Source: Amphibalanus amphitrite (Eukaryota > Arthropoda > Thecostraca > Balanomorpha > Balanidae). Taken from it: a stretch of DNA of 64,000 nt. Below are positions 1-64,000 of this stretch, in pieces. The stretch is taken from contig NW_024881790.1 in NCBI RefSeq assembly GCF_019059575.1, positions 186,001 to 250,000 of the forward strand, given 5' to 3'. Below the pieces are notes generated by a model. It ran no database searches and had not been told where the DNA came from. It saw only the letters and a list, made by a program, of their open reading frames with translations. A program made the translations under genes and the position numbers. Each line of letters opens with the position of its first letter. Position 1 is the stretch's first letter.

Positions 1-409
1 TTTTGACCTAAGCCTTGTACGAGCTTACTTTTGCCGGCATCGTGTTCCTCTCGTCAAGACGCATCGAATGAACTATAATTTGACCTTGAAAGGTCAACTT
101 GAAAATTTGACCTCAGGTCAAGGTCATGACCTGACCGGAAAGAGTCATGTTGCATATAAGTCGATCCGTATCGTCGAGCTGAACACATCTAAGGCGTTTT
201 CATCGCTCTAGCATGCCTCTATCAAAAGTTATTTGCGAAAAACTGTTAGAATACCATTCATGACCTAAGATGACCTCAGGGGCATAAACAGGGGTCACGG
301 ACACGATTTTCATGTTCATTGTGTCTAAACCACTTGTAATTCAGTGTTTGGGAGTGTTTATAATGTCTTTCGTCCAAAAGAGGCGCATTTCAATTTTCTC
401 CCATTGAAG
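1..409 (+). mobile_element. Truncated family A TTAA element
   Basis: The window opens inside a copy of the element seen complete at 8261-9456 and 19581-20764. Similarity starts at the segment reading ttttgacctaagccttg and runs, with few mismatches, to ctcccattga near 409. There the other two copies continue with cttataatgg but this one does not. The interior carries several AGGTCA/TGACCT hexamers. The right terminus is missing, so this copy was cut by a deletion or by insertion of whatever follows. No coding capacity. Confidence 0.85.
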
Positions 410-1001
410 TTTACTTGTTGAAGCACTTGTTGTCCGTAAGGTATAGGTATAAGTTCTATGAGAAAAAAAAACACTTTTAAATGGCCTCCTTACAATGAAA
501 TACGAAATGATGAAATAATGAAATAATTATTGATGATTTCGACCAAAGGTCATTATCAAAATAAGCCAGACAGAACTTTTGTCAGACACAACGGAAAGCT
601 CACAATATCGGCAGAAAAATTCACATTTTCAAACATTTCACGTGAATACCTTGCATATATGGTCGGGGGACGTGTTTAAAAGGTCGGACGTGTTTAAAAG
701 TGCTCTATGGTTTTGCATATTTTTTGCGGTCCTATTCCGCCTTGTGATATGTGCTTAATACCATACAGTTCCTAATTTAACGTAGAATAAGTGTGGTCCA
801 CTCGCTTCTAGTTTAATTTAAAAAACATCCTATTATAAGTTTGTAAAGTTTGATAATTTTTGACCCAGTTACCAAATTTTCGAATTTCCGTCTCAGCAAC
901 TTTGCTCTTGATTTTCCTCTGTGACTCTCGTGCTAGTTTTTGACACTTCTCTCTCGGAATATATAGTAGTGCCTATAACGTCACGAAGAGTAGGTTTAGT
1001 C
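410..1001. other. Unassigned segment, possibly LINE 5' untranslated region
   Basis: AT-rich sequence between the truncated TTAA element and the first ATG of the LINE ORF1. I see no gene, no terminal repeat and no recognisable TSD. Its right part may be the 5' UTR of the LINE that begins coding at 1002, but nothing in the sequence fixes where that element starts. Confidence 0.4.
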
Positions 1002-3633
1002 ATGGAAACCGATGCTGTTTTACCAGACACACCGCCAGAACTGACACAGTCGGAACTCAGTCAGATATTGGAGGAGCCGTCCGTTCCCCCCAAGCCAACG
1101 TGCCAGACTTCAAGAACTGATTCCTGCTGACGCCTCCTCCGCTGAGAAGCGAGAACTGTTCGCGAACGGTGGTACTGTGTTTTCCGGTCGGTGCAGTCCT
1201 GTGGAGGTACGTTGTCTTCTGGCGACCTTGGAAGAGACCGACTTGCGCCGTCTTCGTGAGAAGCTGCACGACAGCCTAGCGACAGCGATCCCCGCCACCG
1301 CTGGGCGGCCACTACGTAGCCGGCAGTCAGGGAACATTAACGCCCTCGCCGACGACTGCTGGGAGCTGGGATACTCCGCCGCTCAGTGCCAGCTTACCCG
1401 CCGCACCGACAACCACGTACTTAACCCGGCAGTTGCTGGGGTATTTCGCCACCCACCGTTTGCTGGGGGGGGGGGGGCGTTAAACGCCCCCAGCCGATAA
1501 CTCGAGAACCAATAGGCGCAGCGAAACGCACGAGGCGGCAAACGAAAGAACGCGACGAGACGCTTCAGATGAGTACTTTAAAGTTGAATTTTGAGGTCAC
1601 AGGTCGGGTCAAGGTCAGGTCAAACACCTGAAATCGGGCTTTCAGTAGCATGGACTTCGCAATGGGCGCCTCTCGTCATAAACTCTGTCAAAACGGTGCA
1701 CAATCCATCATGTAAGGCCTACAAAAGTGTCAGCTCCATGTAGGGGTCACTCAAGCATAGGTCAGGGTCAAGGTCAGGTCAACCGGGTAGGCACATATCC
1801 CCGAAAATAAAAACTGATATTCGCAGCCTGTGACACATGTTCAATGGGTAATTTGGAGCGTAGAACACGATAGTGACATTCATTTTATCATATGTGTACG
1901 TGGTTGGCTCAAAAAGTTCAATTTAAGAAATTCATGTATCATGGTCGTGAAGTAGTCCCGAGAAATTGCCAAGATTCAGTTCAAGATTTTGGAAAATGCG
2001 GAACGATAATCAATAATCGAAGATAGCCATTTGATTGTTCATGGTATTGGCAGTCTAATGGCGTTTACCGCATGTCTGTAGGTCTATTCTGTGATTTTAT
2101 ATGATTTTTTGAATATATGCCGTTTTTGGTCGAAAACTCAGAAATCATGACGTCACTAAAACCTCGATATCTCAAAAATTTTCCAAACGATTTTTTTGAA
2201 ACTTTGTCACAATAATCTTCAATAAATTCTCTACAGGTACCAAAAATTTGGCGCGCCTGCGGCGCGCCGTTTTTATACTATGGCCCGGCGAAAAAAGTGG
2301 GGGCGTTTAACGCCCCCCCCCCCCCAGCAACTCGCGGGTTAAGCCGGCCGGTAGAACGCCGCTGCCGTCGTCGAGTTCGGTAAACGAACCGCCCCCCGGT
2401 TTGGTCAGCGCTGCTACCGTGGAGACCTCCCTGCGCTACGTCATTGAATCGCAGCTGCGGATGGACAGAGAACTGGAGGAGCTACGGCGGCGCGCAGCTG
2501 CTGCTGAATCTCAGGGAGCTCGGCTGCAACGTCTTGAGGAGCAGCTGTACGAGCTGCAGCGGGCCTGCGCCGCCCGTGACGCTAGAATCGACGAGCTTGA
2601 GGATCAGCTGCGCAGTTCTCTAGGCCGTGAGGCTGCGAACCAGTCACCAGCAGGCGAAGGCACGGCCGCCCAGTTGAACCAGGCACGCTTACCTGCCGCT
2701 AGCAGAGGTGACAATGAGACGCAGCCTGCCGGAGCCCGCCCGGTTACCACCGCCAAAGATATCGCCGCCGCGATAGATCTACGAGCGCTTGGGAAGGCAA
2801 TGGCGGATGCAATCCATTGGCAAACCGGTGACTCAGACTCGGAGAGCAGCTACGAAGGGGGCCAACGACCTGTCCAGCACCAGGGTGGCGGTGCGCCTGT
2901 GCCTGCAGATCGACAGAATCCCGTACCATCGGCGCGACCTCAATCTCCACCGCGCTCGTACCAAGGCACCGGCTCGACCCGTCAGGAGGTCACGACCCGA
3001 CCTGACAACTTCAGTCTCGCTGCTGAGCGGACTGTCATGACTGGGTCGGGAGCCGCCTCTGATCTGGTACTGACTACTGCAGATGCTCCGCAGCCAGACA
3101 CAAAGAAGTTCATTGTCAGTGGTTTCCGTCCAGATGCGCCACACCACGCCGTACACGACTTGATACAGTCAGTAGCCGGAAACTTGTACGGCTTCCATCG
3201 CCTGCCTTTCAACGGACAGTCACCAGGAAGGGCATATATGTTTGAGGTTGCCGAGGCTCGCTCTGTAGTTATCATGGACCCTGGACGCTGGCCGACAGGC
3301 CTCAGCGTTCGGCCGAAGGCTGACAAGGGTCACCGACGGAGGCGCTTTCGGGCCACAAATCAGTCGGTACAAAAGGAGCGACACGCCCCAATCAATATCA
3401 CCCGGTTCAGTGGCACCAGACAGCACCAGTCCGCCCAGCCGAGCGCCGCCACCCACTCGCAGCGGAGCTCAGGCGCAACTACTGGGTACTCCCACGAGCA
3501 CGGCGAGTGGACAACGGCGCGACGCCGTGGACGGGATTGGCAGAACAACCGCACCGTCTCCGACCCCTGGGGCACAAGCGGCAGCGGCTGGCGATGGCAC
3601 GACGACGACGTGGCCCCACCAGCACGCCGCTAG
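1002..3633 (+). pseudogene. LINE ORF1 (coiled-coil protein), frameshifted and split by insertion
   Basis: The first ATG at 1002 opens a frame starting METDAVLPDTPPEL. A shift of frame near the C run at about 1085-1091 is needed to continue into the next open frame, which runs to the TTAA at 1421-1424. A 914-bp element lies there. After it the same frame resumes at 2341 and stays open to the stop ending at 3633, so the two parts join in frame across a single TTAA. Just downstream of the insertion (about 2404-2630) is a Leu/Glu/Arg-rich heptad region typical of a coiled coil, followed by a Pro/Ser/Gln-rich linker and a conserved-looking region at about 3100-3330. In LINEs ORF1 proteins bind the element RNA and form RNPs; that role is inferred. 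No RRM or CCHC knuckle is visible. Confidence 0.75.
1425..2338 (+). mobile_element. Family B TTAA-flanked non-autonomous element, nested in LINE ORF1
   Basis: Flanked by TTAA at 1421-1424 and 2339-2342. The termini begin CCCGGCAGTTGC and end GCAACTCGCGGG. The left end is doubled: a second TTTGCTGGGG block lies about 28 bp inside the first GTTGCTGGGG. A G-run/C-run hairpin with core GCGTTAAACGC sits at the left and its complement GCGTTTAACGC at the right. An inverted copy is at 30979-31898. The TTAA duplication is the hallmark of piggyBac-type insertion, so mobilisation by a piggyBac-like transposase is inferred; no transposase is encoded. Confidence 0.9.
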
Positions 3634-6600
3634 TCTTCACTCGCCTAACGACTGTCTGCTCTCCGTCGGCACCTATAATTGTGAGGGTTTTCTGTCCGCC
3701 TTCAAGTATATTGATGATCAGGTTCTGCCATTTTGTGACATATTGGCCCTATCAGAAAGCTGGCTGTCGCGTGCGGAGGAGGCGTACGCGGACAGAATTC
3801 TTGCCGCCGCTGGATATGACTCTCTCCAGGTGTTCCAATCATTTTCAATGGAAGCCCCGCCCGGGCCGGGAGAAGGCAGAAGACGCGGCGGTCTGATTGT
3901 TATTTGCCGCCGCCGACCGGGACTGACCTTCAGGTCACTTGATTGCGACGCTCCACGCCTGTGTGGCATAACGGCACTGTTCAATAGGCAGCCCGTGCTG
4001 AATGTCATCGGCTGCTACTTGCCGTTTTTGGGACGGGTCCGGCGGCAACTCTGATGAGTACGACATTGTCACAGCCAAGTTGGACGCCTTGATTGCTGCG
4101 CAGCGCCCCTCTGCCCCCGTAGTCTTAGTTGGAGATTTCAACTGTGCACTACCGAGAATGACAGCGGCGCAACGCCCATCACAGTGGCATCGGCTCAAGG
4201 GCTTCACTCGACACAGCGTCGCTATGCAGGACCTACTGGACCATAACGAGCTTGTTGTAGCAGAATTTCTATTCCCCCAGCCGATGGACTTCACTTACTC
4301 GCGTGGTGCCTGCCAGAGTCATATAGATCATATAGCCGTGCCGTGTGATCTGCTCCCGGGCATTACTGACTGCCAAATTCTGCCTCTGCACGCTGAGAAT
4401 CTCAGTCCGCACCAGCCTCTCGTCTGCCGTGTTTTGGTGTCCGCTGCAGCACCACAGGAGACATCAGGTACCGCCGACACCACCCGCAGTACTGCAGCCC
4501 TTGACACAGAAGTTATCTGTTGGAACCGCGCCGATAGAATAGAAACTTACAGACGAACGCTGGGTGACCTGCTCGATAGGAATCTATCTGTATGTGGCGA
4601 GTCTCTGGATGCTCTGAATGCGACAATAACTCACCGCATACTCACAGCTGCTAGAGCGGCCGGTTGCACCAGGAAACAGCACCGACCCAAGCCCTGGTGG
4701 ACTCCGGACACAGCGGCCGCGCGCAACCGCGTCCGTTTTTGGCTCCACATCTGGACCAGTTGTGGACGACCACTCGGTTCCACCGTCCACTGCTGCTATC
4801 GGACTGCACGGCGGGAATACCGGAGGGCGCGTCGCGCAGCAGCTCTGGCCCCTGTTCAGAAAGAAGCCCGGCTGCTTCATCAACTTCGAAAAGATGGCAA
4901 CGTGAGCGGATTCTGGCGCCGTGTCAAGAGAGTCCGCCGAGGCGAGGTATCCAGTGGGACAACGCGTACGGCCTCAGAGTTTGCTACTCATTTTGAGGCG
5001 GTTCACAGGGACGACTTCACGCTGCTAGATGCCGATCAGTCTCGGATTGCCACTGCAGTTGAAGAAAGAGCACAGCTCTGCCTGTCGGCGGCTCGTCCTC
5101 GCACCGTCACTCCCGACAAAGTCGCCGGCCTGCTCAGACGCCTTCTGCCCGGTAAGGCGCCGGGCGCGGATGGAGTGACAGGGGAACACCTTATTCACGG
5201 CTGCTCACCTGCGTTGCTGACCGCCCTGGCTCGCCTTATGTCGGCCTGTTTTACTACATGTGACGTTCCGGACGCGTTCTCCGAGAGCGTCATTATACCT
5301 CTGCTGAAAAAATCGCAGCTCGATCCAAACAACTTGGACAATTACCGGCCCATCAGCCTGACGACGTGTACCTCCAAGCTGCTGGAGATGCTGGTACTGG
5401 ACGAGCTAGACGGCAGCTTCAGGCCCCATGGGCTTCAACTCGGGTTCGCCACGCAGCGCGGCACCAGCGAGGCCTCACTTCTTGCCAGTGAGACCATCCA
5501 ATGGAACCGGCATCACGGCTTACCTGTCTATGCTGCGAACCTGGACGCCAGGAAATGTTTCGATAAGATCTGGCACGACGGGCTTTTTATGCGCTTAGCC
5601 TCGTACCTCAGCCCCAGCTCATGGCTGCTGATGCTGACTTGGTATCGTCAACTCACAGCCCGCGTGACATTTGCTGGCTCCACGTCCAGAGCCTTCCGTG
5701 TCTGCCGCGGCACCAGGCAGGGCGCTATCCTGTCACCAATGTTCGCGAACGCTTTCCTGCGTCCTCTTGTGACAGCACTGGACGCGAGCGACCTCGGCGC
5801 GGACATATATGGTCATCATGCGCCGGCTGTATGCTACGCTGATGACCTGCTCCTCCTAGCTACAAATGCTAAAAACCTTGATACCATGCTGAAGCTGGTT
5901 GGCGACTTTGCTCAGCGCTGGAGGCTAGAGTTCGTCCACCCAGAGCCAGCCAAAACTAAGAGCCACTGCATTATCTTCGGCCAAGAGCTACTAGCCCAAG
6001 AGCCCAGATGGAGTCTGTCGGGTCAGAGGCTGAGAAACCACCAACAGTCTGAACATCTCGGCGTCTTACTGGACAGCAGCCTGTCGGCCGCACCGCATGT
6101 CCGACACCGCACGGCAAGAGCGCGGGCTAGCCTGTACAGCCTTGCGCCTGCCGGCATGCTGGCATCTGGGCTCTGTCCAGCAGATAAATGTTTTCTCTGG
6201 AAGACTGTGGTTCAGCCAGCACTGACGTACGGCTGTTCGTCCGCTCCACTCAACTCAGCTGACATCGAAGAGCTGCACGCCACTCAGACAGCGACCCTCA
6301 AGACGGCGCTGGGGCTGCCTCGCCGCGCCCACCACTCAGCGCTCCTTGCTGCTGCCGGTATCGCCCCAGCACATGAGCTGATTCGGTCGGCATGCTTCCG
6401 GGCTGCAAGTGGTGCTCTGCGGTCCGAACACCGTCTCCAGCAGGCATTCCTCTCGGGCCTGACGAAGTTGGCCATGTGCCCCGACTTGCTTGGCGACTCT
6501 CTTCTTCTCCAACTGTCCCGCATGTGCGGAAACGACTTCTCTGCCGTGCTCGAGGCAGCTGCCGGACGGTCGTGCAGTCACAGGGTGACGCCATCGCGCG

Positions 6601-6722
6601 CCCCAGACGGACTGGCAGATAGCATCCGCTTCTTGATGAGGGACAACAGCCAAGCTTCGCGTCGCCTACTACGACTGCTGACATGCTACGTCCCACCGGG
6701 GGCCGTGGCCCCTGTGACCTAA
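3410..6722 (+). pseudogene. LINE ORF2: AP endonuclease plus reverse transcriptase, one frameshift
   Basis: The frame from 3410 overlaps the end of ORF1. It becomes recognisable at about 3654, where LSVGTYNCEGF starts an exonuclease-endonuclease-phosphatase fold. The T run at 4025-4029 shifts the frame, and the protein continues in the frame that stops at 6722. The endonuclease continues with VLVGDFNCALPRM and SHIDHIAV, matching the family's GDFN and SxIDHI boxes. The RT contains GKAPGADG, NYRPISL, a catalytic Asp in NLDARKCFDKIWH, GTRQGAILSP and YADD (5835-5846). A C-terminal region of about 250 residues, with no extra nuclease, ends the ORF. The protein would nick target DNA and prime cDNA synthesis there. 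Apart from the frameshift the frame is intact for more than 900 codons, so decay is recent. Confidence 0.9.
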
Positions 6723-7168
6723 GCTCCGTGCTGACACATGACGGTTTTGTCATTTCTGATGATTGTTTGTTATCAGCTGTCGGGAATTTGCCAATGTTTG
6801 GTGCAAAATAAATATGAATGAATAGAGCTCACCTAAAATGCTGCTACAACTAACGAATGATTACGGAGCGAGCGAAGCGAGCGTAGTCTTTCCTTAGATT
6901 AACGGAAATTTCTGAGTATGAGCGGCCGGCCGTGGTCACGATTCTGCGACGCTTATATCTCAGCAACCACTTGACCGATTTACACGCGGTAATTTTTGTA
7001 GGATAGCTTCATTCCTTCTACCAAGTATTGGACTATTGCCGATGCATGTGGGTGACCCCTTATGCACGTGCCACGTGCAAAACGAAGGTGTCACTTTTGT
7101 AATTGTTGCAATATCTCGGTAACTACTTGGCCGATTGCGCTGAAAGTTGGCATGTAGGTAGGCACCCA

Positions 7169-7692
7169 CTAGCACGGTTCGTCGGAAGGTCATCTCAGGC
7201 TCAAAAGAAACGGTATATACCATTCGAAAGCTGACGGTGAGCTGAATCCAAAAATGTATTTTTTATCAAAATCGATCGATGGCCTTTTTTGAAAATTGCG
7301 TTTTTGTAAAAACTTAATAATCTTTTATTCAACGGGCTGTCCCGGACATTCTTGAAAACATTAACATGTATTTTTGAGTTCCAGTGAAAGCTGAACGCCA
7401 AAAGAACAATATTTAGCGAAGCAATATTTCCAAACATTAATATGCGTCTCCCACAGCCGACAATAAGGCGCAATCACACATCTCAGTGTCACGATGGACC
7501 AAAGTCAGCCACACAGAAGCGTGAAATGACCCTTATCGACTCGCAGACCCGGCGCTCTCGGCCCTCCTGACCGGCGACGGAAAGGACGTTCGGCTCTCGT
7601 TCTACTAAACAAATGTAATATTTGCCACTTTAACTGTCCACATCGCTATTAAAGTTACTCAGGATATCTGTGAAGAAAATTCATTGTTCTGC
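7169..7692 (+). repeat. Left arm of the large palindrome (uninterrupted)
   Basis: Runs from ctagcacggttcgtcgg to the cattgttct block. It pairs with the complement of 13764-13912, 9461-9578 and 8007-8260. It holds the unoccupied TTAA at 7438-7441 and the unoccupied AATCTTTTATT at 7319-7329, which are the targets hit in the other arm. Confidence 0.9.
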
Positions 7693-8006
7693 TTGATTTA
7701 CAACATGCTTTAATTTACATTTTTCTTATACATGTTTTGTTCCATCCAGCTGCGATCAGTGCCCGCGAAGGGGAAGTGAGCGGGGTTTCACTGTCAGAGG
7801 CTGTACTGGTGACAGCTGCTCGGCCGTGCGACCGGTCAAAGGTTACCCTGCCCCGCCGGGCGCTACCCCCACTCCACCCGACCTGAGGCCGGTGCAGCCT
7901 CTGACATTTCAGCGCGGCCAATTTTCCTTATATGGGCATGATACCAAGCTCAATTGAGCAAAGTAGACATGAACAGATGCGAATTAATGCATGATGTGAA
8001 GATGAC
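7693..8006. other. Spacer of the large palindrome
   Basis: About 314 bp between the arms. It has a GC-rich middle, including short inverted words around tcagaggctgtactggtgacag and gcagcctctgac, and AT-rich edges. No ORF or RNA gene is recognised. Confidence 0.6.
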
Positions 8007-8260
8007 AGAACAATGAATTTTCTTCACAGGTATCCTGAATAGCTTTAATAGCGATGTGGACAGTTAAACTGACAACTTTGACATTTCTTTAGTAGAACGA
8101 GAGCCGAACGTTCTTTCCGTGGCCGGTCAGGTGGGCCGAGAGCGCCGGGTCTGCGAGTCGATAAGGGTCATTTCACGCTTCTGTGTGGCTGACTTTGGTC
8201 CATCGTGACACTGAGCTGTGTGATTGCGCCTTATTTTCGGCTGTGGGAGACGCATATTAA

Positions 8261-9456
8261 CCCGCGCCCGGCTGGGGGTCCTGGATTTCCACGCCCTGCT
8301 GGGGGGGGGGGGGGTGTTTGAACACCCCCCCCCCCCCTTGTAACTCGGCTCCTGGGCCACGTAGCGATACGCGGAAGGCGGCGTTCGAAAGAACGTCGAA
8401 AATAATGACGAAATCACTTCAGTCAATTTTTTGGTCAGGTCAAAGGTCAGGTCACCAGAGGTCATTGAAGGCAAAATTTCGCCGATTTCCAAGTCGAATG
8501 TCGAAAATTTCCAAGAAGCCAACGCATAACTCGGGAACCAATAGAGCTACAGCGTCGCGGAAAAGCGCATTCGATAGCCCTATTAACGCCCTTTCTGAGT
8601 AATTCTCTCAGATTTGACCTAACGTCAACGGTTTTGCCTGCAGGGGGCAAAAACTGCAAAAATAGCCGATTTTTTCGGAAACAGTTTTTCTGCAATAACT
8701 TTTGACCCAAGCCTTGTACGAGCTTACTTTCACCGGCATCGTGTTCCTCTCGTCAAGACGCATCGAATGAACTATAACTTGACCTTGAAAGGTCAACTTG
8801 AAAATTTGACCTCAGGTCAAGTTCATGACCTGACTGGAAAGGGTCATGTTGCACATCAGTCGATCCGTATCGTCAAGCTGAACACATCTAAGGCGTTTTC
8901 ATCGCTCTAGCACGCCTCTATCAAAAGTTATTCGCGAAAAACTGTTAGATACCATTCGTGACCTAAGATGACCTCAGGGCATAAACAAGGGTCACGGACA
9001 CCATTTTCATGTTCAGTGTGTCTAAACCACTTGTAATTCGGTGTTTGGGAGTGTTTATAATGTCTTTCGTCCAAAAAAGGCGCATTTCAATTTTCTCCCA
9101 TTGACTTATAATGGGGAGGTCGCAAAATTGGCCTGACCTTAGGTCATCGATATCAAAATTCTGAGATATACATTTTGTACATGCTATTGCTCTTAGCAAT
9201 CGCTGAAAGTTTCAAAGCGATCGGTCACTCGGTGTAGCTATGACAGACATTGAAAATTTTTATGAGGTGAGGTCACTTCAAGTGACCTGGTGACCTGACC
9301 TTGAATGACCTTGGTCTGAAATTTTCACAACATGTGTAGAATTGATGTATGATAAGGTGTACCAAAAACGGCGGCGCTCCGCGCCGCCGTTTTTGAGATA
9401 TTCGCGAAAAACCACAAGGGGGGGTGTTCAAACACCCCCCCCCAGCAGGGCGCGGG
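8261..9456 (+). mobile_element. Family A TTAA-flanked element, nested in palindrome arm
   Basis: TTAA at 8257-8260 and 9457-9460. The left end is doubled: CCCGCGCCCGGCTGGGGG, then CACGCCCTGCTGGGGGG about 30 bp later. The right end is single, CCCCAGCAGGGCGCGGG. Subterminal hairpins have cores GTGTTTGAACAC (left) and GTGTTCAAACAC (right), embedded in G and C runs. The interior has multiple AGGTCA/TGACCT hexamers and a CGGCGGCGCTCCGCGCCGCCG hairpin near 9371. The empty target is visible at 7438-7441 in the other arm. Nearly identical to 19581-20764. No transposase. Confidence 0.95.
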
Positions 9457-9682
9457 TTAATGTTTGGAAATATTGCTTCGCTAAATATTGTTCTTTTGGC
9501 GTTCAGCTTTCACTGGAACTCAAAAATACATGTTTATGTTTTCAAGAATGTCCGGGACAGCCCGTTGAATAAAAGATTCGAAATATATATATTCATCGTA
9601 CACTTCAAACATGGTTAAATTACAGACACTTTACAAAAAAGCAGAGACATTGACAGCTTAACACAGCTGGCACGCAGGAACA

Positions 9683-12600
9683 TTAGTTTGCCCCGCGTGT
9701 AAAGTAGTAAGCCAGCTCTGGATCGTCCATATAGTCGCGGCTAGTCTCGACCTCGAGTCCTTGCGCCCTGAATTCTGATTTTATTTGTTGGAACAGTTCA
9801 CGGTAGCGTGCTAAACGAGCGGATATGCTGGGGTTATCAACTGCTGGAGATGGTGGAGAGCGACTATTAGTGTGGCTATCGGCAGTGATGGGTGATGGTG
9901 TTGTGTCAGAATTCATGCTAGGCGCTGAGGATGGTTGTGTGATATCAGTGATGGCATTGTTGGCTTGATGTGTTGGCAAGTGGATGTGGTCTGGGGTGGC
10001 ATGATTGTAACATGTGCCATTTTGGGTCTGTCGTTTTTGAGTTTGCCGTAGTCCTGGGGTCCATGATTGTACCTGATGTTGAACGGTGTCGGAACTCATG
10101 GGGAAATGGGTTGTCGATCCTATGATTGCTGCCGCGTTTCCACGTATGATGGCCATTGACAACCGTTGCCATAACCAAGCTGTTTCCCGTCGGTCACCGG
10201 TTGACTGTGATATACGTCTGCCGAGCTCCTTGAAAAATCGACAAGCAGCTGGGCCGACAACTCCAGACGTCTCAACTGCCACTGGTACGAAAAGGTATTG
10301 CTCAGAAATGGATGAATACCGCTGGATTTTGCGTTTTTCCGCTGCGCTAGCTGCTGAACCAGGGTTGATGGCACAAGCGACCATAGCAGTCTCGGAGAAA
10401 GTGTCCGTGCACGTGGCGTCCCATGCAAGACATTTTCCACTTGCGAATGGGAAAGTTGTTAGGCCGTCCGGGCGCTTGCCGTCCCCTCTGTCGAGGCCCA
10501 CCGGTTCCAGCACGGATGGGACGCCAGAGACGGAGAGGCTGCGTTTTATTAGGTCGTTTATGTGGGCATGTCGAGGGAATCGACCGGCGCTCTTCTGACA
10601 GGAAAGGGCGTGATGTCCCAGGCGTCCAACTTGGCGACCGCAAAGACGGCATGTGTGCGGCTCACAAATTGGGACTCCCAGACGAAGAGCGACCGCAATT
10701 CTGACAGTCTCTGGGTCTAGGTGAAGGCCGAGGCTGGGGACCGGTATCGCTTGCAGCCAGGCGGCGGTATGATCCTGACTGGCGGCAAGAAGACGAGCTC
10801 TGTGCATTTGGTCAGCGTCACTGAGTAGGTGGTCTCTGAGTGCTTTTGACGCCATATCATCCCATGTACGTTGTTTGCATGCCAACATGGGTTCCGGAAC
10901 TTCCGTGCTAGCTGTTGCCTTGACGAAACATTCTAAGGCAGGTTGCAAAGCGGAAGGCACTGTGTTGTCCAGAATGAATGGGATTATTGAAGTTATGAGA
11001 GGAGTCGCAGCCGTGATTGAAGAAATGTAGCAAGGAAGCGCGAGTCTCTCGACGGATCGAACGCCGAGACCACCGTGTCTTACGGGGAGACTTGCTTGCG
11101 TCCAGGCTCCTTCGGTAAGTGAAACGTTGCATACATCGGTAAGGGCAGATTTCACCGCATTGTCAATTGCCTGCAAGCCTGCTTTGTTCGTATACATTGG
11201 GCTTGAACGGAGCAGGTACTGCAGGCGAGGCGCAGAGATGTAATGGGCAAGAAAGAAGATTGCCGTGTGCGTATCCAATCCACGAATACGATCACAAAGA
11301 GTTGAGACGGTGTCTGTGGCGGTCTCTGTAGCAATTTGAATGCCTGTTTCAGTCAGAGGTGAGCCCAGTAAGGTCAAACCGGCGGGAGACGTCTCACTTA
11401 TCCCGTGGAGAGCGGCCTTTATTTCTCCTACAATTGAAGCGTGGACGCTGTCAAGAGCTGTGCCGAAAACGGCGAACTCGCACTTAGAGCCATTAAGCTC
11501 CAGACCGAGGTCCGGCAGCAGGTCTTGCAGTTTGACGAGATCATTGACGACCGTGCATACGGGGCCTGCTACAGTGGCGTCGTCCAAATACCATATATTT
11601 AATGGCGATTTCATGGAGCGCGCACAGTCATCAATAGCCAAAGAGAAGGCTATTGGGCCGAGCGGGTCGCCTTGCTGAACCCCGCTGCAAGATGAAATAA
11701 TGGAGCTTCCTATATGCAGAGGTGTCGGAGCGCTGTAAGCCTGATACGCCAGCCGGAAGATTTCTGGACAGCGAGCTTGAATACTTTTTAACAGCTTGTC
11801 GCGTCTCACCGTGTTAAAAGCGTTGCGCATATCGACCTTTACAAAAGCTGTTGGAGAAGGGTTTTTCAAGGCATCCGATATAAACTCACGAGCAGCGTGA
11901 ACAGCAGCCTCACAACCCAGTCGGGTGCCAACTCCAAGCTGCACTGGCCTGAAGTCGGGGGCTAAGAGGTCGGCTGCATGATGTGCTGCGATGCGGCTGG
12001 GCAGCCGCCGATAAACACTGCCGACGGCGATGGGGCGCAGTCCTCCATCCTTCTTCCGGAGGGCACAGAGAGCAGCCCCGAAGAAGGCGGGGCGGGCACA
12101 CTCAGGGATCCGGCCGTCCAGCGCCATGTTGGTGAGTGAGGTCAGTGACCTAAGTAGACGTCGACCAGGCTCTGACGCTTCGGCGGAGATGAGTTGCCGC
12201 AGGTGGAGAGGCCTCACTCCGTCCAGCCCTGCTGAAGACCCAGTCGGCATTGTCTCGATGGCTGCTCTGACCTGTTCATTGTTTACCTGGAGTGGACCGG
12301 ATTCGTGAGGCTCCGGTGGAGAAGGCAGCGCTTCATCGGGTGGAGCTGGAGGATGCTTACTTCTGAGAGCACTCACTATATCACAGCTAGGCTGGGTGTA
12401 CTCTTCCTTTGAGGTAAGAGCCCTCAGGGCCCCCTTTATGTCGCCATCAGCGCATTTTGAGGCAACTCGGTGGGCAATGTGGTTTTCAGACCGGGTTTTA
12501 GTCACTGTTCGTTGGATTGAGATAGGTTGGATACTCGTTAAATTATCCATGCTAGCTACCTGCTGCTTGATAGTTGAGGCGGCTGATTGATTTTTTCTAC

Positions 12601-13480
12601 CGGGGGTCTTGACTGGAGCGCGGAGAGCTAAATACGCAAATAGCATGAAGCGTTCCCATGCTTCAGAGCTCGAGTCGCATACCGCCTTATCAATGAGCTT
12701 GGAGAGGCAGTCTGCAGCAGAAGCCCGCGCCGCCTTCGGAATCCTTTTGATGACGGTGCAGTTGTTTCGCAGCTCAGCTAACCGTTCAGAGAGAGGCGTT
12801 GTGGTTGTAGGCGCTGTCACCGGGGTTATCTTACCAGGAGTGCATCTTGACTCGCTGAGAGTAGTTTGACTATGGCGACATTTACTGCAGTGCCATACGT
12901 TAAGCACGCGTGCTTGGGCCAGTGTGAGTCTGGCACACGATGTGTGCCAACGCAGCGCACAGTTATTGCACGTTATAGAGGCTTTCCTTGTCGAGAGACT
13001 GGGGCATCCAGCACATGAGAGCTGAGAGGACCCATGGCTGGATGTGCTGACTGAATACTCTGAACAATCCCGTGAATCTTCAGTTGCATAGGTGGGGCCA
13101 GGGTTGAGCTCGATATCGCCGGCGAGTAGGACTGGAGGGACGTACGCTAAGCGGCCCATCTGGCGAGTGGCGTCTGAATTGGCGCTGTATGCGACGCGCC
13201 TCCTGAAGTAGCGGGTTTTGACTTTACCCGTCCGTGTCACCTGCTTCTGGTGAAATAGCGGGATGGTGGGGAGCTCCCTGTTCCGCTCCCGGGGCAAGAT
13301 AAGGGGAAAGACGTCATCAGAGCACTTGCGGAGGTCTTGTGTTACTGGCGGTGTGGCAAAGCAGGCACCAAGGATTGGTGTTTGCCAAATAACGTCCAAA
13401 GCAACATGTTCGGCCAGGACGAGTAAAAATGCTGAAAACAGCATTAGGCGTCTCATTCTTGTGCTGATTGTGTGCCGCAT
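9683..13480 (-). CDS. Single-ORF retrotransposon polyprotein: 2A, PHD finger, RT, RLE
   Basis: First ATG at 13480, stop at 9683; about 1265 residues. Numbering below counts from the codon two upstream of that ATG. A hydrophobic stretch at 14-25 (LMLFSAFLLVLA) resembles a signal or membrane segment. Residues 120-131 hold LLAGDIELNPGP, a full 2A motif, where the ribosome would release the first 130 residues and continue. Next is a C4HC3 PHD-like finger (C158, C161, C173, C176, H181, C184, C200, C203). The RT lies at about 400-690, with SSAGLDGVRP, catalytic D552 in VKVDMRNAFN, QQGDPLGP and YLDD (633-636). The C-terminus has C946-x2-C949-x8-H958-x4-C963, then KRPDG (1004-1008), D1023 in AWDAT and E1072, as in restriction-like endonucleases of R2-type LINEs. 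A Ser/Thr/Pro-rich tail ends it. It would nick DNA and reverse-transcribe its own mRNA. All catalytic motifs look intact. Confidence 0.92.
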   Translation of the reverse strand: MRHTISTRMRRLMLFSAFLLVLAEHVALDVIWQTPILGACFATPPVTQDLRKCSDDVFPLILPRERNRELPTIPLFHQKQVTRTGKVKTRYFRRRVAYSANSDATRQMGRLAYVPPVLLAGDIELNPGPTYATEDSRDCSEYSVSTSSHGSSQLSCAGCPSLSTRKASITCNNCALRWHTSCARLTLAQARVLNVWHCSKCRHSQTTLSESRCTPGKITPVTAPTTTTPLSERLAELRNNCTVIKRIPKAARASAADCLSKLIDKAVCDSSSEAWERFMLFAYLALRAPVKTPGRKNQSAASTIKQQVASMDNLTSIQPISIQRTVTKTRSENHIAHRVASKCADGDIKGALRALTSKEEYTQPSCDIVSALRSKHPPAPPDEALPSPPEPHESGPLQVNNEQVRAAIETMPTGSSAGLDGVRPLHLRQLISAEASEPGRRLLRSLTSLTNMALDGRIPECARPAFFGAALCALRKKDGGLRPIAVGSVYRRLPSRIAAHHAADLLAPDFRPVQLGVGTRLGCEAAVHAAREFISDALKNPSPTAFVKVDMRNAFNTVRRDKLLKSIQARCPEIFRLAYQAYSAPTPLHIGSSIISSCSGVQQGDPLGPIAFSLAIDDCARSMKSPLNIWYLDDATVAGPVCTVVNDLVKLQDLLPDLGLELNGSKCEFAVFGTALDSVHASIVGEIKAALHGISETSPAGLTLLGSPLTETGIQIATETATDTVSTLCDRIRGLDTHTAIFFLAHYISAPRLQYLLRSSPMYTNKAGLQAIDNAVKSALTDVCNVSLTEGAWTQASLPVRHGGLGVRSVERLALPCYISSITAATPLITSIIPFILDNTVPSALQPALECFVKATASTEVPEPMLACKQRTWDDMASKALRDHLLSDADQMHRARLLAASQDHTAAWLQAIPVPSLGLHLDPETVRIAVALRLGVPICEPHTCRLCGRQVGRLGHHALSCQKSAGRFPRHAHINDLIKRSLSVSGVPSVLEPVGLDRGDGKRPDGLTTFPFASGKCLAWDATCTDTFSETAMVACAINPGSAASAAEKRKIQRYSSISEQYLFVPVAVETSGVVGPAACRFFKELGRRISQSTGDRRETAWLWQRLSMAIIRGNAAAIIGSTTHFPMSSDTVQHQVQSWTPGLRQTQKRQTQNGTCYNHATPDHIHLPTHQANNAITDITQPSSAPSMNSDTTPSPITADSHTNSRSPPSPAVDNPSISARLARYRELFQQIKSEFRAQGLEVETSRDYMDDPELAYYFTRGAN
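13094..13117 (-). other. 2A ribosome-skipping motif (DIELNPGP)
   Basis: The eight codons for D-I-E-L-N-P-G-P match the canonical D-[VI]-E-x-N-P-G-P and are preceded by LLAG, as in many 2A peptides. Skipping would occur between Gly130 and Pro131, separating a roughly 130-residue N-terminal product with a hydrophobic segment from the PHD/RT/RLE body that starts with proline. Confidence 0.9.
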
Positions 13481-13964
13481 CTTCAAGCCGGAAGAAACGT
13501 GTTTTGTTTTGTGAAAAAGCAGAGCTTGCTGACTAATCAGTCTGTTTTGAAACGTCCATGGACTTAAAGGAGCCCCTGTAGAACACCCAGAAGCGATAGT
13601 GACTGAAGTCCTCTTATTTTCGTCGTATGGAGGGTGGTAGCCTCACAACGTCACGTTATTTTTCAATGAAATTTTGCGTGGATGGGGCAGTTCTTGTGAG
13701 ACAATCGGACAGATATGACGCATCTAATTCAATCTTGAAAAGAAAGAAGATTAATAAAAGATTATTTATTTTTTAGAAAAACGCAATTTTCAAAAAAGGC
13801 CATCGATCGATTTAGATAAAAAATACATTTTTGGATTCAGCTCACCGTAAGCTTTCGAATGGTATATATCGTTTCTTTTGAGCCTGAGATGACCTTCCGA
13901 CGAACCGTGCTAGGCAATGCATATCCATGTGCCAGAATTGGGGTGCTGCTGCACGTGCGCACGT

Positions 13965-14216
13965 GCAGGGGTCGATTCCAGATCTCGAGAACGGCTGGAC
14001 CGATGGCGCTCAAATTTGGCACATGGTTAGGGGCCGGTTAGTAGGGTGCCGTGCAAAAGTCAGTTGGGACCCATTTTGCACGTGCGCACGTGCAGGGTGC
14101 CGCTTCCAGATCTCGAGAACGGCTGGGCCGATTGTGCTCAAATTTGGCACATCGCTAGAGACCGGTTAGTAGGGTGCCGTGCACAAGTCAGCTGGAGGTA
14201 CCTCGTCGAAATTTCG
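13965..14216 (+). repeat. Two tandem copies of a roughly 126-bp unit with CACGTG palindromes
   Basis: Each unit reads from gattccagatctcgagaacggctg to ggttagtagggtgccgtgcac and includes a GCACGTGCGCACGTGC palindrome (starting at about 13953 and 14079). The units differ by scattered substitutions. Each resembles a single diverged counterpart at about 7060-7160 on the left side of the palindromic element. Confidence 0.8.
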
Positions 14217-14249
14217 CACGTGCAAGGCCCACCCTCTCGCTCGCTCCGT

Positions 14250-14487
14250 TAGTCGCCCCAAAAGGCGTTATACTGGTTAGGTTAAGTCCTATAGCCAAGA
14301 CAAAGTTTAAGAATATTCCCTATATTATCTCCCCCCACACACACACACCCCAGAATAAATGACAACAGTGATTTCACAATCCCACAATCATTTCTAGATA
14401 CGTTTACAAGTATCTGTGCATGTGCCACATACACGATATGAACGTCTATGAATAGGCACCTAAGCGGTGACATGCACTTGACACAGT
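14250..14487. other. Unassigned spacer
   Basis: AT-rich, with a short CA-rich run at about 14334-14350. No gene seen. Confidence 0.5.
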
Positions 14488-15580
14488 CTAAAATATGAAC
14501 CAGGAAGAGATATTTCTATTTAGGATTGGTTTTTGCTCACGAATGTACAGGGATTCCATTATCTTTCGATTCGAGTGATCTTTGGCTTTGTGTAAAATAT
14601 CCACTGACAAAGGGTGGTCAGGTAAGGTCTCACTAGCATGACATGCTCTAAAATGTTCACCCAAGGGGATGTCCCTAGTCGCGTTCTTTGCATTGAGCAC
14701 ATGCTCATTGAAACGTAATCTTACTGGACGCTTACATTCCCATATGTACTGTACACGCTCATCAGTCGAAGTTGAAGTGCATAGGTTGCAAGTGACGCAG
14801 TAAACCACCCCTGGTGTAGTACACTTGCCCTCGATTCCTGAACTGCATGCATTGCATATACGCCTGCCAGACGGGCACTCAGGACGCGTCAGGTCAGATT
14901 TGATCAGAGTAGGTATGCCTTAGGGTGTTTTTACTAGTCCACGCCACTTTTACGTTGAGTTTCGATTGTCTGACTATGTTATTTATCTTTGCACAGAGGG
15001 TCTCGTCGACATAAGCTAAGGAAAGGTAACTATCAACGTCACTTCGAGTTTGTCGCTGCCCCTGCTGCTGCTGGTGGTGGTGGTGGTGGTGCTGCTGCTG
15101 CTGCGGTCGCCGCTGATACTGTTGGGGCCGAGCGCGTCTAGAATTGCGCTGTTGTCGCATTATTTTAGTCCGTTGTCTTGACACTTCCCTTCGTATGCCT
15201 CTAATCATCTGGTTGGGATCCCCATTCTGCTCGAACATTTTCTGAACTTTGTCACATGACCTTGAAATTGCCTCTTCGGTTGACGAAAGCCTTAGCGCTC
15301 GTTTAAACTCGCTTCTAATGACAGCTTTCTTCGTTGTCATCGGCTGTGCCGATGAGTAATGAATGATGATTCCAGAGTGGCTGGGCTTGATGAAAAGCTC
15401 TGTCGACAGCTGTCCGTCCTTGTCAACCGATATTAGGGTATCCAGATACGGAATGAAACCGGAATCGAAAGAGTCCTCCATCGTGAACTTGATACTCGAT
15501 TGGACGGAGTTCATGTAGTCGAGGAAGGCCCGCAGCTCCTGATGAGAATGAGTGAACACCCCGATAGTGTCATCTATGTA
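14488..15580 (-). pseudogene. Penelope-like retroelement remnant (RT end plus GIY-YIG)
   Basis: Reading the minus strand from about 15580, the sequence starts at a YIDDTIGVFTHS block, the catalytic YxDD motif of Penelope RTs. It continues with FIPYLDTLISVDKDG and KPSHSGIIIHYSS, typical of the palm/thumb region. A Gln/His-rich microsatellite-coded stretch follows (about 15060-15110). After a frame break between 14894 and 14808 comes VVYCVTCNLC, YIWECKRPVRLRFNEH and DHSNRKIMESLYIREQKP, which is the GIY-YIG endonuclease domain. The expected Gly of YIGE is Trp here. Everything N-terminal to YIDD is missing. Not functional. Confidence 0.85.
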
Positions 15581-15961
15581 CAGGGTGGTCCAGATAAAAT
15601 GTTACCCGAAACTTTTTAATAGCAGGAAATCTATTTGCAATACACAAACAGCACATACCACATCTGAATGCCAACTTCGGGGGAAACAAGTTGAGTCCAA
15701 CACCCACATCGCCTAAGAGGAGGTGCTCTACATAGATGAGCCCCCTTACGCTCCAGAATGAGCGGCAGCCGGACTTCCTGGAGGTGCCGGATGGTGCGGT
15801 CGACCATGTCCACGCTGACTCGTCTCATCTCCTCGCTGATGGCCGCCTTTAGCTGTTGAATGGTCGATGGTTTGGTCTCGTGGACTCTGGACTTCAGCCG
15901 ACAACAATTGACGCCTGAAGCTATGCATGCTGTCACCAATAACTTTGGTCTTCGTAACCAA
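15581..15961 (-). pseudogene. Tc1/mariner-like transposase remnant with one terminal repeat
   Basis: The left end is TA at 15579-15580 followed by CAGGGTGGTCCAGATAAAA, which has the look of a mariner-group terminal inverted repeat. Minus-strand residues PSTIQQLKAAISEEM, DMVDRTIRHL and ERKGAHL match the C-terminal tail of Tc1/mariner transposases. The catalytic DDE/D core is absent. The insertion point is exactly at the YIDD codons of the Penelope remnant, so this element (or a deletion it caused) probably removed the rest of Penelope. Confidence 0.7.
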
Positions 15962-16209
15962 CTAAAATCCTTGAGTAGTGGACAATGTAAGGTTTAACTT
16001 AGCAGTATTATGGCATAGCACCTAATATGGGTGACAATGCTATTAAAAATGAAAACCTGCATTTCTCAGCAATTTGTTTTTCATCTACACAAGGCCAAAG
16101 GGCACCCTGCAAAGGGGGCTAGAGAGTTCCAAGTGATGTGCCAATGCTGAATGGCTACATAAAATTCATACTAAATACAAAAAAGGTAATTCCTATTAGG
16201 TAACTGCTA
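15962..16209. other. Unassigned spacer
   Basis: No ORF, repeat boundary or RNA gene recognised. Confidence 0.5.
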
Positions 16210-16217
16210 GCTGTAGG

Positions 16218-16769
16218 CAGGGTTGTGCTCGACTAAAAAAAATTTGCCGACTCGACTCATCATTCAACTTCAGAATGCCCTGACTCAACTCTGACTCAAA
16301 CAAGGAGCTGATTTTTTCCCTTGACTCGACTCATGACTCAAGCGGCTCAATGAAAATATGAGTTGACTCAAACTTGACTCAAATTTTTTGTTGAGTCAAG
16401 TGTGTTGACTCAAAATTTACTCAGATAGAAAAGTTGTTGAGCGGGGGGGGGGGGGGGTAAAAAAATCCGGCAGCAGGGCCAGGCCTAAGTTGTTAAGCGA
16501 GGGGAGAATGAAAAACTTATACTATATATTGTTTCTAGAAAGTTGAGTCAGCTGACTCATGTTCCTAAATGTTTTTGACTCAACTCAATGTCAAAAGTTA
16601 TTTTACTGACTCAACTCTGACTCAACTCAACACCTTAATATTTTTGTCCGACTCAACTTTGACTCAACTCAACAGCTCAACATTTTATCCGACTCGACTC
16701 AAATCTGACTCATTTGAGTCAGAGTTGAGTCAAAGTTCTGACTCGACTCATGAGTCAAGCACAACCCTG
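16218..16769. mobile_element. hAT-type non-autonomous element made of TGACTC repeats
   Basis: The termini CAGGGTTGTGCT and AGCACAACCCTG are perfect inverted repeats. They are flanked by a perfect 8-bp TSD, GCTGTAGG, at 16210-16217 and 16770-16777. An 8-bp TSD with CAGGG ends is the hAT signature. Almost the entire body apart from a central 80-bp G-run region consists of degenerate GACTCAACTC / TTGAGTC units in both orientations, with many exact TGACTCA or TGAGTCA heptamers. Non-coding; it depends on a hAT transposase elsewhere. Confidence 0.93.
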
Positions 16770-16777
16770 GCTGTAGG

Positions 16778-17320
16778 AACTGGTAGGGGTACCTATTGTA
16801 CAAAGACAATCAAATTGAAATGCATATCAAATACCTCTGTCTCATATTGCCGGAACAACTGACCCTCCTATCGAAGACTGATAATAATCTTAAAAGATGA
16901 AATTAGACAAGCTTACAATTTTACACTCAGAATTATAAAGATATCAAAGCAGGGAACTGATTTTACGACTGTCTGTTGAGTCCGGACGCCGGTGAAAACA
17001 GGGCGCCGGAGGGCATATTAGTCACGTAACATTTGGAGCTTCTCCCCCTCTGTGGACCTTCTACATGCTGAACGTCACGCATGTTTATTAATCCCACCCA
17101 GAAATGACAAACAAAGCCTCTGATTGGCCAGTTTTGGCTGACAGGCGCAGAATATTTGTCAGCAATAGAATACTATGCTTTAGCGTTTTTTCAATAATGA
17201 CGCATACGTTACATTTACAAATTAGGGCAGCTAAAATATTGTAAGGGATCTAACATGTTGAAAATAACATTTTTGGAAGCCCGTGCAGATTATTTCTGGT
17301 GAGTTAGGTGTTACAAAGTA
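16778..17320. other. Unassigned segment with a dispersed repeat
   Basis: No gene. The part at about 16985-17135 is an inverted, diverged relative of about 25735-25870 (shared words gtttgtcatttctgggtggg and ccctgttttcacc), so both are fragments of an older repeat. Confidence 0.55.
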
Positions 17321-17324
17321 TTAA

Positions 17325-17821
17325 AGGGACTATCCCACCTTCTAAAATGTTGTTAAAACCAGTTAAATTGTGCCCGACTTTATAGATTGGATGAACAGGA
17401 ACACGGTTCTGGCATTTATTTTTCATTAAACATCTTAGGCTTCCCATATTCCAAACACAAACTTTCAAATATGTGACGTCACAGCCCAAAATTACCTCCT
17501 TCCCCAGGCCACATTACTGTCATAAAGCTGATTCTTTTTACTCTGTAGGCACCACAACAAAGTTCAGACCAAGTTTTAAGCGATTTTTCAACGAACAAAC
17601 CCATTTAAATCAGAATGACTTAACGAGGTGACGTCACACTAACGGTCGCTCCATGTTGAAGATAGGGCCTTGTACAAGGCCCATTTTCAAATGAAGGGAA
17701 CGAATTTCTTCAACACCAAGAGGCCGCGGGGGTTGCAACCTAGATAGATAGTGGTTTCTGAACCTCGCCGCAAACTTGGCTATCTCAACCCAAACCCCAT
17801 GTTAAAGGTGGGATAGTCCCT
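17325..17821 (+). mobile_element. TTAA/AGGGACTATCCC element, copy 1
   Basis: The left flank TTAA (17321-17324) is followed by AGGGACTATCCCACCTT; the right end is the complement AAGGTGGGATAGTCCCT followed by GTAA, a mutated TTAA. An inverted copy with both TTAAs intact is at 51618-52115. Length 497 bp, non-coding. Confidence 0.9.
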
Positions 17822-17825
17822 GTAA

Positions 17826-19020
17826 AAGAAATGATTGTTCTCTATTAAATAAAGAACAAAAGCTTTTAGCCACTAACATCCGCCCGACAGTCTCCAGAAT
17901 CCTGCGTACGGGGACACCGCAGTCTCGGTTTCTTATGTTATCGCAATGGGGAAAAATTGAAATTTTAAATGAATCAGTATCGTGTTAAGAAAGTACGGAT
18001 GCTTTCAAAACTAAATGCCTTTCAATTCAAATTCCAGAATATCCTTTCGCGGAAATAGCCCTTCTCAGCCTGTAGGCCCATTCTCTAACGCTAAAAGTCT
18101 GAACAGTGGGCGTCTCATGCGTTGCTCACGTATCGCGATAAAAAGGACGGTGTCATATAATCAAATGAACTTTTCTTATGCATATAGCATTTGAAACCTT
18201 ACACCAAACGCCTCCGCTCCTTGTTTTCTACTGCTGCCTTTCACATACCTACCCAATGGTACCGTTCCAGCTCGACGTTCCTTATCGACTGCCTCACATT
18301 CAACGGCCATATCCCACCTACGCTGAAAACCAATCGGAGGCACTTTCAATCGTCCCTCGAATAAAATTGCTACCTACACGAATTTAGAGGAGAACGAGGC
18401 CCAGAAAAGGCATGCATATAACGATCGGTTTTGGCCCCCTGGAATAAGCCAGGAGGTAAAAGCATATTGATTGAAGAACATTTTCGAAGACATGATATCT
18501 ATTAGATATTATTTTGCAAAGGTATTGTGAACATAACGTCCGCGTATGGCAGCTCTGAATCTGCTGGTGTCAGTCCCATGCAGCAGCCACCAGACCACCG
18601 CCCCGCCGCCTGCCGTTCGCTGATCATACAGGCCGGCTGTCCCAGTGTCTCATCAAACGATCACAGCTGACTCAGTATTTATAAAATGCCAAACAAAAAC
18701 AGACACCCAATATCATAGATCATGATCTCTTTCAGTCATGCGCGTGGAGATATATCGGTAGTTTTCCTATCACAGATGACACTGAACAGAGCAAAAGCGT
18801 AGACACGCAACAATAAATAATGCATTATCAAGTATACCGATCGATGCATCGTGGAATACACCGAAAAATACATCACTGCTTTAACGTTCCCCCAGGTGGG
18901 TGGGGGCGTTTTTGGCCACACCTGACAATGTTGTGCTTGCATAAATAAAACGACACGAAACTTAGTAGAGCTTATGTATAATGCATCGATTCGCATCATT
19001 TGTGAAAAAATGTAGCCCCA
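17826..19020. other. Unassigned segment, no gene seen
   Basis: About 1.2 kb with no ORF of interest, no terminal repeats and no RNA gene recognised. Contains pyrimidine-rich and AT-rich stretches only. Confidence 0.5.
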
Positions 19021-19340
19021 TGTCACCTAAGGTCAGGTCAGGTCACCATGACGTAGAAGTTTGAAACTCGAGCTATTGCATGAGAGAATCAGTACCAACA
19101 TCGTGAATATCTTGAACTTTCATATCGGTGACCTAGGGTCAGGTCAACTTTGCGACGTCTCCAGTTTCAGTCATGAGTCAGTATGAGGAACTCGAAATGT
19201 TCTGCTTTTGAAACAAAAACTCAAACATCGGGATCTATCGTATGCTCCTGAGGTCATCTCAGGTCATGTAACGTCTCTAACAGTTTATTTTTGTACATCG
19301 ATTTTAGATGGAACGTGGCCAGAGCGCTAAAAGCATCATA
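19021..19340 (+). repeat. AGGTCA-rich fragment
   Basis: Contains AAGGTCAGGTCAGGTCACC at 19030-19048, GGGTCAGGTCA near 19136 and GAGGTCATCTCAGGTCA near 19251. These are the hexamer arrays found inside the TTAA elements, so this is probably an eroded interior fragment without termini. Confidence 0.6.
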
Positions 19341-19346
19341 ATCATA

Positions 19347-19483
19347 GGCGGCGGAACGGGGAGGGCACCGGGGCACCGTGCCCCCTTTGATTTTGGCATT
19401 TTAACATTAGCCCTATGGGCATTGCATGGAAAGAATGAGAACAAAAGTCGGCAATGCCCCCTTAATTGAAGTTGTTCCGCCGC
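19347..19483. mobile_element. Miniature element with GGCGGCGGAAC termini, copy 1
   Basis: TA at 19345-19346 and 19484-19485. The inverted termini are GGCGGCGGAAC and GTTCCGCCGC. The core contains the complement of a ttctttccatgca / cataggg / taatgttaaaat block that recurs at 33041-33184 and, with different ends, at 34256-34407. Confidence 0.8.
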
Positions 19484-19580
19484 TACTGATGTTAATCTCA
19501 ATTTCAATGTAACGAATCGATGAAATGCAATATGGCATTTTCTGCGACATTGACCTGAGGACTGAGGTCAAATTTATTAA

Positions 19581-20764
19581 CCCGCGCCCTGCTGGGGGTC
19601 CTGGATTTCCACGCCCTGCTGGGGGGGTGTTTGAACACCCCCCTTGTAACTCAGCTCCTGGGCCACGTAGCGATACGCGGAAGGCGGCGTTCGAAAGAGC
19701 GTCAAAAATAATGACGAAATCACTTCAGTCAATTTTTTGGTCAGGTCAAAGGTCAGGTCACCAGAGGTCATTGAAGGCAAAATTTCGCCGATTTCCAGGT
19801 CGAATGTCGAAAATTTCCAAGAAGCCAACGCATAACTCGGGAACCAATAGAGCTACAGCGCCGCGGAAAAGCGCATTCGATAGCCCTATTAACGCCCTTT
19901 CTGAGTAATTCTCTCAGATTTGACCTAACGTCAACGGTTTTGCCTGCAGGGGGCAAAAACTGCAAAAATAGCCGATTTTTTCGAAAACAGTTTTTCTGCA
20001 ATAACTTTTGACCCTAGCCTTGTACGAGCTTACTTTTACCGGCATCGTGTTCCTCTCGTCAAGACGCATCGAATGAACTATAACTTGACCTTGAAAGGTC
20101 AACTTGAATATTTGACCTCAGGTCAAGGTCATGACCTGACCGGGAAGGGTCATGTTGCATATCAGTCGATCCGTATCGTCGAGCTGAACACATCTAAGGC
20201 GTTTTCATCGCTCTAGCATGCCTCTATCAAAAGTTATTTGCGAAAAACTGTTAGATACCATTCGTGACCTAAGATGACCTCAGGGCATAAACAAGGGTCA
20301 CGGACACCATTTTCAAGTTCAGTGTGTCTAAACCACTTGTAATTCGGTGTTTGGGAGTATTTATAATGTCTTTCATCCAAAAGAGGCGCATTTCAATTTT
20401 CTCCCATTGACTTATAATGGGGAGGTCGCAAAATTGACCTGACCTTAGGTCATCGATATCAAAATTCTGAGATATACATTTTGTACATGCTACTGCTCTT
20501 AGCAATCGCTGAAAGTTTCAAAGCGATCGGTCACTCGGTGTAGCTATGACAGACATTGAAAGTTTTTATGAGGTGAGGTCACTTCAAGTGACCTGGTGAC
20601 CTGACCTTGAATGACCTTGGTCTGAAATTTTCACAACATGTGTAGAATTGATGTATGATAAGGTGTACCAGAAACGGCGGCGCTCCGCGCCGCCGTTTTT
20701 GAGATATTCGCGAAAAACCACAAGGGGGGGTGTTCAAACACCCCCCCCCCCAGCAGGGCGCGGG
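19581..20764 (+). mobile_element. Family A TTAA-flanked element, copy 3
   Basis: TTAA at 19577-19580 and 20765-20768, with the same doubled left end (CGCCCTGCTGGGGG twice), hairpin cores GTGTTTGAACAC and GTGTTCAAACAC, and interior as 8261-9456. Divergence between the two copies is only a few percent by eye, so both were mobilised recently. Confidence 0.95.
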
Positions 20765-20784
20765 TTAAGTTAACCTTCTTAGGT

Positions 20785-21016
20785 GTTGTTTTTATCCGCT
20801 GGGACTGAGAGCGTGAGATGATGTTTTTCGTACTCCGGCGTAGACGGGTTAGCTCAGAGGTAGAGCATTGGAGCGCTAATCCAAAGGCCCGGAGTTCGAA
20901 TCCCCGTACAGCCCAAATCTTTAACGAGCTTGCAAAAAGATGACTGATGTCATCACTGTCAACCGTGGAAGCCGTATGGCTACCCGTCTACGCTGGAGTA
21001 CGAAAAACATCATCTA
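20785..21016 (+). mobile_element. tRNA-like retroposon or miniature element in a 33-bp inverted repeat
   Basis: A tRNA-like sequence is enclosed by inverted arms 20817-20849 and 20982-21014 (gatgatgtttttcgtactcc on the left; one visible mismatch). The whole is flanked by a near-perfect direct repeat, GTTAACCTTCTTAGGT at 20769-20784 and GTTAACCTTGTTAGGT at 21017-21032, which could be a 16-bp TSD. It abuts the TTAA of the preceding element. Confidence 0.6.
20843..20914 (+). tRNA. tRNA-like sequence (pseudo-tRNA), anticodon region GCT
   Basis: Contains an A box (TTAGCTCAGAGGTAGAGCA) and B box (GAGTTCGAATCCCC) at tRNA spacing, with D, anticodon and T stems that can form. The acceptor strands pair poorly and position 33 of the loop is not U. 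I therefore read it as a tRNA-derived repeat head, not a working gene. Confidence 0.45.
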
Positions 21017-21099
21017 AGTTAACCTTGTTAGGTCAACAAGACGAGAGAAACGCAGTGCCGGTAAAATCAACGTAATAAAAGGTTGGTGTCATAATTTTT

Positions 21100-21512
21100 A
21101 AAAGAAACGACGATTTCCGAAGCAAGCCGATTGTTCAGTTTTTGCCCTTTGGAGGCTTAACCCCAGTTGACCTTAGCTCAAATCTGAGAACCTGAAAGAT
21201 TTTCGAAAGAGCTATCAAATTCGCTTTTCCGCGGCGCTGTAGCTTCTTTGGTTCCCGAGTTATGAACCAATTAGTAAGTTGTCAAAATCGGGAGCCAAAA
21301 TTCGTCATCATTTTACTTTTGGTGACCTCCAGTGACCTCAGCGATGACCTGATCGAAAATGACCTGTATGATTCTGAAGAAAAATAGCGAGCTATATATT
21401 GATTTTACTGCGTCTTTCCAGCTTTGTTACATTCCAAGATAACCTGGTGTGGCCGAATACGCCTCCCCCCCCCCCCCCCCACCAAGTTGGCTGAGGGCCA
21501 CCCGGGCGCGGG
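21100..21512 (-). mobile_element. Truncated TTAA element, right end only
   Basis: Ends with GGCCACCCGGGCGCGGG followed by TTAA at 21513-21516, after a C run at 21467-21480. Internal words (ttcccgagttatgaacc, gcgctgtagct, several TGACCT/GGTGACC hexamers) match family A in reverse orientation. No matching left terminus is present. Confidence 0.65.
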
Positions 21513-21516
21513 TTAA

Positions 21517-22098
21517 TAACATGGCGCAACAGGTTTTGTTATCAACTTGTCCTTTTCACACATAGGCGACACTAGATATCACACTCACAGCCAACGCCTA
21601 TCACCAAACTGGTGGTGGGCTTTGGCCAGCGATCGCCGATCGGGGCCAACGCGGGCTCTTACTCGTCCACAATCAGCACGAATGATGAATTACAGCTGCT
21701 CCAGACCGGCCACTTCAATCCAGCGTGTAATCTCCAGTCCACATCAGAACCACTAGTGAAACTCTATTGAGTGGGCCAACTGCACTGCATCTTTGACCTC
21801 CTTTGCAGCTCTGGCTTTTCAGAATTTGAACAGCCTTCTCTTTCCCACCCTTCTGTGCTGATGAATGATGATCCTTTGGAAACCTGGAAAAAGACAGTAC
21901 AGACCAGGCCCATGTCACTCCACTTTTGATGACATCATAAGGGGGCCTCAGGACAATAATGGCGCAGTGCGCCACAATCGCTTCAAAGCTACTTGCCAAC
22001 AGTTGCCATTTTTGAAAATATTATCTTGAAATAAAGTTCCAAGTAATAAAAATATTGTAATAAAGTTGTTGAATAAATCGATAGCATATCTAAAAACT
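21517..22098. other. Unassigned segment
   Basis: A minus-strand open frame at 21715-21999 has no recognisable domain. Nothing else supported. Confidence 0.45.
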
Positions 22099-22100
22099 TA

Positions 22101-23276
22101 GGGGAGAGTGGGGTAAGATGCCCAGGGTGGGAAAGACGCCCCACCCCCTCTAGCGGCGAAGCAAAGAATCGGACCTGGAAATTAATGTTCTTAGCGTAAA
22201 GCGGAAGCCGGCCTTGTTAACTGCACAAAAAATTGCGATGCTCAGTTGGGCAACGGCTGGCTGATGATTGCATGTTTTTTATTTGCTGCTTTCAAAAAAT
22301 ATTTTGGTGTCAGAACATTGTAAATATCAAAGAAGGTTAATAATTTTTGCGTCCCTTGCTATAGTCCTGATACATTAGCGTGCGTGTACTGTGTCCCAAA
22401 CAGTTTGTTTCAGGGTGTAGTTTTATGGCTAACAAATTTTACTGATTTAATGTTACTTCGGTACCTTGGGGTAAGATGCCCCCTGTCCTGATGGGGAAAG
22501 ACGCCCCCCCTAAATCCGTAGGCTGTCCTTCAAACAGCCCGTCAAATCATTTATTACATACTTGTGATGAAGACAAAAGCCGATCTGGGACTATTGAGAG
22601 TCCAGGACGGTCGGGTGCCCCCCATGCCGGTCTCTCGGCCCACATAGAGACTTTTTGGGCGGCATCTGACTCTGAGAGCCCTCACGACGCCCTCTGTGGG
22701 CCCCATTATTGGCTCCAGGGCCCCTCACGACATCCTTTGAGGGCTCCCACGTTGGCCCCACGGGCCGCGCTGGCATCGGAGGTCCCCACGATGGGCTCGA
22801 GGGCCCTCAAGCATCATGAAGACCTATAAGAGCCCCACAGTGGTCTCCGAACGCCACCACGGAGGCTTGTTTGGCCGCGCTGGACTATGATGGCCCTAAC
22901 GATGACCTCTGAAGCCCCTTACGACTACTTTTGAGGGCCCTTATGATGACGTTTGGTGTCTACTGCAGGCTCGAAGGGACTACTTATTCGTTCAGGCGAT
23001 TCACGTGCCCATTTATGTCACTTATAGTGCAGGGGGCATCTTTCCCAACGTCAGGGGGCGTCTTTCCCACTCTGTGGGGTAAGATGCCCCCTTTCACTTC
23101 TTCAGGAAAATGCTTAATAGCAAAAAAAGTTGTAATATTTCAGGCACGAAAGTGTGATATTTTTGGAGAAAAATGATGTCGGCTTCCGTTGAAACTCCAA
23201 GTTTTTGCTTTCCAATCGTCATTTTCGAATAATATATGACATAGCAAAACCCTGGGCATCTTTCCCCACTCTCCCC
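22101..23276. mobile_element. TA-flanked element with GGGGAGAGTGGGG termini
   Basis: TA at 22099-22100 and 23277-23278. The termini GGGGAGAGTGGGGTAAGATG and CATCTTTCCCCACTCTCCCC are inverted repeats with one mismatch. The GGGTAAGATGCCCCC / GGGGGCATCTTTCCC module recurs inside (about 22470-22510 and 23033-23095), so the subterminal repeat has multiplied. The middle (22600-22940) is a degenerate GGGCCCTCACGACG-like tandem region. Non-coding. Confidence 0.85.
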
Positions 23277-23278
23277 TA

Positions 23279-23655
23279 CTGAAAAATGATTTATTCATAG
23301 TAAAAATATACCTAAGCTTGATGCGTTTTTACGTTGCTTTCCTGCAACTGCAGAGGATTTTTAAATCGTCTATATATTCCAAACCGGCCATTTCTTAGCA
23401 CATTGTTGCTCTTTTTTATCGCTAGAAAATTAGTTGGACTTTCCAATGACATCAACGGCTGAGCGATATGTATGGAGTGTCACCAACAATCTTCAAATGA
23501 AGTTAGTCATTTTTACGTTGTAAAGGAATGGAGTACCCCTTGCGAGCATCAGGAGTGACGTCACTCAGGATCTGTCTCTGATTGGTCGGCGGGGGAGTGA
23601 CTGTACCTTCTATAGATGGCCTTGGTACAGACTCAGGGAGATGAAACTGTTTTGC
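23279..23655. other. Unassigned segment
   Basis: AT-rich; no gene or repeat boundary recognised. Confidence 0.5.
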
Positions 23656-23657
23656 TA

Positions 23658-23828
23658 TGGGTCTGTTCCAGTCGCACTTCTTAACACATCTAAACTCCTC
23701 AAAGAGCAAGATAGAGGAGGTCGGAGCAGGGCCCTTCTTGGCTTTGTAGGGGCGAAAGCTGCCACTGGAACAGGGAAGCAATCTTGGAGGAGTTAAGAGG
23801 TGTTAGGAAGTGCGACTGGAACAGACCC
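23658..23828. mobile_element. Miniature inverted-repeat element
   Basis: Left arm GGGTCTGTTCCAGTCGCACT (from 23659) and right arm AGTGCGACTGGAACAGACCC are inverted repeats extending about 40 bp inward with small differences. TA lies at or next to both ends (23656-23657 and 23829-23830). 171 bp, non-coding. Confidence 0.8.
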
Positions 23829-23830
23829 TA

Positions 23831-26080
23831 TGACAATGTCTGTGCATAGAGCGAGCAGATGGTAGAAGTGGTCAATTGGTGAGTGGAACAAATGCAAATG
23901 TCAGGAAAGCAGTCATATTCTGTGATAGATATGATGCAGATGTTGGCCAAGCTGACAAGGCAGATATAATTACCAGCTTGTTATACTATAACTCATTATA
24001 TTTTCATGTTTAACAGAGAGAATACAATGTAAAAAAGCCTTAGCCAGATGAAAGTAGATAATATAAGTTCTATAGAAAAATGCTTATGTAGGTAATGTAG
24101 GATTTGTGGTTTTTAAAGGCTAAGTAAATGTGTTCCCTGTCCAACAATTCTTCAGCATTCAAACATTGATGTCAATGTACATGCATCAACATACCTGTTG
24201 TGAAGTGATTCTGGGCTGCTTTTCTGAGCAGTTGATGGCCACGACTGGAATCTTAAAAACACAGCTAATTTTTTCCATTTTGTTAACTATGACTGAGGAT
24301 CTTCTGTGCTGAAAGAGATAGACAATAGACATCAGCTGATAGATATTGTACAATGTATACAACTCATTTGTGAAACAAGATCAATTCCATTTAGGGGTAG
24401 TTCGTCCGATAATGGTGACATGAATTAATTTCAGTTTTCACCAGTCCAGGTACCTAGTGACAAAATGAAATATTGTAGGAGGTATCAATGATAATGTTTC
24501 AGGTAGAAAATGCAGGCATTTTAGAATTCAGTTGAAGCTTTAGATGGAGGATTTTTGGAAAATATTTGCCACTAATAACATTGGAATCTCAGAAACAAAG
24601 ATCAAATCTTATTTGATGTCAAAAACAAATCAAACTGTTACCATTGAACACCAAGCAGCATGCTGAGAAGTCATTGACTAAGACATATGCATGTTACACA
24701 TGGCTTCAGTACTTTGAAATAGCTTTTATAAAATGTATGCACTCATGTAATCCAAACATGTAAATATGTCAGCTTAAACTTGTTTTACACTAAACCTGCT
24801 AAGCCTAGAAAAAAAGATAAATATGAGAAGCCCAAAACAAGTTATTGAAAACATAAACACAGGTAACGTTACAACAAAACTGAGTCAAAACACTCAAAAC
24901 TAAGTGTTTCAATGAACGCACGACTAATGCGTGTCACAGAAGCAGCTGTCCGTCCACTGTAAAGCGGAGTGGGCACAGCATGGTGAAAGCAGGAAGTGGT
25001 GCACAAAACTGAATTAAGAAGAGTGCCCGACTAACTGTATCTGCATCCCTTTATATGTAGGTACTTACAAAATTTGAGTACAATCAGCCAAAACTTAACT
25101 GTGAAGGAGGCCATGCCCACTCGCACATGAGAGGTGTGCAAAAACATGCCTGTAATACCTTATGCCTAGATACATAAAGATGAAAATGTGTTGTGTCTGT
25201 GTGGTTAGTGGCATGACGTGACATGACTATTATCAATACCCGACAGCACAATTATCATGATATTATCATTATTGCAATTGAAATAAAAAATGATCGATTG
25301 AACTTTTCTTATCACTTTATATAGCCAAAATACCCGAGATTTTTAATATCAAGTTTGCGTACTCCAAAATCGTAACTATTCTGCTTCCTCCAGTACCTAT
25401 GTTTGTGCAAGACTATTATCCATTAGATGTAGGGACGATCATGACCACTTGACTAAAAAATGGTTCACTTGGTTCTTATAAGCCTGTTAACTCACTACAC
25501 AAGGGCAGGGGGGGCACTGCAAAAGGGCGTGGAAATCGCCACATTTGTCTCAAGATGTTTAATGCATAATAATCGGCATCAAAATATCGTCGTATTAGTA
25601 TGCAAGGTCACCAAAGAATAAGCCAACGTTACTTATCAAATATCAAAGCAAATTGGCAATATCTAGCACAACGAAACACATAATTCAACACCTAACGACG
25701 CCGGCCGAGTCCCCGACACCACCATGGCGACAGCTCAAGTCCAACTGGCCGGCAACTGACCAATCAGGGAACTTGTTTGTCATTTCTGGGTGGGATTAAA
25801 AAACATGCGAACGTCACGTGTGAATTTTACGAACCTTGATCAAATCGCCCCAGGCGCCCTGTTTTCACCGTTGTCCTTGAATCCGGCTTGCGATTTCACA
25901 CCAACTTCAATCGACACAAATGCGCAAGAATTGTATATCTGCGTTACTCAAGGTCATTCTTCCCTCCCTCCCTCTCCGGTAAGCCGCTCCGACCGTGTTC
26001 TTGTGTTTTTCGCAAAAAAATAAGTCACGGAAGGCAACCAAATCACCCTAACAGATAGAAAAAATACGTTCTCTCACATT
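23831..26080. other. 2.2 kb without recognisable genes
   Basis: AT-rich unique-looking DNA. The part at about 25735-25870 is the relative of the repeat at 16985-17135. A short minus-strand AGGGGGGCACTGC word occurs near 25505. No coding exon could be supported. Confidence 0.5.
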
Positions 26081-26101
26081 CAAGTGATCTTCTTACGAAA
26101 A

Positions 26102-26179
26102 AAAAAATTGTTTGAAGCTGGTGGATTTTCCACTCCTGGACCCAGGAGTGGAAAATCCACCAGCTTCAAACAATTTTTT
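26102..26179. repeat. Perfect 38-bp-arm palindrome with 2-nt loop
   Basis: AAAAAATTGTTTGAAGCTGG and the following bases to 26139 are followed by AC (26140-26141) and the exact complement to 26179. I see no mismatch in 38 bp. It lies in otherwise unannotated DNA. Confidence 0.97.
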
Positions 26180-26674
26180 GACAAAAGACACCCGTGTCTT
26201 TTTGCGGTGTTTGGTATCCGGGCGCATTTCTTGTATATATCAACAATACTTCAAAGTATTACCCCCAAAATAATAATAAAAAAACGTTTTGCCGTTTCTG
26301 ATGATAGTCATCAATGTCTATTTGATTTCATCACAAACACGCCAAGTCCCTCAGTAATTTTGCTGCATGTGTTAACAGTAATTACCACACTTCCCTTCCG
26401 CAAATGCAAACTACACAATAGATTCTTTTCAGGCTTGACAGGGATATAGAAGATTGTAATCTGCATGAGCGAATTAGTCAAACTTTTGGATTCCTGGTGA
26501 AATTCATGAGATATTGCTGTTTTTGTGAATAAACCACTCGGAACTATAGAATTTAGCAGCAGCTTCTCTTCTGTGATTTTTTTTTTAAATAGTAGAGGTA
26601 ACCTTCATTGAATGACCAATATGTAAGCGAAAACTTCATATGGCAATCAAAATCTTTGACACTCAAACAACAGC
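26180..26674. other. Unassigned segment
   Basis: AT-rich, no gene recognised. Confidence 0.5.
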
Positions 26675-28567
26675 TGGGGCATTCCACGATAGATCGTACC
26701 ACTTTTTTTCCAATTTGACACCCTCATCTCTCGGAATTTGACGAGAATTGGTCTCAGGGGTAATCAGGGGCTCTGAATCCACCTGTAACAATTTCAGGCT
26801 TATCAGATAAGTATTTTTTGAGTTATGGTGTATAACATTTTCTGGATCTTGCTTAGCAGCGCTAAGTTTGGCGGGCTGTAACTCTAAGACGGATTATCTA
26901 AATGCAAAATGTTATATAACATTGAACTTGCAATGAAACAGAGATTAATACGTATTTTTGAAATTTCGAAAAATGCGCTATTTTTGATACATGACATATC
27001 GAGTTTTCTTTCATTTGTAATTTTTGGACTTTGGGACCAAATTTTTTTGAATTTTTATTTCTTTAAAAAAAATAATAGGGTCATTGTTAAGAAGTATGCA
27101 AAAAAAATAGGAAGGTGTTCTTTCTATTAATGTATTTATTTTACGTCACGATAACGGTTTCGAATAGTGATTTCGGGAGGGGAGCTTATAAATGGGGTGG
27201 TAAAGCTGCCTAGTGACATCACGGGTTACTGAAATTTTAATTGAAGTCTGAGTCATCTGAAAAAGTGAAAAGAGGGTTCATCCAACCCTCTTTCCTATAA
27301 GCGCGAGGGTGAAAAAGGCTGTTTGGTTCTGACATTGTTTTGGACGCCAATGACCATAGCTGTCCGAGATGAAAGTTACAGGACGCATACATGGTGTCCT
27401 CCAGAGGTCTCACAACTTGTATATCTGGGAATTTTTTAAGGTTACATGAGGTCAAGTCGGTCACGTGACATCACTGTTATAAGTCAATGGGGAAATATAA
27501 AAACTGTTATTTTGGCGCCGAGCATGATCTAAAACTATCTCACGTACATGGTATCGTGATTTCATGCACTCCTTATGGTTCACTTTTGCATTGTTAACCT
27601 TGCGTGACGTCATTTATGACGTCACTAGGGTCGTACGAGTTTTTCGTCAATAACTCCCGATCAAATGGAGCTAGAGAGTCGGGAAAGCCACCAATGGACT
27701 CGGGCAGACCTTCCGAATCGAATGGTATGCCATATGATACCCTTTGCCCAGCTTCGTGACCTGAGGGGCTCTGACCTGACCTTGACCCGAGGTCAACTAC
27801 TTAAGTTGACCTCACCCTAGCCAAAAGTATACCATTCGATGCACCTGAGCTAGGCGAACACAATGATGCCAAAATCGCGGCTCTGCGGCCATTTTTTGCG
27901 AAGTTATTTACTAAAAACCGAACCCGTAACTTCAGTCACTTGACCTGACCTCAGACGCTACCGGTTAGCCTGAGACCTTAAAACCGGGTACCAATCGCTG
28001 CGACTTGTAACGGCACACACGCTCGCTTTTTCCGCGAGGCTCTAGCTCTATTAGAAGCGAAACGGCGTGCTGGGGTCGTATCAACCCCTCCGAAACCCAT
28101 TTTGCTTGCGGGAAAATGAGGAACTTGTAGAAAGAACACCTTTCTAATTTTTTGCATGTCGATTTGCAATGACATGAAGTTTATTTTGAAAAAATAAAAA
28201 TGTGAAAAATTTTGGTCCCAAAAGTCATTAGAGGCAAATGAAAAAAGGTTAAGGTTTTTGCTCAACAATGAAAATCTTTCTTTGGAATTTTTAAATAGTA
28301 ATATTAATTTTTGATTCATTGCAAGCTTAGTGTTGTTTACTGTTTGTTGGTTGCTTAACCCGTTCTTGAGTTATAGGCCATTAAACTCACCGTTACGAAC
28401 CGAAGTTAAAAAAATGTAATGCAATATAACTCAAAAAGTTTTGATCTGAGAAGTCTGATATTTTGCCAGGCGTCTTTGGGGCCTATGATTACCCCTAGAA
28501 CCGATTTTCATTAAAATCTGAGAGATGAGGGTGACGGGCCTGGTACGATCTATCGTGGAATGCCCCA
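26675..28567 (+). mobile_element. Fold-back element P, copy 1
   Basis: The termini TGGGGCATTCCACGATAGAT and ATCTATCGTGGAATGCCCCA are perfect inverted repeats, extending to 26 bp. The two halves are themselves diverged inverted relatives: CACCCTCATCTCTC, CAGGGGTAATCA-like, TTTTTGAGTTAT, GGGACCAAA and AGAAAGAACACCTT / AAGGTGTTCTTTCT words occur in mirror order. The interior has GGTCACGTGAC and AGGTCA hexamers. An inverted copy is at 38439-40979. Non-coding; superfamily uncertain because no clean TSD is visible. Confidence 0.88.
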
Positions 28568-28671
28568 GCTGGCAAATGCATGTAAACAATCCCTTGTGAC
28601 TGTAAAATATGCAGCGTGTGGTTTGCAGGAATAGATTGCAGGCAAGAGCAAATCAAATATTTTTAGGTTAA

Positions 28672-29219
28672 AGGAAATAGTTCACTTTCACGAAATTATT
28701 TTTTTTGCAACGGATTTATGATTTTTTATGTTCAAAATAATCAGCAAAGAAAATAAAACCTTTTTATAACAAAATATTATTTTCTATATTTTGATATAGG
28801 AAGAACTTTTCAGTTTCTGTAAGGCACACGCGATCCAGTATGAAAAGAGCATGGGTCCCAAAAATTCTTCAGAAACAGAGAAATTATCGCAGCCACCGGC
28901 ATTTGGGCGATCTGCTCGATCTGATAATGTTCCCCTGAATATCCTAATTGATCAGTACGAGAATTTCTCTAGAGTTCTCGTAGATAATTGCTCTAGTTTC
29001 TGAAGAATTTTCGGGACCCATGCTCTTTTCATACTGGATGGAAATATATGCAAGGCACACATCCTCAACGCAAGACACCTTTTTCGGGACGAGAAATAGA
29101 ATATCTTTGCCTAGGGTGATCGTTGGGCTGTAAAAGCTCCTGATTTATGCTCGTCTCAGCCCAAGCTACGGAACTGCTATTCCAGTTCAAAACCCATGTT
29201 AAAAAGTGAACTATTTCCT
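28672..29219. mobile_element. TTAA/AGGAAATAGTTCACTTT element
   Basis: TTAA at 28668-28671 and 29220-29223. The inverted termini are AGGAAATAGTTCACTTT and AAGTGAACTATTTCCT. The AGG-start terminus and TTAA flanks resemble the AGGGACTATCCC family. A second inverted-repeat unit is nested at 28833-29040. Confidence 0.88.
28833..29040. mobile_element. Nested miniature inverted-repeat element
   Basis: ATCCAGTATGAAAAGAGCAT and ATGCTCTTTTCATACTGGAT begin arms of about 50 bp (to around 28883 and from around 28990) with a few mismatches. It sits inside the TTAA element 28672-29219. Confidence 0.8.
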
Positions 29220-29223
29220 TTAA

Positions 29224-29707
29224 GTGGTCATGCATCAAGCTTCAGGCCTTCGGCCTGAAGCCAGATACATAACCACTTAAAGGTAGTGTGCCAGCTTTCC
29301 TGGACCATATGGAGTTAATGACCAGGATAAGGAGAACCGGATTTTTAGAACTTATCCATACCTTCAAAACACATGGAAACTCTTAAATTCTTCAAATTTT
29401 GAGTACCCCAGTGCGAAATTCGCCCCGACGGGTTGTCGGTCGTACCCCAACCACATTTCACACCACTATGAACAATAAGTGCACACACTAAAATCGCTAT
29501 TACCGATAGGCTCATCCAATCAAGTTTCGATAAACCCGTTCATCATTATCTCCTGCGGTTTCGAACACGCCTGTTAGTGGCTTCTGCTCATACTTTGTGG
29601 TGCGGTGGTGGTGCGTCGGGCCGCGCGCTCTGACTTCGGCCACGAAAAATGCGTCAGCTGATCATTGTCATTTCTGCCACTTTCGTGTGGTGAGATGGGT
29701 TCATAAC
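29224..29707. other. Unassigned segment with a small hairpin
   Basis: A short hairpin CTTCAGGCC-TTC-GGCCTGAAG lies near 29240-29262. Otherwise I see nothing. Confidence 0.5.
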
Positions 29708-29711
29708 TTAA

Positions 29712-30864
29712 CCCGCGCGGGGCTGGGGGGGGGGTAAATTTTACCCCCCCCCCCCTGTTATCTCCCGAACTAATGGTCCGATTTGGAAAATTCAAACGCC
29801 AATCGAAAGCTCTCATCACGAACTACTAAAAACATGTACTTAATTTAAAGTTTGAGGTCAAGGTCAAGGTCAGGTCAAGGGTACAAATTGCAAGTTTCTA
29901 CAGTATCGGCCTTGCACCGTAGTTGCCGAAGAATGGAGTCATGGACTGAGACTGATCGCCCAAAACGTGTTCTTAGGCTACCAAGACAATATTCATTGCA
30001 TACAATATCATTCAGAGGTCAAGGTCAAGGTCAGGTCAGGTCAGGTCAGGTCACCAAAAAACAAAATATAGAAAAGGGCATGTGCGACACATGTTTTATG
30101 GGTCATTTTACTCATAGAATTCAATAGGCACACTCAATAAGTGATATGGACCACCTCTGGATGAATTTCAGGTCGAGGTCAGGTCAAGGTCAGGTCAAGT
30201 GAGGTCAAATTTTGAAGTTGGTTGTTAAGGCCTAAAAAGGTGTATATCTGATGCAGTTCTTCACGGCGAATCGAATGGTGCTATTTTTGTTTCCGTACGA
30301 AGTCTAGAACTTCCAAAAAAGTCATTTTTCAAAAAAAATTGTGTGTCGTGACGTCATAAAATTTTGAATAACTCCCACATTTTTGAACCGATTCTTCTAA
30401 AATTTGGTATGTAGGTGCACATAGACCACTTCTCTGACATATATTCCGGTTTTTTTGATAGACTCAAAATTTTGGATTTTATAATGATTTTCCCAAAAAA
30501 GTCAGTTTTTTGAAAAAATTTAGGCCAAAATCCAAAATTTTCAAAAAACCGAGATAGCCATTTGATAGACAAAGTAAAATTACGTATAACCTTTTTTGTT
30601 ACGTCTTGATTCCTTTAAAAATGAAGATGTTAGCGGCGTTTGAACTTTTGCCGTTTTTGAGGCGAAAATGGCGAACATGACGTCACTAAAACGTCAATTT
30701 CTCAAAAAATTTCCGACGGATTTCGCTCAAATTTTCAGGGAACGTGTCAAATTGATGTAAGAAAAGGTACTGAAAGTTTGGCGGCGCTGCGCGCCGCCGT
30801 TTTTGAGATATCGCAAAAATTCGCGAGGGGGGGTAAAATTTACCCCCCCCCAGCCCCGCGCGGG
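29712..30864 (+). mobile_element. Family C TTAA-flanked element
   Basis: TTAA at 29708-29711 and 30865-30868. The termini are CCCGCGCGGGGCTGGGGG and CAGCCCCGCGCGGG. Hairpin cores are GTAAATTTTAC (left) and GTAAAATTTAC (right). This family lacks the doubled end. The left half is the richest AGGTCA region of the window: arrays at about 29858-29882, 30016-30052 and 30170-30205. A GGCGGCGCTGCGCGCCGCCG hairpin lies near 30780. Confidence 0.93.
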
Positions 30865-30978
30865 TTAAGAGACGGCTGTTTCATAACAATCATTTTACAT
30901 AAAATCATATTTCAAACCATAAATTAATGTTCGACAGCCAAATTAAAGAAACAATACCAATACAGGCTTACAGTTTAA

Positions 30979-31898
30979 CCCGCGAGTTGCTGGGGGGGGG
31001 CGTTAAACGCCCCCACTTTTTTCGCCGGGCCATAGCATAAAAACGGCGCGCCGCAGGCCCGCCAAAATTTGGGTACCTGTAGGGAATTGATTGAAGTTTT
31101 TTGTGACAAAGTTTCAAAAAAATCGGTCGGAAAATTTTTGAGATATCGAGGTTTTAGTGACGTCATGATTTCTGAGTTTTCGACCAAAAACGGCATATGT
31201 TCAAAAAATCATATAAAATCACAGAATAGACATACAGACATGCCGTAAACGCCATTAGACTGCCAATACCATGATCAATTAAATGGCTATCTTCGATTAT
31301 TGATTATCATTCTGCATTTTCCAAAATCTTGAACTGAATCTTGGCAATTTCTCGCGACTTCTTCACGACCATGATACATACATTTCTTAAATTGAACTTT
31401 TTGAGCCAAACACGCACACATACGATAAAATGAATGTCACCATCGGGTTCTACGCCCCAAATTACCCATAAAACATGTGTCGCAGGCTGCGAATATCAGT
31501 TTTGATTTTCGGGGATATGTGCCTACCCGGTTGACCTGACCTTGACCCTGACCTATGCTTGACTGACCCCTACATGGAGCTGACACTCTTGTAGGCCTTA
31601 TATGATGGATTGTGCACCGTTTTGACAACGTTTTTGACGAGAGGCGCCCATTGCGAAGCCCTGAAGTCCATGCTACTGAAAGCCCGATTTCAGGTGTTTG
31701 ACCTGACCTTGACCCGACCTGTGACCTCAAAATTCAACTTTCAAGTACTCATCTGAAGCGTCTCGCCGCGCTCTTTCGTTTGCCGCCTCGTGCGTTTCGC
31801 TGCGCCTATTGGTTCTCGAGTTATCGGCTGGGGGCGTTTAACGCCCCCCCCCCCCCCCAGCAAACGGTGGGTGGCGAAATACCCCAGCAACTGCCGGG
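30979..31898 (-). mobile_element. Family B TTAA-flanked element, inverted copy
   Basis: TTAA at 30975-30978 and 31899-31902. It matches 1425-2338 in reverse complement over its full length (920 versus 914 bp), including the doubled end, here on the right, and the GCGTTAAACGC hairpin cores. Confidence 0.93.
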
Positions 31899-31902
31899 TT
31901 AA

Positions 31903-33038
31903 GTTCGACATTGTGTTGTCTACGATTAGACAGCTGATAACTCATTCCCGTACGTCGTAACTCTATAATGACCTCTGTTTATTGTCACATGTGCGCCGCA
32001 TTCGCGATTGTTGCAGGCGCCTGTTTGCAGGTCAGCCCAGTACAGTTGTTATACATATCGAAAAACCGATAAACTTTAAGGCAAAAACAGGGACCGCGGA
32101 TTCAAATTCTCGTAGGGTGTGCAAGATGTGGCGATTGGGCCCCCCATCTCACGCCGGGCCCCTTCCAAAAAGTCAGCGCCGCCACTGCTCCGGAATAAGC
32201 CGATTCTAAAGAAGCGGGGCGGGAAAACCTTCAAAATTGACGGTCGTAAGATGACTGAGCGAGCATCTTACGGTCAGGAGATGCATGAGCAGAGTAAATG
32301 CACATGCATGCATGCAACGTGATCCAAATCGATCTCCGATTTTCCCAAGCAGGCCCCCTAAAGGCTTACAGTGACCTTCAAGAGCCCCTACGGGTCTCAG
32401 AGAGCCCTTTTGCACAGTTGATGTTGGCACACTTCTTTTTATCATGGATTACATGAATTAGTTTAAAAATAAAACTTAAATAAACAACAATAAAACACGG
32501 CCGGCGGGATGTTTGGGCCCATCGATTTGGCCCCTATGACCTATGGGGGTCTGGCCTCCGGCCCCCTTAGCTTCCCCATTGCTCTACGGCCCCATAAAGG
32601 CCGCACGCCAGCTCCTGAGACCCAACGCCGGCAATTCTAAGGGTCACCGGCGCACCGCACACGGTCTTTGAAGGTCCCATACCGGCCTCTGGAATACCTC
32701 ATGTACAGCCCACAGCAGAAGTAATGTGGGGTTTCAGTCATGGGTATGTTCTGCTTCTGAAGCTTAGGAACGATTGACCAGACTACAATGAAATTTTGAA
32801 TGTAGCTTATATGTATCGTCACCCTTGCAGCTGCAACTTAAGCTATTGACATCTTCTTTTCGATCACTCCGCATTAAACAATCGCCAGTCAAAGCCAACC
32901 GTTGAGATTGGTAAAACCCTACATTACTTTAGCGGTGGGCTGTACATAAAAATATGGATGCCCATGCCGCTTCTTGGGCCCCCACACCGGGCTCTTTGAC
33001 ACCGTTCGCCGGCTCCATGGGGTACCAACTACCAATAG
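31903..33038. other. Unassigned segment
   Basis: No gene recognised. From about 32500 it grades into GC-rich GGCCCC-type degenerate repeats. Confidence 0.45.
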
Positions 33039-33040
33039 TA

Positions 33041-33184
33041 GCGGCGGAACACCTTCAATTAAGGGGGGGGGGGCACTGCCGACTTTTGGTCTCATTCTTT
33101 CCATGCAACGCCCATAGGGCTAATGTTAAAATGCCCAAATCAAAGGGGGGCACGGTGCCCCGGTGCCCTCCCCGTTCCGCCGCC
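33041..33184. mobile_element. Miniature element with GCGGCGGAAC termini, copy 2
   Basis: Inverted copy of 19347-19483. TA lies at 33039-33040 and 33185-33186, with termini GCGGCGGAAC and GTTCCGCCGCC. It contains the ttctttccatgca / catagggctaatgttaaaat core at about 33095-33132. Confidence 0.8.
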
Positions 33185-33249
33185 TATGACTACCAAGCAA
33201 GCTCGCCTGGAGGTCCCCCACCGTCTCTTGGCGCCCGAGTAGCCTCGAT

Positions 33250-34640
33250 GCCTGAATAGGGCCCCCGAGACATCGACCTTGGCCAAAAAGCGTTCGTGTA
33301 GGCCCTCAGAAACTGGTGTGAGCCCTGAGATTACTGTGTGGGCTACTCAGGCACTTCTGTCGGGTCATCATGCATCGATTTGGGTCCGAGCTAGTGAGGG
33401 TTATCAGAAGCATCCTTTAGCCCTGCGACTTTAGAGGTTGGTGTGAGATCCTAAAAAAGAAAGTGAGGGCACTCCGAGGCTTGCAAAGGGCTTTTCCTCG
33501 GAGGTCGGCCTTGGCCGAACGGCGTTCCTCAAACTGGTGTAGGGCGCTGAGATTACTGAATGGGACTCTCGAGTATTGGCATGGGGCCCTCAGCTATCAG
33601 CACGGAGCCCTCAGGAGCCGGTAAGGGCTCCTCTGCGGCATGCATATTGCATAAGCCATCCGATCTCAGAGGCTGGTGTGAGATCCTAAACAAGAGCTGA
33701 GTGCACTTAAAAACCTGCCTAGGGCCCTCAGAGAGCAGCTTTGACCAGACGGCGGTCGTGGACGCCCTTAGAAACTGACGTAGGGGCTGCCTCAGTCGGT
33801 CGGCCCTCTCACATCAGCCTGGGGATCTCAGGAATCGGCCTGGGGCCCTCAAGAGCCGGTTAGGGCCCTTGGAAAGTGGCATTATACCCTGAGATAGCTG
33901 TGTAAGGCCCTCGGGTAACGGCTTGGGGCCCTCGGGCATCGGCCTGCGCCCCCGGGCATTGGCCAGAGGTCCTTGGATATCGGTCTGGGGGCCCTCAAGA
34001 GCCGGTGACTGGTGAGGGCCTTCAGAAACTGGTATGGGGCCCTGAGATAACTCTGTGGGCTTTCAGGTGCTGATGCGGGACCCTTAGGCATCGGCCCCAA
34101 GAGGGTGTTAAGGAGGGCAGGGGGCAGGGGCCCTCAAGAGCCGGTTAGGGCCCTCAGAAACTGGCGTGGATCCCTGAGCTAGCCATGTAGGTACTCAGAT
34201 ACCGGCGTGGGACCTTTAGACATCGACTTGGGGCCCTCGGGCATCGGCCTGGGCCAGAGGCGGATCCAGCTCAGAGGTTTGGGGGGGGGGGCAAACCATA
34301 AAAATTTATCGATTCTTTCCATGCATCGTCCATAGGCGTAATGTTAAAATCATGCCGTTTGGGGGGGGGCAAATGCCCATTTTGCCCCCCCCCCTGGATC
34401 CGCCACTGGCCTGGGCCCTCAAGAGCCGGTGGGAGCGCTAAAAATGGCGTGGGTGGGGTTCTGAGATAACCCCTGAGATAACACTAGAACCTGTTCAGTG
34501 TTCACGCCTTCAGGCACCGGTGCGGGACCATCAGGCTCGCGCTGGGGCCCTCGAGAATCGGCTTGGGACACTCAAGCGCCAGGGCCGCATGGGCCCCCAC
34601 AACGATCTGTGGGTGTGCAAAAATAGGTGTTTGCACACCC
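33250..34640. repeat. Degenerate GGGCCCTCAGG/CATCGGCCTGG minisatellite
   Basis: Many imperfect repeats of words such as gggccctcaagagccggt, ggccctcagaaactggtgt and ccctgagataactgtg, spaced roughly 35-45 bp. Frames across it are by-products of the repeat. The same word family occurs in the middle of 22101-23276. Confidence 0.8.
34256..34407. mobile_element. Miniature element with GGCGGATCCAG termini
   Basis: Ends AGAGGCGGATCCAG and CTGGATCCGCCACT, with G and C runs just inside, flanked by GGCCTGGGCC at 34246-34255 and 34408-34417. That direct repeat may be a TSD or simply the surrounding minisatellite. The core ttctttccatgcatcgtccat and taatgttaaaat is shared with the GGCGGCGGAAC elements. 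Confidence 0.75.
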
Positions 34641-35334
34641 TCAGGATTTTCAGGGTGTGCAATTGCACACCCTGCCCCCCGGAATCCGCGGTCCCTGGGC
34701 AAAAAAGCACTATTCCAGGCCCATTTTTGATTTTTTTTGCGATATTAGGTAAAAACAGAAGCTTCTTATCCTAGGAAAAATAAAATGGGAAATCATTGGA
34801 AGGTGGCACACTACCTTTAACCTACAAATATTTGATTTACTCTTGCCTGTAATCTCTCCTAAGGCATTGCCTTCGGCACTGCGCTGCTTCGCCGCGAGAA
34901 ATACTATGACGTCATTATTCACAGTTGAATAGCAACTGTTAGATATCATCCTTGATTTTGGTCAGCTTTGCGCAAGTAATCGCCCCCAGTTCTCAGGATT
35001 TTCCTTTCCTTCCCTCCCCCCCCCCCACACCCAATAACCTCGGTTCCCAACATTTCCCTTTTCTGTTTTGCTATTTTATTTCTTTTAATAATATTTCTTT
35101 TTAAATAATTTTTTTTTACATATTTCTTATTTATTTTTATAATATATTGAATGTTTTTATTTCTGGACATTTAAAAAAGAGAGAAAATATTTTTCACCAA
35201 TGGCAACGCTGCACACTTTCAATTTCCTCTCGACGTGTTTTGATCGTGTGGTGTCGGAAGGTGTAATTGCTTAGTGTATTAGTGATAATTTTGTTCTTGC
35301 GAGACATGTAAGTATGATTTTTGGATTCAGCATG
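34641..35334. other. Unassigned segment
   Basis: AT-rich with a short C run at about 35017-35027. No gene recognised. Confidence 0.45.
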
Positions 35335-35526
35335 TCAAAATACGTAGGAATGTGAAACAATTATCATTGATAAGTGCTTAGGACGTAAACTTGACATATA
35401 CCGAAAAGCCAGCTGCTGGTCCTCATCCCAGCCCTGAAGCCGACCAAACGTTTGAAAATCCTCACGGAAACGGGACAACGAACCCTTCCCACCGAAACGG
35501 GGTGCCGGTACAATAAAAGAACTCAT
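35335..35526 (-). pseudogene. Possible LTR-retrotransposon Gag fragment
   Basis: Minus-strand residues MSSFIVPAPRFGGKGSLSRF, then DFQTFGRLQGWDEDQQLAF, resemble the start of the capsid region of Ty3/Gypsy-type Gag (a P-x-F-x-G start, then a Trp-Asp motif and a helix). The similarity ends abruptly after about 40 residues. No protease, RT or LTR is nearby, so at most this is a relic. An unrelated host exon is possible. Confidence 0.4.
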
Positions 35527-35534
35527 TTTAAATT

Positions 35535-35907
35535 CCTGCTTAGGTATGTACCACATTAACTGGTTAGCCAAACCTGACCTGGCTTTACAGTGAACTCTAA
35601 TATCATTTCCATTGCGTATTCACTTTGATTTTTCGCACATTGCTCTGACACCACTACTGAATTGTTCATTGTCAAACACTCAAAACACAGTTCACCGACC
35701 CCGAAATCCCAGTTCCCCAGGCACAGTACCGTGAGTGCAGTGAAAGCCAGTCCTCTCCATCCGGCGCCTTGCCTGCTGCTCCTCGAATCAGCTGACGCGG
35801 TCCAGTGCAGCGCCGACGGGCCGCAGAGCTGGGCAGAGCTCCGAGCCGAGTCGCGGTGGGCGATACGGCCGGCTGGTGCCGATCACAGCAGCGAGGAGGT
35901 CGGACGC
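35535..35907. other. Unassigned segment
   Basis: No gene recognised. The right part is GC-rich. Confidence 0.4.
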
Positions 35908-35915
35908 CAATCGCT

Positions 35916-36520
35916 CAGTGCTGCCAGATGGGGAAGGCTGTAATCCTCCAGATCAGTTACAAAAATCCTCCAGATTCCTCCAAATCCTATTGGTAGATAT
36001 AGAAAGGCGGTCTTGGACGCTGCGGGGGGCTATACCCCCAAAAAAGTTTCACCAAATTCTATAAACTCATCGGATTTCGAATCCTTTCGCACTGCTGTGC
36101 AGTTTAAAGATCCTTTTTTCTAATAAAAGTTGTTTAGTTTTCGTTTTATCCTCCAAAAGAAACGAAAATTTTCGTCGATTTCGGGCGCTGCAGGAAGGCC
36201 GGGGGCATTTGCCCCAAATGTCCCCCTTAGATCCGCCAGTAGTTTGGTACCCTCGTAGATATAGCTACAGACAGACATTCTGCAGTCTCACGGTGATAAA
36301 GGACGTTATATATCCTAACGGGTAGGGTGACGCTGGGCAGGAAAATGCCTTTTTAGTCTTGAATGTGTTATATTTTTACATGAAATTGAATATAATAATG
36401 GGGCGACAAATCCTCCAGATTTTCCTCCAGAATCAAAAATCCTCCAAAAGCGAAATTTGTCCGCAAATAGAGTTCAAAATCCTCCAGATTTGCGGAAATC
36501 CTCCAAATCTGGCAGCACTG
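35916..36520. mobile_element. hAT-type non-autonomous element with AATCCTCCAGAT repeats
   Basis: The termini CAGTGCTGCCAGAT and ATCTGGCAGCACTG are perfect inverted repeats, flanked by a perfect 8-bp TSD, CAATCGCT, at 35908-35915 and 36521-36528. Near both ends the motif AATCCTCCAGAT or its variant AATCCTCCAAAT is repeated several times (about 35941-35988 and 36409-36510). 605 bp, non-coding. Confidence 0.93.
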
Positions 36521-36528
36521 CAATCGCT

Positions 36529-37072
36529 ATGGCGGTGCCGACTCGTCACTCGCGCACCAAATCACTGAGCACTGCACACTGAGCTCGCAGGCCGCAGCAG
36601 CGCGACGGCTGGGCCCAAGGCCATATATGCCTAGATCACCACAGGCCACTGCGCACTGATCGCTGTCTCTCAGCCTCCTCACGGACGTCACCTCCATCAC
36701 AGCTGAGACTGCTGGTAGCCGGTACCCGAAGATTGAAGAAGCAGGGGAACAGCGCAGCCCAAGACTAGGCACCCCTAGCTTCGATCAGGGTATATTGAGT
36801 GAAGGGTAGGACGAACTTTGGTAGGAATTTCTAGTATAACTACTAGAAAACCTACTATATGTGGTCGGGTCTAGCAAAAAGTTAGTTCAAACTAGAATAT
36901 GGTAGCGATTATGGTCGGCAGTCGTGACGCGCACGTGACATTCATTTCTTAAATTTCTTAAATAACAGGTTTTAGGGGCCGATTAGTGGGCAGATACATT
37001 CAATTAGCTATTAATAATTGATTATGCAAACATTCAAGAATCTACATCATTCAATTCTAGCCAAAATCACGC
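36529..37072. other. Unassigned segment
   Basis: No coding exon, repeat boundary or RNA recognised, apart from a palindromic actagaaattcctac / ctagtataactactag region near 36820-36855. Confidence 0.4.
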
Positions 37073-37146
37073 GGCGCTCCCAAGATTCGAACTCACGACC
37101 CTCGGATCCGTAGCCCGATACGCTACCGACTGCGCTACCGAGGACC
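37073..37146 (-). tRNA. tRNA-Arg(ACG)-like gene
   Basis: On the minus strand, 74 nt fold as a tRNA. Acceptor GGTCCTC pairs with GAGCGCC (six of seven pairs, one G-U). The D arm carries an A box, TAGCGCAGTCGGTAGCG. The anticodon stem TCGGG/TCCGA has loop CTACGGA, giving U33 and anticodon ACG. The B box is GAGTTCGAATC. The T stem has weak pairs, so a tRNA-derived repeat or pseudogene remains possible. No intron and no obvious terminator T run. Confidence 0.6.
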
Positions 37147-37980
37147 GCGCGCCGACGATCGGAGAGGCGGATCGCGGGTGCTGGCGTGCAGAGAAATCTT
37201 TACCCCGTACGCCGTAGAAGATCGGCTGGGTTTCGTGAAAAATGGTAGAGGAATTGTCGAAAGAAAATTCATCGATCTATCATTTGAGACTAAGAACCAT
37301 TGATTCCTTCAAAGATTGACCGAGATATCGCTCGCCGAAAACAGGCCATTTAACATGTAAACCCTATGGGCTGGTAGGAAATGTACGCCGTGGAGCAGCA
37401 GTGCTACCAACTAACTTCGGCGGGGGCCGAGCTTCGATAGCCCTTAGCTGGTCGATCTCCATGACGGCTCGTAACTGGTCCATCTTGCGATAAACTTGCT
37501 GAATAAATGTTCTTGCAGCAACGGCGCTCAGTCGACACTTACAAAGCCAAGTGGACCGAGGATCAGTCGACCGTAGCACGGCTCAAGAAGCGGAGCTCAG
37601 TGCTAGCGGGAACAGACGGCACTGCTGGACAGTCGCCGCGCAGCGGCCAGCATGTCGCAGTCTTCAGTCGGGACAAAAGGCGAAGTCGACCGACCTTACC
37701 GGCTGACAACTCGTCAGTGTTGCAGAGGCCGGAAAAACCAACGGCAGACATCCTGAACTGGCGATAGCTGCTCCGAAGATTTCAAACAGTCAGTTGAAAT
37801 CTTGAATTATTGAGGCCGCGAAAGCCGAAAGTAAGTAAAAAGTGGCATTTGTTATGATAATTATGCATTATCCTGGTAATTTTAGTTTAAATGAAATAAT
37901 GTGAGATTTATTTGATTGAAACTTAACATGGCAAATGATTTCAAGGTCAATTTTTACTTTTCCTTTGTTCTTGTTGCATA
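37147..37980. other. Unassigned segment
   Basis: Overlapping open frames at about 37364-37767 encode no recognised domain and are not clearly coding. Nothing else supported. Confidence 0.4.
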
Positions 37981-38226
37981 GGCGCGGGAGCCGGGGGGGC
38001 AGGGGGGGCAGCTTGCCCCCCCCAACTCTGGGGCCGTGGGGGCGGTGCCCCCACAGCTTTGAGACGGAATACCACACTTTTTTTGCAAATGTTTTCTTTT
38101 TTTGCTGAAAAAGCCGAGGGGTGAAAAATAAGTGGCCTAAAACCGGTGAGAAAACTAGATTTGGGGGTACCCTAGGTTAATCTCTATTATGGTGTGCCCC
38201 CCCAGTCGGAAAGTAGTTCCCGCGCC
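37981..38226. mobile_element. Miniature element with GGCGCGGGAGCC termini
   Basis: Starts GGCGCGGGAGCCGGGGGG after TA and ends TAGTTCCCGCGCC. The interior includes cagcttgccccccc, an aataagtggcctaaa block and ggatttgggggtaccctagg-like words. The same two ends recur far apart at 53257 and about 60122, suggesting an expanded copy there. Confidence 0.75.
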
Positions 38227-39578
38227 CCTGTGACTTGTTGTTGCAGTTCTTGATATTCCACTTCACTCACACATCAAATTGACTTCCTTAGCCACATATC
38301 TGATTCTTTTTAAGGACAAGACGTGTCGTGCACCACTACATGTATGTTGTGCAGCTGGCTCAAGATTCCTATATATAGCCAGGCTGCCCTACCGACACTG
38401 GCAAAATGAATGCTTCCTCGAACAAAGCTAACCAAAGGTGGGGCATTCCACGATAGATCGTACCAGGCCCGTCACCCTCATCTCTAAGATTTTAATGAAA
38501 ATCGGTCCTAGGGGTAATCATAGGCCCCAAAGACGCCTGGCAAAATATCAGACTTCTCAGATCAAAACTTTTTGAGTTATATTGCATTACATTTTTTTAA
38601 CTTCGGTATGTAACGGTGAGTTTGATGGCCTATAACTCAAGAACGGGTTAAGCAACCAACAAAAAGTAAACAACTTTAAGCTTGCGATGAATCAAAAATT
38701 AATATTACTATTTAAAAATTCCAAAGAAAAAATTTCATTGTTGACCAAAAACCTTAATCTTTTTTCATTTGCCTCTAATGACTTTCGGGACCAAAATTTT
38801 TCAAATTTTTATTTTTTCAAAATAATCTTCATGTCATTGCAAATCGACATGCAAAAAAATTAGAAAGGTGTTCTTTCTATAAGTTCCTCATTTTCCCGCA
38901 AACAAAATGGGTTTCGGAGGGGTTGATACGACCCCAACACGCCGTTTCGCTTCTAATAGAGCTAGAGCCTCGCGGAAAAAACGGGCGTGTGTGCCGTTAC
39001 AAGTCGCAGCGATTGGTACCCGATTTTAAGGTCTCAGGTTAACAGGTAGCGTCTGAGGTCAGGTCACGTGACTGAAGTTACGGGTTCGGTTTTTAGTAAA
39101 TAACTTCGCAAAAAATGGCCGCAGAGCCGCGATTTTGGCATCATTGTGTTCGCCTAGCTCAGGTGCATCGAATGGTATACTTTTTTGCTAGGGTGAGGTC
39201 AACTTGAGTAGTTGACCTCGGGTCAAGGTCAGGTCAGAGCCCCTCAGGTCACGAAGCTGGGCAAAGGGTATCATATGGCATATCATTCGATTCGGAAGGT
39301 CTTCCCGAGTCCATTGGTGGCTTTCCCGACTATCTAGCTCTATTTGATCGGGAGTTATTGACGAAAAACTCGTACGACCCTAGTGACGTCATAAATGGCG
39401 TCACGCAAGGTTAACAATGCAAAAGTAAAGCATTGGACTTTGCAAGGAGTGCATGAAATCACGATACCATGTACGTGGGATAGTTTTAGATCATTCTCGG
39501 CGCCAAAATAACAGTTTTTATATTTCCCCATTGATTTATAACAGTGATGTCACGTGACCGACCTGACCTCATGTAACC

Positions 39579-40208
39579 CAAGGCCATATATACCAGGTAG
39601 GGTCGTCCGGCGATTCTACCTTTTCGTGACGTCAGCTCGTGACGTCATTTGGAGTCAAGTCTCGAAGCCCCGTTCAATCCCCATGTAAATGAGCGATTTT
39701 CGAAGCACTGTAGAATGGAGTCTGCACAAGATATATCAAACCTAAGTATCTTATCTGAAAGAGCAGACAATTTTCTGCAAGTTATCTATTACGTGTTTTT
39801 CGCTAAATCTTTTGCTTTTTTCACAAAAGCGTAAAATGTCCCCCCATGTCTCCGCAGCCTCCCTGCCGCCGGCCGCCGCGCGGTCGCGGTAGTGTAGTGG
39901 TTAGCGTGCCCGCGCAGTATTCCTAAGGTCCCGAGTTCGAATCTATGCGGTGCGGAACTTTAATTGCAATTCCAAGCTGAATATACGCACATCCATAATA
40001 AATTATTATTCGTATAGCTAAACTGTCACCAAGCTATCCATATAAATTGACTTCACCCAAAATATCGGCAACATTCTATTAAAATATAAATTCAAATATG
40101 GCGGCTTGGACTGCCGCGTGCGTTAGGCTCCGCCCATAGCTCCGCCCACATGCGTGACGTCATTCGTGTTAGTGGACACGCAGAGAGATAGGGGACGACA
40201 TGGGCCTG
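39579..40208. mobile_element. Insertion with 8-bp TSD inside element P
   Basis: ATGTAACC occurs at 39571-39578 and again at 40209-40216, while copy 1 of element P has the site once, as GGTTACAT near 27442. The 630-bp insert begins CAAGGCCATA and ends CATGGGCCTG. These are weak CA/TG-type termini compatible with a hAT-like element, and they share only the GGCC core. It carries a tRNA-like sequence at 39885-39957. Confidence 0.85.
39885..39957 (+). tRNA. tRNA-like sequence inside the nested insertion
   Basis: A box GGTAGTGTAGTGGTTAGCGT and B box GAGTTCGAATC occur at tRNA-like spacing, and the 5' part is close to tRNA-Asp/Glu-type genes. The anticodon stem does not pair cleanly. Read as a pseudo-tRNA or SINE head. 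Confidence 0.45.
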
Positions 40209-41023
40209 ATGTAACCTTGAAAAATTCCCAGATATACAAGTTGTGAGACCTCTGGAGGACACCATGTATGCGTCCTGTAACTTTCATCTCGGACAGCTAT
40301 GGTCATTGGCGTCCAAAACAATGTCAGAACCAAACAGCCTTTTTCACCCTCGCGCTTATAGGAAAGAGGGTTGAATGAACCCTCTTTTCACTTTTTTCAG
40401 ATGACTCAGACTTGAATTGAAATTTCAGTAACCCGTGATGTCACTAGGCAGCTTTACCACGCCATTTGTAAGCTCCCCTCCCGAAATCACTATTCGAAAC
40501 CGTTATCGTGACGTAAAATAAATACATTTATAGAAAGAACACCTTCCTAATTTTTCGCATACTTCTTAACAATCAGCCAAATATTTTTTTAAAGAAATAA
40601 AAATTCAGAAAAATTTGGTCCCAAAGTCCAAAAAATGCAAATGAAAGAAAACTCGATATGTCATATATGAAAAATAGCGTATTTTTCGAAATTTCAAAAA
40701 TACATATTAATCTCTGTTTCATTGCAAGTTCAATGTTATATAACATTTGGCATTTGAATAATCCGTCTTAGAGTTACAGCCCGCCAAACTTAGCGCTGCA
40801 AAGCAAGATCCAAAAAATGTTATACACCATAACTCAAAAAATACTTATCTGATAAGCCTGAAATTGTTACAGGTGGATTCAGAGCCCCTGATTACCCCTG
40901 AGACTAATTCTCGTCAAATTCCGAGAGATGAGGGTGTCAAATTGGAAAAAAGTGGTACGATCTATCGTGGAATGCCCCACGTGCCATCAAGTCAACTGTC
41001 TAAATCTGAACAGGAAGGAAGCC

Positions 41024-42194
41024 ACGGTCGTCAAGTTAGATGTAAGTGAATCCTAATCTATAATCTAAGATTCGGAATCAGGTGAGCCCCTACGATTTGG
41101 ACCAAACTTGGTCAGTGGATAGTACGTAACGTCCTGATTACGATGCACCCAAAATCTAAGCTCGGCCCGCCATATTTACGAAGTTACGGATGTTTGAATT
41201 TCAAGGTCATTCGGGAGAGCCCCTACGATTTCCGTCAAAATTTGTGTACGGACACTCTAGATGCTCCTCATTACGAATATCACAAAATTCAAGCTCGGCC
41301 CGCCATATTTATGAAGTTACGGAGGTTTGAATTTCAAGGTCATTTGGGTGAGCCCCTGCGATTTCCGTCAAAATTGGTATATGGACATATTACATCCTCC
41401 TCATTACAAATATCATAAAAGTTAAGCTCGGCCCGCCATATTTTTCAAGTTACGTAGTCACAAAGTTACGGAATTTCAAGGTCATTCGGAGAGCCCCTCC
41501 GATTTTCGTCAAAATTTGTATGCGGACACATTACATGTTCCTCATTACGAATATCGTAAAAGCTAAGCTTGGCCCGCACTATCTCAAAAGTTAATGAGGT
41601 TTGAAACTCACTGAAATTCAAACCTCAGTAACTTTTGAAATAGCGCGGGCCGAGCCTAATTTTTATGATATTCGTAATTAGGAGCATGTAATGTGTCCGC
41701 ATACAAATTTTGACGAAAATCGGAGGGCTCTCCGAATGACCTTGAAATTCCGTGACTTTGTGACTACGTAAGAAAAATATGGCGGGCCGAGCTTAACTTT
41801 TATGATATTCGTAATGAGGAGGATGTAATATGTTCGTATACCAATTTTGACGGAAATCGCAGGGGCTCACCCAAATGACCTTGAAATTCAAACCTCCGTA
41901 ACTTCGTCAATATGGCGGGCCGAGCTTAAATTTTGTGATATTCGTAATGAGGAGCATCTAGAGTGTCCGTACACAAATTTTGACGGAAATTGTAGGGGCT
42001 CTCCCGAATGACCTTGAAATTCAAACATCCGTAACTTCGTAAATATGGCGGGCCGAGCTTAGATTTTGGGTGCATCGTAATCAGGACATTACGCACTATC
42101 CACTGACCAAGTTTGGTCCAAATCGTAGGGGCTCGCCTGATTCCGAATCTTAGATTATAGATTAGGATTCACTTACATCTAACTTGACGACCGT
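41024..42194. mobile_element. Fold-back element with 9-bp TSD (Mutator-like size)
   Basis: The whole 1171 bp is a near-perfect palindrome centred at about 41605, with termini ACGGTCGTCAAG and CTTGACGACCGT. It is flanked by a perfect 9-bp direct repeat, AAGGAAGCC, at 41015-41023 and 42195-42203. Each arm contains about four tandem units of about 125 bp (gcccctacgatttccgtc, then ctcggcccgccatattt, then gaatttcaaggtcatt). A 9-bp TSD with very long inverted repeats fits Mutator-like non-autonomous elements; that assignment is inference. Confidence 0.9.
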
Positions 42195-42404
42195 AAGGAA
42201 GCCTAGCTTTCAGCATAGGCACCAGCTTGTGTGAAGCTGTGACTTTCAGGGTGTGCACCACCCAGTGTTCATTTCTGTTAACATCAAAAATGTGTGACCA
42301 TGAAGGGAAACCCTTGTGAAGGCAATATATCTTGACCATATATTCCCTATAGATTATAAAATCCCCTTTGCAACCAACTACCCTAAGATTAACAGGGCAC
42401 TTAA

Positions 42405-43291
42405 CCCTCGCCCGTATTGGTGTTTTTCCAGCCGCGAACGTATAAGGGGGGGGGGGTCCGTTGGACCCCCCCCTTGCCGTTTCGCCCCTGATCGAGCTAG
42501 AGCTTCGCGGAAAACACGAGCGTGTTGCCCGTCACGAGAGGAAGCCGATGATACCTAATTTTAAGGTCCTAGGTCATTGGTTGACCTTGCAGGTCAGGTC
42601 AATGACCCAAAAGTCGGGAAAATCGGGACCTGTTAAAACGTCGTAAAGTGTGGCTGCTATGGGGGTTTTCGGGGCGCCGATCACGAATATCATGTTAGTT
42701 TTGATCACAGATGATGTCTTTATGCATTTAGTCCAGGTCGGGTCAGGTCAGGTCAGGTCAACCAGTAGGGGTCCTGCCGGGTATTCCTAGTAGGTGTCAA
42801 CCGCCTCTGACAGCTTCGTAACATGTTACGAAGGTACCAAAACTACTTCGTAAACGTTCATATGGTTACTAAATTCGAATTCAGCTAAAAAAACTGGCCC
42901 AGAAACATGTAAAACTCGAAAAAGTGAACCGAGGTCACCAAAGGTCAATGACCTGACCTGACCTTCAGATGACCTTGACACCCACCCTAATGCATGGGGG
43001 CAACATCATATCACATGTTTGAACGCTTGAAACCACGAAAAGACTGCAAACGCGCGGCTAATGCGAGCCGACATACGCCGAATCGCGATTCCGGCCAAAC
43101 ATGGTCTCGAAAAGTAGGTCACAGGTCAAAGGTCATTGGGGTCAGGGTCATGAAATTTTCAGGGTGGGTGTAAAATTGATCAACGCGAGGGTACTGAAAG
43201 TTTCGTTGCGATCGGCCGCTTTTTACGCGAGTTATTCGCGAAAAACCATGGGGGGGGGTCCGTTCGACCCCCCCCCCTATACGGGCGAGGG
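42405..43291 (+). mobile_element. Family D TTAA-flanked element
   Basis: TTAA at 42401-42404 and 43292-43295. The left end is doubled (CCCTCGCCCGTATTGG, then CCGCGAACGTATAAGGGGG); the right end is CTATACGGGCGAGGG. Hairpin cores are GTCCGTTGGACC and GTCCGTTCGACC. Interior AGGTCA arrays lie at about 42733-42760, and there is a CGTAACATGTTACG palindrome near 42816. Inverted relative at 56274-57150. Confidence 0.93.
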
Positions 43292-43295
43292 TTAA

Positions 43296-44245
43296 ATAAC
43301 CATGCATTATTCCTCTGATAATGCTTTTTATGTTTTCAGATAGGTACATGTTCTTTCGTCCTGATTTTTTTCAAGGATACTTATCACTCGAGTTTTTTTT
43401 TTTGAAAGTGTGATGCATGTAATTTAATCTTGATGTGTTCTTAGATCGAAGATCCTGCTCGCAGTCGCAGCTATGGCTCATTGCCTACCATGGCCAAAGC
43501 TTCTTTGAGAGGGTTACTGTCAAAAGGCCGTGATCAGCTGAATGGGCGAAAACATAGTGCACCATGAGATGCTCCGATCGCGGCATCCGCTATATAAAGC
43601 ATTATACTAATTGGTCAGTAAAGCCGCTGAGCATGAACAAGAGTGTTTACCATTCTAATAATATGCCGTACATAATAATAACATTTAATTTAATTGCATT
43701 ATCTAGGACAGTGTCGAGTTCATGCCTGAAGCAACAATCGAGCAGCAGACGATCACGCGCAAAACCGTTGAATTAAATCGCTGTCTCGACTCTCAAGGCT
43801 ATTAAAACCAGGTAGAACGCTCCCGACGAAAAACTGGGGACAAACATTAATTTTATAACCGCGACTCGGGACCAAACAAACTCAGGTTGCCATGGTAACG
43901 GGGCAAATTTGGCATGAGTATGCACCTAATAACTCATTTTTCAACGAATTGTTTAAAAAAAGCAAAAAGACTTGTCGGACCACTACTAGAATGAATTGCA
44001 GTGTTCATAACCGACCAGAGTTTTTATCAGACTGGCCTAAATAATATCAAAACCAAGTCCTAAACTGAGCGGCCCGTGCTGCTATAGGTTACCTCTAACG
44101 CTCTGGCCCCCAAAATCGTCACTGGCTTATCAGCCAATGAGCGTCGAGTATTGTCGTACGCTGATTGGTGGGATTACTGCAGTTATTGTTTAGAATGCTT
44201 ACGATGCTGACAGCGCTAGCGAAGGTGTCTCCACTTTTCGTAATG
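43296..44245. other. Unassigned segment
   Basis: No gene recognised. A GTTGCCATGGTAAC-type palindrome occurs near 43887. Confidence 0.45.
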
Positions 44246-44249
44246 TTAA

Positions 44250-45455
44250 CCCGCGATCGCCTGGGGGGGGGTCGGATCTGACCCCCCCTCCGTTTTTTCT
44301 TGAAAAAAATTAAGAACCGCTTACGCTATCAACTTGAAACTTGGCATACCTTCTCCCCCATCAATTTGACGTCTTCTGTGTAATTTTTAAGAAAAAATTT
44401 CCAAAACTTTTTTAGATATATCGATTTTAGTGATGTAACTACACGGCGTTTTTTTTTCTTCAAAAAGTGGTAAATGTTTAAAAAATCGCCAAAAATCAGG
44501 GTTTGAAGCAAATTGCAAATTAAGGACATGTATAGACGCAGCTCAACGAGTTCTTTAAAATGGCTATCTCTGATTTTCCTTAAAATGCGTTTTTTACCCC
44601 TAAAAATTCAAAAAACTACATTTTTTGGAAAACAGCTAATTAAATCCAAAATTTTGAGAATTTCCAAAAAACCGGAATATATGTTATAGAGCTCTATTAG
44701 AACATTAGATGTCCCAAATTTCAACTTTTTATCTTGATTTTTGACCCCCAAATTGTAAAAAATAGCTCCAACATGCATAGGGCATGGTGACGTCATAAGC
44801 ATTTTCGTGAATTAGAGGCACTTCTGAACATCGCATGTGAAAACAAATGGCACCACTAGATTCCTGGGACAAAGCTCGTCTAGAAAAGTGCATTTTTATG
44901 TCAAAAATAAAAAGTTGAAAAATTGACCTTTTTTCTCAGCCCTCGTATGGTATAAACAATTTTTTATGCTTTCAATGCACATTTATAACCAGCACAGTGA
45001 CTTGGGGTCACATATAACCATTACCATCGGATTCGGCGTGAAAAATAAGCCATGAAACATGTGTCGCACGCCTATGTAGCAGAAAGTGAAAACCGTGACC
45101 TTTCGTGACCTGACCTGACCTTGACCCGTACTTAGTATGACCCCTATACGCACATGGTATCTTCACTAGGCCTTTGAGGTCATTTTTGGTGAGTTTCGAG
45201 CAGCAGCTATCGATTCCGCTGTCCGTAAGCCTAATCATGCAAAACCCCAGAATTTGACCTTTGACCTGACCTTGACCCGAAAGTTGACCTCAATCTTAAA
45301 ATCTTAAGAGTGCTTTGGGAAGGTCTCGTAGAGACCTTTCGAACGCCGCCTCGCGGGTCTCGATGCGACCATTGGTTCTCGAGATAACAGGGGGGGGGGT
45401 CGGATCCGACCCCCCAGGCTGTCGTGGGTACGGAAATAGCCTAGGCGGTGCCGGG
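44250..45455 (-). mobile_element. Family E TTAA-flanked element
   Basis: TTAA at 44246-44249 and 45456-45459. Left end CCCGCGATCGCCTGGGGGG is single. The right end is doubled (CCCCCCAGGCTGTCG, then AGCCTAGGCGGTGCCGGG). Hairpin cores are GTCGGATCTGACC and GTCGGATCCGACC. TGACCT arrays lie near 45098-45125 and 45255-45290. Non-coding. Confidence 0.92.
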
Positions 45456-45542
45456 TTAAAAGTCCGGAGCGCACCCCCCTGCGCTGTCCAGACATCATAT
45501 GGTCACCGGGCTCCTCTCGACGGCGAAACAGTTAAACTTTAA

Positions 45543-46723
45543 CCCGCGCCCCACTGGGGGGGGGCTATTTATAGCCCCCCTCCCGTTTTTCTACAATAAC
45601 TTCCAAACTACTTGACGTATCGACGCCAAACTTTCAGTACCTTTGGCTGCATCAATTTGACACCTTGTGTCAAAATTTGAACTTCGTACCTACCATAGGT
45701 CGGCCGAAAATGACGTCAGAGTGACGTCATGTTCGTCCGATTTCGACGCAAAACATTGAACCACGGCAATCGCTCCCAAGAGCTCAGTTTTTAAGCTAGA
45801 TCCAATTTCTTTGCATGAGAGGACTCAAAATAGACTGCGCCATCAAACTGCTATCTCGGATTTTCGAATTTTTAAAAAATTCGGAAATTTTATATAATAA
45901 AACACAAAATTTATATTTTTACATTTTTTTCAATTTTTTTTTGACTTTTCGAAAAAACCGGAATACATGTGATAGAACGCATTATTATGACTAACTCTAG
46001 CAAGGTTTAGCTAAATATCTTCAAAAATGGCCAAGTTATACGCATTATTGCAAAAAATTAACAATTATTAATTTTTCAAATCAATTTTTCAGCATGAATT
46101 CGACATCGTACGCCAATATAAATAGCACCATCGTGCTCCTGAGCTCAAACTGCATCCAATAGACACCTTTTGTGTTGAAAATTTTTAACTTCAAAATTTG
46201 ACCTTTTTTGACCTGAAAGTGACCTGACCTGAGCTAAATTTGACTCAAAATGACCTCGAATGACACAGACGACATCAAATTCGAAATCTCTGACCTAAAT
46301 GGACCATAAAACATGTGTCACGTGACCGACGGATGATATAATATTTTCGTGACCTGTGATGACCTGACCTTGACCTGAAAATCAAAGTACAAGTTTGGTA
46401 CCCTCAGAGTATCTAGAGCATCTGTTCACGAGTGTGTGAACCAAAAATGAGCCTGATCTGATTTGTAAGACGGCGGCCAGAGCCCAAAACGTGAAGAAGC
46501 CAAAATGCTAATAATTTTTACTTTGACCTGACCTGTGACGTCATCGGTGACCTCGAGGTCAATGAAATTAGGTTTCGCATGACAGTTTTTCTGGGGCTAT
46601 CAGACGCCGTTTGAATTTTGACGATCGGCCCAGTAGTTTCGGAGTTAGGAGGGGCGAGCTATGAATAGCCCCCCCCCCCCCCCCAGTAGGGCGTGTTATA
46701 CGCAGACCCCAGTGGGGCGCGGG
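45543..46723 (-). mobile_element. Family F TTAA-flanked element
   Basis: TTAA at 45539-45542 and 46724-46727. The left end CCCGCGCCCCACTGGGGGG is single. The right end is doubled (CCCCAGTAGGGCGTG, then CCCCAGTGGGGCGCGGG). Hairpin core GCTATTTATAGCCC on the left pairs with AGCTATGAATAGCCC on the right. Several TGACCT hexamers lie in the right half. Related, without TTAA ends, to 50021-51312. Confidence 0.92.
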
Positions 46724-46727
46724 TTAA

Positions 46728-47070
46728 TCGGCGCAATGCTTGTCGATTATACATGTAACATGTGTTGCCGCTATAGTACGATTGTACCAGATCTGGTACA
46801 TTTCAACACTTAGTGTATGTATGTATGTATGTATTAACATCTTGCAATCATCCATGAACACATGGCTATTATGATTCGCGCGTCAAAAATAATCGATGGG
46901 AACTGGGAACAGACACTCATCCACACATCTACATACAATCCGACACCTATTCACCGCCGTTTTGACGCTCGAGCAGGTGTTTACGGAGGTTCCGTGGGAA
47001 GAGTCTGGACTCGGGGCCCCATCTCACGGAGCGCCTGCGGTAGCGTGTTATACGCAGTGACAGCTGAGTA
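46728..47070. other. Unassigned segment with a (TATG)n run
   Basis: Short TATGTATG microsatellite at about 46815-46834; nothing else recognised. Confidence 0.5.
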
Positions 47071-47502
47071 CACTGGCGGATCCAGACTTGCGTTTTGGGG
47101 GGGGCCAACTCATGCAGTAGCCAAACCTAGGGTACCCCCAAATCCTGTTTTCTCATCGGATTTAGGCCACTTATTTTTCGTCACAGCCCTGACACTATGA
47201 ATATTTTTTTTTTAACTAAAAATAAAAATATATAAATGGTAGCCCACCCGACACATGCCTTTATATTACTTTGTAAACACTTACTATTGCTTTTGTCGAC
47301 CAGTTAACCCGCTTCGAGTCAGTGCTTGGGTCCCTTTGCGGGCCGGGAGGTGGTAAAACGGGAGGTGGTCTAACTCGGCTCCTGGGCCAGGCACTGATTG
47401 AACTGTGCTTCATTATCGCTTGGGGGAGGGGGCAAACGGGCCACTTTAGGCCTCTGGGAAGGGGGCATGGCCCTAAATGCCCCCTCCCTGGATCCGCCAG
47501 TG
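47071..47502. mobile_element. TA-flanked element with CACTGGCGGATCC termini
   Basis: TA at 47069-47070 and 47503-47504. Inverted termini are CACTGGCGGATCCAG and CTGGATCCGCCAGTG, with G and C runs inside. The core contains the aataagtggcctaaa and gggggtaccctagg words (in complement) also found in the GGCGCGGGAGCC elements. A remnant of a TTAA-type end (TTAACCCGC, then taactcggctcctgggcca) is embedded at about 47304-47394. Confidence 0.85.
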
Positions 47503-47758
47503 TAAGAGACCATTGGAGCTGCAGTTGAGTACCTCAGACGTCAGGGTACGTCCTCAGATGTATAGGACTCGCATGGAGACCTCTTGTGCTATAGTGGACT
47601 GAAAGGACCCAAAGGAGCCTGTCTAGGGCTCCCGGAGATAGACGTGGGCCCTCAGGAGCCCGCCAGAGCCCCCAATGAGGGATAAGTGAGGGATACCAAG
47701 TGCCTGCAATTGCATATTGCATAAGCCATAACGCCATTACAAATCAATATAATATGTA

Positions 47759-48506
47759 CCAGTGGCAGATCCAAGGGGGGCCACATGGGTCATGACCCCC
47801 CTTGGTGCCCGGGGGCACCACAGGCCTGTCAGGGGCACCACCGGCCTAGCAGGGGCACTACCAGCCCGCCAGGGGCACCACAGGCCTAACAAGGGCACCA
47901 CGGTCCTGTGAGGGGCCCCACAGGCTAGGCTTGTCAGGGGCACCCCAGGTCTGTCAGGGACACCAGAGACCTGCCAGGGGCGCCGCCGGCCTTGCAGGGG
48001 CACCATGGGCCTGTCAGGGGCACCAGAGGCCTAGCAGGTGTACCACAGGCCTTACAGGGGCACCTTGGGCCTGTCAGGGGCACCACAGTCCTGTCAGGGT
48101 CCAGGGGCACCAGCGGCCTAGCAGGGGCACCACAGGCCTGCCAGGGTCACCACCGGTCTAGCAGGGGCACCACCGGCCTCGCAGGGGCACCATGGGCCTG
48201 TCAGGGGCCCCACCGACCTCGCAGGGGCACCACCGGCCTCGCAGGCATCACGGCATCACGCAGGGGCACCTTGGGCCTGTCGGGGGCATCACGGGCCTGT
48301 TGGGGGCACTTTAGGCTTGTCAGGGGCACCACAGTCCTGTCAGGTCCCAGGGGCATCAGCAGCCTAGCAGGGCACCCTAGGCCCGCCAGAGGCACCACAG
48401 GCCTGCCAGGGTCCAGGGGCACCACAGACCTACCAAGGGCACCACGGGTCTGTCAGGGGCACCTCAGGCTCCCGTGCCCCCCCCCCCCCCCCCGGATCCG
48501 CCAGTG
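47759..48506. mobile_element. GGCGGATCC-type element filled with a 21-bp minisatellite
   Basis: The left end CCAGTGGCAGATCC follows TA at 47757-47758; the right end GGATCCGCCAGTG is preceded by a C run. The interior is about 30 degenerate copies of a 20-21-bp unit of type CAGGGGCACCACAGGCCTG. Because the unit is a multiple of three, long Gly/His/Gln/Pro-rich frames stay open on both strands; I do not regard these as genes. Confidence 0.85.
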
Positions 48507-48698
48507 ATGCCACACCACGCGAAACACCGCCAACTCCCAGCTACCGCGCCATAAACACGTGCCAACAAGTCTTTTTTGAAGGTCGACTCCACTCGCGCAA
48601 CTTTTGACTGACCCTCACTGCTACCATATTGCTTCCATATTATGCTGTGGAAAGCTTTACTTCACCAAGTGGCTAAAAACCTCCATCAAGGTATATTT
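48507..48698. other. Unassigned spacer
   Basis: No feature recognised. Confidence 0.4.
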
Positions 48699-48712
48699 TC
48701 TTAGCAATTTTT

Positions 48713-50012
48713 CTTACGTTTTGGGGGGGCCAAACAGGCCACTTTAGGCCTTTGGGGGGGGGCCATGGCCCCCGTGGCCCCCCCCCCTGGATCCGCCAGT
48801 GGCTGAGTACAGGAAGCGTCTGCTCCCCGACTCCGTGTGTATCGTGGGCCTGTCTAGCTGGTCCGCCTGTCTGGTTACTCGGCCGTGAACATCGCCCCGA
48901 GTCACCAGACTACCGTACAATGTCTCCGGCTGGCCATAGGCTAAAATTCGCTTTAACAGGGTCAGCGAATGGTACTGATGCAGATTCTTCGCTGTCAGCC
49001 ACTCCAGGTCTTTCAGCACGTCACTGATATAATCGAACTTGCGACGGCCCGAAATAACACGCGCACCGTAATTCAGCAGTTTCTGCAGTCGTACCATTTG
49101 CGTGCTACCACATACACCGTACACACTGATGCAGTACCGTACCAACGAGACAACGAGCGCCTGCACAACAGTGGAGAGCGTGTCTCGTGGGAGCGCGTGC
49201 CTGCTGTGACTCAGTCCGCTGAGTAGGCCGGTACAACGTCGCACAACGTCATCTACATGCACCGAGAATGTGATATTCTGGTCAAAAACTACGCCAAGGT
49301 TTTTGACTGAACGGGAGCCGAGAATCGTCGTGCCCATAAACTGTACTTGAATGTGAGGCATCTTACGGAGATTTTGACATGTTCCAATAACTATCAGCTG
49401 TGTTTTGTTTGCGTTAATTTTTATCCCGTTCTTCCCGCACCACAGTGAAAGGGCCGAAAGATTCTGCTCCAGACTGCGAACCAGCGCACCACTGTCCCGA
49501 GGCTTGCCGAACACAGCCAGCTGCACATCGTCGGCGTACTGCACGAGGCACTTATCATGCACGGTGTCTACATCGAGGTACAAAGGCATATCTGCGGCGT
49601 ATATCGAGTACAGCAGAGGGCCCAGCGCGGATCCCTGGAATGTGCCTATTGGGTTCAGCAGCGGCTGCGACAGCGTGCGGACTCCAGCTAGCGTGCCGGT
49701 AATACTTGTTGGTACTTGTTGATAGTGGTCTGATAAATAACTCTGAAACCAGCGCACATCGACATTGTACAGAGAGAGTTTGTTCAGCAGACGGTTGTGT
49801 GGGATCACGTCGAAAGCCTTTGACTTGTCTAACAAGCACAGCAGCGCCACCTGCCGGTTGTCCATCGCCTCAAGTATGCGGTCAGTCATAGTGAGCAGCG
49901 CCGTATCAGTTGAATGAGCACTGAGCAGTTCTGAAGCCGTGCTGGCAGGACGGGGATAGATTGTGGGATGTGAAATATTCGGACAGCTGTTCATATACTA
50001 CACGTTCGGTTA
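48713..50012 (-). mobile_element. 5'-truncated LINE insertion with 14-bp TSD
   Basis: TCTTAGCAATTTTT occurs at 48699-48712 and at 50013-50026 and brackets a minus-strand reverse transcriptase fragment. At its 3' side (48713-48802) lies a partial CACTGGCGGATCC-type miniature element (ccactttaggcct, then cccctggatccgccagtgg). The long TSD and 5' truncation within the RT are what target-primed reverse transcription produces. Confidence 0.8.
48803..50010 (-). pseudogene. LINE reverse transcriptase fragment, frameshifted
   Basis: The minus strand begins at RT block 2 (ERVVYEQLSEYFTSHN, then CQHGFRTA). It shifts frame near 49915-49935, then reads open to about 48800: LLDKSKAFDVIPHNRLLNKL with catalytic Asp, TFQGSALGPLLYS, QYADDVQLAV, KTQLIVIG and LGVVFDQNITF. 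The product is a CR1/Jockey/I-like RT lacking endonuclease and ORF1. The open frame runs on into the adjoining miniature element as a Gly/His/Pro-rich tail, which is not part of the RT. Confidence 0.88.
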
Positions 50013-50020
50013 TCTTAGCA

Positions 50021-51312
50021 ATTTTTTATTGTATATGAAGTCAACCGTAAGGTCACATATGGGAACGTATGAGCATCCATGCTGATACATCATTGCCGTA
50101 AAAAATATTTTTGCTTGTAATCCGCGGATGACGGGTAGGTATATCCCATAACGTGGGTGACTCGGGAGGGGATTCTGCATAGCTCCCCTGCTGTCTTCGA
50201 AACTACTCGTTCAATACTTAAAGTTCAAACGGCTTCTGATAGGAATAGCTGACAAGCGAAACCTAACTTTGTCACAAAAGGTCATTGAAAAGGCCATGGA
50301 AGGAAAATGTATACATTTTTAAGGTCATGCGACACATCTTTAATGGTCCATTTCGGCAAAAGCATCTAAAAATGATGTCATCTGGGTCGTCTGATTCGAA
50401 ACTATTTCCATTCGACAAATGATGGTCAGGTCACGGCGAGGTCAAAAAGGTCAAATTTTGAAGTTGAACATTCTCAACAAAAAAGATGTGCATCGGATGC
50501 AATTTGAGCTCTGGAACACGATGATGCTATTCGTTTTGGTTTTCGATGTCAAGAACGTACTGAAATTGCCTTTGCAATATCGAAAATTGTGATTAACCGA
50601 CTACGGTAAAATGCAAAAGCCGATAACATTACCATTTCTGAAGATATCTGACTGAAACTTTCCAAAAGCAATGCAAAGGTTACATACAAAAGCCAATAAG
50701 GTTCATTCTGGTCGATGGCTGCTCCCAAAAACTCTGAATGCTATCAACCATATCGGACATTCTTACGATGTTCTGTTGGCTGGATGTCTTTTTGCTTTAT
50801 TGAATTTGATCAGACTACATTCAGTTAAGACGACGTACATTTATTGGTCACCAGAAAGTATACTCACAAGTCAATCGACAATTGACAACCAACAAATGCA
50901 ATCGACACGAGCGTCGAGCACCCCTCAGCACAAGCAACTGCCGGGGGCGATTAGACGGACCGCGCTCCTCTCTCGCAGCTGATTGGTCAGCTGCCGAACC
51001 GCACGGATGTCAGCTGCACGGCCGCCGCCCGGCCGACCTGACCGGGGCCGGCCGGTCGGCGACCTGGCGTCAGTAGAACTGCAATAACTTTTGCCGGCAG
51101 TGTGATGCCGACCTTATTTTTTTCAGCAAATGAATCACAATTGTACGGTATATGTTATGGACGTTGTCTCGATGTGAAGCACGCTGTGCGTTTTTTGGTA
51201 GGCCTATGTAAATTTAAATATTGAAATCCTCAAGCCCTTCTGCTTTGTGCAAGTGTGCAATAATTAGCTTACAATAACTGAGTGGGAAGTTTTTTAGATG
51301 CACTTTTGTACT
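50021..51312 (+). repeat. Inverted duplication, arm 1
   Basis: Nearly identical, in reverse complement, to 60437-61907. Its left part (gattctgcatagctcccctg, then cgaaactactcg, then aaacggcttctgatagg) is a diverged relative of the family F right end, and it contains AGGTCA/GGTCA words. Identical short frames (for example 103 codons at 50671-50982) exist in both arms simply because the DNA is identical. Arm 1 lacks the 176-bp element present in arm 2. Confidence 0.9.
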
Positions 51313-51613
51313 GTTGCTCGTAAAGGGATGGGTGGAGAGCCGGTTAACGTCTTCTAATTCGTTATTTGATTATTTTGATATAATAAATGCCCCTACCACA
51401 CCTCTTAGTACTTACTTGCATGCCTCTATGCATTAGGTACCACGTAACGAAACGAGCGAATGTTTGGTATCTGTATTGATGCCATGACACAGATCGGAAT
51501 GAATGGGCAGGTAATCGATTCTGCCAGCGGACAGAAGTCGGACCCGCTGCGACCCGGCCACGGGCACACATTTCAAAGCTGATAACAGTGCAGTGGTGCG
51601 GCAGAGCCGCAGC
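51313..51613. other. Unassigned spacer
   Basis: No feature recognised. Confidence 0.4.
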
Positions 51614-51617
51614 TTAA

Positions 51618-52115
51618 AGGGACTATCCCACCTTTAACATTGGGTTTGAGTTGAGATAGCCAAGTTTGCGGCGAGGTTCAGAAACCACTATCTATCTAGG
51701 TTGCAACCCCCGCGGCCTCTTGGTGTTGGAAGAAATTCGTTCCCTTCATTTGAAAATGGGCCTTGTACAAGGCCCTATCTTCAACATGGAGCGACCGTTA
51801 GTGTGACGTCACCTCGTTTAGTCATTCTGATTTAAATGGGTTTGTTCGTTGAAAAATCGCTTATAACTTGGTCTGAACTTTGTTGTGGTGCTTACAGAGT
51901 AAAAAGAATAAGCTTTATGACAGTAATGTGGCCTGGGGAAGGAGGTAATTTTGGGCTGTGACGTCACATATTTGAAAGTTTGTGTTTGGAATATGGGAAG
52001 TCTAAGATGTTTAATGAAAAATAAATGCCAGAACCGTGTTCCTGGTCATCCAATCTATAAAGTCGGGCACAATTTAACTGGTTTTAACAACATTTTAGAA
52101 GGTGGGATAGTCCCT
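51618..52115 (-). mobile_element. TTAA/AGGGACTATCCC element, copy 2
   Basis: TTAA at 51614-51617 and 52116-52119; termini AGGGACTATCCCACCTTT and AAGGTGGGATAGTCCCT. Full-length inverted copy of 17325-17821. The right TTAA is also the left TTAA of the next element. Confidence 0.93.
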
Positions 52116-52119
52116 TTAA

Positions 52120-52471
52120 AGGGACCCTCCCACCTTAAAAAAGTTAATGAATTGGCATAAAAGTGGTGTACCGTGAATCAGAAAGAGCGAAAATGAACAT
52201 CTACCAAATTTCACCGAAAAATATTCACCCGTTTTTGAAATATAAGACTTTTATTTTATAACGCGCGGTCAATGGGCTTGATGACGTCATCAGAGTCCGT
52301 TAGTGTTAAGAGATAGGGACTACGCTGGTCCCACCCTGCAAGTAAAGGGAAGAAATTTCTTGAACACTATAAAGCTGCGGGGGTTGCGACCAGGATAAAT
52401 GGTGGTTTCTGAGCCTGGCCGCAAACTCGGCTATCTCAACTCAAAACTAATGTTAAGGTGGGAGGGTCCCT
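52120..52471. mobile_element. TTAA/AGGGACCCTCCC element
   Basis: TTAA at 52116-52119 and 52472-52475; inverted termini AGGGACCCTCCCACCTT and AAGGTGGGAGGGTCCCT. It differs from the neighbouring family in the CTATCC/CCCTCC step of the terminus and in most of the interior, but shares words such as gcgggggttgc and aaactcggctatctcaac. 352 bp, non-coding. Confidence 0.92.
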
Positions 52472-52659
52472 TTAAGCAGGGACATCTTAAACGCCCATCG
52501 GGAGGTCGCGTTCCTCGAGGCACCCAGTGAAGTACGTCGGCACATGATTGCATGCCCTGAGGCACATCCGCAGGCACAGCACACTATGTGTAGGGTGTTC
52601 TCTTCCAAGCCCGATACGTTTCAAAATGAATTATATCTTTTTCTATTTGTATTTTAACT

Positions 52660-52780
52660 TTTTCAAAAAGAATTTCATCTTTTTCAAATTGAAGTTACCT
52701 TATTTCAAATTGAAGTACAACTTTTTCAAATTGAATTACATCTTTTTCAAATTGTGCTACAACTTTTTCAAACTGAAGGA
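52660..52780 (+). repeat. Tandem repeat of TTTTTCAAATTGAA
   Basis: Five to six degenerate units of about 20 bp of type CAACTTTTTCAAATTGAAT. The reading frames across it (F/K/L/N-rich) are repeat artefacts. Confidence 0.85.
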
Positions 52781-52781
52781 A

Positions 52782-52960
52782 AAAAGGTGTAGATACCCGG
52801 CTTCTGTTTCCCCGGCCCGACGCTGCGCGCGCCCTGGTGGTGACCGGGCGCAACAAATCCGCCGCCGCCTTAGCAGTGGCATTGACTTCCGCCGTCTGCT
52901 GCGGCTCCAAAGCCAAGCCAGCGCGTGGAATTGGGAGAGCTCGGTCACCCGCATCTGGCA
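52782..52960 (-). repeat. GC-rich dispersed repeat unit
   Basis: Shares ccgggcgcaacaaatccgcc, ccgccgtctg and ggctccaaagccaagcc words, in complement, with the miniature element at 60531-60706. The inverted termini of that element are not clearly present here, so this is an older relative. Confidence 0.6.
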
Positions 52961-53256
52961 GCTCAGTATATTTCCTGATCATTTTACTAGCATTATATAG
53001 ATATGCTAATTTCCTAAACGTACCTACGCTTTAGGTTTACGTGAGTGGTAAACCCTTAGATAAAATAAATTGATGTAATATTTAGTAGAAAAACAGCAAA
53101 GTAACGGGCCACTTATTCGAAAGGTAGAAAATCTACTACAAAGAACTCCTAAAATTCCTGAGGCATCAAAGGAAACTACTGAAATTCCTGAGGTATCAAA
53201 GGACCAAACAGGCATCTATTAGGTATCCGCTATTCCGTCGTGAAAACGGCTACATA

Positions 53257-55300
53257 GGCGCGGGAACCGGGGGAGGGGGCAGTGGGGGAAGCTTGCCCCC
53301 ACAACTCTGGGGCCGTAGGGGCGGTGCCCCACAATTTTTGATGAGGTCAGGAACCGTTGGGGCAGCTTGTCCTCCCCAAATTAGAGGTTGTGGGCTGGGT
53401 CACAAAGGAAGAAACAGGGCGTATTTTAACATGTTAACTGGGTCGGCAATTGCCGACCCAGTCACGGAGAATGCCGACCCAGTGACAGCCGTTTGCCGAC
53501 CCAGTTGCCGCCCCCTCTAGGATGCAGCACGCACATGCAGGCTAGGTGCCGTCATTCATAGTGAGGCTGCTGCCCTCCGAAATGATAATGCCGCCTCTTA
53601 AAGTGAAGCAGCCGTCTATAGAAAGTGATGATCCCACAACTCAATGTGACAGTGCCGCCCCTAAATCTGTTAGTAGTCCCACTCAATGTAATGGTGCCGC
53701 CCTTCTAAGCATCTGTGGAGCCCCTCAATGTGATGATACCGCCCCTCAAGAAGATGATGCCGCCCCTTTCAGTATCGGTGGCGCCCCTCAATGTGATGGT
53801 GCCGCCCTCAAAGGGCCGGTGGCGCCCCTGAATGTGATGGTGCTGCCCGCCAACGAGTCGATGGCGCCCCTCAAAATGATGCTGCCGCCCCTTAAAGTGT
53901 TGGCGCCGCCCCTTATAGTGTCAGTGACGCCCTTCGAAGTGTCGGAGGAACCCACTAATATAATGGTGCCGCCCCTCTAGATATCCACATAGCCCCTCAT
54001 TGTGATGGAGCCGCCCTCAAGCAGATGATGCCGCCCCTGAATGTGATGGTGCTGCCCGCCAACGAGTTGGTGGCGCCCCTCAAAATGATGCTGCCGCCCC
54101 TTAAAGTGTTAGTGCCGCCCCTTATAGTGTCAGTGACGCCCTTCGAAGTGTCAGAGGAACCCACCAATATAATGGTGCCGCCCCTCTAGGTATCCACATA
54201 GCCCCTCATTGTGATGGAGCTGCCCCTCAAGCAGATAATGCCGCCCCTCAAGAAGATGATGCCGCCCCTTTCAGTATCGGTGGCGCCCCTCAATGTGATG
54301 GTGCCTCCCTCAAAGTGCCAGTGGCGCCCCTAAATGTGATGGTGTCTCCTGTCAACGAGTCGGTGGCACCCCTCAAAATGATGCTGCCGCCCCTAAAAGT
54401 GCTGGTGCCGCCCCTTACAGTGTCAGTGGCGCCCTTCAAAGTTTTGGAGGAACTCATCAATACAATGTTGCCGCCCTCTAACTTTCTGTAGCGCCCCTCC
54501 ATATACATAATGGTGCCGCTTCTCAAACCATCCGTGGCGCCCCTCAAAGTGATGGTGCCGCCCCTTACAGTGTCGGTGGTGTCTCCTCAAAAGTCAAGGT
54601 GCCGCCTCTCAAAGAAATGCTGGTGTCCCTCGAAGTGTCGGAGGCGCTCCTCAATGTCATGTTGCCGCCCCTCAAACCTTCCGTAACGCCCCTCCACGTC
54701 ATGGTGCCGCCCCCCCCCCCCCCCAATGTGCTCACGGCGCCCATATGTGATAGTAACGCCGGTCAAAGTGCTCCTGGCAGTGTCGGTGGCGCCCCTTATA
54801 GTGTCGGTGGCGCCCCGAACAGTATCGGTGGTGGCCCTCAAAGTGATGATGTCACCCTCAAACAAACGGTGGCGCCCTTCGAAGTATCGGAGTCCCTAAA
54901 TATCATACCTATTGCCGCCCATTAACGATCTGTAGCACCCCTCCATATGATGGAGCCGCCCCTTAAAGTATCCATGGCGGTCCTTAAAGTTACAGTGCCG
55001 CCCCTTACAATGTGGGTGGCGTCCTCAAAATAAAAGTGATGTTGCCCCCCCCCCCCGAGTAATGTTGGCGTCTCTTTCTTCTTTTTAAGTATCGGAGGCG
55101 CTCCTCATTGTCATTTTGCCCCACATCACTGCTCACATGGCGCCCTTCAATGTAATGGTGCCACCCCGCAACGCTCAAAGACATAATTGCGCTCCTCACA
55201 GTGTCGGTGGCCCTAAAAAAAAATTGGTGGCGCGCCTCAAAAAACAAAATGATGCTGTCGTCCCTTAGCATATCTGCAGCGCCCCCAAAATGATAGTGCC
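53257..55300. repeat. GGCGCGGGAACC-type element end followed by a degenerate GATGGTGCCGCCCCTCAA minisatellite
   Basis: 53257-53460 resembles the left part of 37981-38226 (GGCGCGGGAACCGGGGG, then gcttgcccc). A GCCGACCCAGT module follows. From about 53540 to 55300 there are some 55 imperfect units of about 30 bp of the type gtgatggtgccgcccctcaa, with higher-order duplication (53861-53980 is repeated at about 54061-54190). Long frames on both strands are repeat by-products. Confidence 0.8.
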
Positions 55301-55309
55301 TTCCCTTAA

Positions 55310-57236
55310 CCGGCGCCGGGCTGAGTTTGTTTAAACCCCCCTCCCGACCCCTATAACTTGGCTACTTAGGCCACGTAGCGACACGCGGTAAGCGGTATTC
55401 GAAAGAGTGTCAAAAACTGCTTGGGTTAGTTGGTTAACCGTGCTTTGGTTAGGGCAAGTCAAATGTCAAATATCAGGTGACCAGAGGTCATCAAAGGTGA
55501 AATGTGGGTGAAATGTTGTCTGTTTCAACATTTATTGACAAACTGGCGCATAACTCGGGGAAGAATAGAACTACAGCACCGCGAAAAAGCGCATTCGATA
55601 GCTCTTCAACGTTCCTATGAAGTCTTCAGACTTGACCTAACATCAACGGCTTAACCTACAGAGCACAACTTGTTTAACCCGTGCCGGGCTGGGGAGGGTT
55701 GGAGGGGACAGTGGACCCCCTGCGCCCCTCTACTGAGCTGTTTTAATGAAGAACCTTTTACTGTAATAATTATTGACTCACGAAAGTTATGACATTGTTT
55801 TTTTCAGTACTGTGCTCCTCTCGTCGAGATGCGTCGAATGAACTATAATTTGACATTCAAACGTCATTTGGGAAATTTGAGCTCAGGTCCAGGTCATGAC
55901 CTGGCTGGTAAAGGTCATGTTGCATATCAGTCGATTTGTATCGTCAAACTGAAATCATCTATGTAAGGTGTTTTCATCGCTCAGGCATGTCGCATGTCTC
56001 TATCAGAAGTTATTGGAAAAACTGCTGGAGGCCTACCATGACCTGACATGACCTCAAGGACATAACGAGGGGTCGTGGGTGGCAATTTTCCGATTAAGTG
56101 TGTCATTTTTAATTGTTTTCTGATGTTTAAATTCGTTAATTTTGACATTTGTCTACCTATAAAAAGAGGCACATGCCCTGATTTTCTCCCATTTCCTTTT
56201 ACCTAATGGAAGGGTCGCAAAATTGTCCTTACATTTGGTCAGAGACATCGCAATTTCGAGACTTACATTTAACCCTCGCCGGTTGATGCAACCCCCCTAA
56301 GGTTTATCGCGAATAACTCGCGTAAAAAGCGGCCGATCGCAACGAAACTTTCAGTACCCTCGAATTGATCAATTTTACACCTACCCTGCAAATTGATGAC
56401 CCTGACTTCAATGACCTTTCACCTGTGACCTCTTTTCCGTGACCATGTTTGGCCGAAATCAAGATTCGGCGTATGTCGGCTCGCATTAACCGCGCGTTTG
56501 CAAGCTTTTCGTGGTTTCAAACGTTCAAACATGTGATTTGATGTTGCTCCCATGCATTAGGGTGGGTGTCAAGGTCACCTGAAGGTCAGGTCAGGTCATT
56601 GACCTTTGGTGACCTCGGTTCACTTTTTCGAGTTTTACATGTTTCTAGGCTAGTTTTTGGAGCTGAATTCGAATTTAGCAACCATTTAAATATTTCCGAA
56701 GTAGTTTTGGTGCCTTCGTAACATGTTACGAAGCTGTCAGAGGCGGATGACAGGTACTACGAATACCCGGTACGACCCCTACCGGTTGACCTGACCTGAC
56801 CTGACCTGACCTGACCTGACCCGACCTGGTCTAAACGCTTAACGACATCATCTGTGATCAAAACTAACACGATATTTGTGATCAGCACCACGGAAAACCC
56901 CTTAGCAGCCACAATTTACGACTTTCAAACAGGTCCCGATATTCCCGATTTTTGGGTCATTGACCTGACCTGGAAGGTCAACCGATGACCTAGGACCTTG
57001 AAATTGGGTATCATTGGCTTCCTCTCGTGACGGGCAACACGCTCGTTTTTTTCTGCGAAGCTCTAGCTCCATCAGGGGCCAAACGAGGGGGGGTCGTACC
57101 AACCAACCTTGTGCCGTCGAAGGACTCAAAATGGCCTGTGCCGGCGAGGGTTATATATACAGTTACACACTGTTTGTCTTATCAATCGCTGAAGTTATAA
57201 AGGGATCGTTCAGTCGGTATATCTATGGTGAGCATT
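55310..57236 (+). mobile_element. Diverged family A element, interrupted by a family D element
   Basis: Starts after TTAA at 55306-55309 with CCGGCGCCGGGCTG, and follows family A in order (taacttggct, ccacgtagcgacacgcgg, the TGACCT words, the hexamer-rich middle) until 56269. There 56274-57150 is inserted. Family A resumes with cagttacacactgtttgtct / tcaatcgctgaa and fades near 57236. A second TTAACCCGTGCCGGGCTGGGG end is embedded at 55675. Much older than the copies at 8261 and 19581. Confidence 0.75.
56274..57150 (-). mobile_element. Family D TTAA element, inverted copy nested in old family A copy
   Basis: TTAA at 56270-56273; the right flank is TTAT (57151-57154), a mutated TTAA. Ends CCCTCGCCGG and CCGGCGAGGG. 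Interior matches 42405-43291 in reverse, including CGTAACATGTTACG and a CCTGACCTGACCTGACCTGA array at 56790-56815. It has lost the pure G/C-run hairpins. Confidence 0.88.
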
Positions 57237-57240
57237 TGCC

Positions 57241-57330
57241 TGTTCCGTGGCTCAGTTGGTAGAGCACCGGACTCCCCGCATTGTCTTCGCTTGCGTTTTG
57301 TCCGCCGGCCGAGCCGGAGAGAAAGTTACC
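57241..57330 (+). tRNA. Half tRNA-like sequence
   Basis: GTTCCGTGGCTCAGTTGGTAGAGCACCGGACT matches a tRNA 5' half with D arm and A box. The expected T arm is not clear downstream. Likely the head of a degraded SINE. Confidence 0.35.
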
Positions 57331-57720
57331 GAGTGAAGGTCATTCAAAGTTCAAAAACTCAATGACAATGTCACTGGGGTCACGAAAATGTTTGAGTAGG
57401 TAGGTATAACATTCATTAACCTGGGGGGGGGGGGGGGGAGGGATGAACGTATCGTTGCAATACGCTGTTCATTACGCGAGTAACTAATAAATAAAAAATG
57501 TATGAGTTAATCCTTACTCCACACGCTCTCCCTCTCCATAAAAAAGAGAGTTAATTGTGTTGCATTTTATCTATATGCAGAAAAATAGAGGCGTCAAAGG
57601 ATATGGCCGAATATCAGCGACCCTTGCTGTGTAAGCAATGGGGTATGACAAGTGGGGGTAATGGCCCCGTCCAGCGCCCATAAAGTGGGCACACTCGTGC
57701 GACCTGCCGACCACTGTTCT
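57331..57720. other. Unassigned segment
   Basis: Includes an isolated TTAACCTGGGGGG end at about 57416-57437 followed by words resembling a TTAA-element end (cgttgcaatacgctgttcattacgcgagtaa). No gene. Confidence 0.5.
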
Positions 57721-57953
57721 AGATAGAGCAGTGATGCCATCCACATTTTTGCTCCATCCCAAGATCTCGACCAGAATTTCCCAAGATTCTCGTCTCGAAT
57801 CCCAAGACTACCCATCGCATATCCTTAGGTGTACCACAAGTAAATCCATAGATTATTTTGGACATATTAGTGTGTTTTATTCAGCTTTCTCTTCTTCGGG
57901 TCCACCCTTGTCCTTATTGGCGTCTTTACAGCAACTAATGTACATACATTGTA

Positions 57954-58309
57954 CAGCCCTCTGCAGACTGCGTGGTAGGTATTCTTTTTTCGACAAAACC
58001 GAGAATAACGCGAATGCTATGCTATCGGGCACTCGGAAATCGTAACAGCAAGATGCGCGAGACTCCGCAGCTTAAATTGGCATTATCATCGTATGCATTT
58101 TCCATCCAGTTTGGCAACAAAACCCAAACGAACTTTTACATTTTGTTGCCACACAAGGCGCATGCTTTGTTTATTGATAGGCCCTATCGAAGGAGTGGAG
58201 CATGGCGCATCTATTTGCAGTGAGTTTCGGCCGACTGATAACATGACTTTTGAATTATTATCAGTTTTGTCGGAAAAAGAATATCTACCACGCAGTCTGC
58301 TGAGGGCTG
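57954..58309. mobile_element. TA-flanked miniature element nested in the hAT-type element
   Basis: TA at 57952-57953 and 58310-58311. The inverted arms begin CAGCCCTCTGCAGACTGCG and CGCAGTCTGCTGAGGGCTG, about 46 bp with a few mismatches. 356 bp, non-coding. Confidence 0.87.
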
Positions 58310-58312
58310 TAC

Positions 58313-58960
58313 CTAGAGGCCGGGGGGGAGGGGGAGGGGGTCGATCGGACTCCTACAGCTGATATTCCTGACCGAGTATAAGAGCTTCACGAAAAATGAA
58401 GATGCTGGCCTAGACAACATTAAGCCGGTGGTATCTGATTCTATGGTCAGGTCATTCGTCGACCGTCAATGGTGGGTCAAAGACCCAAAACACAAAGTCC
58501 GAATCTGTTAGAACTTCTTGGAAACGAAATCTGTGGCATTTTGGATTTATTTCGAAATTTGTCTGACACATTTGGAGAAGCTAGGGTCAAGTGAGGTCAG
58601 GCTGTTTTTAAGTGTCTTTCACCACTGACAGTTTTGAAATAGGGGCTCCAAAACAAGCTCTTAATAAGCTTATGTAAATCCCGAAATCGAAAAGCCTATG
58701 CTGTGAATCTGCGTGTAAGCCAGTGCCCGCTGGGGCCCATGGATTTTCAAGCCGACGATGGCGAGGGGGTCTAAACGAGGACCTAACTCGTCCCCTGGAC
58801 TATATAGCTACAAGACGTCAGCAGTGTTGTGAAGGTCGCAACTCGCAAGGTTACGCTTTGATTATTTTTGGTCCAGCAGAGCCCAGAGGTCAGGTGACCA
58901 GGCACTTTTCCGAGGTCAAAAAATTGCCCTTATTTTGGTTCGCGGTCAAAGGATAAGCCT
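58313..58960 (+). repeat. Eroded TTAA-family remnants
   Basis: 58320-58650 follows the family D order (G run, gagcttcacgaaaa, ggtatctgattctatggtca, caaagacccaaaa, ctgttagaac). 58715-58960 follows family A (gcccgctggggcccatggatttt, ggtcaggtgacc, tttggttcgcgg). Both lack termini. Confidence 0.6.
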
Positions 58961-59724
58961 CCATAGAGCAAAACCGTAAAATGAAGCGCTTTGTGCGGGA
59001 GCCGCTTTCTGAAATATTTTTTGGACATAATGTTTGTAAAAGCTTTTCATAGCCACCCAACATCATGCCGCCAAACCACCCATCCCCGTTGATTGGTAGA
59101 GTTGGAAATTAAACAAATGAGCGCCAGTTGCGAACAGCAGCGACTGAAAGCTGCTACTATACCCATAACAAGTAATGGTACAAAAATAATCCTGCGATCT
59201 CGGGAAGAGAATGCCTGCAAGAAACATCGCAAGCTTCGTCCGTTACCTACTTCAATATGTTTGAATGCTATTAACCTCCGTGAGGCAAATCCATCCTAAA
59301 TTTATTATCGACCAAGGAGAAAAAACATTCGACAGCATGAGAAGACAAAGTGAAATCAGCTTCTGCCAGATCCCAAGATATGCAGTGCAAATCACAAGAT
59401 CCCAATGTTAATGTTCAAATCCCAAGATCTTGGGACAAATCCCAAGGAATGGCATCGCTGAGATAGAGCCATAAAACGCCGTGAATATTTTAAGCTTGAC
59501 GATACGAATCGACTGGTATGTAACATGTTTACCTCGGGTAAAATTTTAAAATTACTTTTTGTTAGGTCAAATTATAGTTCATTTATCGCATTATGATGAG
59601 AGAAATACTATATCCCGGAAAAATAAACGTAATACCGCTGAGCTTAGGTTGAATCTGAAATCATTACTTAGGAAGAGTTATAAAAGAACCGACGAACGTG
59701 TCTTTTTTGGTCATTAAATATCAG

Positions 59725-60122
59725 TAGGTATGCCGCCCCCTCAGATGCCAAGTGCCGCCCCTATGAGTGCAAAATGCCGCCCCTAATTGTGATTGCCGAC
59801 CCAGTGAAAATCCCTTAAAATACGCCCTGGGAAGAAAGCATGTAAGTGAAAAATCCACCTCTTTCACTGGCTCGGCAACTCATTGGCAGATTAAAACCTT
59901 TATTCCAGGTTGCCAAAACGGCAGTTTCTTCACTCAGCTGAGACGGAATACCTCACTTTTTTGCAAATATTTCAGTTTTTTTCGTTGAAAAGGCCAAGGT
60001 CTGAAAAATAAGTGGCCTAAAACCAGTGAGAAAACTGGATTTGGGGGTACCCTAGGTTGATCTCTATTATTGGTTGAGCCCCCCCCCCCCCCCCCCCCAG
60101 TCTTGAAGAAGTTCCTGCGCCA
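59725..60122. repeat. Right end of a GGCGCGGGAACC-type element
   Basis: Contains ATGCCGCCCCT minisatellite units, a GCCGACCCAGT module in the same arrangement as 53450-53500, gaaaaataagtggcctaaaa, ggatttgggggtaccctagg, a C run and the end GTTCCTGCGCC. Together with 53257 this suggests one large element or its remains, now split by later insertions. Confidence 0.65.
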
Positions 60123-60436
60123 CTGCACACAGCCGCTATCCGGGTTCAGAAGTGGCCAATACCCTAATTTTCGACAAATTTTAAAGCGTGATTTTCTCAC
60201 ATTTTCTGGTCGTAAATTGATCAGGCTGTATAAAATATCATCCAGAAAAAATATTACTCATTCTGGCACAGATTGGTGGGCTCCCAAAGTACACCGTTTT
60301 GTTTTGCTCCGTGAGACCGAACTTGTGCTGCGATTTTCATGTAAATGTTGACGAGTCTCCTGTCATATTCTTTGCTTGAAAATGCGTAAGTAAGATATCA
60401 GCTGAAAGGGGAAAATGTGCGGAATCCATTGGTAAC

Positions 60437-61907
60437 AAAAGTGCATCTAAAAAACTTCCCACTCAGTTATTGTAAGCTAATTATTGCACACTTGCACAAA
60501 GCAGAAGGGCTTGAGGATTTCAATATTTACACAGGGGTGGAGAATTGTGCCGAGTTGGGGTAGCACGAGCCTTCCCAATTCCACGCCGGCTGCGCCGGCT
60601 TGGCTTTGGAGCCGCACCAGACGGCGGAGGTCAAGGTCACCGCCAGGGCGGCGGTGGATTTGCTGCGCCCGTGCAACCCCAACTCGGCATATTTCTCCAC
60701 CCCTGTATTTACATAGGCCTACCAAAAAACGCACAGCGTGCTTCACATCGAGACAACGTCCATAACATATACCGTACAATTGTGATTCATTTGCTGAAAA
60801 AAAATAAGGTCGGCATCACACTGCCGGCAAAAGTTATTGCAGTTCTACTGACGCCAGGTCGCCGACCGGCCGGCCCCGGTCAGGTCGGCCGGGCGGCGGC
60901 CGTGCAGCTGACATCCGTGCGGTTCGGCAGCTGACCAATCAGCTGCGAGAGAGGAGCGCGGTCCGTCTAATCGCCCCCGGCAGTTGCTTGTGCTGAGGGG
61001 TGCTCGACGCTCGTGTCGATTGCATTTGTTGGTTGTCAATTGTCGATTGACTTGTGAGTATACTTTCTGGTGACCAATAAATGTACGTCGTCTTAACTGA
61101 ATGTAGTCTGATCAAATTCAATAAAGCAAAAAGACATCCAGCCAACAGAACATCGTAAGAATGTCCGATATGGTTGATAGCATTCAGAGTTTTTGGGAGC
61201 AGCCATCGACCAGAATGAACCTTATTGGCTTTTGTATGTAACCTTTGCATTGCTTTTGGAAAGTTTCAGTCAGATATCTTCAGAAATGGTAATGTTATCG
61301 GCTTTTGCATTTTACCGTAGTCGGTTAATCACAATTTTCGATATTGCAAAGGCAATTTCAGTACGTTCTTGACATCGAAAACCAAAACGAATAGCATCAT
61401 CGTGTTCCAGAGCTCAAATTGCATCCGATGCACATCTTTTTTGTTGAGAATGCTCAACTTTAAAATTTGACCTTTTTGACCTCGCCGTGACCTGACCATC
61501 ATTTGTCGAATGGAAATAGTTTCGAATCAGACGACCCAGATGACATCATTTTTAGATGCTTTTGCCGAAATGGACCATTAAAGATGTGTCGCATGACCTT
61601 AAAAATGTATACATTTTCCTTCCATGGCCTTTTCCATGACCTTTTGTGACAAAGTTAGGTTTCGCTTGTCAGCTATTCCTATCAGAAGCCGTTTGAACTT
61701 TAAGTATTGAACGAGTAGTTTCGAAGACAGCAGGGGAGCTATGCAGAATCCCCTCCCGAGTTACCCACGTTATGGGATATACCTACCCGTCATCCGCGGA
61801 TTACAAGCAAAAATATTTTTTTACGGCAATGATGTATCAGCATGGATGCTCATACGTTCCCATATGTGACCTTACGGTTGACTTCATATACAATAAAAAT
61901 TCCTTGG
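60437..61907 (-). repeat. Inverted duplication, arm 2
   Basis: Reverse complement of 50021-51312 with very few differences, plus one inserted element (60531-60706). The near-identity shows a recent duplication. I found no TSD that would show it moved as a transposon. Confidence 0.9.
60531..60706. mobile_element. Miniature element present in arm 2 only
   Basis: Termini ACAGGGGTGGAGAA and TTCTCCACCCCTGT, extended by a shared CCGAGTTGGGG, flanked by ATTTAC at 60525-60530 and 60707-60712. Arm 1 has atttaaatttac at the equivalent place. The interior is GC-rich and related to 52782-52960. 176 bp. Confidence 0.87.
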
Positions 61908-62319
61908 CAAAATGTCAACTGGTTAACGAGTTATCGCATTTTGGCCACTTCCGAACTCAAATAGCGGCTGTGTGCACTGGATCTATGTCCTCTATCATTT
62001 TCACGTTTCTATGTAACTGCCTTGTCAATGAAATGAAAACAGGGTTGCTAATTTTTCATGTTTATTAACACACCATAAAACAACAACTGACACCGTAAAA
62101 CATGGATAAACATAAAACTCTTCATCAAACATCTAGTAGTACTACCTTCCTTAAAAATTAGGAGTTTGTTTCCATATAGACACACAAGTCAATAAATATG
62201 TAAATGGGATTATGTAAATATCACAGGTCATGACGGGACGAGCCGTCGAGCTGAGGGACGTCACACAAAACATGGATATCGACCGCAACTTCAACAGCTT
62301 CGGATATCGACCTATATGG
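61908..62319. other. Unassigned segment
   Basis: No gene recognised. Confidence 0.4.
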
Positions 62320-62690
62320 ACATATCTGTCATACCAACAGTATTGGCCATGCCATACATATCTACCATACATCACAAACATTATCGACCGTACCATGGAC
62401 ATGTCTACCATACCAACAGTATCGACCGTACCATGGACATATCTGCCTACCATACCAACAGTATCGACCGTACCATGGACATGTCTACCATACCAACAAT
62501 ATCGACCGTACCATGGACATTCTGCCTACCATACCAACAATATCGACCGTACCATGGACATTCTGCCTACCATACCAACAATATCGACCGTACCATGGAC
62601 ATTCTGCCTACCATACCAACAATATCGACCGTACAATAAACATATGTCATACCAACAGCTCCGGGCATCGAACGTACTATAAATATCTGT
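62320..62690 (+). repeat. Roughly 40-bp minisatellite
   Basis: Seven to eight copies of a 36-42-bp unit of type taccataccaacaatatcg followed by accgtaccatggacattct. The longest units are 42 bp, so frames rich in Tyr/His/Pro/Thr stay open; these are not considered genes. Confidence 0.9.
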
Positions 62691-62699
62691 CATACTAAC

Positions 62700-63519
62700 A
62701 GCGCTGCCAGCAAAAAAAGAGCAAATGAGCACACTATAACATCTAAACAATATGTGCAATTGCAGTGCAGAGCGGCAGGGAGGAGGCGGAGCACCACAAT
62801 GGAGCCGGCCGGAATCTGGGAGGCACCTGACGGGCCGTCCCGGGGCGCAGGGCTGGCTCTAACCGGGCAGCCACCTAGTGGACAGACCGAGGCACGCGGA
62901 CACCACAGCCGCACAGCGCATCACCGGCACTGCCAGCCCCTGGCGCACGAGAACGACTAGGAAAACGGCATACAGATTACAGTGATAGATGGTGCCCGGC
63001 TGAGGAGCCGGCTGCGACCGGGACGGCCAGGCCCTGCAGGCGGCACGGTTTGAGCGACGAATGACCAAGCAGATACCTATGCCAATCGGATACAAACTTT
63101 TTTGCTATACTGATACCAACTTGATTTTTGATATTTCATTTTCAATCCTAGTCTTTTGGCATTTTGGTGGTATAAAACTTCTAATTTGTAAGACTTAAGT
63201 TAAACATTACACTCAAATTTTCAAGCTGGTTCTGTTTTGGGTGTTGTCATATGGTTTTTGGTGCTATTTAATTAGGTATTAGTGTCCCAATTATCTGTAA
63301 TTGCCACCACTGTGGCCGAAAACAGCAGCCGCTGCATTGGCACCGCGACTTTCAAGAGCAACCAGACCACACAGAGGTAGGTGAACGAGACAAGTGAATG
63401 TAGGATCGTGCAGTCGAATAGGTCATCTAAAGCTAAATGCGTCACAACACTTAGCTACAGAAAGCGGTATGCACCGACACGACGTGGCCAAACGATGGCA
63501 TCTGGTAGCCAGACTGTGA
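62700..63519. other. Region downstream of the bHLH gene, no other gene seen
   Basis: GC-rich at 62760-63060, then AT-rich. On the minus strand this is immediately 3' of the bHLH stop codon and could hold its 3' UTR. I could not single out a poly(A) site with confidence. Confidence 0.45.
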
Positions 63520-63525
63520 CGCTGC

Positions 63526-63630
63526 TGCCCGGTCTCAGCACAGTCGAGCCGGCTAGCTGCTGCCCGGTCTCAGCACAGTCGAGCCGGCTAGCTGTTCCCC
63601 GGTCTCAGCACAGCCGAGCCGGCTAGCTGT
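63526..63630. repeat. Three tandem 35-bp repeats overlapping the bHLH stop codon
   Basis: The unit, built on CCGGTCTCAGCACAG and GAGCCGGCTAGCTG, starts at intervals of 35 bp (ggtctcagca at 63531, 63566 and 63601). The last unit contains the TAG stop and the final Asn-Ser codons of the bHLH protein on the minus strand. Confidence 0.92.
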
Positions 63631-64000
63631 TCCTCCTGAGAAGCTCCTGCAGCGCCGAAATGTAGGTCTGCGCCATCTGGAGCGTCTCAAACTTGGAGAG
63701 CTTCTTGTCGCTGCCCAGACAGGGCACCACTTCCCTGAGGCGCTCGAAGGCGTCGTTGAGGCCGTTCATCCTGCGCCGCTCGCGGGCGTTGGCGGCCGTG
63801 CGCCGGCGCCGCACCACCTCCGTGCTGGGCGGCTGGTGGCTGCGCCGGCGGCCGGCCCGGCGCCGCTCGGGCGCCTCGGCACGTGCCGGCCCGCCGTACG
63901 CGCCGGCCGCCGTGTACTCGGAGTAGTAGCCCTCCTCGATGTAGCCTTCAGAGAAGCCGTCCGGGTACCCGTCAGCGAACCGCTCCGGAAGCCGATCCGC
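63623..64000 (-). CDS. ato: Atonal-family bHLH transcription factor, C-terminal part (5' incomplete)
   Basis: Open on the minus strand from the window edge to a TAG at 63623-63625; 125 codons are visible and the frame continues upstream beyond 64000. Visible residues 11-36 are rich in Gly, Tyr and Glu. A basic Arg-rich stretch (46-53) precedes the bHLH domain (about 66-121): basic region [15 protein letters not shown], helix 1 [13 protein letters not shown], a loop with GSDKKLSK, and helix 2 [18 protein letters not shown]. The NARERRRM basic region, KLSKxETLQMA and the stop four residues after helix 2 are typical of Atonal-group proteins, proneural factors that bind E-boxes as heterodimers with Daughterless/E proteins in the nucleus. 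Third positions are strongly GC-rich, unlike the surrounding DNA, as expected for a real exon. Atonal versus Amos/Cato orthology cannot be settled from this fragment. Confidence 0.88.

Follow-up and report, generated by a model that had tools for sequence, protein, structure and literature searches.

The inserted element and its target site

The window, a 64,000-nucleotide stretch of the Amphibalanus amphitrite genome, contains on its minus strand a LINE copy enclosed by an 11-bp target-site duplication (TSD), AATAAAAGATT (Table 1); an equally long common word appeared in 4 of 2,000 shuffles. The flanks of the element, when joined, align without gaps to another copy of the same repeat in the window that has no insertion, and in this empty-site paralogue the 11-mer is present once. 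The coordinates of the element and the 11-bp TSD given in a preliminary description of this DNA are both borne out, with the strand now specified as minus. The TSD with its empty site and the 5'-truncated copies of the family are hallmarks of target-primed insertion. The copy had also been called intact, which holds for the open frame and not for the 5' end, about 206 nt shorter in the copy alignment than the copies L010, L011 and L013; given this loss of 5' untranslated sequence, the window copy may lack its own promoter. The AT-rich 3' terminus differs in length among copies, and poly(A) is absent.

The preliminary description had further raised the question of site preference. No common target sequence is visible among the printed junctions of 13 loci, at least two of which (L028 and L030) have internal breaks or are degraded. 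When eight other copies were examined for TSDs, a 10-bp repeat was found to adjoin both ends of L012; L017 (12 bp), L022 (10 bp) and L011 (9 bp) have shared words located some 20-40 nt off one end, which are candidate TSDs only, and the words of 5-6 bases in L010, L013, L024 and L027 are no evidence of TSDs. No rRNA was detected in the window at Rfam thresholds, and the flanks of the copies differ, so that insertion into 28S rDNA is not indicated.

Table 1. Features of the LINE copy and its surroundings in the window
Feature	Residues	Position	Strand	Remarks
TSD AATAAAAGATT beside the LINE 3' end		9568..9578		
Inserted LINE copy		9579..13752	minus	4,174 bp; based on the TSD, the empty-site paralogue and other copies
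TSD AATAAAAGATT beside the LINE 5' end		13753..13763		
Empty-site paralogue (same repeat without insertion)		7169..7432	minus	matches the joined flanks at 257 of 264 bases
Remaining 5' untranslated part		13481..13752	minus	precedes the first Met (residue 55), the putative start
Single open frame, stop to stop		9683..13642	minus	1,319 aa
Hydrophobic leader stretch LMLFSAFLLVL	66-76	13415..13447	minus	signal-like by eye alone
Basic block upstream of 2A	141-165	13148..13222	minus	conserved among close relatives
2A/StopGo motif AYVPPVLLAGDIELNPGP	166-183	13094..13147	minus	predicted break Gly182/Pro183
PHD-type C4HC3 finger	210-255	12878..13015	minus	pattern and profile scores
RT core (RVT_1)	529-725	11468..12058	minus	Pfam E 2.4e-19
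YLDD of the RT		11579-11590	minus	
CCHC knuckle CRLCGRQVGRLGHHALSC	998-1015	10598..10651	minus	CX2CX8HX4C
Restriction-like endonuclease (RLE)	1016-1150	10193..10597	minus	RH 1024, RPDG 1057, D1075, KIQRY 1105
C-terminal tail	1151-1319	9686..10192	minus	place that a USP may occupy in sister elements
3' untranslated end		9579..9682	minus	ends in a short AT-rich stretch, no poly(A)

Other repeats are present in the window. A direct repeat pair (8255-9464 and 19575-20771, 96.5% identical) ends about 100 bp from the LINE insertion, an inverted pair (50023-51213 and 60707-61899) is 99.5% identical, and a 1.2-kb self-inverted block lies at 41024-42194. A second LINE, on the plus strand at 2311-6719, consists of a 440-aa frame (2311-3630) and an EN-RT frame (4002-6719) that matches RVT_1 at 6.4e-25 and Exo_endo_phos below the Pfam cut-off. 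On the minus strand, an RT frame (RVT_1, 2.9e-18) is located at 48747-49997, and at 14897-15601 lies a frame of 235 aa in which an RT-like YIDD motif was recognized by eye.

Domain architecture and affinity of the encoded protein

A frame free of stops from 13642 to 9683 has a chance probability of about 5e-23 at the same base composition. All the motifs previously noted in this one uninterrupted frame, namely 2A, the C4HC3 finger, YLDD, the CCHC knuckle and RPDG/D, are present. For the C4HC3 finger, the Pfam PHD match of the query (E 0.0039) is below Pfam's own cut-off; a 61-row profile of the finger matches solved PHD fingers at E 1e-4, and the finger of the relative P0053 exceeds the Pfam cut-off. 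N-terminal to the RT, no ZF/Myb region was found, the Pfam matches there being of the PHD type alone.

Sequence and model comparisons together identify the element as an RLE-type LINE, as the preliminary description had proposed. The RT is of the non-LTR type, with R2 matched at 1.2e-23 by profile and occupying Foldseek ranks 1 to 7. The C-terminal domain is predicted to adopt a restriction-endonuclease fold, and both its residues and this fold agree with R2, as expected of the RLE domain that had been suggested. In addition to RPDG and KIQRY, the RLE includes a WD motif, and the residues RH, PD, D and KX2(K)Y are present in 115-118 of the 121 rows of the comparison set described below. In the available text of PMC5678591, RLE LINEs are described as having a knuckle with the spacing CX2-3CX7-8HX4C before the endonuclease, and the second K of KX2(K)Y, which is R in the query, as a less conserved position. 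An APE-type assignment was rejected: no Exo_endo_phos match was found by Pfam within the 1,319 aa, and R2 is ahead of L1 by sequence and Foldseek. In the VIA comparison of the whole model, R2 (23.9) ties with L1 (23.8), a result that is not decisive alone. The RT phylogeny proposed earlier does not put the query within an APE clade, in a tree that has few references and long branches and leaves the R2 and APE rows unseparated.

The search for relatives matched 628 proteins, 120 of which are listed, giving 121 rows with the query; many of the listed rows derive from short contigs. A search with the N-terminal part (residues 64-300) yielded five matches, every one already among the known relatives. 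No relative was found in the viral_contigs scans or in a genome_contigs scan with one protein; the genome_contigs scan with A1 produced eight loci, all in records titled bacterial MAGs, which we infer to be mis-binned eukaryotic DNA. Two RLE LINE proteins, P0042 and P0053, contain an N-terminal nuclear-receptor C4 finger (zf-C4, E 4.4e-15 and 3.4e-8), apparently another captured host domain, and P0019 shows two PHD stretches in Pfam.

The leader and the 2A motif

The query contains, in the form GDIELNPGP, the core D(V/I)ExNPGP that defines 2A/StopGo sequences. The motif appeared in none of 2,000 protein shuffles, with an expectation from composition of 1.8e-6. The core is present in 8 of the 121 rows, that is, in the query and seven listed relatives, and in 8 of the 28 rows having at least 45 aa N-terminal to the PHD finger; in P0006, TPGP replaces NPGP. 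P0003, P0004 and P0007 each combine a 2A motif with the start of a USP. Among the 23 ORFs read from the same genome, 6 include 2A, corresponding to five loci because L014 and L037 coincide; no 2A was seen in the USP frames read in this genome, several of which lack the N-terminus, yet full-length N-termini are included. A more distant frame, L003:3-3329, about 31% identical, has GDVEANPGP near its start, before the RT. The L003 record is titled as a Clostridia MAG and is probably eukaryotic DNA; its RLE-like C-terminal residues were recognized by eye only.

PMC12846837, a survey of virus sequences in whose accessible text the word 'retrotransposon' appears only within the reference list, defines the 2A core and a functional class with LLLLSG-like sequences upstream; the leucine-rich PVLLAG upstream of the query motif resembles this class as described there. 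The 2A of the query has a canonical core that recurs in relatives and is an apparent ribosome-skipping signal. The descent of 2A in RLE as opposed to APE elements is not traceable because the motif is so short. In the close group, the basic block before 2A is kept and the hydrophobic start is variable; a hydrophobic peak equal to that of the query was obtained in 127 of 5,000 shuffles of residues 54-183.

Two other readings of this region deserve weighing. According to one, which we consider rather unlikely, the leader is a recoding signal sequence, such that failed skipping directs the product to the secretory path, skipping leaves it in the cytoplasm, and 2A thereby sorts the enzyme. A hydrophobic stretch near the start of the query, P0003, P0007, P0008 and P0045, along with the precedent for such sorting reported for sea-urchin NLR proteins in the available portion of PMC4981915, is compatible with this possibility, but the conserved basic block of some 25-30 residues between the hydrophobic stretch and 2A points to a leader that has a function of its own, by the shuffles above the hydrophobic peak is unusual only to a mild degree, and the stretch is absent from the called proteins P0002 and P0005. 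The other, that 2A has little or no activity and that a single fusion protein is produced, is improbable: the TPGP of P0006 and the full-length N-termini of USP elements without 2A speak for it, whereas the exact core that the query shares with seven relatives and five further elements of the genome, and the likeness of the leucine-rich stretch to the functional class, as far as the text of PMC12846837 describes it, speak for skipping. The reading that we prefer is a leader and an enzyme that would be separated at the 2A motif.

Copies and recent activity

The assembly searched comprises 807.6 Mb in 2,644 contigs, and the copy counts are lower bounds, the genome scans having scored 35 of 3,609 candidates for the LINE, 40 of 56 for its 3' end (44 matches) and 67 of 3,443 for USP2. 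The search for other full-length copies suggested in the preliminary description recovered, on contig C771, a second copy whose 1,319-aa frame is open and which is 99.69% identical over 4,157 bp. The 3' 500 bp of the LINE have at least 44 matches in the assembly, and at least 12 places, the window included, match over at least 354 bp at no less than 98%. The LINE family is recently active. The 99.7% identical open copy and the 12 places support recent movement of the family; the suggestion that the window copy itself may still move is weakened by its 5' truncation. The 6 synonymous and 5 non-synonymous changes counted in the coding sequence of the second open copy, and of L010, relative to the window copy give no hint of strong selection over that period. 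Frames of the assembly are 97.8-99.6% identical to the A. amphitrite proteins P0024 and P0029, as expected if the host is this barnacle or close kin.

Protease modules in sister elements

Many of the listed relatives carry PF00443 (USP) C-terminal to the RLE, where the window copy has instead a short tail predicted to be disordered except for a helix and the motif DPELAYYF near the end. The UCH matches are in the range of E 1e-35 to 1e-65 (P0007, P0009, P0012, P0019, P0024, P0029, P0038, P0050 and P0086), and the Cys and His boxes are both present in 12 of the 20 rows checked, the other 8 stopping before the His box. In the same genome, each of five contigs (L049-L053) holds an element of about 5.9 kb whose single frame, 1,757-1,836 aa long, ends in a USP35-type protease; these elements are 98.9-99.5% identical over the longest aligned part and have unrelated flanks. 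In L041, an element of the USP2 type, the frame has 1,472 aa, and the frames of L042, L043 and L044 are 1,225, 1,225 and 1,032 aa long; L042 and L043 have common flanks and may represent haplotypes or a duplication. In L049, L050 and L053, a second finger-like Cys/His stretch precedes the PHD finger, and a Pro/Ser repeat differs in length between the copies.

By sequence comparison, 27 rows were sorted into the classes A, B, B2, C, D, E, TAIL1 and TAIL2. The nearest solved proteins are USP35 for class A (2.9e-50), USP2 for class B (1.6e-109), USP30 for class C (5.4e-49), and USP15 and USP2 for class D (2e-14); class E is a single row with only the start of the module, and TAIL1 and TAIL2 are short tails with DPELA-like motifs. 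In the barnacle genome, L045 and L046 belong to class D, L040 to B2, L014 to TAIL1, and L015, L016 and L056 to TAIL2. TAIL1 (P0002, P0017, P0022 and P0074) and TAIL2 (P0001, P0045, P0051 and P0084) have in common a motif like DPELARYL and a helix-like stretch, YxxLxxEMK, which stand in reversed order in the two tails, an order that looks permuted by eye.

The module classes were compared with two trees of the RT-RLE part, a careful one (27 of the 121 rows) and a quick one (49 of the 121). In the careful tree, the classes require 19 changes, compared to a minimum of 7 and a mean of 18.5 after shuffling, with values as low in 164 of 200 shuffles; in the quick tree, with the tails pooled as one class, 16 changes compare to a shuffled mean of 16.7. 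The AU test, which took A, B, TAIL1 and TAIL2 and left out B2 and D, rejects a single clade for each (4.6e-26, 3.8e-6, 4.8e-4 and 5.6e-48, respectively); class C, two near-identical rows, forms one clade in the careful tree. For example, the query has a TAIL2 module and its nearest RT-RLE, that of P0009 (81%), bears class D, and P0025 (class A) and P0012 (class B) are 84% identical in the RT-RLE. Module type thus fails to follow the RT-RLE tree, and none of the four classes put to the AU test is compatible with origin in one clade. USP modules in RLE LINEs, their variety and this discordance were not found reported in the open-licence literature searched, which was represented mostly by titles and the starts of abstracts.

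Origin of the USP2 module

The USP2 type is the only one for which a host donor was traced. The USP2 tree includes 35 rows, 24 of them from the 115 plain USP proteins among 118 newly found rows. The A. amphitrite protein P0124 is apparently the cellular USP2: it has no RT, its end branch is 0.002, and it groups with 24 further USP2-like proteins of arthropods. P0124 and these proteins lie on one side of a branch with support of 100/99. On the far side are the LINE modules, most of which have end branches of 0.16-0.26; P0038 has a longer one, and P0029 shares its branch with P0123. The latter is an A. amphitrite gene model in which an LCAT domain is joined to a USP part; this part and the LINE module of P0029 are 99% identical, and gene prediction has probably absorbed a piece of a LINE here.

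Part of the host USP2 linker before the catalytic domain is kept in the LINE proteins P0030 (55% over 62 aa) and P0012 (51% over 45 aa). At C271:661360-673520, four matches to P0124, 94-99% identical, cover aa 1-271, 268-334, 482-534 and 533-600, and aa 335-481 and 601-662 are absent among the listed matches; being spread in this way, the four matches appear as exon-like pieces of one USP2 gene. Continuous copies of P0124, spanning approximately aa 294-661, are found at many other places in the genome, and 6 of the 35 scored LINE matches run into USP2 on the same strand (C673, C158, C202, C1955, C1070 and C114). The natural reading of these sequences is that the USP2 module was captured from spliced host USP2 RNA.

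Proposed mechanism and its alternatives

Taken together, the data make it probable that the window element belongs to a recently active barnacle RLE LINE with a leader and an enzyme split by 2A and with exchangeable C-terminal USP modules in its sisters. The mRNA would be read as one frame, with the ribosome skipping the Gly182-Pro183 bond, so as to free the leader as a peptide of about 128 aa, along with a PHD-RT-RLE enzyme of 1,137 aa. By homology, the PHD finger would tether the enzyme to histone H3 tails, the RLE would nick DNA, and the RT would use the nick to start copying the RNA. If the template is switched within the linker that follows the RLE, the 3' part of another element or of a host mRNA could be joined to the element's own 5' part; it is the foreign 3' part that would be acquired because copying begins at the 3' end of the RNA. 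The least certain step is the role of the USPs, which might spare the element's proteins from degradation through ubiquitin or act, where the element inserts, on ubiquitinated histones. That several types of USP occupy the same position, and that both catalytic boxes are found in 12 of 20 rows, suggests that deubiquitination is under selection; against this, end branches in the USP2 tree are longer for the LINE modules than for the host gene. Short-tailed elements thrive without a protease, so that it would not be needed in general.

We give an even chance to the stronger proposition that the cassette site took up at least four USP types through template switching on spliced host mRNAs, that the modules were swapped between LINE lineages almost independently of the RT-RLE, and that selection keeps them active as deubiquitination helps the element, whether by protecting its own protein or by modifying ubiquitinated chromatin to which its PHD finger is bound; the window copy would then be one of these elements, having a small tail and a leader of the ribosome-skipping type. 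The main alternative, only a little short of that in probability, is that a small set of host genes was captured independently many times, and that the discordance reflects this and not exchange between LINEs. In the USP2 tree, the LINE modules branch off near the host sequence, and the inner branches there are short and have weak support, as such captures would predict; but TAIL1 corresponds to no known host gene, yet is identical between P0002 and P0017 at 86% of 86 tail residues compared to 61% of the RT-RLE, and the class A modules of P0003 and P0043 are 66% identical, compared to 46% for the RT-RLE. Thus, the tails argue for some exchange between LINEs and the USP2 tree for repeated capture. 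That the LINE-protease fusions are artefacts of assembly or gene models, as the many listed rows on short contigs and the fusion of a LINE-type USP with an unrelated gene in P0123 might suggest, is very improbable, given the near-identical uninterrupted PHD-RT-RLE-USP frames with unrelated flanks on five contigs of the window's own assembly and the second kind represented by L041. The sister elements show LINEs that contain host-type deubiquitinases within the replication protein, in near-identical dispersed copies with open frames, and for USP2 the donor is traceable.

If these enzymes work, a selfish element arms itself against the ubiquitin system or exploits it, and its 3' coding part is a mosaic; with at least one kind of USP derived from a host gene, it seems that mobile elements are able to equip themselves with enzymes of the host. 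A single barnacle genome offers many replicate captures for asking how LINEs acquire genes, and the placement of a 2A motif on the RLE branch makes skipping there directly testable.

Comparison with known systems

The trypanosome CRE/SLACS elements insert at spliced-leader sites, whereas no common site is seen for the window family; the records of P0074 and P0104 are named 'Retrotransposable element SLACS protein', a likeness by record name alone. APE-type LINEs reportedly carry 2A motifs, as described by Odon et al. in 2013. The window element has in common with those LINEs a 2A motif in the LINE protein and differs by having an RLE and no detectable APE. With R2, it shares the RT, the RLE fold, the knuckle spacing, the RLE residues and the single frame; the identity is about 15-20% in the structural alignment, a PHD finger takes the place of the ZF/Myb region, a leader and 2A are present, and the insertion is not in 28S rDNA. 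The sea-urchin NLR proteins, in the available text of PMC4981915, similarly have a hydrophobic N-terminus followed by 2A; those are host immune proteins, whereas here the protein is that of a LINE and a basic block intervenes. A parallel to the USP-bearing sister elements is provided by NeSL and one Utopia element, for which the accessible part of PMC4640811 describes an N-terminal Ulp1-like protease. Both groups are RLE LINEs with a cysteine protease domain; the protease is Ulp1-like and N-terminal in NeSL and Utopia, C-terminal and of several USP types in the sister elements, and absent from the window copy. The Ulp1-like domain thus constitutes a precedent for a protease in an RLE LINE.
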